DNA from: Tetrahymena thermophila SB210
Taxonomy: Eukaryota; Ciliophora; Oligohymenophorea; Hymenostomatida; Tetrahymenidae
DNA length: 64,000 nt
Direction of reading: 5' to 3'
NCBI RefSeq assembly: GCF_000189635.1
Contig: NW_002476421.1
Span: 124,001-188,000 of the forward strand
The notes under the pieces were generated by a model. It saw only the letters and a program-made list of their open reading frames with translations. It made no database searches and was not told the origin of the DNA. Position 1 is the stretch's first letter, and each line of letters starts with the position of its first letter. Below are positions 1 through 64,000 of the stretch, piece after piece. Made by a program: the position numbers and the translations under genes.

Positions 1-629
1 TCAAGTAAAATATTAAAATCAAATTAGCTATCTAAAAATTATTTTATATTTAAGCAACAATAATATTAAATAAGAAGGCTTTCACTCAATCTTAAAATTA
101 TTATAAAGCTTTAAAGAAATGAATAAGCTTTCCCTGTCATTTGGGTAATTAATTAACTAATTTTTAAATATCTCTATTTTTAATTATATTTTAAATAAAG
201 AGAAAATTAAATACCAAACAGCTGCTTAATTGATCTAAGTAGAGTTATTAGCTAAATGAAAAATATTTCAACTTTAGACTTAACCATAGAGTAAAATTTA
301 ACAAAAATATTTATCATTTAATTAATTAATTCATTCATTTTTAAAAGAAATAATTACTTTGATGGATCAGGAGTTATTGAGGTAATTAGATCTATTTGCT
401 AAAATAGCGGAATCAAATATTTAGCTCTAAGGGTAGGGTAAATAAAATAATCAATCAATCAATAATCATTCATTTATTTTGCTAGTATTTAAATTGAATT
501 AAAATTTTTATTAAATTTAGAGCATTAGAGAATTTTGTAGATCAAGCTTACAAGCTTAAATAAAAAATAAAAAAGATGAAGAGGTTAGTTATTAAAAATC
601 TATGTCTTCCTCAAGAAGGAAATTTCTGA
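1..629 (+). CDS. Leucine-rich-repeat protein, 3' part (5' end outside window)
   Basis: The last 144 codons of a gene that enters from the left edge. Proposed exons are 1-144, 201-290, 348-437 and 521-629, with TGA at 627-629. Reading phase is kept across all three introns (56, 57 and 83 nt, each GT...AG). The translation has repeating units with the L-x-L-x-L/N pattern of ciliate LRR proteins, such as LYLSNNNI, LSLSFGENQI and LDLTIENNYFDG, followed by a basic C-terminal helix (QKIKKMKRLVIKNL). Both internal exons are exactly 90 nt, so one exon encodes one repeat of about 30 residues. This family usually serves as a protein-binding scaffold; the specific role cannot be told. It converges on the gene ending at 1576. 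The first codon used is at position 2. I am fairly sure of the LRR class and less sure of each junction. Confidence 0.7.
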
Positions 630-1575
630 AAAAAAAAATTGAAACCAAATATTAGAGATATTATTTTTTGTGTAAATTTATTTATGTGTCTTTTTTTTCA
701 AAAATTTTGAGGAAAATAGCCAAAAATAAATATTTCTTAATTTATTTATTGATTTATTTATTTCAGTAAGTTGATTTTAAATTTAGAATTTTATTTTTTA
801 TAGGTTTTTATTTAATTTTAATTTGATTTTAAAAATTGAATGAGCAGAAAAAGTTAGTTAAATTTTACATAAATTTTTGTTTGAAAAATTTGTTTAGTCA
901 TATGATCATATTTATTAAAATATCAAAGTCCTTCCTATGTTACTTAATTCTTTATATATGCTCAATACTTTTAGCAGTTAATTTATTTCTATATTCTTAA
1001 AATTGCATTTTAAACTTAAATTAAAAATCTACATTACCAATAAAATTAATAAATATGTTTTTTTTAATTAACCAATAATAATAAAAATTATATCAAACCT
1101 CAAAAGCTAATAATTTTATTTAATAGTTTATTGCTGCCTTTCTTTTAATTCATTTTGCAGTAAATAGCAAAAAAACATAAAAAAATTATGCTATTAAATT
1201 TCAAATGAGAAAATAAATTTTTTTAATTTTATTGAAACTTATTTTGTAAATTTAGAAAAAAATTTTCAAAAATTTATTAAAGATAAATAAATATTGAAAA
1301 GTAATAAATTATTTTTTTTATATTTAACAGTGAACAAAAAGAATAAATATATAATATTATACAGATTAAAGACTTTAAATAGTAAGTTAATTATTTATAA
1401 AATGAAAAAGTCAATTTTTAATAAAATTTTAGTCAATGTTTTAATTAATTGATTAATTAATTAATTTATTTGTTTAATTATTTTGTGCAGGTTTTTTGGT
1501 AATTAATTAATTAAATAATAAAATGTATGAACTTAATTATTAAGTAAGTAAGTAAGGAATAAATGAATGAATGAA
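630..1575. other. Convergent intergenic region
   Basis: Lies between the 3' end of the LRR gene (+) and the 3' end of the next gene (-). Very AT-rich, with short AATT and ATTT runs near 1440-1520. I see no ORF, RNA gene or clear repeat. Confidence 0.6.
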
Positions 1576-3625
1576 TCAGTTTGGATTCTAAAATAAATAC
1601 ATGTTTTTAGTCTGGAAAAATTTAATTATATTTTGAGGGTTAACAAGAGATTCAAATCTATAAAAGGATGAATTCTTGTCTCCTAAAACAGGACCTCTTA
1701 TGGAATAGACACGGTTGATTTTATCTAAAACTGATTATATTATTTCTAGTAAAATTCTCCAACCAAAAGCCTTTAAAATGCCTACAATATGATAATCACT
1801 GTTTATTGTGTAAGAATCTTTATATTTTTTTGTTCTCTTCTTCTTTCCGTTGCTATTTAAGTTTAGCTAATCTAATTCAGCTTGAGTTTTTTTAAAGAGC
1901 TTATCTTCTAGAGTAATCATAATGCCCTTCTCTTCACATCTAAGAGGATCATAGATAGTAACCTTGATTCCAAGAGGTTCATCTTCCAGACCCATGTAGC
2001 ACATTGTAACGATTTGTTTATGATATTTATGCCCTAATTATATTTATTTTTAAGAATAGTCTAAAAAAGGGAGAGTGAAAGAAAAAAGATTTTTACCCAC
2101 TAATATTCTCTAGAAAGAGCCTGAAACTATATTTTTCTTTTTAATTAAATTGGTGCTGTATCTATCATAATCGTCTTCTTCAAGTTCTATTTAAATTATA
2201 AAAAACAGTATATTAATAAAAAATAAATAAATGATTTATCTACATTTTTCGAAAGTATAAATATAATATTGCTTAGAGATAAAATTGCAAATGCAAATTT
2301 TGTCAGAAGCATCAAGAGTGTCATACTGAACTCCATATTCTTTCCACAAATCAACGAATTTTATTTCAGCATAGCCTTTAGATTGTTCTTTGGTTTCGTT
2401 TGGTGCTAAAATTTATTTAAAATAATTTTTTACAAAATTTCACATTTAAATGTTAATTTATTTATTTATTTACCAAATGTTTCGAAGGTGTTTTTTATTT
2501 TAATGCAAAATACTTGCTTGGCTTGATCTTCATAGACATAAGTTATCTTTCCTCTGATTTAATTCTTGGTTTATTCCTTATAGACATGAAGTTTGAGGAT
2601 TTTATTGCTAAATCTGAGATTAAAAAGATTGATGTCCTTTATTATAAGTTCTTTTTAAAGAAAAGTGTCAATATTTTCTATCTCTCTTAAGAATAAAGAA
2701 GTGAAATCAGAGAGCTTTTTGATTCTTAGAGACTCTACAGTGACTAATTCGATTCTGTTTTTATCATATTTATCTAAAAACTTATTGAAATCTTTAGAAT
2801 TTATAATATTCGCATTAAAAGGACCTTATAAGTCAAAATCGTCATCTTCTTCTTCATCATCGTCTTCATCTTATTTTTTTGTTTTAGTAGGTTTTTACTT
2901 CATAGTTTAATCAGATGCGCTCTTTAAAGAAGCTATCTCTTCATCAGTAATGTCTAGTATATTCTTTTTCTTCTTATAGAGATGCACTATGTCTTTAATT
3001 TTATCTAGATATTTATTTCCATCATCCATATTTTCAAACAACTCAGCCTTCATAAAATCATCAACTTCTAAGTCTACTTTGAACTGGTCTTTCCTTTTTT
3101 TTAAAAAGTAATTAAATTAACTTCAAGTAAAATAAATAAATATAAATTGAAAATAAAAAAAATGAAGTAATTTCTATCAAATTGTATGTATTACCTGTGA
3201 ATGCATGTAAATATAATTCTAAACTAATTCCCAACAATGTGGTGGAAGGAAACATCACATTCTGTGTTTAAGAATTTAATTTACCAATCTTTTTCAACCA
3301 AACCGATTGGTTTAGGTTACAGTGAAACATTGTTATCCTAAATTGTCATAAATGGCAAGATAAAATGGGTTAAAATATCTTCGATAGTGCTTATAGATTT
3401 AAGTGGTTTTTAATTGGGTAAAATATCTTGATATTCAACTAGATCTAACAGCAATTAAAGATCTGACAGAGATATTATTTACTTGGCGATTTATTAAGTA
3501 GTCTTCAAATTTGAAGCCCAAAGTGTAATATCTGTTTCATTAAGATCTACATTTAATCTGTAGCATTCTGAAGAGACTTCTAAAATTTTCCAAGCATGCG
3601 CTTTTTTACCTCCATTTCTCATCAT
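1576..3625 (-). CDS. Unrecognised protein with central acidic tract, 586 aa
   Basis: Five exons read in phase on the minus strand: 3625-3195, 3093-2474, 2405-2244, 2186-2097 and 2033-1576, ending in TGA. The introns are 101, 68, 57 and 63 nt. The start chosen is the first of two adjacent ATGs (MMRNGG); the open frame extends upstream to 3718 without another ATG, so an upstream exon is possible. The protein is soluble with no signal peptide. A lysine-rich stretch (KQKPTKTKKQ) runs into a run of Asp/Glu at about residues 215-230 (DEDDDEEEDDD), and a long mixed alpha/beta half follows with several tyrosine-rich strands. I recognise no domain. Its stop lies on the same strand as, and downstream of, the large Gln/Asn-rich gene. 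Decayed copies of the KQKPTKTKKQ region occur at 55000-55075 and 59945-60015. Confidence 0.75.
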
Positions 3626-3812
3626 TTCCCTATATTTAATAATAAAAAAGCATTTATTTAAAGTAGAAATATTTAAATGCAAAAACCAATAAACAAAATT
3701 ATTTTTTCTGCTATCCAATCAAATAAGTAAATTATCTTTTCCATTCAAATAAATAAATAAATTATATTTTCTGCTATTCAGTCAAAATTAAATAAATTTA
3801 AATTGATCATTT

Positions 3813-6800
3813 TCAAAAATTGTTTATTTTAGATGAATTAAATTTTTACTCTATATTAGGAATTTTTTTGATGATGTTGTTATGCTAGTTGGGTTAGATA
3901 TCATATCTCTTGCGTTAGTTTGGTGAAGTTACTAGTGTTGTATAAGTTTGATAGTGAACTGAGTTTTGTTTCATCCTCTTTTCAACAGAAGAGTACATAT
4001 TAGGATTGTTTTCTCCTTAAGATATTTCATTTTGATTATTATCTTCTTAAAAATTTACACTTTTATGCTTTTATAAAAGTGTTTTTCTTTTTGCTGGTTG
4101 TCTTTTTGAATTCTCTCCTTATTCCTAGCTTATTTGAGAGAAGCTTTCATCAGCTTGTTAGCTTTTGCTCTTGGATTTTTCAACTAATTTGATAGAATTT
4201 TATTTTTATTCTTCTTCATCTTGATTCTCGGAATTATTGTCCAACGATTTTGAAGACCTTCTATTTCTTAATATTGGTTGTGACTATTTCTTTTCTAAAG
4301 AGCTATAAATAGTCGGTTTTTATGCCTGATTGTTTGCTTAACCTATTGAGCTTGGAACAGCAACAGCTCCTAGCTTTTGTTATGACGTTTATCCAGAATT
4401 ATGTAAACTTGACTTTGCTGTCTGTCTCATGTTTGGGGAGATACTTGTATCGTAACTATCTTCTTCTAATATTCTATTCATTTATTAGTTTCTAAAACTT
4501 AATGTGTTCTAAGATTAATCGTCAGCACTAGACTATCCGCTTTTTAAGAACCTAAATTTAACAAAAATATTTATTTATTTATTTAATTGAAATAAAATTT
4601 TAAATAATTTAATTGAGTTTTAACTGTTTTAAAATACTTTATTTTATTAAATAAAGCAAATGAAATAAAATATATTTACGCTTTGTTATTTATTGAAGAA
4701 TTATTTGTTGAATTTTATTAATTTATCAAGCTATTAGCAGCAGCAGCCGATACAGTGTTAAAAGTTGCTGGCTGTAGATTTAATTGATCGTTACTAGCGT
4801 TGATTAAAACCTCAGAACCCAGCTCATTATTTACAGTTACTTTGAAATCATTTTTGCTTCTTGTTTATTTATTAGCTGCAGCCTCAGGACTAAAATCATA
4901 TCCGATACTTGAAAGAGTACTGATGTAATTGTTGCCGTTTGTATTACTTGTATTTGTCTAAATGACTCCATTTTGTTAATTATTTTTATTTTTTTTATCT
5001 TGATTTACTTAATTCATCTAAATGTACTTTAAGCTGCTTACTTTTTCTTTAGATTTTTAGATTTTAGGGTTCATTGTAACTTCTTCAATCTTTTCAGACT
5101 AAAGATCTTGTAAAATATCCTCACTTTTTCTTATTTTTTTGGATGAAAGTTAATTTTCAAGCTAGCGAACTTTCTCATCTTGCTAGTTAAGCTTGTCTTA
5201 AATTTAGTTGTATTTTTCTAGGTCTTGCTTTTGTTTTTGATCTTCTATTTTTAATTTAATAAATATTTAATTAATATTTTATTTTTAACTCTTACTTTAA
5301 TTGTTTTTTTTATTTTTGTCATTAATATCGTTCGAATTATCCTTTTCTTTTTGCTTAAAGCTGTTATCTGAAGCTTTGTTAGATAAAGCTGTTTCTGGGG
5401 TTTGGCTTGGTTTTTAATTTTCAGCCTTGGTATTAGCAGGAGCAGCTGTTGGTTATTTTTGTGAGTTTTTTAAGTTGTTATTTTATGCTGCTTAAATTTG
5501 CTCATCATCTCCCTTGTCACTTTAATCGTCCATCAAAGCATTTTTATCAAACAGATTAGTATCAATTGGCATTTAAGAATTTAATGCTTGGAATGCTGGA
5601 TGGCTGTTGTCTTAAAAGAAATTTTAACTGATGAACTATTGGGGCTAATTTAAAAATCCTTGCATCGCTGCTACTTGCATATTTTGCTACTATTACTGCT
5701 ACTGTAAAAGTAAAAGTTACTCATGAGATTAAGGAATGTAGTTGTTGGTTAAATTATATTAAGGTAAGGATTGAGATTATTGATTCAATCCAGAGATCAA
5801 GTTGTAGGAATAAGGATTTGAATTTACTAGATTCTATGCGCTCTGAATTTAGTTTATTGGACTGTACTGATTTGATGGAAAATAGCTATCAAGTGGAACT
5901 TAGTTATTAGGTAAATTTGTAATGTTTTATTAATTTTAGGAATTTAAAGAATTAGATTAGCTGTTAATAAAAAGAAGCTAATTTAAATGAGGAGATTATT
6001 AAGATTGCTACTGTTAGAAAAGCTATAAAGGACTAACTCCATTGTTTTAACTTTAAATAGATTGATCAAATATTTACTAATTGCTGTATCCTTTAGATAA
6101 GTTATTAGTAACCGGGAAAAAGCTATTAGAATTATTTGTTTATTAAGGTGTTAAAATAGGATTTTAAATTAAAGGAGTCGAATTTCTGTGTGAATCATCA
6201 AAATACGCCTAACTATGTATTCCATTTTATAGTCCTAATATATTTTTACCAAAAATTGTTGGATTAGTAAGTGTTGGAACACTAAATTGTCTCTATGCAA
6301 GTAAATTAGTTTGTGAATTTTAAGTATTGTAATAATTATTTGGATTATTGTTGTTGTTATTATTTTAGAAGTTAAAGATTTCTTCTTGGTTTGAGTACAT
6401 CGAGTTATTTTAATTATTTGTTGTTGTATTGTTGTTGTTATTGTTGTTGTTCTATAGTGCTTAATACATGTAGCCATTGCCGTTTTAATTATTATTGTTG
6501 TTGTTGTTGTTATTATTATTACTAACGATGGACATGTTATGAGTATTTGTAGCATTATATTATTCACTTGAATGGAGAGCTATCTATCTCTTTGAGTTGA
6601 TTAAGGAACTTCCTTTCTATGTATTTTAAAATAATTTTTAACTAGAGCTGAGAGAATTATGCTATTTATATACCAATGGAGATTAAACCATGTTTTTCTA
6701 CGATTAATTGCCTCTTAATGAAGTGTTCTAATGCAATATTTGTTGGCTTTTAAACCCATTAAAGCTTGAACTGTATACTTCTGGTTGTTTTTTTGGCTTT

Positions 6801-9800
6801 CCAATATGAAAATGCTTGGAAGGCCTATCTGTTTAAATTTGATACTAATCTGTTTGAAAATGGTCTTTATTTTATATTAAAAATAAGATATTCTCGTTGA
6901 TTAAAATAAAAAAATCATTTTAAATTGAACAATTTGATCTATTTTTAATTTATTTTGTGATTTATTTAAATTTATTACTTAATATCTGTTTGTTATTGTC
7001 TATTCTTTTGCGCAAGTTGAGAAAATCTACTATTCTCTTCTCAATAGTCTAATCCAAATATCCTGCCCCATAACATATTTAATTCTAAGATTAAAAACTC
7101 TTTACATAATTTTCCTCCTTTTCTTTTCTTAGCTGATTAAGCAAAGCCTAAAAAATGCTAAAAAAAGATCTATCTTCAACTCCGAGATAAGCTTTGCTGA
7201 ATTTATAACCGTTTGCGTATGATTTAATAGCTTATTCAAAGTATAAAAACTTGGATGAATATTCTTTAATATCTTTAATAAGTCTGCCAATATTTTCTTG
7301 TGCCCTACCCATATTCAAGTAAGAGTTAAGTAAAATGATAATTCTCTATTTAAATTCTGGGTCATTTTTAAGATCCTCAGTATCTTACAACTCTCTCTAT
7401 TCAAAAACCTAAAAATATATTATTTATCAATTAATGAATATATTAAAAAAATAAGTAAACAAGTTCAAGCAATTAAGAAAACAATTAACTTACTAAAAAT
7501 TAAAAAATAAATACTACTACTAAAATTAATTAAAAAAATAGCATTTTAAGAAAATTTAGCTTAAAACTTATTTATTAATCAAGATAATATTATGAAATAG
7601 ATATTAATCAATTTATTTTGAAAAAATAGACAATAATTCCAATAATTAATTAATTAATTCAGCCTTTGATCAAATTTTATTTAAGCATGTAAGAAAATTT
7701 ATGTGCGTGCTTTCAAGCGAATTTATTCTGAGTAAATTAAATTTAGTATTTATTACTTACTATGCAATATATAGGTGGATGAATCAATAAAATTCTTACA
7801 TCTAATAGGATCTTCTTAAAAATACTAACTATCTAAAAAAAGTTATGTATTTATTTTACTGTAATATTTTTAGTTTTTAATTCATCAAAGCGCTGACTGG
7901 GTTTTTTTGATTTATTTATGTTACAAAATATTCTTTGATAATATTGCACCCGAAATAAATGTTAATAAAATGAATCTTTATTTAATTCAAGCAATTTGAT
8001 ATTTTTTCTCTGTAACAGACTCATTTAATATAAAAAAATCATATTTTAAGAAAATGGCATTCTCCATATTTAAGTATTTTTTGAGTTTAAAAAAATATTT
8101 ATTTAAATAAATCCACAACTTATTTTTGCGATCACTTTAATTAGATTTTTAGTTTTAATCAAATGATAACCATATATTGTCTATCAATAGATTTTATAAT
8201 CTACTTGAAACAAATCCGCACAAAAATCAATTGTAAAAATTCTTCCAGTGAAAAAATAAATCAAAACTCACTTTCAAATGGGCAAAGGATTTGTTAGAGC
8301 TATATCTATTAGCATAAAGATTAAATAAAATATGAAACAGAATGAATCAGGTGGATAAAGAAAAATAAGTTAAATATTAAATAAAACTAAGTATTATTAT
8401 TTTATCTATTTCCCAATTTTAATAAAATTTTCTATTACTAACTAGAAAAAACAATTTGTAAAATTCAAAAATTTTGTATTGAATATATGGGTAAAATTTG
8501 ATTAATTTCAATTAGTTTTAATATATTGCAAAATACTTACATAACCTTCTAAGTCGTAAGAGCATGAAGTAGCTAAGTATAGAGCTTTTTCATATTTTTT
8601 CTCACTTAAATAAATAGAAGATAAATTATTTAGAAGAATTCCATTTTATATTTTTTAATTCATTGTCAAATTGCACTAAAGCTATGATGGAATAGTACTT
8701 TAATGTCCATCTTTTTTATCTATCAATTTTCTAATAGATTCATATCTGTCTTAAAAATCTGAAACTTCCTGATCATAAAATCTTTTAAGGCAATATTTAA
8801 ATATTTTTTTTGCCAAAGTATTCTGTCCTACTCTTTATTTTAAATAAAAAGCTTGAGTTGAATTAAATTTAAAAGCAGCATTTATATATGTAAAAGTCAT
8901 GAAAATGTAACAAACAGCCTTCAAGTATTTATTTATTTATACATTTTCTAAATACAGTAAATTACATTAGTTTTTTTTATTTTATGATTTCATTAAAACT
9001 TTTTCCTTAATCTTAAATTATTTTTCTTTGCTTTTTTAAGAACTTTCCTTTTTAAGGATTCACTCAACTTACATATTGAATGACTGACTGACTGGCATTG
9101 GTAAAATATTAAAATTCCGTTTACATTTTCAGAACTAACAATATATTGCTTTATTGAAATTTATATATAAATATTTATATATACTTGGCTATAATGCTTC
9201 CCATATTTTGCAAAGTACTTGCAGTTTACTACTCCTAATTTTCATAATATTATGAACTTTATAGTAATCTTAAAGAACAGTCTAAAAGATTATAGGCTAT
9301 ATCGTCATCTGCTATTTATTTAAAAGAAATTGAATGTCTACATTTTATAAAATCAACTTATTTTTAATTATTTATTGAATGATTTTTTAAAATAATCCTG
9401 CTTGTTTTATTTATGGCTAGTATATGTTAAAATTCCCATATTTCTTAAATATTAATCATGCTTTCCTAGTCTAAAATACAAGAAAAACTTACAAAATTCA
9501 TTCAATCAATCAATCAATCATCAAAAACATGAAGCTAAAATCTTTTACCTTTTTAAGCAAACTAAAAAGAATATTTGTTTAAGATTTTAACGATTTATTC
9601 TATTAAATCAGGTTCTAACTATTCAATTTCCTTAGAAAGCAGAACTTTTTTTGAAAACAGCTCTAAAGAGATTTTCAATTCTCCTTGGTTTTCTCCATTC
9701 TATTTTTGAAAGAATTGTTTGTTAATAATCAAAGTGGAAATGTTCATAGAAATCTAAATGGTTATATTTTATGAATATGGATAGAAGTCAAACTAGTCTT

Positions 9801-10080
9801 TTAATATTTATTTTAATTTTCGCTATAAATGCTGCTAAACTAAATATAAATCCTTTTGCTTTTTGTTGAGGCTTCAATCCGCTTAGAATAATATTAATAA
9901 TTAAAGTATGATTCAATCTACCTCGCCAATTAATTTGTATAAATTGATGATCTTATATGCGTTTTCTTTGAAGGATATTGAAGTAATTGGTTTGCGGACA
10001 ACTACCTAGGAGGATTACTTTTGAAGGACATTTTTTACATTCAGTTTACGCTGATTATTTGGTGATTTAAATCTCTCCAT
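3813..10080 (-). CDS. Large Gln/Asn-rich protein with helical N-terminal half, 1,541 aa
   Basis: Ten exons, all phase-consistent: 10080-9922, 9834-9549, 9470-9073, 8918-8541, 8305-8272, 7828-7761, 7408-6979, 6864-5296, 5244-4680 and 4551-3813 (TGA). It starts MERFKSPNNQRKLN. Residues 1-580 or so are helical and partly resemble TPR units (ILLNNLSSIYLSEKKYEKAL; ILLNSYLNMGRAQENIGRL). From about 590 on the chain is low-complexity, with runs of Asn, Gln and Ser, a poly-Gln stretch and short Ala runs. A short coiled coil follows (QKQDLEKYNQIQDKLNQQDEK), then a Ser/Lys-rich tail. Composition is prion-like. No catalytic domain is recognised. Two introns, 5245-5295 (51 nt) and 6865-6978 (114 nt), are multiples of three without TGA, so the protein would stay in frame if they were retained. 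The 8918 acceptor is the least certain junction. Confidence 0.78.
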
Positions 10081-10828
10081 AAACAAACCGTATATAAATA
10101 GTACTCACACTTTTTTATCTGCTTTGTTTTATTTACTTAACTTAATATGCTCCCTAAATAATGATTTTTAAGTGAAAATACACTGATAATTGATGATTGA
10201 TAGTCTTTACTTTAAAAGTAACTTTTTTCAATCTCTGCTGCTTGATGCTTTATAAAAACTAAAAAATTTATAAAATTTCTGAAATTTACAAGTAAATTAT
10301 TTATTTATTTATTAATTAATTAATTCCTTCTCTCATTTAATAATTAGTGTTTTTATTTTAATACCATAACTCTCAATTCATTTTCTTTCTTGATATTCAA
10401 CTTTCTTATGCAATTAAGATCTGTAATTAAACTTTAGATAGTTTTTTTCGTATGATGTTAATCTTTCCATCTATTAATTGATTTTCTGTATCTAAATCCA
10501 TATTTTTATTTCTTATCTTTATTTTCTCTAAATTTTTATAATTAATAAAATTCCTTCATTTATTTTTTAACTAAATTCTTCTTAATTTCTAATTAATTTT
10601 TTGAATTTTGCATGAATATCTATCTCATTCATTCATTATTAAAAAATCAATTTTTCAAATTAGTAAAAAAAAAGAAAAGTAAGTAAGTACTTATTAGCAA
10701 GTTATCAATTAAGATTTAGAATTATATTTTTTAACTGATTTAATACCAAGCAAAATCCAAATTTACTGAATGGTTTTCTTAATTTAAGCTTTATTTTGAT
10801 CGTTTTTATATTATTAAAAATATCTGAA

Positions 10829-11212
10829 ATGAATTATGATTCTAATATTTTGCATAATTACTTTTTTATTTTGGATTACAAACAACACAGCAAATATTTA
10901 TTTGTTTTCCGTTTTCATATAATCATTCATTAAATTTACATCACAATTTTTTAGATCTTAGTAAATGAAAATGGATGGATGACATACAATTATCATAAAT
11001 CAAAACCTCAGTTTGATAGAAAAAACTCTTCTAATCAATTTTTTTAAATATTCTAAAAATATAATTTTAAATATTTAATAACTTTTGATTCATATTTAAT
11101 AGTAATTTTTATTTAAAATACAGAGCAGTTGATGGGGAATAAATTGAAGCATTTTTTAAAAATGTGCCTTGATAATTACTACATTAATTTTTAAAATCTG
11201 AAAAAACTTTGA
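10829..11212 (+). CDS. Possible small protein, 127 aa (doubtful)
   Basis: An ATG-to-TGA reading frame in the ciliate code. The middle part (ILVNENGWMTYNYHKSKP) looks more like real protein than the flanking Phe/Ile-rich parts. With only TGA as a stop, open frames of this length arise by chance in DNA this AT-rich, so this is a candidate only. There is no recognised domain, and no upstream exon could be joined with confidence. Confidence 0.25.
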
Positions 11213-11674
11213 AGAAATTAATGCTATCTATCCTCATCTTATTATTTTTAACAATTATTATAATATTCTATTTTTTAAAATAATTAAAATTTTTTGAAAA
11301 ATCATTACATTTAATTCAATTTTTGAACAGCACAAATAAATAATAATTATCAAAACATTTGAAAGTAAACAATAATTTAAACTTTATTTAAGCCTTATTA
11401 CTACATTTAAATCTGAAAATGTAGTTTATCCTTACAAAAAAAATGTTAAAAAGCAGAATTAATAATTATAAAAAATTAAAAAAGGTAGAAAAAGTTATCA
11501 ATTCCTTTGAAAGTAACTGAATAAAAAAGAAATCAAATAAGAATCAATATCTTTAAAAGTAGACATAATTATTTTATTTTTTTTACTAATTTTTAGGCTC
11601 TATTTTTATAAATGTATGTACTAAGTGTTTTCATTCAATACTTAACAGGAGAAATCTTCAATTTGATAAATTAG

Positions 11675-11897
11675 CAATACTTACATTGCTAAAATAGTTG
11701 TAAAGGTTGCTTTAACATCAAATAAGATTAGTGTAAATCTTACCTTTAAGCTAAGAAAATACTTCTACATGTGCTAAAGTTGTTAATTAGGAGAAAATTA
11801 AATTGAAAAAGGTCATTTGCTAAATGGTAAGTTTGAAGATGTATCAAATGAAAAGATAATTAGATTTGTCAAGAGTTTAATTACAATTTAGTATTGA
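11675..11897 (+). CDS. Possible 3'-terminal exon with CxxC motif (doubtful)
   Basis: After a TAAATTAG acceptor-like site the frame reads as a plausible protein segment with beta-like strands (AKIVVKVALTSNKISVNL). A CQSC motif and an amphipathic helix (EKIIRFVKSLITIQY) follow, then TGA at 11895-11897. TGA stops occur in this frame just upstream of the acceptor. The preceding exon was not found, so this may be a gene fragment or chance. Confidence 0.25.
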
Positions 11898-12052
11898 CTT
11901 AATAAGGAATAAATGTATCCTAAGGTAGAATACCTTCTCTTTTATATTTAATTTTATTTAATATCCTTATTTAGCTACAAAATTTTTATATGAAAAATTA
12001 AAATTCTCAGATTTTTAAATAGATAGATACATAAAACTAATAAAATAAAAAT

Positions 12053-12124
12053 GCCTTCACTCGGGATCGAACCGAGGACCGTAAGATCTTCAGTCTTACG
12101 CTCTCCCAACTGAGCTATAAAGGC
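12053..12124 (-). tRNA. trnF(GAA): tRNA-Phe (anticodon GAA), 72 nt, no intron
   Basis: The minus strand folds as a complete cloverleaf. The acceptor stem GCCTTTA pairs with TGAAGGC (one G-T wobble) and the D stem is GCTC/GAGC. The anticodon stem TAAGA/TCTTA encloses the loop CTGAAGA, giving anticodon GAA. The T arm is CTCGG/CCGAG with loop TTCGATC. CCA is not encoded, as usual in eukaryotes. The internal A and B boxes for RNA polymerase III lie within the D and T arms. A T-rich stretch directly downstream on the minus strand (12052 and below) would serve as the Pol III terminator. Confidence 0.98.
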
Positions 12125-12839
12125 TTAATATTATATAAGTTTTAATAAAATATGCAAAGTAAAAATTACATTTTAATGAAAATTATTTTGCATTCTTTAC
12201 AAATAAATAAATTTTATTTTAAATTTTTATCTAAATTAACTTAAAATTTTTAAATAGAAAAATAAAGCATAAATAAATAAATGTAAATTAGAAATTAAAT
12301 AATAAGCATAAATTTAACACTCAAATTATATGTTTTTTGTTAGAAAATTAACATTAATGAAAGAAATTTTACTTAAAAATACTTTGAACTCAAGATTGAA
12401 ATTAATAACTTTAAAATGAATTATATCAATCAATATTCATAATAAAAATATCTAAAAATAATAAAAATGTTTTATACTAATTTTTGAAAGAAAATTCTAA
12501 TAAAAAATATATAGAGAGATAGAAAGATAGATAGTTAGTTAGTTAGGATAGATATATAAACAATAGGAGTAACATGTTTAGTTTGATAATTTAAATTAAT
12601 TTTTTACTACATAGTTTGTTTTAAGAGGAAGTTATTTATTTATTTATTAGTTATCTAGCAATTCCTGTAAATATGAAAATTTATTTCTTAATTTCAATCT
12701 ACATTTACTTTTTTAGGAGGTACATAATACATTGGCAAATGGTTTTAATTTTCTCTAATAAAATCTAAAGTTCCTTACTATTAATTTTATTTATAAATAA
12801 AATTAGATATTATTTTGATGAATTTTAGATTAAAAATCT
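12125..12839. other. Intergenic region with GATA/GTTA microsatellite
   Basis: No gene seen between the tRNA and the 3' end of CFAP61. Around 12510-12555 there is a degenerate microsatellite of GATA and GTTA units. The rest is featureless AT-rich DNA. Confidence 0.6.
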
Positions 12840-15800
12840 TCAATAAATTAATAAAAATAAATGTTTGTTTACTTATATTTAACTTATTATTTCTGGAGAT
12901 ATTTTGGCTTTTATTTTTTCAATAAACTCAGGATCAAGGAAGCCACCACCTTGAGCATATTTGGCAGCCTCATCTAAAATTTATTAAATATTTTCAGATT
13001 GGAGCATTTCCATTTTTGTAATGTGTCTAAATTCGCTGAACCACTCATGATAGAGACCTATGGCCCAGTTTTCACTTAAGAACTCAGAAATATTTGGAAT
13101 AAGGCCGTTCTTGAAACGCACATCTAATTGGTTGAGGCATTTTTCTGATAAACCTACAAAAGAAACTAGACTTTAAACAGATACAGGTTCAGTGCCCTAG
13201 ATGGAATTAAAAATAATTTAGAAAGTTTTTAACTTTAATTAAAGAGTTTACCAAGTATGTCACTTAATCAATGATTCCATTATTATCAAATTTAAATTTA
13301 ATATAATGTCCAATTTGTTATTTTTGATCAATATTGTCAGAAACAATGTCTTGTCTATTATCCTCTGCCTCCATGGTTTTGCTTGGTCTAGCATAGTCGT
13401 TCTTTTTTATGTGATAATAGAACAAATCTCCTGGTAGGAATGCTCCTATTCCAATTGGCATATAGAGATTTGGAAGTTCTCCCAAGCTATAAATTTAATC
13501 TGTAAGATATCCTAAGTCCAAGCTATCTAAGAGACACTTAGCTAATTTTTGACCTAGTTCACGTCCATTATATCTTATAATTTATAACAAATTAGTTTAT
13601 ATGATATTTTCAAAAATAATTATTACTTGTCTAAACGGAGAGATCTTCCTATAGAAAGCCTCTTGTATCTCTGAGAGAATTCACAGATTTTACCACAACA
13701 AAAGATGTCTTTTTCAGTAGTTTAAAAGTTTGACTTAACAATTAAACGACCATTATATACTAAACCATTTTCGTGAATAATATAAAAGATTTCTTTGTCA
13801 ATATCAACTAAACCTGAAGTTACTAAAAAACGAGATGTAATTTCAATATCATCAAATTTATTTCTTTCTAGTTCTTCTATTTCTTATTCAAGAGTTATTG
13901 GTTGATTTTCTTCATCGCCATCACGACTTTGGGTATCATCAAATCCCTTGTCAGCATTCTCGCTGTTGGCATCGCGCTCTAATATTTGCTATTTCTTTAT
14001 TTCAATTTGCTAAATAATTTCTTCATAATTATCTGCTTTTTTACGGAATACCACTCCCTAACAAATTCTTGTTTCTTCATCAACATCAATTTAATGGAGA
14101 TTGTATCCCTTATGAACTTAGATTCCTTTTGATTCCATAAATTCAAAGATCTTTTACTCAACTGAAGGATCATCGAATGGATCTGGATCGTTGATTCTCT
14201 TATCTTCATAAATTAATCTCTCAGTGTTATTCTTAAATTGAACTTGAGTTTCAAAAACTTTAGGAGGAATAACATAATGAATTCTATTGGGATGTACGCC
14301 ACGATTGACCATACCAGAGATAAAAGCAATAGTGTGCAATGTTCTTCCGTATATAGTAATACTTTGAGGTCTCTTTTTACGAGTCAACAAATCAATGTTA
14401 GAGTCTTTCTTTCCTGTTTTCTTGAATTCTTCGTAGAGGTATGGATCATCTATGCTATAAACACCTTATACGTAATTTCCATAAACAGGATGTTGGCCAA
14501 AAATAGGAGGTGCCCCTTCTTCAATTTATGCACGATCTCTTCCATACTTATCCAAGAGTTGTTAGTAATATGGAGATGAGAATAAACCTGTGGAGATAAG
14601 TCTTCTATTTTATAATTCTGTATCAATTAATCCTACAGTGTTCACCAAGTAATCATAAGGAAGTTCAGCATTTTTATCCAATTTTATCTTTTTGCCCTTC
14701 TTATCTAACTCTACCATTTTTGCATCTAAAACGTTAACTCTTGCATCAAGCATTAAATTTTTTAATTCTTCTAGAGTATAGTTTGTCGATAAAGCCTTTA
14801 ACTAGTCTCCAGGCAGATTAATGTGCATAGTCATAATGCCACCAGGAGCAAGTAAAGTTATGTGAGTAAAATTAATATCCTTTACTGAAAGTAAGCTTTC
14901 TATAAATGAAATGCCTGTATCAGAAGCACCAACCACAACAATTCTTGTATTATTATTAACCTTTACGCTACCTTTATTAATTTAAATATAAAAATTAATT
15001 TTATTTTGAATAAAATGTTTATTAATTTAAATAAAAAAATTAATTTTATTTTGAATAAAATTTTAATTAAAATCAGAAACAAAATTGCAGAAAATAAAAA
15101 ATATCAAGTTAATTAATTTTTTACTCATCATTTTTTTAGTGATGACTGATAAAGAAAATGGAGCTTGTTCTTAGTCAAATGCATCTCTTTTTCCATCTTA
15201 GACTTCAGTTAGGTCTCCAGCACGCTCAAAATGTTCTTTATCATGTTCAAAGTCCCATTTTCTTTTAAGGAAATGTGGGAATTATCTTGCACGAACAAAA
15301 ACTAATTCATTAAATACATCAGGAAGCAAAGTCTTTTCTTGAACTTCGAAATACATGCAAGTCTAATAAAAATTTAATTGAATTTTATTATTTTTATTTA
15401 ATGAGATAATTAAAAATTTACCTTATTCATTAAACGTAATATTTCTTTAAGGATGAACCTAGTGTTTTTGGTAAATAGAGGATTCAAAGCAGTATGGATT
15501 AATTTTGTATGGCATGTCATAGGATGCTCTTTTAAAATTATATGATCTTATACACAGAAATGAGAAATGTAATAATCTAAATTAACGTTCTTAGATACCA
15601 CGTAAATACCAATTAGCTGTTGAAATTCAGAAGAAAAAAAATATTTATATAAAAAATTTTTTAAAAAATTGATTTACCGATTAGTCACAGAAGACAGAAA
15701 ATGCAACTTTTCTAGAAGCAGTTTATGTGATAGCTTCCAAAGTATCATCATATATCTGTTACTTATTAATTAAATTAGAGAACAAGGGAGCAACATATTA

Positions 15801-18800
15801 CATATCTTCAAGCTTACTCTTTCTTATGAACAAGGTATTACTGAGTAAACAATCTTTATGATAAATGTATAAAACGTGATCAAAAGTACTATTTTTCTTC
15901 ATGGGAATTTTAATGAATTGCTAAAGTAATGTAGTTTCAGGTACAGTAAAAGGTTGAGTTAATATGATATAGTCCCTGTCACCAAAAATACTAAAAGCAT
16001 ATTCTACAAAATCAAGTGACCTACTCTCAAAATTTTCATCAATACAAAACAAATTTATGACAATCGCATTTTATGCGTCTATAGGAACTTCTGGAATGCT
16101 ATCTAAATCCTTTAGATTCTTTACATAATCATCATAAGGATTAGGAGATCTCTCAATCTTTATAAATAAATAAATACTTTTTAAATTCAATTCTCAACAA
16201 TTTAATTTTATTATTCAAATTTCAAAGCTTTTTTTATCAATTTAAATTTATTCAAATTCATTTATTTTTAATTCATTTCCTTAATTTGTATTTCAAAAAA
16301 ATTTGTTTAGATTAAGTTTTTAGCATGTTCAGTTGATTAAATTTTCAGCTCGTTTCTTTGATTAAATTTGCAGCATATTTATTTATATTTTGATTAAATT
16401 ATTAGAATGAATAAAAACTTCTTTGATTAAATTTTAACATGGATAAATAAATATTTACAAGTATTTGTATTCGAATAAAAAAAATGAATTAATTACCCTT
16501 CTCTTTTCTTGCTTAGCCTTTTCTTATTGAGCTTCTTCTTTTACAATCTAGCTAACTTCTGCCTTTAAAGTAGTGCTTTTTGTAATATCTAATCTATTCA
16601 TCATAATATCGAACTCTTTCATTTTATAAACTGCATCAAAGAATTCTTAAAAGGATGTTTTTTTAAGTAATTTAGGAATGGGCTTTGATTCAGTTTACTC
16701 AGAAGCAAACATTTTTTTAGTTTGAGCTATCTTAGCATTTTGATTGGTATCTTCTTTTGGAGGATTGACCATAATAATTTCTTCTTCATACTTTATTTCA
16801 CCAAAGCATTCTAAAAATGAAGCCAAATTCTCACAAACTTCTGGAGCAATATCCATTTCTTGTTTAAATTAAATAAATAAATAAATAAATAAATAAAAAT
16901 CATCTTTTAAAATTAATTGCTTACTTTATTTATTGAGTTCATTTCCTAAATCATTGAGATCTACGTGTCTTTCTTCTTTCATTTCTCCATTTTCATTACA
17001 GAACATCATTTTAATGACTTTCATACTAGCTTCTATTTTTTATCTAAAAATAGTACGGCCTTCGGGATTTACAGCCAAAAATTTCTTAAAGGCGCTTTAG
17101 AAAGGAGTTAGATCAAAATAACTTGGAGGCTTGAACTCATCTTCTTTTTTATCTTCTTCTTTCTATCTTTTTGGTCTCTTTGTAACTTTCTTCTAAGGTC
17201 TCTTAAGTTGAGCTATTCTCTTTTCTTCCATTTTCTTTTGGACCCAATCCTTCCAGTGTCCAGCTCCATTCATATAATGTTAAGGAAGTCCGAAAAACTC
17301 GAGAGTCTCAATTAAAAGCTACCTAGGAGTGAGAATGATTGATTATGTATTAGGGAAAATATGAGGATATTGGTAAAAAAGATCAGATGGCTAGTGCAAC
17401 TCATAACCTAAAAACAAAATATATAATAATTATGAATGAATAAGAAATTAATTCGTAAATAATTTTAATTACCTCTTAACCATTCGTCTAAGAATTCTTC
17501 AACTTACTTTTTAGTAAGATTCTTTTAGATAGCATCATTATTAATTATTTCATCGATTTTCATAACGATTTCTTATTCCTTTTCTCTACAGTGTTGTTAA
17601 AGAGTCATTCTTTAACCAATAAAATGACTCTTCATTCTTTCTTCGTTCATCTTTTTAACTATTTCTTGATATTAGTCTTCCTCTCTATATTAATTTTCTC
17701 TTCTAATATCATCTCTTTTATTTTATATAGCTTCCATGAAATCAGGCTTAAACAAATTATCATAAGTCTCTAATTCAAAGCATTGAGCCAAAAATTTGTA
17801 GCTTTAATTTTATTTTATTTAAAAAGGTAAATCCAAAAAGAAAACAAAATTTATTTATTTAAATTTACTCAATATCAGTTGAAATACTCATCAAACCAAC
17901 AGCTTTATCTCTTACTTGACCAACAATTGCTTTACCATTATTTAAAAATTTACGAGTTCCTCTACGTGTTAAGTTTTATGTGGCAATCAAATCAGCAATA
18001 AAGAATTCACCAAACTGAGCAGTCAATACTTCACTCTATCTGTTAAAGATTTCAGCTAAATCATCATGATCTTACTCACGAGCCATTCTGATTTCAATAA
18101 TTTCTTAGCAAGCATGCTTTGGAGAATAGAATACCTCAGAATTCAAGTGGATACCTCTTACTCTCTATTTAATTTCAAAATTAATTATTAAAACAAGAAA
18201 TCAGTCAAAGTTTTTAAAATTTTTATATTAATTTTACAAACAAAATTAAATGTTTTAATTAACGGCTTTAATTAAAATATTTCATAAGTATTTGAATTTT
18301 TAAAATAAGATTTGAAAAGAATTAATTTAAAAACACCTTTGATTAATTATTTCATTAATTTAATTTTTGTTGTTTATAAATTAATTGATTAATAACCGTT
18401 TCCTTTTTGAAAAAAGATACAACATTAAAGTTGTTACTTATAATTTTCTAATTTTTCAAAGATTTCAATTTCGCTTTTTGTTTTTAAATAGGAAAATGCT
18501 GATTTAAAAGGCGTGAATATATTCAAAATTTTTGTTAAAATAATTTCTACCTTAATAATATCTCTGTCTTTCACAGGAACTTCAATAAAAATGTTTTCCA
18601 AAATGCTTGATATTTATGCTTAAGCTCCATTATCTTCCATAGTTTCACCTCTTTTTAAGAAGAGAATACCTTCTAACTGAGGAAGTGTAGCGTATACATT
18701 TTAAAATACTTTTTAACAAATTATCAGCTCTTCTTCTTGACTAAATTTGTATTAATCCTTTGCTGTTATTTATAACAAATTATATTTCATTTTAATAATT

Positions 18801-19469
18801 AATAATTTATTATTCAAAAGCATTATTTATTCATTCAAAAAGTAAATAAACTTGTTTAATTTCTATTTAATAATGTGCTTTTCTTGACTTTCTCAACTTT
18901 CCTTTAATTTATTTTGAACCATTTCTAAATTTTCCTCTCTCTTGCAATAAAAACAAACAAGCTTTACTCAATTTATTTATGAATTCAATGCTTTTGAAAT
19001 TTAAAGATTATCTAATGTAGTTATTTATATATTTTTTACCTACAAAGAAGAAAGTCATCCATAAAGTGTTAAATGGAGTGATACAAATGCTTTCATCAAA
19101 ATTAAAAGCATCAAAGATCCAATTTTCCCAGAAGTTTTCGTGCTAGAAATCAATCTATCCTGTAAGTCCTTGAGGAAAATCGTTAAAAACTGCAGCACCT
19201 ATTATCTATTATTACTGGTTCAAGATAGTTACACTCAAATAATTTTTTTCGAAGAGACTGAGCAGATTAGGATAGTCGTAGAGTAAGTCATTTGCTTCTC
19301 TTTCATGCTATGCGATTATCTTCAACACTTCATCTACATCGTCTAAGTCGCTTTTCCTAACGAGGACCTAAAATTCTTCATCTGATCCAGCATAAATTCC
19401 ACTTTGATCTCCGTTCCTATATTGACTCCTCGAGTGATTTGGATTATCTAATTAATTGTTGGAGTACAT
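12840..19469 (-). CDS. CFAP61: CFAP61, calmodulin- and spoke-associated complex protein, 1,682 aa
   Basis: Twelve phase-consistent exons: 19469-19040, 18762-18551, 18164-17869, 17801-17473, 17407-16925, 16858-16497, 16157-15678, 15616-15422, 15362-15125, 14971-13627, 13573-13252 and 13196-12840. The N-terminal part is acetyltransferase-like (GNAT) without an obvious catalytic signature. NAIVINLFCIDENFESRSLDF matches the human CFAP61 region around LFCIDEKYEARSLDF. A Rossmann-type dinucleotide-binding motif begins at about residue 1018 (RIVVVGASDTG), and the FCCGKICEFSQRY block is also typical of the family. In other organisms CFAP61 sits at the base of radial spoke 3 in motile cilia. A charged stretch of about 280 residues (about 423-704), with coiled-coil parts, lies between the GNAT and Rossmann regions and appears absent from the human protein, which would explain the greater length. 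The HMG gene is divergent from it. Confidence 0.95.
14973..15062. repeat. 45-bp direct tandem duplication inside a CFAP61 intron
   Basis: Two nearly identical 45-bp units (14973-15017 and 15018-15062), each starting TTTATTAATTTAAAT, lie in the 153-nt CFAP61 intron 14972-15124, abutting its 3' splice site. Because the unit contains part of the acceptor region, two similar AT-rich tracts precede the exon. Confidence 0.85.
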
Positions 19470-20205
19470 TTACGTATTTTATCACTATATTTAATATCTA
19501 TATATTTATGGCTAAATCTATTATATTTCTTTTTAGAACTAACTCTAAGCCTGTTTGTTCTTTGGAGTGCTTTTCTTTTCTTTTAATTTTTATATGCAAA
19601 TCTCTTAGATAACTAATTACTTCAGGCTATCACTCTGTAATTAATTAATTTATTTATTTATTTTGTATTCAAATTATTATTTTCAATTATAATCATGATA
19701 GTTGTTATCTTTATTTATTTTAATAAATCGTTTTGTTTCATTCATTATTCTCATTTTTTATTATTATTCTGTAATTATTTGGCTACCTATCATTTATTCA
19801 TCATACATACATACATATAATCTATTTATTTATTTATCAATCAATCAATCAATCAATTAATTATAAATGGATTTTTCATAGTTTTATTTTATTTTAATAA
19901 GATTTTTTTTATAGAAATAGCTTTTATCCATTTTTATGATTTTACTTGGAAATTTTTCAATTAAAATAATTTCTTTCTTGACGAGTTTGCCATTTATAAT
20001 AAAATTGCTTAATCTGATTAGATTATTTATTTATTATTAATAATAACTCTCCTTATTCTGAAAGCAATCTGTTCGCGCTCAAATCAAATAAGCTCAAATT
20101 AATAAAGAGTTTCTATAGTAATTTGAATAATTAATTCAAAAAGCAAATTAAAAAATAGGAGAGATAGATAAATAGAAAAAATAGATTAGAGCAGTTGCAA
20201 ACAAA
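19470..20205. promoter_or_regulatory. Divergent promoter region between CFAP61 and HMG gene
   Basis: This 736-bp region separates the CFAP61 start codon (-) from the HMG-box start codon (+), so it must hold the 5' ends and promoters of both. It is AT-rich with short runs of ATTT, ATAC (19810) and AATC (19840). I could not identify specific promoter elements. Confidence 0.5.
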
Positions 20206-22122
20206 ATGGCATTTAGTTCAAAGACTTCTTACTAAATTTATTACGAAGAGCAGTGTAAAATCTACAAGTAAAAAGGTATTACAGGAAATGAAGCTGCTAA
20301 GCTTATAGGAAAATAATGGAGCAGCCTCTCTCCTTAGGAGAAAAAACCATATGATGATAAAAAGAAGGAGTATGAGTAATAAGTATTAAGAGAATAAAAA
20401 GTCATGAAGGACTTTTAAAAGAAGAGCTAACAAGATAATCAACAAGCTAACAATAAATCTAATGCTACTTAGAAAAATGTAAATGATGAAAAACAAAACA
20501 GCTAATAAAAACAAGGAAATATTAAGAAATTTATGAAGGAAGATCTTCAAAAAGAAAAGTAAGATATTCACAAAAAAGTTATTATCAAAAAGGTTGATAG
20601 CTCAGGAAAAGTATTATCATCCAACTCTTAGTAGCCCTAAACTTAAAGTCAGTAATCAGAAAAGTAAAAACCTTCGAATTAGCAGCAAAAAAATACTCAA
20701 GCTAATAAAGCATCTGAGTAAAAGTAATAGAATAATAATAATAATAATCAAAACTCTCAAGAAAAGAAGGTCTAAAAACCAAAAGAGTAATAGCAATACT
20801 TTTAGATGAACAGTGAATAGGAAAATCTTAGAAAATCTAATCACTAAATTTATATTGATTTCTACAAAGAGAGACTTGCTTTTTACTAAAAACGCTTCCC
20901 ATAGAGAACAGCAAAAGAATTAACTCAAGTAGTTAAAGAAGAGTGGGACTGCGTTAAACTGCAAAGTAAAATTCAATAAAAAAATTAAAAAAAAGAAGTA
21001 AAATAAAACAAGGAAGTTTAAACAGTTTAAAAAGAAGGGAAAAAAATAGTTGAAATTGATGGTAAACAATTAGAAGTCCCTAAAAAACCTCTTTCAGGAT
21101 ATCTCAGATACTATTAAGAAGTTTAGCATAAGCTTAAATTAAAAAATCCAGATTAAGCTTAAAATGAAATTGCTAAATTAGCTAGTGATTAATGGAAGGC
21201 TTTGTCAAAAGAATAATAAGAATAATACAATAGTTAATATCGTAAAGAATAATTGGAATATACTAATAAAATAAATGAAATCAAATAAAAATATAATATC
21301 GTACCTGTTGGAACAAGCTAAAAGAAAACTAAAAAGAACTCTAAAAACTTTATTATCGTAGATAACTAAAAAGTTTTCTATCCTTTGAGACTTGGAGGCT
21401 ATTTTGTATATTAAAGAGTTGCCAGGGAACAATTAAGTAAATAAAATCATAATCGTGACTCGAGAGAGATTTCTTCAATTATAGGATAAACATGGAAGTA
21501 GATGTCTGAGCTAGAAAAATAATACTATGAAAATTAAAGTGAAGTTGAATACTAGGAGCAAAAGAAAAACTTTATAGAAAAATATGGAGAGTTCCCTGAA
21601 TAAGAAGTTAAAATAAAGCAAAAACCTAGTTAAAAAATTGAGTAAAGCCAGTCTAAAAAGATTAATCAAAAAAGAAAAGCTCCTTCTTAAAAAGCAGAAC
21701 CAGAAATTTCCAGTGAAGAAAAGGAAGAATAAATTAAGAAAAAGTATGAAAGAAAAATGAGAATAAATTATGATGATGTTGAAAGTGAAATTGAAGATAT
21801 TTACAGTGACATAGAAAAGGATTAAAAGAAAAAATAAACTAGAGTTTAATACCAAGACGAAACAGATCAAGAAGAAGAAGAAGATGAAATTTAAGATCTT
21901 AGAAAATAGAATTTAAACAATAGAACATAGTAAAAAACAGGAAAAGAAGAAAATTTTGATGAAATAGAAAAATAATCTACAAAAAATAAAAAAATTAAAA
22001 CTGAAAAAAGAAATTCTTCTGTGCCTAAACCAGGTTCTGCTTCTAAATAAACGAATCGTTTGTTTGAAATGTTGAAGCAACCTATATAAGCACCAGAAGG
22101 TTTTGATTTTTAATTTGAATGA
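20206..22122 (+). CDS. HMG-box protein with four HMG-like boxes, 638 aa
   Basis: A single exon, 639 codons including TGA at 22120-22122. HMG boxes bend DNA by binding the minor groove, so a chromatin or nuclear role is expected. Box 1 is at about residues 3-60 (YYEEQCKIYKQK ... KQWSSLSPQEKKPYDDKKKEY). A weaker box 2 is at about 212-260 (IDFYKERLAFYQKRFPQRT). Box 3 is at about 291-360 (PKKPLSGYLRYYQEV ... QWKALSKEQQEQY) and box 4 at about 391-460 (LRLGGYFVYQRVAREQ ... TWKQMSELEKQYY). Lys/Gln-rich linkers separate them. The tail is acidic and Lys-rich with possible nuclear signals (KKIKTEKR). Box 2 is the most diverged and could be nonfunctional. Orientation is divergent from CFAP61 and convergent with the MORN gene. 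Confidence 0.93.
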
Positions 22123-22584
22123 TTTTAGCATAGGATTATTTGAATAATTTAATGTTATTTTGTTATTTAATTTTAAATTTAGATATATTAGAATTTATAG
22201 TTATTTATTTATTTGTCTTTTATATACAGTTTTATATAAAAATAAATATACCATACAATATCAGTTAAATATCAAAAAAAATAAAAGTTTTAAATTTTTC
22301 TGATTTTGTCATAAAAGAAAATAATATTATGATCTTAATGAAATATTATATACCAATACCGTAATCCTCTCACTTGTTTAAATCAAAAAATTTTTTAAAA
22401 TCTTAAATTATTGTAATTATTTCATTTTTATTCAAAAGACAGACAAACAAAAATTATATATTTGAATAATGACTTAAATCTAGATTATATTTATTATAGA
22501 TGCAATCATTTTATTTATGTATTAATTTTTTTTAAAAAGCATATTTTAAATTGCTTATTTTATTTTGTGTAGAGAAAAATGTTA
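22123..22584. other. Convergent intergenic region (HMG / MORN 3' ends)
   Basis: AT-rich spacer of 462 bp holding the 3' untranslated regions of both flanking genes. I see no further feature. Confidence 0.6.
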
Positions 22585-23723
22585 TCAAAATCTTGTTCCA
22601 TAATCAGAATTAACTACTTTTTCAATATTATGTACATAATTTCCTGTAAATACTCCTAAGACTTCGTTATTTTTATGAAGGACAAACTTACAGGGGCCAT
22701 GCTTAGAATTATGATAAAAACTCCCTTCGTAATAATTTGGAGTTTTATCATTGAGTTAGTTATTGGAAAAATGATAAATTCTGCATTTTCCTTCAGCCAT
22801 ATTCTCTTTGAATTGTCCTTCAATTACTATATTTTCATCTTTGAAGGTATATTTACCATCACCATCAAACTTACCATTCAAAAAGTAACCTTCATATATT
22901 TCTCCATTTGGCATCGTGAGCTTCCCTTTCCCTTGCTTAACATCATTTTTAAACTCTCCTTCATAGCATGCTCCATCTTTATATCTATATATTCCAAATC
23001 CTTATTTCTAGTCTGATTCAAAGCTTCCTTCATACACTTCCTAATTCTTAAATTTCAATATTCCTATTTTCATTTATCAAACAAGAATCATTAAAATATT
23101 TAAAGCATATTTTCTTTTGATCTAATTAAAAAAATTAATAATTAAATAGAATTCTTATTTTGATATAACACTACTTAAAAAATAAAAGTATGCTAAATAT
23201 TTATTTATTTATTACCTTTTCCATTTTTTTTACCATACTAAAAACTACCTTCGTAAGTGTAATTTGGGTGAGTAATTATGCCTTTACCATGGATTTACCC
23301 AAACCTAAAAGCACCTTGATATATGATTTCTTGCTTTTTAAAATTCAATTTTCCTTCCCCATGATACTAATCAGCATCAAATTCTCCATCATATCTGATA
23401 CAATTAGGATTGTCTTTAGAGAATAATAGAACTCCTCTTCCATTTTTTTAATTATTTTTAACACTTCCTTAATATTTATCTCCTGAATTATATTCAATGA
23501 TACACATACCATTCGCCTTATTATCAAAAAAATCTCCTTTTAATATATAGTCTTTTGTAGTAATTATTCCACTGCCACAAAATTTATTATCTTTAAATTC
23601 CCCTTCATATAAATCCCCATTAGCAAATTTATAAGTTCCTTTTCCATGCATTTTCATTTATTTTTCATCATAACTACCTTCATAAATATCTCCATTTTTT
23701 AGTTTTATAGTTTTTTATATCAT
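22585..23723 (-). CDS. MORN-repeat protein, 328 aa
   Basis: Two exons (23723-23216 and 23063-22585) joined in phase across a 152-nt intron; TGA at 22585-22587. Nearly the whole chain is about 12 MORN units of roughly 23 residues with the Y-x-G-x-F...G-x-G pattern, for example YEGEFKDNKFCGSG, YDGEFDADQYHGEG, YEGSFQYGKKNGKG and YEGEFKNDVKQGKG. MORN proteins in protists act as membrane- or cytoskeleton-associated scaffolds, often at basal bodies or the cortex. No kinase or other catalytic part is present, so the partner cannot be told. The start is the first ATG before the first repeat; the frame is open a little further upstream after an acceptor-like TTCTAG, so an extra 5' exon is possible. 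The last repeats lack the usual glycines. Confidence 0.9.
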
Positions 23724-25140
23724 TTAAGCTTTATATTTTACTAGAATCTAAATTGATTGAAAAGTTAAAAATCTATTAAATTTTAAATTGTAATTAAATC
23801 CAAAATAGTAGTTGTTTGTTTCTCAATTACAAAAGCTACTAATTAATCAGAATATTTTGTTGGATTTACAAATTAATATTAATAAATTGATAATATTTTA
23901 TTTTTTTAAAGCCTTATTATTCTTAAAAGTTTTAAATTTCTTTTATTTAACACATTGAATTAAAAATAAATGATAAAAGTTTCAAAATTAAGTAGTCAAA
24001 TATCTAATTTGATAGTAAAACAAGTTTAATTTTTTAACATCATTGCTTATTTATTAATTATAAATACTACAACAAAAATATAAAAATGGTAATTTAATTT
24101 TTACTGTATAAATTTACCTAAATAAAAATGTGTAAACGATTTCTTTAAATTAAATATCAAGAAATTAAATTAACTCTTCTTTATATTATTTGTAATATGA
24201 ATGAATACAATTTAGTGAACAAAAAAATCTTTTATAAATATATTGAATAACTATTATTTATTTATCTATCTTATTTATATACTTTTCCAAATAAATATCT
24301 TTATTATAAACAAATTATTTTATGTTAAATTTATTGATAGTTTAGTTGGAAATTATTCAAATTCTAATATAAAAAACTTTAAATCTATTTTAGAAATTAT
24401 TTTTGAATTTTATTAAATAATTTAAAAAAAAATGATAATTAGATTTTCAACTAAAAGAAATTTCTAATTAATAATTTTGTTTTTGTAAATACTCACTTTA
24501 TTTATTTATTTATCTATCTATCTACTTATTTTTACTTAATGAATATATTTTTTGTTAACAAATTATTTTATGTAAATTTATCAAAAATATAGTTGGAAAT
24601 TATTCGAATTCTAAGATAAAAACCTTTTAAATACATTTTTGCAATTTTTAAGAAAATTATCTTTAGAATTTTTTAATATAATTTCAAAGACTAAAAATGA
24701 TAATTTCATTTTCAATTAAAAGAAATTTATAATTATTAGTATTTTTTTGAAAATTGTTATTTTCAGCTCAATTAAAATGCAAAATTTAATGTAAGTTTTA
24801 TTTTCCTTATGAATTACGATTTGAAGCAGAAATTTCTTTTTTTTTTTAAATTACATGGTTGATTTTTAATTAAATGATCACAAAATATCTTGTTTTTTAA
24901 CAATTTAATTCCTCAAAATATTAATAAAAAGAAAAAACTTCAGAATTCATCCAAAGTTTTATTAAATTACAAATAAATTTACATATAAAGGAAAGTAAAT
25001 ATAATTATGATAAATTTTAAAGTAGAAACTATCAAAGGTTAAGTCGCTATTTAAAATATATATCTAAAAAAATATATATTTATTAAATATAAATTATAAA
25101 TAAAAAATTATTAAAATAAATAAAGAAGACTAAACAATAA
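23724..25140. other. Divergent intergenic region between MORN and membrane-protein genes
   Basis: About 1.4 kb holding the 5' regions of both neighbours. No gene is supported. It contains a diverged tandem duplication (separate entry) and runs of ATTT/ATCT at 24500-24530. Confidence 0.6.
24254..24755. repeat. Diverged tandem duplication, unit about 250 bp
   Basis: Two adjacent units (about 24254-24500 and 24501-24755) share landmarks in the same order. CAAATTATTTTATGT occurs at about 24310 and 24559, AGTTGGAAATTATTC at about 24344 and 24591, and AAAATGATAATT at about 24429 and 24693. Indels separate the copies. No coding capacity. Confidence 0.8.
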
Positions 25141-26383
25141 ATGAAGAAGAAACTATTTTTTTTATTAGTTATTTTGAAAGCATTGCTTTTATCTAATGTG
25201 ACCTCTCTCTAAAAAAGCATAAGTTACTAAAAATTAGATAAAGAATTCAATCCTTCATGTAAAATTTTGTTATCATTTTATACAATGCTAAAAATATTTT
25301 TAATTAGAATGCTAATCAATAATCACGAATCTTAAAGCCAACTAAATTGAAAATGTTTGTGTTACTAATGAAATACTATTGCAAGTTCCTCTAGATCAAT
25401 AAGAATCTTTTAATTTATTTAAAGTGGGATTAGGTAAACCAGAGAAACTTTAATTTGAAATTTAAGATATTTCTGATATGTTAAGTTAAGCATCAGAATG
25501 GAGCATGAAAGGAATATATAAAGAATTTGAAGAAGAAAATAAATAGAGACTAAGATTTTTATCAAACTCTGCAGAATATCAAAAAGAAAATGGAGAACTA
25601 TCAAATAGACTTAAGCTAATTAAAATAGTTTAGCTTCATAAATTTATTGTTTTTGACAGTATATCCTAATCGTCATATATTTCAAATAGGAAGCTCGATA
25701 TTTTTAATTTAATTAATTAAATTTAAAAGTGTAAATAGTTCACTTATCTTTAAGTATAAGATCATGATTCCTTCTTATTAGCCTGTGATAATAAAATAGT
25801 TGAAAAGAAGGAAAATTTATTAAAAGAATATGAATATACAAATGATACTGATTTGGGTGTTAACTAAAAATTAGCAATATTAAATAATAATTAGATTTAT
25901 ATTCATGATTAAGAAAAGGTTTGCAATTTAAAAGGAAAGTGTTTTAAAGTTGATAAAAGCTATCTGATTAAAAATATAAATCATTTCAATATGGACCTAT
26001 TCTAAATCTAATTAAAATCTACTGAAAGCAGTGATATAGATTATTTTGTTAATATCCCTTACAATATTTATTAACTCAGATCATTTTAAAGAGACTGTCA
26101 AATCTGTAGTTTGAAGAATTAAAATTGCCAACTAGACTGTTTCAACAGAAAGAAATCTAGCCAAAATACTACTTAGTAATATGAAAGCTTAATGTACTTT
26201 GCAATATACTTTATTCTTTCTATTTTAGTCATAACAGCAATTGTTTGCTCTTTTCTTTTAAATAGAGATAAAAAATCTTTTTAAGAAATGATTTAAACTG
26301 TCGCGACTTTTAAACATCCAATAGGTTTATAAAAAATAGAACTACCATAAATATCTACAGAAATATCTTACTTAAAGTCTTGA
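25141..26383 (+). CDS. Type I membrane protein, cysteine-rich juxtamembrane region, 397 aa
   Basis: Two exons (25141-25258 and 25308-26383) flank a 49-nt GT...TTTTTAATTAG intron, needed because the unspliced frame meets TGA. A hydrophobic N-terminus (FFLLVILKALLLSNVTS) is a clear signal peptide. A roughly 310-residue lumenal or extracellular part with no recognised fold follows. Just before the membrane is a cysteine cluster (CQICSLKNQNCQLDCF, about residues 305-320). One transmembrane helix lies at about 334-357 (YFAIYFILSILVITAIVCSFLL), followed by a tail of about 40 residues. The DNA for the last part of the tail and the adjoining 3' flank is duplicated directly downstream. Function unknown; a receptor or cargo-type protein of the secretory or cortical membranes is possible. 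Confidence 0.75.
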
Positions 26384-26512
26384 TTATTGTAAAATATTTA
26401 ATTGACTTTAAAGCATCCAATACTTTTATTTATAAAAAAATAGAAATTCCATAAATAAAAATAGAAATCTCTTAGTTAAAGTCTTTATTAAATAAAAATA
26501 TTTAATCAACTT
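26305..26512. repeat. Tandem duplication of a gene's 3' end, unit about 100 bp
   Basis: Copy 1 (26305-26403) spans the last 26 or so codons, the stop and a little 3' flank of the membrane-protein gene. Copy 2 (about 26404-26512) follows directly, with the same order of motifs (GACTTTAAA-CATCCAATA; AAATAGAA-TACCATAAAT or its variant; TTAAAGTCTT). In copy 2 the stop context reads TCTTTATT, so the TGA is lost there. Confidence 0.8.
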
Positions 26513-27866
26513 AAGTTCTCAAATTTATTTTTAGTTAACAATCTTTTTTTTATAGAGTACAATTCATTCATTTTGTAATTATTAAATTAATATAAAATAA
26601 TTCAAAATATTTATTAAATTTACACTTTTTATAATTTCATATAAAATACTTTAAATATAAAACGAATAAAGGTATGTTAATCATCTGTTCTAAGATGTAA
26701 ATTTAATTATATTTACTTCTAATATCTAAATTTATTAACTTTATATTAACTTTCTAAATTTATTTTGGTTTTTAAAATTTAAAAAAGAGTATTTTTTTAA
26801 AAATTTTAAAAATAAATATATTTAGAATTTTAAGTTATTTTGCATACTATATAATAAATATATTAATTCATATTTGCTAATTTTATTTAAATATTTATTA
26901 ATAAAGAAGTATATAAGCTTAAGAAATATAAGACTTTTATTTTCAATCAATAAATATATTTGAATCCAAATAAATATTTAAGAATATCAATAAGCATTAC
27001 ATTATTTAAAGAATAGTTTTAAATATAGTTATTTAGGTATAGAGGTTATTAAGCAATATGAATTCTTATTTTTAATTAAATAAAATAGACTTTAAATTGA
27101 ATAGATTTCAAATGAGATATCTTGAATATTTTGTTTAAATGGTAATAGAAAAAAAAATTTGAAAACTAATTTTAAAGTTGTAAAGTAATTAATTCAAGCA
27201 AATTTTCTAGATAGTTCTATAAAAATAATAAAAATTTATGAAATAGCATGTCGCTTTGATTAATTTTAGAAGAATTATACAAAGAAAAATCTAATTGAAT
27301 ATAATAGAACAAATAATAAATCTTTATTCAACAGATATATAATTCAATTAGTAATTTATTGAATCAGATAAGATTAGGGGGTCAAGTTTTTGATAGGAAA
27401 AAAAGAAATCAATCAAAGTTATATAGAAATTTAAGGTATGAGAAAGCTTATGATAATATTTGATGATTGATGGATGATAGAACAAACAAATTCAAAGTCT
27501 TTATTTGAATCATACATACATATATCCATAAATAATTAAATAAATACATTCATACACAACTAAAAAAGATGATAAATAATAATGAAGCTTAGATAATTAT
27601 TATGAGTGAATAAAGGATTGCTCAATAATATGCAATCTTATGATAGCTGATTCAATCTTGATATTGATTAATGCTCAGATATAAGATATCTTGTAATTTT
27701 ATAAATAATTTAAAGATCATGTTAAGAAGTAAACGATAATAAAAAATTATTTATTTATTGTTATTGAATTTAAATACATTTTGATAATCTTAAGCTTTAG
27801 ATATAATCAAATATTTATCAAATATTAAATAAAATCAATAAAATAAGTAATAAATACATCATAAAA
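26513..27866. other. Intergenic region, no gene seen
   Basis: AT-rich, about 1.35 kb, upstream of the PGAM gene and containing its promoter. I found no supported ORF, RNA gene or strong repeat. Confidence 0.55.
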
Positions 27867-29665
27867 ATGATCGGAACTTTCTTCAATCGTTTCTCTAAAA
27901 ATTTGCACTCTATTAGCAAATACAATTTTACAAGCAACCCTGAAGCCAAAGTAAGATCATCTTATTTCAAGAATACTATGCAAAATTCAATCTAAACCTT
28001 TTAATTAATCAATATCTCGCTCATTTTTTGAGCGCATGTCTATTGAAATCATTCTTTTTAACCTGCAAATCATTTAAATATTTACAAAATAAACTTTATT
28101 TATGAAACAAATGAAAAATGTTTTGAATTTACTCATCATGATTACATTAACAAATTCTTCTTAATTAAAAAAGTACAAGATTGTCCTTTTGAGACACGGT
28201 GAATCTGTTTGGAATAAGGAAAATCGTTTCACCGGCTGGAAGGATGTCCAACTCTCTCCTAAAGGTATATTTATTTTAGCTATTTCTATTTAACATTATT
28301 TGCATAGTCAATAAAATGGGTTTGTTTGCAATTAAAACAGTTTTGAATTGAAATTAAAAAAATAGACAGACAGTTAAATAGATAAATAGATAGATAAAAC
28401 CATTTTCAATAATTTGCAAAAAAAAGACTTTTGAGTTAAATAAACATGAGTAGAATAAAATATGTTTTTATATAATGATTAGGTATTGAAGAAGCCAGAT
28501 CTGCTGGTAAGACCTTAAAGCAAAACGGTTACGAATTCGATGTTGTTTACACCTCTGTTTTGACCAGAGCTATCATGACTTATAATAACTTAGCTGATGA
28601 ATTAGGTTGCCACCATTTACCAGTTATTAAACACTGGAGACTCAATGAAAGACATTATGGTGCTCTCTAAGGTTTAAATAAGACTGAAACTGCTGAAAAG
28701 CACGGTGAAGAACAAGTTAAAATATGGAGAAGATCTTACTCAACTCCTCCTCCTGCCCTTGAACTCGATGATGAAAGATGTACCTAAATTTCCTTTTTTC
28801 TTCTTTTAAAAATTAAATTTAAATGCTTTTAAAAATTGAGAGTTGATTTTGTTTAGTTAGTTTTATTGCTCGTTCTACTAACAAAATCAAATAAAAATAC
28901 TTTTTGCTATCTTTTTGATAGAAAAGCTTAGTATTTTCTTTTCTACTTAAAACGAAAATCTCGACAATAGAAAGATTCCTTTGATTCTTTCTTTTTAATT
29001 AAAAATCCAAAGCTATCAAAAATCTCAACTAACTTTTGAATTCTACAAATAGTTTTTATTGTTTATTAATAAAAATAATTCTAATTAAATTCAAAAATAA
29101 ATAGTCCCTGGACACGATAAGAGATACAAGCACCTCCCCATTCAAGCTTTACCTAGAACTGAAGTAACAATAATAAATACCCCCGAAAAATAAACAATTA
29201 AACTAATTGAATAAATAAATAGGCTTTATCTGACTGTGTTGCAAGAGTTATTCCTTTCTGGTATGATTAAATTGTTCCTTCTGTCTTAGCCGGTAAAAAC
29301 GTTTTAGTTGTTGCCCACGGTAACTCTCTCAGATCTATCGTTAAGCATGTTGATAATGTTTCTGAATAAGGTAAATTATCATTTTATATAGAAGAACATA
29401 AAATTTATTTTAATTTTTGGCTAATTATTTATAATTCTTTAATGTAAAAAGATATTATTGGTATTAACATCCCTACCAGTGTTCCTTTAATTTATGAATT
29501 CGATGCTAACTTCAAGCCTATCAGAAACTACTACTTAGGTAACTCATATATTTTAAATGAGCATAACTAAATAATATAAATAAATAAATTTGATAATAAT
29601 TAGCTGATCCTGAAGAATTAAAGAAGAAATAAGAAGCTGTTTAGAACTAGGGTAAGAAGAAATGA
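27867..29665 (+). CDS. PGAM: 2,3-bisphosphoglycerate-dependent phosphoglycerate mutase, 275 aa
   Basis: Seven phase-consistent exons: 27867-27950, 28174-28264, 28483-28779, 29105-29163, 29223-29370, 29452-29538 and 29604-29665. The enzyme interconverts 3- and 2-phosphoglycerate in glycolysis and gluconeogenesis. Family residues are all present: the phospho-histidine motif [10 protein letters not shown] (His36), the substrate loop FTGWKD, the general-acid motif ERHYGALQG (Glu114) and the second catalytic histidine in VAHGNSLR (His209). The length fits the dimeric, cofactor-dependent family plus an extra N-terminus. Exon 1 alone encodes 28 residues rich in Arg, Lys, Ser and Phe with no acidic residue until Glu26 ([20 protein letters not shown]), which resembles a mitochondrial targeting sequence. 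Two introns end in AAAAAG rather than the common TTTAG. Codon use suggests strong expression. Confidence 0.97.
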
Positions 29666-31490
29666 ATAGTTAAAAATATTAGTGAATAAAGATGAGTATT
29701 TCAGTTATACAAATAATTTTAGGAGTAACTAGCTAAACTTAGTAGATTAAAATTAAAAATATTTTAATTTAGTCGTAAATATATTTTTTATGTTGTCTGC
29801 AAATTAAAAATTAGTTGGTAGCTCATTTATTTATTTATCATTCATTATTTTTATTCTTTTTTTACTTTTATAGCTATTTTCTCATACTGAATATTTTAAA
29901 TATTGTTATTTTAATAAATGATTTTATTTGATAAAATCAAAAGGCTTAAAAAAAATAATATAAATATTTTTGAAAATTTTTGATTAAAATTTGTATAGAG
30001 GTATTAAAAAAATAAATTATTTAATTAATTACTTATGCTTTGTTATCTTTACAAAATTATAATTTGATTTTTTTACTAAATTTTAATCATCATTTTTAAG
30101 ATTATTAATTAAAAAAATATTTTTTTAATCTTTGAATAATTAAATTTTAAAAGGTATTTTTTAATTAACTATATTAGTTAGAAAAAAACTAAAATAAATG
30201 AATATATAAAGGAATATGATTTTACTTTTACATAAAAATTGATTAAAGTTTATTATTTTTTATGATTACTCAGATTATCATTTAAAAGTTTTAGTAATTA
30301 AAGGAAATAATATATATTATTGATCTAAGTTTTAGATTGATTCATAATTTTTACTAACTTTAAATATTATTTTATTACATTTAAATAATTACTTATGAAG
30401 ATAAATTAATTAAAATACTGATAACTTATTAACTAAATTATCTAAAGTATTTTTTAAATTTTAGATGAATGAAAATTATATAATGTAATATTAGCAAGCA
30501 TTTTAAGTGCCCCATTTTTAGTAATTAACGATGAACTATTATTATTATCAAAAATAAATTTAAAAATGAAATCAAACATTCATTTATTAATTTATAACTT
30601 TTAAGTTTTAAATAATTAATTTTATCTAGAAATATAATGTATAAATGAGTGAATGAGTACACTCTTAATTAATTTGAATTAAAATTAAAAATTTTATATA
30701 ATGAATTTAAAGATACACTCAATATTTATTGTGCTTAATGCTTTTAAAATAGATTTATTTGAATTAAAATTAGGAAAATTTAAAACACTTTTCAAACATT
30801 TACTCAAGTTACATCATCAGAATTAATTCCAAAATTTAAAATGTTTTATATACCAGATTATATAAAAACCAGCAATTTATTTTTCATTCATTATTTAGCA
30901 TGAAAAAATTAATAAAAATAAAAATAATAGTTTGATTTGCTTTGAATTGAATAGAATTGATTGTAAAATCTATGCAGCTAATTTTTAATTTATTTAGTTA
31001 TTCAATTAATTCATTAGTAAGTGAGAATTTTAACAAAGTTAATATCTATTTATCTATCTATCTATGAAAAATATGTAAAAATAGAAATGATTTTTTGAGA
31101 TAACTAGCTTAGTTAAATTGAAATTTAGAGAGTTGATGATGCACTTTTGAGAAAGTTGAGAGATGCTAAAATATATGGTCTGAGAATGGAACTCACTATT
31201 CAATTTATGATTGAACTTTGATTGAAACAATTTGATAAAAAGGGATAATAACAAACATATGACTATTAATTGTGCAAAACAAATGTATTTTATATATTTA
31301 AATTTGCTAAACAGCGTCAATTAAAGATGAATGATTGACTAGCTGTTGTCTTCCAGCTTATTTAATATTTGCTTATTCCCTAACTATTATTGGCTTGCTT
31401 CAACTAGTTTTTCTAGACTTTAAAATTTAAAAAATCACAGAGCTATATGCATGCTGCGATTTGTGCTAATTATTTTAAGAACTGAATGAT
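29666..31490. other. Convergent intergenic region, no gene seen
   Basis: About 1.8 kb between the 3' ends of PGAM (+) and the small gene at 31491 (-). Highly AT-rich. The hydrophobic frame around 31054-31320 (-) has no coding character. Confidence 0.55.
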
Positions 31491-31892
31491 TCAATATTCT
31501 CTGAGGATTTGTTTAACAAATTCAACACCTTCAGTGTTAATACGATTGGTAAATCTGTCAGCGCAGAAGTTAGAGTCACGAACATTCTTAGCTGAGAAAA
31601 CGCAGGTGTTAAGTTCACCTTCCCAACCTTAAAGCTTTCTGAAAACTCTATCTTGGATTTCTTAAACGTTGGCTTTCTTTTTTAATTGAGTGACAGTAGG
31701 ATGGATAATTTTATGTAAGTTGTTCAAAGCATCTTCCATTTATTGCTTTCTGTCTTCTTGGATGGGAATGAATTCGTAATCACTATAAAAAGTATATTCA
31801 CGGGTAATCAAATCCTATCTGCCCATATTGACAGTGGCTTCGTAGTTCATCTTTTGGATGGTATCCATTTCTTCGACGTTTTAGGTGGCCAT
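31491..31892 (-). CDS. Small conserved-looking protein of unknown function, 133 aa
   Basis: A single exon starting MATQNVEEMDTIQKMNYEA and ending QILREY before TGA at 31491-31493. The sequence is unusually GC-rich for this window. Its codon choice (AAG, ATC, GGT, AGA, CAA) resembles the PGAM gene, which points to strong expression. The protein is soluble and mostly helical, with two cysteines 13 residues apart (C97 and C110) and no signal peptide or membrane segment. I do not recognise the family; a small subunit of an abundant complex would fit size and codon bias, but that is inference. A pyrimidine-rich stretch lies just upstream of the start (about 31905-32060, + strand). Confidence 0.8.
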
Positions 31893-32589
31893 TTCAACTA
31901 AATAAAGCTTTCCTTTTTTCCTTTCTTATTAAATTCCCTAAATACTCTATATGTATTTCTTATTATTTCTTTATCTTATTAATATTTATTTATTTTCCTC
32001 TCTTTATATCTTCGCAGATATTTCTTTCCTCTTCATCTTTCTTGTTAATTCATTAAAAATCTTTTCTTTCATCAATCAATCAAACAAACAAAGCTAGCTA
32101 ACTAAAAAGAGTATCATTCATTTTTTATATTTATTTATTGATGATATTCCTTTTTTTATTATTGTTATTTCAATTTTATTTCATTCATTTGATTTCATTT
32201 AAAACAGCTCTATCTAAGTATATGTATATATGTATAAGTAAATGTATAAACATATCAACCAATTAATTTATATAAAGAATAAAACAATCTCTGATAAAAA
32301 ATATTCAAAAGCTCACAAATAAAATGTTTAAATAAATAAATATCTATTCATTTTAAATGCATTTAATTTTATATAAACAAAATTAAAACAAACATATTAA
32401 CTAATATAAAATTTAAAATACTTTTTATAGACATTTGAATGAATAAATTTAATTATCATTCTATTTTTTATTTAGAAATTTGAAATTATTTTAGTTTATT
32501 AAAAATGTTTTAAAAGATGAAAATAAATTTAAATATATGAATTCAATTCTTCATGAAATAAAAATCATAAAGATTTGATGGATTTATTG
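31893..32589. other. Upstream region of the small gene
   Basis: About 700 bp between two minus-strand genes. The half nearest the 31892 start is rich in CTTT/TTCC tracts on the plus strand and probably holds the 5' leader and promoter. No gene seen. Confidence 0.5.
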
Positions 32590-34524
32590 TCAAAATTAAC
32601 TAAGCAAAGTTAGATCATTTTGCATTTTTTCTAACTCTTCAAGCTACTTTTTTTCATTTTGCTCTTGCTCAAATTTTTCTCTCTAATTTTATAGTTATTT
32701 GGTAAATATTTATATTAATTTAGAATAAAAAATTACCTCCAACTTCAAAATATTCTACTATATTTCTAAATCTCTTTGTTATCTTTTAATGTATTTCATT
32801 TCGTTTTAATATTTAGTTCTATTTTCAATAAAAATTATTAATAAAAATTATATAAAAATTCAAAGTTACTTCTCACTGTTGAATTTTTGAGTACTTTCTG
32901 CTATTTATTAATTGAGCAAATCTATTTAATAATCTCTTTCGTTTAATTCTTATTGCATGGTATCAAGTTTAGATTTCAATTCTTATAATTCATTTTATAA
33001 ACTTTGAATGTCTGGATTTAATTTTTCAGTATAATGATTATCATTAAAATTTAAATTATTCTCATCACAATTTTCTAGCAACTATTCAAAGTTTTCCATT
33101 TGAATTATACTCTAATAAAACTGTTCTATTTACTTTGCTTCTTTCCCTTTCTCTCTTTCTGCCTAAATGCTAATAGCACTATTTAAAAGCTTACACAAGT
33201 CTATCTACATATTTTAATTAAAATATATCAAAAAATCAATTTAAAATTTTATTTATTTATCAAGGAAATCAATTACCTAACTATCAAAAGCCCACTTAAA
33301 AATGAGATTGTTTTCCTAAGCAGAGATTATTTAACAGTTTTATAAGACATAAGAAAAAGCATTGTTTTTATTTGGACACAATTCAGTTTTGTCTTTTCTT
33401 AACATAAGATTTGAGTTTTTCAAATTAAAATTTTCTTGCTTTAACTAGTTTATTTCTTTGGCTAATGCAGCAATTTATTATTCTTTTATGTATAATTAAT
33501 CTTAGTAATCGAGTTAGCTAATGCTCTAATAATTCATCGCCTATTAACTTTCCTATAAACTTTATCGTTCCTTCTTTTCTTTTTCTAATAACTTCATTAC
33601 TCTGTCTACAAAACCAATTATAAAAGAAAAAAATTACATTTATTAAATGAAAAATTATTAAATTTACCTTTTTCTTCATTTACTTTAAGGATAAGCTTAT
33701 CAAGAGGGTCTTCTTTAGGTTAAATATTTTTTAATTCTTTTTCTTCTTCGTTATCACTAAATTATAAGTCATTAATTTTTATAATAGAAACTCTTCTCGA
33801 TTAATTATTGACTGAATTGTATTAAGAGGAGTAATTATGTGCTTTAAACTAGTTTGTATCATAGTTTTTAGTATCATTCGCAAAATTACTTACACATTAT
33901 TTTTTATTTTAATACAAATTGTCAATGCTCTTTAACTTATTATTATTATTAGCCATAACTTCAGTAAATGCTTCTTATCTATTGTAGCTATCTAAACATC
34001 TCTTAGAGCTGTAGTTTTCCTCATTATTAATGTTTTTTTACCTATAAAAATCATTTTGAAACTATTAAGCAGAACTTCTTCTAACTGAAGAATAGTTTGT
34101 TTGGAAAGAACTGTTTACTGAGCTATATTAACTTTGGAAAGAGTCATTTAATTAAATTTATTTTAAACTTTTTTGGTTTTTTATATCTCTATCAATTGCG
34201 AATTCTTATTCCATCAGCATATCTACTATTTTTTACAATTGGCTTTAGATCTTTGAAAATTATGTGTTATTAAGTTGCTTTAAATATTCTATTGTCAATC
34301 CTTCTAGATTCAAATTAGGGATGTTTTCTATTTTAATTCTATCAGATAAGTTCATATCTTTGATTTTTTTATCATTCTTTAGCTTATAATCTCTAATAAA
34401 CTAGCAGAGCTAGACTATTGATACAAAATATTTTACTTTTTATACAAAAAATAATTTTAAAATGCTTACTTGCTTCATCAATTTAGTGCTAATAGGGAGA
34501 GGTACTTTGGTTTACTTGTTTCAT
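32590..34524 (-). CDS. Coiled-coil protein, 546 aa
   Basis: Six phase-consistent exons: 34524-34470, 34414-33668, 33605-33277, 33204-32870, 32818-32737 and 32682-32590. It starts MKQVNQSTSPYQHQIDEA. The N-terminal 110 or so residues are helical (IEYLKQLNNTQFSKIQSQLQ). A Ser/Asn/Tyr-rich stretch follows at about 115-250 (SSVNSSFQTNYSSVRRSS), then a long Lys/Glu/Gln coiled coil to the end (DRVMKLLEKEKKERQS; LKSKLDTMQQELNERDYQ; REKFEQEQNEKKQLEELEK). No motor, kinase or membrane part is seen. Such proteins in ciliates are commonly cytoskeletal or basal-body components, but the class is too broad for a specific call. Confidence 0.83.
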
Positions 34525-36553
34525 TTTTATCTATTTTTAATATTAAAATTTATGGTAAATAGAAGAGTTCTAATTTTTCAGTTTGATTCCTATTAAATTT
34601 TCAACGAATATATTTTGATAAGTAATCAGAGTGTTTGTTTTTCCTTTATAAAAATTAATTAATTTTTTTGTTTATTTGTTACTTGATTTACGAAAAAAAT
34701 ATTGTGAAAATACTTTAAATAATATTTTTATTATCATTTAGTTATTGACATAGTTTAAAAAATAAAATATTCTTATTATCACTTTTTTTCTTTCTATATT
34801 GTCAATTAATTCCAGCCAAATATTTGATAGCAAAATATAAAGCATTTAATACTTTTCTAAAAATATTTTAGAAGATTAATTTTTATTTAAATTATTTTAA
34901 TCAGTTAAAAATAAATAAAAAATTATCTTTATTTAAAAATAAAATGCTAAAATTATTCTTAGTAGCAAATAGAATTACAAAATAAAATAAAATTAAATTA
35001 AATTAATTAATCTTTTTTTTTTCAGAAAAATTTTCAAGTATTATTTTGTAAGTTTTTAGGTATAAATAAATAAAGATAGCTTTTATAATTAAGACAATTT
35101 ATTATGATCGATCATAAGATACTTTTAAAAATAATATTATTTTAATTATATTTTTGTTGATAATTTATAGTGGATAATTATTATCCTTACTGATTTTTTT
35201 TAATTTTTTATCATTTAACCTTATTTATTATATATTATAAATTTTATAAATTCTTTCTTTATTATTCTTAGTAGCAAATAGAATTACAAAATAAAATAAA
35301 ATAAATTATTCTTTTTTTTTTCAGAAAAATTTTCAAGTGTTATTTTGTAAGTTTTTAGGTATAAATAAATAAAGCTAGCTTTTATAATTAAGACAATTTT
35401 TTATGATCGATCATAATATACTTTTAAAAATAATATATTTTTATTATATTTTTGTTGATAATTTATGGTGGATAATTATTATCCTTTTCTACTGATTTTT
35501 TTAAATTTTTTATCATTTAACCTTATTTATTATATATTATAAATTCTTTCTTTATTATTCTTAGTAGCAAATAGAATTACAAAATAAAATAAATTATTCT
35601 TTTTTTTTTCAGAAAAATTTTCAAGTGTTATTTTGTAAGTTTTTAGGTATAAATAAAGCTAGCTTTTATAATTAAGAAAATTTTGTATGATGATAATATA
35701 TTTATTATATTTTTGTTGATAATTTATGGTGAATAATTATTATCATTTTCTTACTGATTTTTAAAAAATTTTTATCATTTAACCTTATTTATTAAATATT
35801 ATAAATTCTTTCTTTCGAGTTGAGTTATTTTTGATCAAATATTTAGAAATCTAATTGAATTTAATAATTTATTCTATTCTATTTTAAATTAAATTAATTT
35901 TATTGTTAAATCCTCTCTAAATCTGATAAATACTTTTTTTATTTATTTTTTATAACAAAAATAAACGACATCTATGTTTAAACTTATTATACTTAACTTA
36001 ATTTATCTACATGTTTATTAAAAAATTTACTAAACTTACATGGTTTACTTAAATAAATTTTTTTAATTATTTTTATCTTTTAATATTTTGTTCTTCATGT
36101 TTTAATTATTATAAAAAAGAAGATTAAAATGAATTAAATTTATTTAAATTTGGCCATTTTATTAAGCTTTATTAAAATTGATTAATTATTTCTATAATAA
36201 CATTTTTAATATTATTTATGATCATCTAAAAATCTTTAAATTAAATTTAGAAAAATCTTGATGCTTAATATTTACAAATTAAAAAAAAGTTTAAAATTTT
36301 GTTTTTTTGATAATTAATTAATTAAGTATATGCACAATATTTTATTGAAAAGAGTAATTATTTGAATTTGATAATTATTTATATTTTATATTTAAAAACT
36401 GTTCAAGTACAGTAACAAATTTTTAATATTCTTTGGTTTGGAAAGTGTAAACTAACATATTTGTTAATAATCAATCAATCTAATTAATTAACTATTTAGC
36501 AATATCAAATAACTACAAATATCCTTCAATATAATTTTGTCTTATAAGTAAAT
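34525..36553. promoter_or_regulatory. Divergent intergenic region holding promoters of coiled-coil and giant genes
   Basis: About 2 kb between two divergent start codons. The central part is a three-copy tandem repeat (separate entry). No coding sequence seen in the rest. Confidence 0.5.
34952..35815. repeat. Three-copy tandem repeat, units about 309, 293 and 262 bp
   Basis: Units begin at 34952, 35261 and 35554, each with ATTATTCTTAGTAGCAAATA. Each runs through a T-tract, then AGAAAAATTTTCAAGT, GTTTTTAGGTATAAATAAA and AACCTTATTTATTA, in the same order. Units 1 and 2 carry the perfect 12-bp palindrome ATGATCGATCAT (35104-35115 and 35403-35414); in unit 3 it is decayed. Units shorten from left to right. 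It lies between divergent start codons. Confidence 0.92.
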
Positions 36554-39500
36554 ATGGAAGATTAGCATAAGAAGGATATTTTCGACTAGATTTCAGTCAC
36601 TAAGATTAGGCTTTTAGAATTTTTTTTGCAAGTTCCTGAAAATAAATTACAAAAGTTTTTGAAGTTAGAGCCTGATCTTTGCTGTGTTCCATTAAGAAAT
36701 GTAATTAACTTTTCATAATTTTGTTAAAAACGTTTCTAAAAATTAAAAGCACAATGGGTAAGCATTAGGCATTAAAGCTTTGAAAGGAATTTCTAAGAGA
36801 CTGATTAAAAAAAATGTCTTTGTAAAATCCCTTCTGAGAGATGCATGGGTGATTACTAGATTAAGAGTTTATTATTTATTCAAGTTAGCAAATATTCATA
36901 TGGAAAAAGTAGACTTAGATAAATATTAAGAATGCATTAAAGAAGCAGAAAAGGAAATAATTAATAGATTAAACACTCATGAAGACGAAGAAGCTCACGT
37001 GTTCAATGCTTTACTTAAAATAGAAGAGCTCAAATAACACGTGAGAGCTCACGATCTGGATATGTTGATATCTGACTATGAAAGAATTAAAGAATATATT
37101 AAAAAGATTAAAGAAACTGATTTTGGCTACTTACTAAATTTAAGAATTAATGCAAGTGTTGGATACGCTGCAAAGTTGATTTCCAATGATATTGTTTTAC
37201 CTTAAAGATTTCATCAAGTTGTGCAAATATACACAACTCATTATGAAGAGAAAAAGCAAGTTGTATTTGTAGACGGAAATGATCATTTTATTTATTATTT
37301 TTCTCAACTTTAACTTTGCAAATACATGCAGAGAGTTGAGCAAATCAGTCAAGCTCTTGAATTAGCTTAAAGGATGAAAACTAGTCTAATGCGCAAGAAA
37401 CTTAAAATGAAGGCCAAGCTTAAAGAGCATTTATTTTCTGAATTTACTCATTTTTTTGAGGCGTGTATAAGCTTTTTGCAAAACGATTAAAGTCCAAGGA
37501 TTTTTGATTGTAAGAAGAATATGAAAAAGAAAAAAGAAATGATCATATAAAGCCTATTCAATTTTTATGATGATAAGGAGGAACAATTATAAGATAAAGA
37601 AGCAGAAAGATTACAAAAGGAAAAAGATGAAATTGATGAAGCAGAGTTAAATAAGCTAAATATTAAATACCAGCAAGATTATAAGCTTGTTGGTAGTCTC
37701 TCTAAATATCTAAATAATCTTTAAGTGAAAAAAGAAGATAAATAGATGGGTATTTTTGGGTTTACAAAGTAGAATCAAAAGCAGCAATAGCAAATATTTG
37801 AGGAACTGCAAGAAAAAATACTTTAGAAATAAAATGATGAACAATAGCAAGAGAATTTAAATTAATAAATTGAGGATTAAAATCTGAATCAATAAATTGA
37901 GGATAAAAATTTGAATCAGAAATAAAAAACTGTTCCTTCTTAAAAATCAATAGTTAATATAATTTCTTGCAGAAATATATAGTAAATTAACTTAGTAAAA
38001 TCAAAAACTAATCCACCTCATTAAGAAGAGGTTGATGACTTTGAAGAAAAGTTAATAAAAAACGAAAAGAGAATGCACACTGAGGGAGATAAAGAGGAAA
38101 ACAACTTTCAAAGCTTGGATACTATTTTTGATTATTTTGGATAAGAGAAATAAAATTTTATGAAAAATAAATTGAAAGTTTAGAAATAATATTAAAAAAA
38201 TTAGAACTATTTTAGTAATGAACCTCTCTAAACAGAGAAGATGAAAGTTTTCCATAATTAAAAGGAAAAGTCTAGCTCTCAAAGGTCTATTTAATTAAAT
38301 TAGCAGAGGCTATCTCTAACACTAAATAGCAATTAACTAAAAAATATAAATTTTGATGAACTAAACAAATAAAAAGTACAATCAACTAAAAGTATAAATA
38401 GTATTAAAAGTGAGCTATTAATATAAGATTTTGTGAGCTAAGCAAACTAAAGTTTATAGAAAAAATAATAATCATCTGAATCTGAACTTTTTCAACAACC
38501 TTCGAGTAGAGCAATTAATTTTTAATCATCTAATAATTTATTGAAGCAAGAAGGAGTAATCAGTGATAGAAAAGGAAGTTAGAAATAAATAATTATGGAA
38601 ATATCTGAGAGGTTGCAATCACAGTAATCTGATAATTAAGCAAATTCTAGAAATAACTAAAAACTTTTAAAAGATAACTAGATAGCTTCAGGTGAATACC
38701 AAACTAACTCTGCTGAAAATTACATTAAAGATGAATTTCAAATATTCCAAAACAAGTTTAGTGTTACTATCGAAAAAGACACTCCTAATGGAGTTGAATC
38801 ATAATTAGAATAATTCAAGAATCACTTTTTTAAAAGCAGTAGCAGCAATAATATAAAAATAAATATTAATTAGCCCTAACACTCACAGAGCAGCAGTATT
38901 GAAAAGGAAGAATAAGCAGCACCTCAAATACAAATATATGAAAATTAGCAAAATGAATAAAATAAAAATGAAACTCTTAACAATAAAAAAATGACAGTTT
39001 AAATTGTAAAAGAAAAAGACAACTTAGCAGGAAAGCACAAAAAATCAAAAACTCTCTAGCAATTTGATAAAATAACATCTTTTTTAGATTTATATCGTAA
39101 CGATATAGCCGCTAAATAAACTACCACATAATCTACATAAAACAGCAATAACAGTATTAAAATAATTTAAAAAATTCACAAATTTAATAATTAATCACAA
39201 AATTAAATTGAAGATTCGTTAAATAAAAATCAAACTTAAAAAAATTAAAATGAAATTTTACAAAATCAAAATGAAATAATGCAAAATTAAAATGAAATTT
39301 ATTCCAATGCTAGAAGGAACCACTCTCTCAGAGATAGTAATTCTAGCAGGTTTAACAATATTCCAAAAGAATCAAGCCAATAGCACAATAATTTTATTAC
39401 AGAAAGTAGTCTGTAAAACTAATCTCAAATAACAACGTAATAATCACAAAGAAATCAAAGTCTCAAAATTAAAATAATTCCTTCAGAAGTTGAGAAATTT

Positions 39501-42500
39501 CATTTAGCTCCCTTTTTCAGTTAAAAAAATATGATGAAGCACTTAAATCACAGAAAGAAAATCCCTTCTCAATAAGCAGAAAGCTTTTAATCTCCAAACA
39601 AATCTTTGGTTACATAAACTCAAATAAATAGCAGTTCAAATATGAACTTTTAGAGCCAAACAAAAGAAACTAATTAAAGTAATTTAAAATACATTGAAAC
39701 TCTTAACACCGAGAAATCTTTTTTATCAAATACAAATAGTAACAATTATTTTCAGTAAATCCCATCACCACCAAATAATAATAACATAAAAATTACATAT
39801 TCTGGAAATAAAATAAGAAAACTCTCACTTCTTTCTTCTAATAAAACTATCAATCAGCCATTCCAAATTCAAAATCAAGATGCTGTGCTTGAAGAAAACA
39901 ATATTGAAAGCGAAGATGATCAAGGCAAGTCAATCCATAATAAACTTAATTCATAAAACAAAATAGCAATTTAATAAAAACTTAAGACATAATAAAATAG
40001 CAATGAAAATCCTCCCACAAATATCAATAGTATATTTAATAAAATAAACAAGAGAAAGAGCCATCAATCTACCTTTACAGTCAATTAAAGTGGTATGCAA
40101 ACCTAATAAAATATAGCTCCAAAAACACAAAGAAACTCAATGTCTGATTTGTAAGAATCATATCAGCTAAATAAAGCTTCTCATAATGATATGCTAGAAA
40201 ATGTTGATACAGACATACATTCTTTATCAAGTCAAACACTTCAATTATCTCTAAAAAATACGGGAAGATCAACAAAAAATAAAAATGAGGAAGAGTAGCA
40301 AAATAAAATCAAAGAATATTTTTAAAAATAAAACTAAACTTTTGGGAATGATGAAAAATATGGACTTCTTCAATTGTACCTAAATAAAATGCTTTACGTG
40401 AATCCATATGATTATTTACCTAAAAAATCACCAAAAGAAGTTTATTCATTTATGAAAAATAAATTTACTAAAACTGAAACATCTTAAAGTTAATCCTCCT
40501 AAATGTATTAATTAGATGATATTTAATAAAGTAATGACTAAATTATTGAGAATGTTTAGTTTTAAGACTAGGCAGCAGCAAATTTAAATGCTATTAATTA
40601 ATAATTGTAAGTAGGAAATGAAGATTTTTAACAGATAAGAAAGAGTTCTTTTAATTCTTAATCTCATAATAAATTTACAGCTAACCATAAATCACTAGAT
40701 TTTATATTTGCTCAGCAATAAATGTAATTATCTTAAGCTTAGATGCATAAACACTCATAAACTTAAACATCAAATTTATAATAGTAAAATGTACCATCTA
40801 TCAATATTAATCTTTTAGCCTAGCATAGAAATTCAATTAGTACTTAACAAAATTCTATCACAAACTAGTAGAACAGGTCCTTCCTAAGCTTATAACGAAA
40901 CTCTGTTGCATTAAATAAGCACCAAAATGTTGCTATGACCCATAGAAACTCAGCAATAAGTGCATTTTCAGAACCAAGGGCTAGTTAATATTTAAAAGAA
41001 GACCTTTCACAGCAAACCCCTTAAATTAAAATTAATTCAAATGCTAATATTCAAGCATAAGAAAAAAAGTATTTTTACTTATTAAGCAAATTATTAATTA
41101 AATTTTTTTAATTATCCAAAATAAAACAAAAGGAGCAGTGATCCAAAACATAAAAGCAATAACAATAGCTTGGATGAAAACGAATCAGAAAAGCTTAGAA
41201 TAACTGTATTTTTAAATAAATTCACCTTTTTTTTTAAAATAATTAATTTTGTTTTTTCTTTTTAAATAATTAAAATGTATTTTAAATAAATCTATCTATC
41301 AATCAATCATTTTTTTAATATTAATTTGGTTAAACTTTTGATAAAAAGCTGATTGAATAAATTTAAATGGCGAAGGATGAAATAAAGCAGGAATAAAGGC
41401 AAAGTTACTCAAAATAAGTTACTTTATTTACGTTAAATAGTCTCCATTCATAAGAATCAATTGGGTCTGGAACTAAAGAAAATAAATCGAAATTTGCACC
41501 ATAAAGCACAAAAATATCAGCATTTAAGCCTAAACTATTTACAAAGTAAAATTTTTTCAACAATTAATATTTTTTAATTCATTTTTTATAAATCTTTGTT
41601 TAAATAAAATAGAAATAGTTTTGACTCAGATAAATCAGATCAGTCAAATTCTCCTGTTGGAGAAAAGACTGTAAGAAATTTTAATTTATTGAAGAGATCA
41701 AAAGCATTTGAAAAGATAGATGATGAAGAAGAAGAAATAGGATCATAGTCGTAGCATCCATCTACTTAGATGCACTCTGCAACAAGTCCAAATAACGATT
41801 AAGTGAAGTCTATAAATAGCATAGCATTTATTTTAGCTAGTAAAAAAAATTGGTTTAAGGTTTAAAATAAAGAATTAACATTAAGTCAGCGCGTAACAAG
41901 GCAATAGATTGCAAATGATGAGATTAGCTAAAAGATTATGCAACTCAGACTTAAATTTCCATCATTTTGTTTTAGTACTCACAGAATAGGTAGGTTTTAG
42001 AATTGGAATGTGCGTTATGTTGAATATTATCATGAAAACAAGTGCTTCTAAATTAATTTTTTAGGTGCAGATAATCTTTTCTATAAAATGTTTATTCCAG
42101 CAAAACAGCTTAAAGACTTCAATCACAGCTAAAATAAGTTTATTACTATATGGCCAATAATACTTGATTATCTTTAAGATTATATGGAGTAGAAAAAAAT
42201 TATATTAAAATTTAGTGATGATACAAATTAATAAAAGAAGATTGAAATTAAAGATAGTGGTATTTCAAAATACTTTTAAGAAAATAAAATTGATTCTACT
42301 GTCACTGAAGTAATTAATAAAATTATAGCTTATAAGAATCGAAAGGATTAAATTGATCAAAATGAATCCCTCGAATCCATTAAATCAGAATCTAGTGACG
42401 AAGAAGAAAGTTAAAAAGATTTAGATTCTGATGAAAAAATTAATAACAATAATAAAAATAAAAAGAAAAATCCATACAGATTCTTCCTTGGATTAGCCCG

Positions 42501-45500
42501 TAAAAATTCTTACTTCCCAACACCAAGAGATGCTCTAGCTGCTGCAAAGATAAAAAAGATTTTTGAAATTCTTCTTTTTAGGTTCATTTTTAATTTAAGC
42601 TTTCAAATATTTAAAATTAATTCATAAACTAATTTAACAGGTACATGTATGACTAACTCCGTCCAACTGGTAAAAAGCTCATTTTGAAAAAGGATGCCTC
42701 AACTTAGAAGTATAAAACCCTCTCAAAAAAAATCTAAAAGCTAGAAAATGATCTAGAAAAAAATACTTTTAATTAGCTGTTTAAAAGTAATCAATTTTCT
42801 TTAAATTATTCTTGACTTGACGATAAATATTTAATTAAAATCTTTTTTAAAAAACTTTATGACAATAAAAATTCTATTTGAAATGATTTTAATTGAATTA
42901 AAAATAACTTTTTATGTTTTTTTATTTTTAACAGAAGCACCTACAGGAAATTCGATTGATAAATTAACTTCATAAAAATTTGGAATGCTTTAACTAAGAT
43001 AAAAAGTGCAAAAAGATTTAATGAAAATACCAGATAAATAAGAGTATTAGATTGAATAGATATGGAAACTGAGATATAGAGAGAATTTGTATTAACTGTG
43101 TTCTTTTATATTAAAGACTAAAGAAAATTGGTTTTATTTTGTAAGCTTAAACCTTGCCTTTAAGAAAGATCATAATGCTCTTCTTTAGGTGTTCTTAAAG
43201 AAAAATTCTAATAAAAGTCTTAAAGATTCATTTGAAAAAATAATCTCAATTTAATTACTCCATAAACCTAAATAAGAAAAAAATATTGAAGAGTAAATAT
43301 AAGAATAATAGCTAAAAGAATAAAAAATACTGCAGCTAATTGAACTCTAATAACAGTAAGAGTCTACTCCTAATAAAAGATACTCTATTTAGAGAAACTA
43401 ATCTGCTAAATTGAGTACTTTTTCTTAAAACAAATTATTGACAAATATTCCTACTTTACAGAAAGATCCAGACCCTAAAAAGAGTATCAGCAGACAGAAA
43501 ATATTTTAAGAAGGCGATTTTAAGGAGATTCTAAGATATTTTGATTTAAATAGCATTATAAGAGGTATTGTAACAACCTAGAAAATACCAAAAACATTTA
43601 AAAATATCGCAATTAAAAATATAAAGAAAAGAATTGTAATTACAGAAGAATAACTCTTTTTAAGACTGTAATCAATAATTATTAATCGTTCAATTTTATT
43701 TTTGTTAAAATTATTTCAACTTATATTTAATTAGGGATAAAATAGATATTATTAGTAGAAAAATGTTAAAGCATCCTCCTATCATAGTATAATAAGACAT
43801 TCCTGATTCATCAGATCCTAGAATGAGAGATTTTCTAACTAAATAAACTCCTTTTAACCCTTTGTTTGATTATGCCTATAAAAAATCTGATTTCCGTTAA
43901 GAGAAAGGGCAAGGCAAATAACATAATCTTGACTAAAGCATGGATCTCTCCTCTGAAGATAGTGATGATTTTCATGGATTCCTAAGTGAAAACAAAGTTT
44001 AATACATCAAAGAAGTGCAAGAAGATTTTGAGAAAATAGAGAAAGCTGAAAAAGCTAATAATTACTACTTTGAAGAGTTACACTTTAAGTGTTCATGCAA
44101 TATGAAGCAAAGCAACGACTCTATTTATCTAAAATATTAATATTAGGGTACTGTATTTTATCTTAAAGTTACTATGCATGGAGAAGAGCACACTGAAAAT
44201 GACCATTTTACAGAAAATATACATGCTCATCTTGACATAACAGTTATAGCTCCTAAGCTAAGATTTAGAAAAACATATTCTACAAGCAAGAGAAAAGCCC
44301 TTCTTCTCTTCAACAGCTTTAAAAAGTAAATATCTTTTAATCAGAAATTTTTAACCAAAAATAACTTAAAAAGCAAATGATTTTTAATTAAATTATTATT
44401 TTTAAAAATATCTCATAGGATTAAATATAAAAATGCATTTGATCCTCCAATTTTCTTAAAGACTAGAAAAAGAATAGAATTAGATTTTCAAACAAACATC
44501 TAAAGAGTTTCAAGAAGAAAAACTATTGGTGAAATCATGCAAAGAAAAGAAGTCAAAATATTAAATTTATCTGAGCTGCCATCTTTCGAAATATTGAAAT
44601 TGGCTTTATTAAAAAATTCTTCATAAATGGAAAGCTTAAGATCGTTTAAAAGATTTTCTATTGTGGATTAAATAGGGTCATTTGGAAAGGTAATTTATTT
44701 AACAAAATACATAAAAATAAATATGCAAAATGTAAATAGGTTGTAGTAACAATGACAATATTCCATGATTTTAAATTCGGTAAATTATACTCTCTTGAGT
44801 TTCAAGATTTTACCTCAAAGTCAAGGCTATATAGAATAGCTCTTAACGATAACGATTTAGGAGATTTATTTGGTATCAAGTTATACGATGATGACAATGG
44901 AGATACCATAATAAAAATCATAAGAAGGATATGCTACCATGTAAGATTTGAGCAATAAAATGTCTATAGAGTAATTAATTAATTGTTAATTAAATATTAA
45001 TTATTAATTAAAATATTTTTACATTTTATTTTTATTGGAAAAAAGGTGCCTTTTCTTCATTTTAGAGAGGAATAGTACAGGAAGGGACTGTCTTTAAACA
45101 AAAGAAACTTAATAGATAGATTGAGAAAGAATGAGTTTTATGGAAACTACAGAAGATTTTACAATAAAATAGTTAAATACACTTTTGAAAAAGAAAATTT
45201 AAATAAGAATAAAAAACTTTATTTAATTGATGCCTAAAGGAAACACAGCAGAATTATTTTTCATAAAGTATTTTTCCATCAGAATGAATATTTTATTATG
45301 ACGATTAAAAAAAGCTTGGTCTTACAGCAATTTTGGATGATATTTATATACGTTCCTAAAACAAGTAGAAGAATCATGGGATACATTCAGAGCAGAGATA
45401 TAGAGCAGATATAATTTTAAAATCTTAATAAGGATATGGGATTATTTGAAATTTATGATAGGGATTAGCCATTTAAAAGTTATTAGGATTTCATCACTGA

Positions 45501-47094
45501 AGTTTGCAAAAATGAATTAAAAAAAAGTCCAGTGACAAACCAGGTTAGAAAAAAAACGTTCTTAAGAGAGTTTTAAAAGAAATTAAGTTAAAAAGTAAAA
45601 ACCTAAAATAGCATTTAGTTAGATAAAATTAACGATGGGAGTGCGCCTTCCAGTCCTGATATGATTCATATGGATAATTAATATGAAGAAGAAGATTAAC
45701 TTGAATTACCCTCAGAAGATGAACCTGTTAAGTAAATACCAAACTAAAAGATTTCTCCAAGATTAATCCTTGAATAATAAAAAATAATCTTACCATAAAA
45801 AATAATTTAACGACATGAAAAGAGATATGGTACTCATATACATTTTAATCCAATCCAAGAAGAATAAACTGATACACAAATGAAACTTGTCTTAGAAGAA
45901 AAATTCCATTAAATTACAGGATAAATTAGTAAAGCATATAAGCAGTCATATGTGCTTTCTTATAGACTTTCCAATCTTTCTTAATTTGTAGAAATGAAAA
46001 TTTGGGAAGGTAAGATTTGTTTGTTTTTTATCTTACTTTTACAGTTTTTTTTTTTTAATTTTATTATTGATATACAACATAATTTTTCTCCTTTTAAAAA
46101 GAATCATTTGAAATAAAAAAATTAATTTATAGATATTAATTTAAAAATTTTATGAAATTTGTGATAGTTGTGATCGATCAAAAAAAATTTATTATGTTAA
46201 ACAAAAATAAATATTTTAAATTAATTAATCAGATCAATTTTAATTTAAATTTAAAATTAATAAAAAGATATCACTAGTAAAATGGTTTTAAAGTACAAAG
46301 GATAAAGCTATGTAATGCAAATGGGTAATATATCAGTTCCGATGCAAGAATTCATTAACTCAAACTAGATTTAAACAGATTAAGGACCTGAAATTTTTGT
46401 TGAATATTTTATAGGCAAATAGCATAATTAAGGAGAGTACTTAGTGACTTAAAGCTTTGAAGAAATATCTTATCCCTCTTCACTTCATTACTATATATAT
46501 TTGAGATTTTATCACTTTAGCTAGGTTGGTATTATGCATAAAAAGGTTAACTTAAGAGAGTTATTAAATTTATTTATAGCTGACGGATATTACAAATATT
46601 AAACTAATTACATGCACTCTAAGCTATAGTTATAAGATTTAGTTTAGCTGTGTGATTTTGTCAGTTATAAATTAAAAACAGGTACGTATGGAAGTATTCT
46701 GAATTAGAATTAATTTTAATATAAAAGAACTGGATTAGAAAGTTATTCTCGTAAAACACTATAAACTCTAGTTAAAGAATAAGAACAAGAAGAGGGAGAA
46801 AATGGAGTTGTTGAAAAGTTTGTTTTTTAACCAAAACCTTACAGTATAGTCAAAGTATACATAAAAAGAGCTAACAGAATTGTAGAATTTGTTATTTACA
46901 CTCCATCTACTTTTTAAACATTTAAGAAAAAATACAATATATCAGAAATTTCTCTATCAATTCCATTTATTAATCTTTATCTTAAAGCAGGTCTTTACCG
47001 TCCTTTAGCAAGGAATATTTTGAAACTTCTTCATAAAGAGTTATCCTTTCATTTAAAAAACTCTTTAAAATAAAAACAGATCTCAAATATTTGA
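36554..47094 (+). CDS. Giant Gln/Asn-rich protein of unknown function, 3,155 aa
   Basis: Twelve exons, all phase-consistent: 36554-36700, 36750-41068, 41133-41205, 41349-41545, 41613-42581, 42641-42786, 42935-43667, 43735-44325, 44419-44689, 44740-44970, 45046-46009 and 46268-47094. Residues 1-330 are helical and well ordered (DAWVITRLRVYYLFKL; FNALLKIEELKQHVRAH). About 330-1500 is a low-complexity Gln/Asn/Ser region with short repeats such as NLNQQIED. The C-terminal 1,600 residues alternate ordered alpha/beta blocks (FSTHRIGRFQNWNVRYVEYY; FHFREEQYRKGLSLNKRNL; EFVIYTPSTFQTFKKKYN) with acidic linkers. No known domain, signal peptide or transmembrane helix is recognised. One donor (42582, GTTCAT) is atypical. 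Two adjacent genes cannot be ruled out, but continuous phase argues for one. Confidence 0.75.
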
Positions 47095-50000
47095 AATTTT
47101 ATATTATTAACTTTCATAATATTTAATATATTTTAATATTTTTAGTTTTGTAAAATAAAGTAATTAATTAATTTTATCAATTAAGTATAATTTATAGAAA
47201 AATTACTTTTTCATATAACTATAATTAATAATATTGCATTTTACTTAATAATTATATCATTTACTATTAAAATTAAATTTAATAAATCAAATATAAATGT
47301 AAAACGAATTTAAAATAAGCAAACAAATTCAGTTAACTTTTAAAATACAAATTAGCAATTAAAAAATAACAAAAAAGAATTATAAAAAATCTGAAAAAAA
47401 AGTTAATTTTCTCTCTAATTATAAGAACTAATTTGATAAATAGCTTACATGGTTGATTTAAAAACATAGAAGCAAAGATAAGTCACAAAAAGTAATCATC
47501 ATAACCTATTTAGATTTAAAAAAAGATAAATTATTAATAATTAAATAAACTATTTATTTTTTCTGATATTTGAAATACTTTAATCAGAATCAAAATATAA
47601 AAATTTATGATGATATAAATAATCTATTTAAAAAGTATTGCTTCTAAGTCTAAAATAAATAGTGTTTTATTTATTCATGGAAAAATATTATTTAGATTTA
47701 ATTGCATTACACTTAATTTAATTTATTATTTAAACATAAAAAAAAGAATTGAAAAATAATTAATTAAATTTACAAAAAGAAAGAAAGAACCTTTAAAAAT
47801 TTTTTAGTTTTTGATAGTTGAAAGTCTATGATATTTATAAAATCAACAAATTCTGACTTAAATGAAATCTTATTGAAAAAAATCCACAAGCAGGCAGATG
47901 AACTTCTAACATGTTCTTAATCACCCACAAATTTTGATAGGAAAATTTTGAAAGAGCATAAAAGAGCAGAAGCTCTAAGCTTACTGCTAAATTTTTGCAT
48001 GCATTCATTTTTTTTATTTATAAAAATTGTAATAATTAATGGCATAAAATTAAATTATTGGTTATTTCTTACTAAATTTTGTTTCAAAATAAATATTAGA
48101 TGGAAGAGTTAGTTATCCATAATATTTTTTACTTTTTTAAAATATGAATGTATTATGATTTATTTCATAAACTTAAAAATATTAGAATATCAAATATATC
48201 CCAAAACCAAGCCTCACCTTAACTCAACAGCTTTGTTGTTTCATAAGATTAAATTAATAATTTTTAATTATTTACATTCTATAAAAATATTTATAAGGTT
48301 TAATTTTAACTCTTATTCTAATAAATGTACTGTTGATACTCATTAATTAAGGCTTCTCACTAAGATTTTTCGAAATTTGATTACATTTCAAGAAACTTTG
48401 AGAAAATTTATTTTTCAATAAGTTAAGTGTTAATATTTGAGAAACTACTATTATAAAATAATCAAATATAAATCTTTTTTTACCAAAAAAAATATTACAT
48501 TTAATTTAATAGAAATAATATTTATTAATGCACTTAAAAAAATTGAAAAAAAAATGTATTTCAAATAGTAGCTAGCTAGCTTTTTTAAAATATAAAAAAA
48601 TATATTTGAACTGATTTTTTTTAACATATTTGTTATAATTCTTTTTATTAAACGAATTTTTATATTAAGTAGCTTGCTTTTTAACTTTGTAGCTGTTTAA
48701 AAAATCATAAGCTGACTTTAATTTATTTAATAATTTTAAATATTGATTTTGATTGATTGTTATTAGTTTTATTACTAGCTTCTATTTTATAATAGATTCT
48801 TATAGACATTAAAAATTTTTATTATTCTAAAATGAGTTATTTATTACAAACACCAAGGTAGTAAAATACTTCATAACTTAAAAAAATAATTTATAAAAAA
48901 ATATTTTTATTATTTATTCAAATTCAAATTCAATATCATTTTAATTATATTAATATACAAACAAGCACTATGATTTAAAGATAGATCAGATTATTATGAA
49001 CTGACTCAATTTTTTTAAAAAATAACTTATTATTCAATTCCTTTTTATTGTATATTTTCTAAAATATTTATTATTAAAAGATAATAATTATTAAATAATT
49101 TAAACAATTAGATTTAAATATTTAAGTCAAATATTAATAGCAGATTATTCTTAAAATGATTTCAATAATTTTATATTAATTATAGTTTTTAATAAATGTA
49201 AATGTTTAATTGATTTGATTAACATCAGTTTTTAGCTAATGGATGGTTAGAAATTAATTAATCTTTTAATTAGATAAAGAGCCAGCAACATGAAATTTAT
49301 TGTAAGAATTCAAGAAATTAATAAACACAAAATCGTCTAACTATCTTATGATCTTTCTTTTAAAATAATGAATGATCTTTTTAATTACATTTTTTTTGGT
49401 ATAAGGATGAATCAAAATAGTTCATTAGTTTAAAAAGTATAAATATTTTTCTAATAAGTTATTATGATGAAAAGCAAAATATAAGGTAATTAATTAATTA
49501 CTTTACCTTTTTATCATCAAACATTTTTTAACTTTAGTTACAATTTACATTGATTTAAAATTTTTAAATCTATGGTAAATTATTTAACTCTTAAATTTTG
49601 GCAATTTATTTTTTTAATCTAAAGCTTGATTAATAATAATAGCTTTTGTTTATTATTAATAAAATTTGCTAAATAATAGGTCATCACAACTTAAGAATTA
49701 ACCTAAAATTAGCTAAATAGTAATTCATTGCAACTTAAGAATTTATATAAAGTTAGCTTTTACAAAAATTAAATACAAACGTATCGCCTTATCCTACAAT
49801 TTTATTTTGCTTTCATATTATTATTTTCTATCCGCAATCTATTTTATGCTTTAAATAGAAGTTACTTCTTAAATATTTATCTGAATATCTTTTATTCAAT
49901 CAGTATAATTTTGATGTAGAAAATATTTATTTGAATATCTTAATAAAAAAATCACTTCTAAAATCGATTAATATCAACCATAATTTAGTTACTTTGCTTG

Positions 50001-50229
50001 AAATAACCTAAAAATTATTAACTATTAAAGAAAAATTATTAATTAATTCTTTCTTTCTTTCTATTTTTAGCCAAATTATCTTTTGATGGACAAAAATTTA
50101 TGAAATCTGAATAAATATAATTTAGTTGTTAATTTGTTGGATAGTTATGCGTTATAAACATTTTTATAAGCTAATCTAATCTAAGATAAATTAATATAAT
50201 TAATTAAAATATAAAAAAAAAAGAAAGCT
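47095..50229. other. Long intergenic region with one doubtful ORF
   Basis: About 3.1 kb of AT-rich DNA downstream of the giant gene. Apart from the weak candidate at 47828 I see no coding signal, RNA gene or repeat. Confidence 0.5.
47828..48715 (+). CDS. Possible protein, 295 aa (doubtful)
   Basis: Open in the ciliate code from ATG at 47828 to TGA at 48713-48715. The first 60 residues look genuine (NSDLNEILLKKIHKQADELL; RKILKEHKRAEALSLL). The rest is a Phe/Ile/Lys/Asn-rich string typical of translated AT-rich noncoding DNA. A short first exon followed by an unseen intron is possible. No domain recognised. Confidence 0.25.
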
Positions 50230-51687
50230 ATGAAAATAATTAACAGAAGCTTGCAAAAAAACGAATCAATTTCTCCTAGAAAAACTACTAAGTAGAATTC
50301 TCAGCTGTCAAGACTTGATATCTCTAGAGCCTTTAAACTTAAAGTAGAAAGTACAAATAGAAACCTTAACTCTAGTCTTTCTCCAAAGCAAGAATAATCT
50401 AAAACAAATATACTTTAATAGAAATTAAACTAATGTAGAATCCAAAGTCCTTTAAACAAAGTCCATGATTCTAATTAGTTTTAATTTCATTAAAAATCTA
50501 AAATCTATGGTGAGAAATTAAATAATATAAAAAAAAGCTAATAAGCTGAAAATTAGCTCAATTTGTCGAAACACCAGAGCCTCATTAAGTATGCATCTAC
50601 TGATTATAACAAATATTAATGTCAAATAGAGGAGTAAAAACTTATAAGTGGAAATAAAAAAAGTAAGACTCAGGATGATAATAATTTAGAGAGTGATTCT
50701 GACTCTGAAGAAGTATTTTCAATCTGGAAAGAAAATTAACTTAAAAGTTGTGGGTTAGATACGGATTAATTTATTGATGACAGAGGATAATAATTAGGAT
50801 TTTACTAAATTTACAGACTGCGCTCTGCATTATACTAACCATCGTACGTATCGCGTTTAGATACAATATAAGAAGTGTAAATTCTTTCATAGCATTTTAA
50901 TAAAGAGATACCAATAGAGCTTTTGAAGCAATAACAATTCTATCTTGATAAATATTATGAAATTCAGAAAAAAGATAAAATAAACAACTAAATACTATAG
51001 AAATAACTTAGTAACTAAAATTTTAAAGGTTTTACTTAAAAATGTTAGACTGAAAGACTTTATAGGCCAACATCTTCATAAGAATAAAATAAGATTACTT
51101 CTACTAAATTAAAATAATAAATTAGTTAATAGCTAAATTTGAATGAAACAAATCGAATTTAAAAAGAGAAAAGCAATATTATCTAAAATTAATCAGAAAG
51201 AATGACAAAAAAGATGTAAAACAAGCAAATTTAGAAATAAATAGGCAAAAAAGCAAATGATATAAATTAAGAATACCAACATTTATCATAATAATACAAA
51301 TCTAAAAGAAGACAAAAAATTAGTATAGACTAAGAAGAAATTTAAAAATTCATATAAAACTAACCCATCACTGATAAAAACATTATCTCATAGGATGGTG
51401 ATGAAGATACAAAAATTGATTAAAGTTTTGATAATACCTCTATAATATCTAATAATAAACATAGCCTTTCCAAAGACAATAATAATTCTACTAAAATATA
51501 AAATGAAGAAATAATATAAAATATTACAGAAACTGCAAAATCAGTACTTTCTTACCTTTAAAAAATAGTTTCTAATCAAACAAATTAAGGTTAATAATTA
51601 TTTTAAAATAATAAATTCTTTAACTTGACAGATAAATTTATGAGTTATTAATCAAATAAATATGAAAATCATAAATAGCGAAATTGA
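50230..51687 (+). CDS. Unrecognised basic, Gln-rich protein, 485 aa
   Basis: A single exon from ATG at 50230 to TGA at 51685-51687, with no internal TGA over 485 codons and many TAA/TAG glutamines. The N-terminus is basic and Ser-rich (MKIINRSLQKNESISPRK). An acidic serine cluster at about residues 155-165 (ESDSDSEEVF) looks like a casein-kinase-2-type site. The middle is the most ordered part (YQIYRLRSALYQPSYVSRL; QHFNKEIPIELLKQQQFYL). The C-terminal half is low-complexity Gln/Asn/Lys. There is no signal peptide or membrane segment. I do not recognise the family. Confidence 0.75.
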
Positions 51688-52879
51688 ATTTTATAATAAA
51701 AATTAGATAACTTAACCTATTTATATACTGCAATTTTTCTACAGTTATGTACTCTATTTCGGATATTTTTTAATTATACTATCATAATTTTTTCCTCATT
51801 CAAAAAAAACCTTTGGGTTTTAATTAAAATTTTGTCTTAATTTAGAAACTAAGATCATATATATTTATTTTTATATACAATGATTTATGATTTTTAAAAA
51901 TTAAAAGGTTTCACTATCTTCTATTCTACAATTTTTGGTAAAGAATTATTAATAATTATTCATTTAATTTTAAAGTAAACGAAATTTTATACTCAAGTTT
52001 TTAAGAATTATGAATACAATTTTTGATCTTTGAGAATTAAATAGTTTAGCTCTCTTGTAAATTTATGTAAAGAACAATCAATTTGTTTTAAATAAAAAAA
52101 TGAGCCAGTAAATTTTAATTGATTCTTATTGAAACAACTTTTATATTGAAGAAATAAACTTAAGTTTTTTTTTGAGCTTTGAATTAATATTAAGATTCTT
52201 AATAGAATTCTAAAACATTTTTTAAGTACATTTTGTTTGGATATAAGAATTAGTAAAAATGATTCTAAAATTCGAAGTTTATTGTTTATTATTTGTTTTA
52301 ATAAGTAATTTATTTTTAAAAAAACAGAACTAATTTTAACTAGTAATCTTAGATTACTATTTCAATCACACTTATTGTTTAAATTTACAGATTACATTAA
52401 TCATCTAATTTTAATGTATCATTAAATTATTTAATTCCAAATAGTGAAAGAACCAGTTTTTTGAAAACAAAACTAGATTAAGACATAATCTTATTATTAA
52501 ATTTTTCTAAATATAGATCCATCATAAATTATCACAACTTAACATAAAACCTAAAATTTGCTTTTATAAATAATCATTATTACCACATCAGTTTTTCTTA
52601 AAAAATTATTTCTTTTATTCACAGCAAGTATTATTTATTAAATAAATTATTGGTTAAATTATTTATTTAAATAATTTTTGTGTAGAAAATAAATATATTT
52701 TTACATTTTATTAATATTAAATATCTAATTACTATTTAGAAAAAAAATATATCTTAACTTTGTTTTATCATGAATTTATTTAGGTTTTATTTATATAATA
52801 CATTTAAGAAATAGGTGCACTAACCAAAAATATTACTTCTTTCAAAATAGTGAAATTTAATTTTTTTTCTACGAAGCTT
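51688..52879. other. Intergenic region, no gene seen
   Basis: AT-rich DNA between the last large gene and the left unit of the segmental duplication. No supported feature. Confidence 0.55.
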
Positions 52880-53810
52880 AAATTTCCCTAAAATAATAAA
52901 AATTGCTATCCTACACTTTTTTACAATATATGGTAAAATATAATATATTTTTTAAATTATATCTATAAATAGATTTCAATTAAATAGAATAAATAAACAA
53001 ATAAAATAAAAAAATTTATTATTCTTCTTAATCTAAAATAAATAATCTATCAAAATATAATTTCAATTTTAAATTGATGAATGGGAAAATCATGTAAATT
53101 TTCTTAAGATTAATTAATAAGAAGAAACTTACAAATTCTTTTTAATAAATTGAAAAATTTACTCACCATAAAATTAGACTTATTCAAGTACAGTAGACTT
53201 ACACAAATTTATGTATAAATTTAAATAATTACTATCCATAAATAGAAAAGAGCTACATAGCTTTACGAACAGATTTAAAAACATAGGCTTTCTAAATTTT
53301 TGATAATCAAATTAATTGGTTTTACATTTTTTTAGATATTATGAAATATTTCTTACACTCAAATTTAAAAAATAACTATCATATTACTTCTTAAAAAAAT
53401 TATTAAATACTTAAATTTTAATGGAGCAAAATCCTTTTAAAAGCTACTCTATATTATAAAAATATTAAAATCTTACTTTAAAGATGATGTTATCCTATTT
53501 GCTTTACATTTTGATTTTATATTAATAAGATCAGCCAGTCTTTTAGCATCGCAAATTATTTAAAAAGAAAAGCTCTAAAATTTAAGATACAATCCATAAT
53601 AACTATAATAAAAGTAAAAAAATAATTATAAATATATTTAATATCATTTCTCTTACTTTAAATATTTATTTTTAATTATTTCGCTCAGAATAATTTGAAA
53701 TTATTTTTATTGAAAAAATTATCTTTAATTGTAATTTTTAAAATATAATATATTTCTTAATTTTTGAAAATATATTCACTAAAGTACAATTAAATAAAAT
53801 CAATAATAAA

Positions 53811-53928
53811 CAGGGTCTAATAAAATAAAAATCATGTGAAGGTGTTTTTTGTGTTTTTTTTTGAAATAAGTTGTCAAAAAAAAATTTTGATAATTTTAAT
53901 GAAAATACTCCCATGTTTTTAGACCCTG
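53811..53928. mobile_element. hAT-like miniature inverted-repeat element (MITE), 118 bp
   Basis: The element begins CAGGGTCTAA and ends with the exact inverse, TTAGACCCTG, giving 10-bp perfect terminal inverted repeats. The flanking 8 bp are ATAATAAA (53803-53810) and ATTATAAA (53929-53936), 7 of 8 matching, as expected of an old 8-bp target-site duplication. CAGGG termini with 8-bp duplications are typical of hAT superfamily transposons. The interior is AT-rich and noncoding. The equivalent site in the right duplication unit (about 58440-58465) lacks the element, so it inserted after the duplication or was lost cleanly there. Confidence 0.72.
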
Positions 53929-54105
53929 ATTATAAATGAAGAAAATAGTTTGGGCTAAGAAGAGGGGTATAATTCAAAGTAATAAATTTTAAAATATATT
54001 AGTAAAATTAATAAGCTCATTAGCTAGCTTTCAAATTTATAAATAATAAGCAATATTAGCCATGTAATATGTATTTAACTAATATTAGCTAATATTTTAT
54101 TTTAG

Positions 54106-54361
54106 TGGCAATGAAGAAGAATATTAAAATATAGAAAGAAAACAATTTCATGATAGTGGAAGTAACTATCCATCAAACTAAATTGAAAGTTATTTTTATT
54201 AAACATCTTTAAGATCTGCTAAATCAAACGAAAAAAATATAAATTTAAAATAACTAAAAGAAATAGATAGAGAATTTAAACTAGCTATTAAAAAAAAAAA
54301 AAATTACAAAAGGAAAATAAAACTACCAAGATAAAAGATATTAAATATTAACCTATTTTGA
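54106..54361 (+). pseudogene. Coding-like exon or gene remnant, left copy
   Basis: After an acceptor-like TTTTATTTTAG the frame reads about 84 residues of plausible Lys/Glu/Gln/Ser-rich protein (RKQFHDSGSNYPSNQIESYF; EKNINLKQLKEIDREFKL) to TGA at 54359-54361. The right duplication unit keeps part of it (58939-59141), altered. I could not find a start exon, so it may be the last exon of a small gene or a decayed gene. No domain recognised. Confidence 0.35.
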
Positions 54362-54999
54362 GAGAATACATTCACAAAATTGTTTTTTAACAAGTACAAT
54401 AAATTGAAAAAGGCAACATTAGATATTATTAGTTTTGAAAAATAATTTAAATAAAGCTAAAGATTTAGTTCAAATAAAATCAATCTTAAACTTTTATATT
54501 TATTTACTAAATAAAATTTATATTAGAAGTTTAAAATATTATTAAATAGATTTTTCATTCTAATCTAAAATTTCTTTAAATTATATAACGAAAAACAACT
54601 TGATATCAATTGTTAAATATATATTAATCTATATTATAATTCAATGATTTATTTTACTGAATTTACTCTCTATATTTTTTCTAATTTATAACACAATTTT
54701 ATGTTTAAATAACAAAAAAATTATAATTAATATTCTGATGATTTCTATTTTTAAGTGATTTTAAGATTTATTTACATAAACCTTAAATTTTTCAACTATA
54801 AATTCTCTCCATTAAAAATGTAATCTAATTTGAATATGGAAAGCAAGATAAGATTAAGAAAAGTATTATAAATCTTCAAAATTAATGTAAATAATGATTT
54901 TTTGGTAATATAGTTATTTATATCCTATATAAATATTAAATAAATTCAATGCCTCATTTTAAAATAATGAACAAATAAAACTGATTGAAGAATAATTAT

Positions 55000-55075
55000 T
55001 TTCTTCATATTCATCTTATTTTTTGTTTTAGAAGGTTTATACTTCACTGTTTAGTAGGATGTGCTCTTCAAAATT
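55000..55075 (-). pseudogene. Decayed fragment of the 1576-3625 gene, left copy
   Basis: The minus strand reads a diverged copy of the KSASDQTMKQKPTKTKKQ region of the gene at 1576-3625 (here KSTSYQTVKYKPSKTKN). A lost A in the following A-run then shifts the acidic tract out of frame. The fragment is orphaned. Confidence 0.7.
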
Positions 55076-56116
55076 TTGCTTTTAATCTTTAGAAGAAATT
55101 TTTTTAATTTAAAATTCTAAGAAATATAGAATTCAGAACAAAGAAATTTTTATTATTATTGGACATCTTATAATTATACCAAATCCCTCTTCTTCCATTT
55201 TTTGATTTATATTTTGTAAGAAGTTGGTAGAGAGAGGGACTATTAATTAAGTAAGATAAAACTGAGTTAAATTTCTTTTATATAAATCTTATTAAAATAG
55301 AAGAATGTTTATACTTTCAGGATTTTTAATGCTAAAATTTATTAACTATTATATCTAATTACAGTAATCAATGTAATATAATAGAGAATAGAATTTATAT
55401 GATCAGTCAAATTACTTTATATTTTATGCGCTAATTAATTCTGACGTTAAAAAATATGAGAAAAAATAAAGTATTATGTGTTAATATTATATTTAAGATT
55501 ATTTTAATCTGCAGACTTTAATATATTAAAAAATCTTTGCAAATACTTTAAATGAAATAAATATAAGTAGCATTAACAAATAAACTAACTAATTATTTAT
55601 TTTATATAATAAAATTATTTATGATCACTAGAATTGGTTGGGTACTGGGATAAATAGTCACTTCAATCAATTATTATTATGCTTTATTTACATAAGTTAA
55701 TTAAGATAAAACGATATTCAAAGATAAATTTTGAGCTAAGTGCAGGATTATATCTAAAAATTATATTAACAAACAAATGCTTGAAATTAATTAATAAAAT
55801 CTGATAAATTATATTATCATTTACGACTTATATCTATTTCACTGTATCAAATTTCTGTTTTCTATATTAATTTTCAAGATCAACAAATAATAAATTATTA
55901 AGTTATTGATTAATTAGCTATTTAAAAACTTACAATCATCTATCAGAATTTAATAAAATTCAAAAAGATTAAGTTAGTTTAAATTGGAGGAATTAGAAAT
56001 CAAACTTTTGTAAAAATAAAAAAACAAAACATATTAAAAAATATCTTTACAAAAGATCATATTAACTTGGTAACTACTAGCTTGAGAGAAGATTAAATTT
56101 TAAATATACCTCTTGT

Positions 56117-56818
56117 ATGACAAACAATAATATCCAAAATAACTTTTTTAATCATAATAAAACATAATAACAAATAATAAACAATCTTAATGGTGAAATT
56201 ATGAGTTATGATTTAGACTATAACCAAACATAATCTCTTTTACTAATTCAAGCCATTTATGAGTAAAATGAAATATAAAACTATTAATAATCTTAAGATT
56301 TTCAAAATCAAAACTTTTCTCTTGATTTAAGCTTTGAGGATTATAAATCATTTAGTGAGTTCCCAAGCCTATGTGAAATAGAATAAAACCAAAAAATTGA
56401 AGATGATGAAGAAATGTTTTATATTTGCAGTAAGGATGATCTTTATGAAATAAATAACTTAATACCATTTGATGAATTGAAATACTAATTAACTCATATA
56501 TAAAATGATATTATTGCTCAAAGAAAAGGTGAACTTATAAACTAATAAAATTAATAATAAAAAATAACAAATAATCCCTACATTTAATTTGAATAATATA
56601 AGATAGAAGGTAGTAGGAATAATATACAGTCTAATTAAGAGATTAACAAAATTAGTCTATAAATTATAAATTAATATAAAGAAATAAAAGAAACTGAAAA
56701 CTTTTCATAATTCAACTAAGATAATTAAATTTAAATTAAAAGAACTATAATTTTATTTATTTAAATGATGATGATAATAATAACAATATCTTAGTTTTAA
56801 TTCAATTAAAAAAGATGA
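56117..56818 (+). CDS. Small Gln/Asn-rich acidic protein, left copy, 233 aa
   Basis: A single open frame from ATG at 56117 to TGA at 56816-56818. It starts MTNNNIQNNFFNHNKTQQQ. A conserved acidic core (NFSLDLSFEDYKSFSEFPSL; EDDEEMFYICSKDDLYEIN; FDELKYQLTHIQNDI) is shared with the right copy at 61088. The rest is Gln/Asn-rich, and the last 25 or so residues (FIQMMMIITIS) look like read-through of noncoding DNA. Preservation of the core across two diverged copies suggests it was coding. Function unknown; no recognised domain. Confidence 0.6.
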
Positions 56819-56910
56819 AATTTTAAAAAACTTTAATAATATTTTTATTTTTAAAGAATAACTTAAAAATGTAAATCATTTTTGATATAAAATATTTTTA
56901 TATTCAATTT

Positions 56911-57149
56911 TATAGTTTAAAAAATTAATTTGATTAAAAAATAAAGCAAAATGCCATTTAAATAAGTATATTTGTTTTTAATTAATTACTTGTTTAGCTT
57001 AGCTAAGCTAGGTAGAAACAAGAAAATTCAAAAAAGTAATTAAATTTAATTGAATAAAAATAAATAATATAAAATGAGACAAAATGCCCCACTGAGAATA
57101 AATAAAATTATTTTTTAGATTGGGTCTGGAGTGGATTCAGATGAAAACA
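56911..57149. other. Junction between the two duplication units
   Basis: About 240 bp of AT-rich sequence with no clear counterpart between the units. It contains the inverted motif TTAGCTTAGCTAAGCTA at about 56996. No gene. Confidence 0.4.
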
Positions 57150-58938
57150 GCTTAAATTTCTGTAAAATGTTAATAATTGCTATCCTGAACTTTATATACA
57201 ATATATGTTAAAATATATTATATTTGTTAAATTATACCTATAATTCGAGTTCAATTAAATAAGATAAATATTTACATATGATAATTAAAAACATTGTATA
57301 TTTTTAGGATAACTTAGAAAACAATAATTTTTTGAATAATTAATCACCTAAGCTGATCTATTATAACATAAAGTAAAAAAGTTGATTATTCTTATTAAGC
57401 TAAAATAAATAATATCTCAAAATATAATTTGAATTTTAATTGATGAATGGGAAAATCATGTAAAATTTCTTAAGATTAATTAAACAAATGACTTACAATA
57501 ACTCTTTAATAAACAGAAAAGATTACTTACCATAAAATTAGACCTAATCAAATAGAGGAGACTTACACAAATTTATGTATACATTTAAATAATTACTAAA
57601 CATAAATAGAAATTAGTAACATAACTGTATGATCAGATTAAAAATTTAGACTTTCTAAATTTCGATAATTAAATTCATTTATTTTACATTTTTTTTGATA
57701 TTAAGAAATATTTCTTACATTTAAATTTAAAAAATAACTATTATATTAGTTACTCAAAATATCAATAATTTAAAATTTACTTGTAGATAATAAATATATT
57801 ATAATATGTAAAATATGTTAATGATTGACAAAGTCAAATTTGATAATAATATCATTACAATTATGAAAATAAATCTTACAATTTTAGAGTAAAAATTATA
57901 TTGTGAAATAAATCTTTTTTGGGATAGATTTTTAGAAGAAAAATTTAAATATGAAGTCATTAATTACTGAGCTATTTTATTGTTAAGAATGCAAATTAAT
58001 AATCTTAATTTAACTCTAAAAATTTCACATAAATTTATTTAAAAATGTCTCAATATATCCCTAAAGTAATAAGAGTTACTTTAACTACAGCTTAAATTAT
58101 GCTACTTCCTTACATAATTATTAAATACTTAAATTATAATTATTTGTTTTACATTTTGATTTCCTTTAATTAAATCAGTTAGCCATTATCTCTACAAATT
58201 ATTTAAAATGAAAAGTTCTAACATTAAGATACACATACATAATAATATATTATAAATGAAAAAAAATAATTATCAATAAACATATTTAATATCATTTCTC
58301 CTAATTTAAATACATTTAATTATATCACTTAGAATAATTTGAAACTATATACAATGAACAAAATCTATTTAACTCTAGTTTATAAAAAATAATATATTTC
58401 TTAACTTTTGAAAATATATTCACTAAATTAATTAGTAATTAAGTAGAATTAAGTGAAAAATATAAATGAAGAAAATAATTTGGTATAAGAATAGGAGTAA
58501 TATTCAAAGCAATACATTTTAAAATAGATTCATTAGCATTTGCTTATTAGTTCACTTTCAAATTTATAAATAATAATCAAAATTATCCATTTATGGATTT
58601 AACTAATATTAGCTATTAATTTTATTATAGAGGTAATGATGAATAATATTCAAATATAGGAAGAATATGATCTCATAAATAGCGGAGGAATTAGTGATAA
58701 ATATATTTACCTTAGAGTTAATTAATTATAGTTTTATTAAATATTTCGACTCTGTTCAGCTTTATATTTAAATCCTATTTATCTAGTTTAAACTATGTTA
58801 AAGATGTTTTAAAAATTCAAAAATTTTTAAATAGCCTAAAAAGAACAATAAATTTATCTTGATTTTTTTAGTTCTAAACAAAAAAATACTTAACACAAGT
58901 TTCAGAAAATGTATTAAATAATCAAAATTATTATCTAG

Positions 58939-59141
58939 GAAGCCTAATTGAAAGTTATTTTGAATAAGCTTCTTTAAGAACTGCATCAAATGAAAAAAAT
59001 AAAAATTTAAAATTATAAGAAAATAACTTAAAAAAATATATAGAAAACTTAAACTAGCTAAATAAATATAATAAGAAAATAATAAAATATATTCTTAAAG
59101 TTAATTTTAAGTAATATTAATATAATATAACAATTATTTGA
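58939..59141 (+). pseudogene. Coding-like remnant, right copy
   Basis: Matches the 54106 block from IESYF onward (SLIESYFEQASLRTASNEKN) after an acceptor-like TTATCTAG, ending at TGA 59139-59141. The upstream part of the block (58625-58680) is separated from it by about 250 bp absent from the left unit and carries a TGA, so this copy is disrupted. Confidence 0.3.
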
Positions 59142-59944
59142 AAAAAAATTATTTTATAAAAGGAAAACATGATAATAATTGTTAGCATTTTTTGAAAAAA
59201 TTTTATCACTAAATGTGTTTTTAACAAGAGTAAAAATTTAAAAAGATAACATTAGAAATTAATTGATAAATAAAGCTAAGGATTTAAAAGATCATATTTT
59301 TATTTTAAAATTAAACAAACATAATGATTTTTGAAAATTAATCAATCAAAACAAAATTTAGATAAAAAAATGTTTAAAGTATATTGAATTCAACTAAAAT
59401 CAATCTTAATTTTTTATATCTCTTTAATGCATAGAATTTATATAAGAAGTTAAAAATATTATAGAAAAGGTTTTTGCATTTTAATTTAGAAATTATTTAA
59501 ATTATGTAACTAATAATAACTTTATATCAGCTTTTAAAAATATTAATTTATATTATAATACTGATAAATACTGTTAACTTCAATATTTTATTTTACTGAA
59601 TTTACTTTATATATTTTTTATAATTTATAACATTATTTTGTTGTAATAGCTAAAAAAATTATAATTAAAATTCTGATGATTTCTTTTTTTTAACTAATTA
59701 TAAGATTTATTTACATGAAATATAATATTTTTCGATTCTAAATTCTCTCCATTAAAAATGAGTCTATTTTAATAGATAAAGTATAATAAGATTAAGAAAA
59801 GAATTGCAAATCTTCACAAAAAATATAAATAATGATTGTTGGGCAATAAATTTATTAATTTCTTAGATAAAAATTAAATAAATTCAATACTTCATTTTAA
59901 AATAATAAAGAAATAAAGAAATATAGTAAAGAAGAATATTTATT

Positions 59945-60015
59945 CCTCGTCATCTTCAACTTATTTTTTTGTTTTATTAGGTTTTTACTTTGTTGTTTAA
60001 TCAGATGCACTTTCT
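59945..60015 (-). pseudogene. Fragment of the 1576-3625 gene, right copy
   Basis: The minus strand reads ESASDQTTKQKPNKTKKQVE followed by a short acidic run, closely matching SASDQTMKQKPTKTKKQ plus the DEDDD tract of the gene at 1576-3625. Similarity stops on both sides within about 40 bp. It is better preserved than the left copy and still in frame. Confidence 0.75.
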
Positions 60016-61087
60016 AAATTTTGTTTTTAAAATTTTTGAGGAAATTTTAAAAATCTAAAATACTTATGATTAAATTTAGAGAGACACTTTAATTATAATA
60101 GGCCACCATACAATTATACCAAACCCCGCTTCTTACATTTTTTGATTTATATTTTCTAGAAGTTGGCAGAGAGAGAGAAAGGGACTATTAATTAAGAAAA
60201 AAATGAGTTAAATTTCTTTTTTACAATCTTATAAAGCTAGATTAATATTGATGTTTGTTGAATTTTAAATACTATAATTTATTAACTATTCTATCTAATT
60301 ACAGTAATCAATGTAATATATTAGAGAATAGAATTTATATAATCAGTCAATGATTTTATAATTTATGCGTTAATTAATTCTGAATTTTAAATATGAGAAA
60401 GAGCAAAATTCAATAATTATATTTAAGTAAAATAAAATTATTTTAATCTGTCGATTATGATAAATTTTTAATATATTAAAATATCTTTGAAAATATTTTA
60501 AATATGATCAGCATTATCAAATAAACTATCTAATAATTTATTTTATATTGAAAAATTATTTATGGTCACTAGAATTGGTTTGATACTTGATTAAATAATC
60601 ACCTCAATCAGTTCTTATTACACTTTATATACATAATTTAATAATGATAAAACGATAACTCAAATAGAAATTTTGAGAAAGGTACAGGATTATTTCTGAA
60701 AATTAGATCAACAAACAAATGCTTGAAATTAATTAATAAAATCTATTATTATTTACGGCTCATATCTATTAACTTATTTCACTGTATCAAATTTCTGCTT
60801 TCTGTATTAATTTTCAAAATTGTAAAGATAAGACAAGTAATAAAATATTAAGTTAGTGACTAATAAGCTAATTAAAAGCTTACAACCATATCAGAATTTA
60901 ATAAGATTCCTTCTTAAAAAATGATTAAGTTCGATTATATTGCAGAAATTAATAATAAAACTTTTGTAAAAAATAAAAAAAAAACAAAAAAATTAAAAAA
61001 TAACTAATCAAAAGATAATTATAACTTGGAAACAGTTTGATTGAGGATAGGTTAAATCTTGCTTTTAATTTTAAATATACTACTTAT

Positions 61088-61573
61088 ATGACAATCAATA
61101 ATATCCAAAATAACAATTATAATCATAATAAAATATAATAACCAATTATAAACAATCTTAATGATGAAATTATTAGTTATGATTTAGGTTATAATCAAAC
61201 ATAATTACTTTAACTAATTCAATCCATTTTTGAGTAAAATGAAATATAAAATTAATAATAATCCAAAGATTTTGAAAATCAAAGTTTTTCTTTAGATTTA
61301 AGCTTTGAAGATTATAAATCTTTTAGCGAGTTCCCAAGTCTATATGAATATGAAGAAATAGAATATAACCAAAAAGCTGAAGATGATGAAGAAAAGTTCT
61401 ATATTTGTAGTAAAGATAGTCTTTATGAAATAAATAACTAATCTTTTGATGAATTAAAATACTAATTAATTCATATAGAAAATGATATTATTACTCAAAG
61501 AAAAGATGAACTTTTAAACAAAGAAAATAAAGAATAAATAAATAGTAACAAATAATCCGTAAATTTAATTTGA
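61088..61573 (+). CDS. Small Gln/Asn-rich acidic protein, right copy, 161 aa, truncated
   Basis: Paralogue of the 56117 ORF, sharing MTxNNIQNN, SLDLSFEDYKSFSEFPSL, EDDEEKFYICSKDSLYEINN and FDELKYQLIHIENDI. An indel in the AT-rich stretch after the core shifts the frame, so it ends at TGA 61571-61573, about 70 codons earlier than the left copy. Homologous DNA continues downstream but in another frame. It is probably a partly decayed copy, or the core alone is the functional part. Confidence 0.5.
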
Positions 61574-61910
61574 ATAACATAAGAGAGAAATTGTTATGAA
61601 TAATATACCATCTGATTAAGAGATTAAAAAAATTAATCTATAAAAAATAAGTTAATACAAAGTAAATAATAGAAACTGGAAATTTTTCATTATTCAATCA
61701 AGATAATTAAATTTAAATTAGAAGTACAAATATTTTAGTTATTTAAATGATGATGATAAAAACAGCGATATCTCACTTTGAATTCAACTAACAAAAATTA
61801 ACTTAAAATATATGACCATATTTTTATTATAAAAAAATATAATAACAAATAAAGAATAACTTAAAAATGTAAATTATTTGTATATAAAATATTTTTGTTT
61901 TCTATATAAG

Positions 61911-64000
61911 TGTTAAAAATAATAATTTTATTAAAAAAATATATAAATTATAATAAAAATTGGGTATTTTAAGTTTTTTATTCTCATAATAACAATAATA
62001 ATCTATTAATTTAAATAATTTGATAAAATAATTATTTATCTATGTTTGTAAAATAAATATCTAAATCTGAACTATTATTTTTAGACATTTATTTCTTTGA
62101 AAATCATAATAATTCTAATTTAAATTTTTTGAAGACTAAAGATTATATGGTAATTATTAATCCTTGAAAATTTATTAAAGCTTTAATTTAACAAAAAAGT
62201 AAAAAAAATTTCTATCTATTTAGAAATGTTAAATAATTTAATCTTGGTAAGCGATAAAATTAACATTCGATTGTCTTTTTTATTTTAGGCTATAAATATA
62301 AATAATAAAATATTTTTCTTAATTTATGAAAAAATAAATCGATCTATCTACTATTTACTAACTTTTTAAATAGTTTTTTACTCTCAATACCATATTTTCT
62401 TGCCAATAGATTCTAAAAAAATATACAAAATAATCTTTTTATTTTCTTTCTTGTAACATAGAAAAAGTGATTAGAATTTTCCATATCATTTTTAAAAAAT
62501 AAATAAAATAATCTAATTAATAGATAAATTGATTAACCAAATGTGTTTTATATTTTAGTTTAAAAAAATATATAAAATAAAATAATTTTGAATATTTATG
62601 AATACATATCTATATACTGTAGAGTAACTCTTTATATAATTTACTTTCACTACTATGCTTTCTCTCCTATAGATTATAAAAAATTACTATTTAGTGATAA
62701 TTTCTTTTTATTTTCATTCATGTAACAAAGAAAAGGGTGTAACTTAGAACTTTCCATGTATTTTTTTCATTTTACAGTTAAAATAATATGAGTTAAAATT
62801 CTATTAATAATTAAATTATAAAAACAATTAATTTTTTCAAATTATCTCATTTCAATTTTTAATGATTTGCGATATTAAGAAATTATCCAAAAAAAATATC
62901 ATTTGTTCCAATCTTATAAATAATTCGACTAATTAAATTGATTTAAATTTTTTATTATAAAATATGATTATTCTCACTTATATTTTAAATGAAATCTATT
63001 ATTAACCACATTAAAAATACTTTCTTTTCACTTTAAAATTTTTAAATTGATGTTATTTATTTGAATTATATATTTAGAGTAATAATTTGGTGTTGACTAT
63101 ATAATTATGTTATTATATTAATAAAGCTAAATATCTTAAATGTTTATAATTAACCTAAAAACTAAATTAACAAAGAAATATATCTAATGAATATCATCCT
63201 AGATGCTTCAATAGAAAGTTTTTGATTAAATTTTCATAATTATTTTTGAATTATTCTGGTTAGAAAGTACAATATTTCTATTGTTTTTTAATTAGGATAG
63301 AGTTTCTATTTTTCTATATATAAAAAGCAAAAATTTATATTATGGTATTTGCAGAAAAGGAGATAAAATTATAGTTAATAACAAAAAGACCAAATAATAT
63401 TAATGTTGTAAATTAATTTTCTAACTATAAAATTAACCTAAATTCTAAATATTGATACTCTACCAAATTATATTAATATTGTAATAATGCTTTTAAAATA
63501 CTAATTTAAAATAGCTTTTTAAAATTATAAAATATGTGTTACTTTTAATTATATATTCTATAAGAATAAATTATATTGTTAATATTTAATTTATTTTTAG
63601 AAGTATTCATATTTAATAATACCAAAATATAAAATTCATAATTTAATTAGAAATACCTAACATATGACCACATGTTTTTATTGTGAAATTTGGTATGGAA
63701 AAATTAAATTAGTATAAAACAAAAATTTAATGAAAAGCGGAAAACTTGATAACTTATCATTTTTTTTTATAACTTCAGTATTTTTTTTATGGATATTATA
63801 TTTTGAGCTTAATTTCTTAAAAATCTAAACGAAATTAGAAGAGGCAAGTAAATAATTGATCTATCGATTAAGACTTAATCAAATTTAATTAAATTAAAGT
63901 TTACTGAAATGAATACTGTTTTAATTTTGGGAATATTTACAATTTTAACTCACTAATTTTAAAGATTTTCTTACGCTTAAGAATGTCCTACATTTTCTAG
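61911..64000. other. Gene-free AT-rich region to window end
   Basis: About 2.1 kb with no supported ORF, tRNA, telomeric (C4A2 type) repeat or clear repeat structure. Confidence 0.5.

Follow-up and report, generated by a model that had tools for sequence, protein, structure and literature searches.

In Tetrahymena, most transposon sequence is removed from the macronucleus as internal eliminated sequences (as described in parts of PMC5182062), and about 1 Mb of putative transposon sequence stays in macronuclear DNA, sometimes with a bias to element termini (parts of PMC5182062 and PMC5666084). Retained transposon DNA, which an earlier note on the present locus had held to be unusual, is thus not unusual in itself, given the ~1 Mb reported in that portion of PMC5182062. 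The closest described boundary signals are flanking G-rich sequences of the Lia3 type, at which cut positions vary once LIA3 or the tracts are lost. In the M element, each cut has an A5G5 tract 45-50 bp outside it, and the G side of the tract points to the eliminated DNA (from a section of PMC4780704), and deletions affected by Lia3 show a G peak 40-60 bp outside the deletion ends (from a section of PMC6547420). A transposon origin of the flanking sequences, or of the proteins that bind them, is put forward as speculation in passages of PMC6547420 and PMC6698652. The locus described here touches on this question, that is, on what fixes the edges of the thousands of deletions in Tetrahymena and on where the boundary sequences come from.

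The window is the whole stretch of DNA that was analysed, 64,000 nucleotides of the Tetrahymena thermophila SB210 macronuclear assembly (C126:124001-188000; 101,022,631 bases in 445 contigs). Read with the ciliate code, its long frames stay open, and the ciliate macronuclear setting given to the element in the earlier note holds. Telomerase exons of the assembly, located with PF12009, are the same over long stretches as the Tetrahymena thermophila telomerase solved in PDB 6d6v. Elsewhere in the window, a frame at 13260-15626 (-) is similar to part of cilia- and flagella-associated protein 61, and a protein with three HMG-box stretches is encoded at 20062-22122 (+). The element itself spans 118 bp, and both its perfect 10-bp inverted ends and the flanking 8-bp repeat with seven of eight matching positions, as the earlier note had claimed, are directly seen in the following features.

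53803..53810, no strand: left 8-bp target-site duplication, ATAATAAA, 7/8 matches with 53929-53936
53811..53820, + strand: left terminal inverted repeat, CAGGGTCTAA, whose own GGG ends at 53815
53811..53853, + strand: left-end segment, 43 bp, common to the solo left ends at C17:1545396 (L015) and C194:150057 (L029)
53833..53851, + strand: left subterminal motif, CATGTGAAGGTGTTTTTTG
53853..53854, no strand: candidate excision junction, where left-end and right-end segments abut, placed from pairwise alignment limits to within a few bp
53854..53928, - strand: right-end segment, 75 bp, common to the solo right ends L011, L051, L052 and L053
53910..53912, - strand: right-end G-run, AAAAACATGGGAG when read inward; the GGG of the left inverted repeat faces it at a distance of 94 bp
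53919..53928, - strand: right terminal inverted repeat, CAGGGTCTAA
53929..53936, no strand: right 8-bp target-site duplication, ATTATAAA, 7/8 matches with ATAATAAA
58425..58467, no strand: element-free site in the sister duplication, from the alignment of the two units

We suggest, with a probability of roughly 0.65, that these 118 bp are a scar left by a hAT-like transposon of the germline, its body having been removed as an internal eliminated sequence, and not a MITE. hAT transposons have short terminal inverted repeats that start with CAG or CAGGG, and they make an 8-bp target-site duplication. At this locus CAGGGTCTAA stands at both tips with a CAGGG start, and the flanks ATAATAAA and ATTATAAA agree at seven of eight positions, a target-site duplication known from this one locus; 8-mers at the spacing of the element match equally well at 59 of 14248 AT-rich places sampled in the window. 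The hAT dimerisation domain PF05699 is found at seven places in the genome (G000; C46:63539, C112:137994, C184:1042138, C131:115117, C445:12206, C8:22042 and C31:37450), three of them with a TGA stop inside the domain, and these places are either old transposase remnants or domesticated genes. None of the seven lies on the same contig as any of the listed end matches, and the one that was read, the C46 place (L061), has no end match of note. Because of this, membership of the element in hAT, judged from its end sequence and 8-bp flanks, is likely and not proven: in the name hAT-like, given in the earlier note, the end and target signature stands, and no transposase could be linked to these ends. 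The element also does not fit the coding-region eliminated sequences of the piggyBac kind, which have TTAA flanks and CACTTT ends in the relevant part of PMC5182062.

The element lies in one unit of a tandem duplication, in which blocks within 52875-56941 match blocks within 57149-61938 with 79% identity in the longest block and an offset of ~4.5 kb at the element locus. That the paralogous site lacks the element, as the earlier note had proposed, is also a direct observation: on the right, the flank of the empty site can be aligned as far as the target repeat (53931 with 58461), while ~30 bp on the left side are diverged and align poorly, so that the site is clean on one side only. With units this similar, the insertion would most simply be more recent than the duplication. 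The sister unit has two stretches of its own, at 57779-58140 and 58687-58945, with ~290 and ~240 bp that have no counterpart in the first unit and that are possibly further insertions or deletions. A frame at 50134-51687 and one in the sister unit (58045-59172) have a protein motif in common, as judged by eye, which suggests more tandem copies of one gene, and a direct repeat of ~300 bp with 71% identity is found at 62194-62493 and 62462-62765.

Since short AT-rich matches are common at the G+C content of the window (17-28% in 2-kb steps), the two facing ends might be thought an inverted repeat that arose by chance. The 101 Mb contain 42 occurrences of CAGGGTCTAA (20 + 22; 9 + 12, or 21, for the reversed control), which gives an expectation of ~0.0009 facing pairs within 200 bp, and no other exact facing pair at similar spacing was found genome-wide with either 10-bp or 7-bp ends, in searches that copies with altered ends escape. 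The 7/8 target repeat flanks the element, moreover, and six related ends elsewhere back it. We therefore reject chance, which is contradicted by the related ends and would be very hard to believe, and these ends together with the sister alignment rule out that the 118 bp are merely unalignable AT-rich DNA. Pairs of CAGGGT at longer spacing were found at three places (control, two) and resemble chance.

The related ends are solo ends. Stretches of 6 kb (one shorter) were taken around all 40 other exact matches of CAGGGTCTAA, and at three of these 40 the similarity extends into the element, L015 and L029 as left ends and L011 as a right end. The three score 18-20 beyond the 10-bp repeat, where the next site reaches 11.5 (left) or 13.5 (right), and for each of them none of 500 single-base shuffles attained its score. 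DNA search added a further right end, L051 on C419. A degenerate pattern made from those ends matched six places (seven for its control), three already known and three new, and two of the new ones were accepted as right ends: L052 with 35.7 bits and L053 with 30.0 bits under an R2 model built without them (E 2.8e-9 and 1.8e-7 in 322,581 bases, values that should be read as ~300 times larger because the two loci were picked from the whole genome). Directly seen outside the window are thus six solo ends, two left (L015, L029) and four right (L011, L051, L052, L053). The pattern matches L054 (12.2 bits), L055 and L058 (16.5 and 14.5 bits), and L056 and L059 (10.4 and 7.3 bits) were not accepted, nor were L057 and L060, which are absent from the model matches. 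A separate right-end-like match of the R2 model, weak and without an inverted-repeat tip, lies in the window at 13823-13863 (+; 16.8 bits, E 0.0027 in 322,581 bases).

The earlier note had called the element a MITE, and a true hAT-type MITE would be an internally deleted copy, mobile in the germline as a unit of 118 bp and kept for being short and in macronucleus-destined DNA. Copies of it would multiply in the germline. The two perfect ends, the near-perfect 8-bp target repeat and the empty sister site all suit such an element, and its length is typical of MITEs. However, a MITE does not lead one to expect what the remainder of the genome holds. Other copies with the same termini, which the earlier note had in mind, exist in the macronuclear assembly as the six solo ends, and DNA and exact-pair searches of that assembly, which could miss copies with changed ends, found no second clear two-ended unit. 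When the L052 and L015 ends were used as DNA queries, each returned only itself. The missing partners were also sought with filters off in 1.5-1.6 kb per solo end (628 bases each, the whole loci, for L052 and L053): L015 and L029 gave no right end beyond a match that overlaps their own inverted repeat, and L051, L052, L053 and L011 gave no convincing match to the left end. The best case for a worn second copy is L052 on C65, where a weak left-end-like match at 417-450 (7.8 bits, with E 0.008 for the 1256 bases searched) lies ~134-167 bp in from the right end and could make L052 a two-ended copy ~170 bp long; this match is probably near noise, because matches of the same kind in L051 and L011 reach 7.2-7.7 bits.

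Where the similarity of the ends stops bears more directly on the choice between these readings. In pairwise local alignments, the similarity of the window's left end reaches window base 43 with L015 and base 40 with L029, and between L015 and L029 it reaches bases 47 and 50. For the right end, similarity between the window and L051 extends to window base 72 (base 75 of L051), and that of L051 and L052 runs through bases 73 and 71. Both solo left ends (40-50 bp) and two of the four solo right ends (71-75 bp) thus stop close to the meeting point of the left and right segments in the window. The other two right ends stop earlier, L011 at 47 against L051, and L053 at ~57 against both the window and L051. 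Some alignments run on through AT-rich sequence, those of L052 with the window, L011 and L053 to bases 108-145 and that of the window with L011 to 70 and 86, and we take these extensions to be spurious, a judgement with no test behind it. As similarity stops at 40-43 bp on the left and at 71-75 bp on the right, and 43 + 75 = 118, the two segments in the window appear to abut with little or no extra sequence between them.

These directly seen offsets weaken the MITE reading, in which the short two-ended unit is real: a MITE does not predict that similarity should end near the meeting point in the two solo left ends and in two of the four right ones. Taken with the lack of a second clear unit in the macronuclear assembly, they leave a MITE rather unlikely in our view. 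Ordinary germline deletion might also be proposed to have removed the middle of an old full-length element, the solo ends being ordinary products of decay. The ends are indeed diverged, as in AAGGTTCTAA of L051 and CAGGATGTAA of L052, and L011 and L053 do stop at other offsets (~47 and ~57). However, random loss would predict neither agreeing break offsets at several loci nor the G-runs that face the break across four of six solo ends (see below), and we regard this account as improbable. Elimination that cuts inside the elements is the simplest account, since it covers both a single unit made of two end segments and solo ends with similar stops. If so, a larger germline insert would be expected at 53853/53854, and the junction would have been made by programmed elimination.

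The spacing of G-runs at the family loci, again directly seen, resembles that of known boundary signals. At the right ends a G-run follows A-rich sequence with its G side inward, and its distance to the assumed break is 56 bp in the window, 54 bp in L051, 58 bp in L052, 40 bp in L053 and 25 bp in L011; the GGG of the left repeat lies 38, 45 and 47 bp from the assumed break in the window, L015 and L029, respectively. On the opposite flank, a CCC (a G-run toward the break) occurs at 41-53 bp in four of the six solo ends (L051, 41 bp; L029, 44 bp; L053, 51 bp; L015, 53 bp), with none in L011 and L052, and a GGG occurs in none of the six. The background for such an opposite run is 2.1% of 21276 AT-rich positions with a local G+C of at most 22% (L029 itself has 24%), and CCC or GGG was found in 0 of 37 non-family end sites with the break set at base 50. 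The four of six holds when the break is shifted by 5 bp and becomes two of six at 10 bp. With no break assumed, facing G-runs 80-110 bp apart make up seven pairs in the AT-rich sequence examined, five of them at family loci, and those facing away make up one. Facing GGG runs lie 91-98 bp apart at five of the seven loci of the transposon-end family (91, 98, 91, 95 and 94 bp), whereas 7 of 210 non-family G-runs in AT-rich context have a facing partner at 80-110 bp; the latter count used a slightly different G+C filter and may count a pair up to twice, and the two rates are not fully alike because family loci hold more than one G-run each. Probabilities attached to these counts are guides only, because the tests were framed after the sequences and papers had been read. 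The G-runs of the window are GGG only, and an A5G5 tract is absent there. Genome-wide, exact AAAGGGG...CCCCTTT pairs spaced 80-110 bp apart show no enrichment (one, with three in the control), in a search from which the published M-type pair is missing as well, since its sole match is not an A5G5 pair. Outside the family, facing GGG runs in AT-rich DNA were noticed 86 bp apart in L033 (near 2266) and 96 bp apart in L034 (near 398), and these two places are candidate elimination junctions of other origin.

This spacing fits elimination boundaries, which counts against a MITE. We propose that a hAT-like DNA transposon entered one unit of the tandem duplication in the germline, making the 8-bp target duplication, and that in each new macronucleus the body of the element would be removed as an internal eliminated sequence by cuts inside it, ~43 bp from the left tip and ~75 bp from the right tip. 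The two tips would stay and be rejoined into a 118-bp scar that resembles a MITE, while other genomic copies would leave one tip only. Because the G-runs in the tips face the removed part at the distance known for Lia3 signals, the transposon ends probably help set the positions of the cuts, and the G-runs may themselves act in this positioning. It is possible, as a tentative extension that we would not favor on sequence data of this kind, that the subterminal G-runs and end repeats of a hAT-like transposon serve as boundary signals of its own somatic elimination, with the cuts positioned inside the element. If this were true, some of the sequences that flank and regulate eliminated DNA in Tetrahymena would be fossil ends of transposons, and each generation would keep them in the soma because they guide the removal of the remainder. 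An insertion with both ends, a target repeat and an empty sister copy, together with six solo ends, is a concrete family in which a transposon origin could be tested.

A literature search that did not extend to supplements with lists of eliminated sequences returned nothing specific on hAT elements in Tetrahymena and no paper that was recognised as dealing with this transposon-end family. The locus is like hAT-superfamily MITEs in its CAGGG-starting ends, 8-bp target duplication and short unit, and unlike them in that neither a multicopy 118-bp unit nor a linked hAT transposase was found here. MITEs are likewise discussed in the DNA elimination of another ciliate, Blepharisma, but there, by the title and the start of the abstract of PMC9942856, they lie in germline DNA that is edited out, whereas the sequence described here stays in the soma. 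As in the part of Hamilton et al. 2016 (PMC5182062) that concerns DNA transposons, the termini stay and the remainder is absent from the macronucleus. In contrast to the aggregate bias given there, a single locus here combines both ends with a target duplication and an unoccupied sister site, and the family's solo ends hint at the offsets of the cuts. Retained termini are therefore known already in general terms, and the new part is that the ends carry the geometry of boundary signals. With the A5G5 tracts of the M element and the Lia3-dependent sequences (in the sections concerned of PMC4780704 and PMC6547420), the family has in common facing G-runs on both sides, at five of seven loci and 91-98 bp apart, and the single G-run distances are 38-58 bp here, except for 25 bp in L011. 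Unlike those sequences, the G-runs here are part of a transposon end on one side or both, and they often consist of GGG only.
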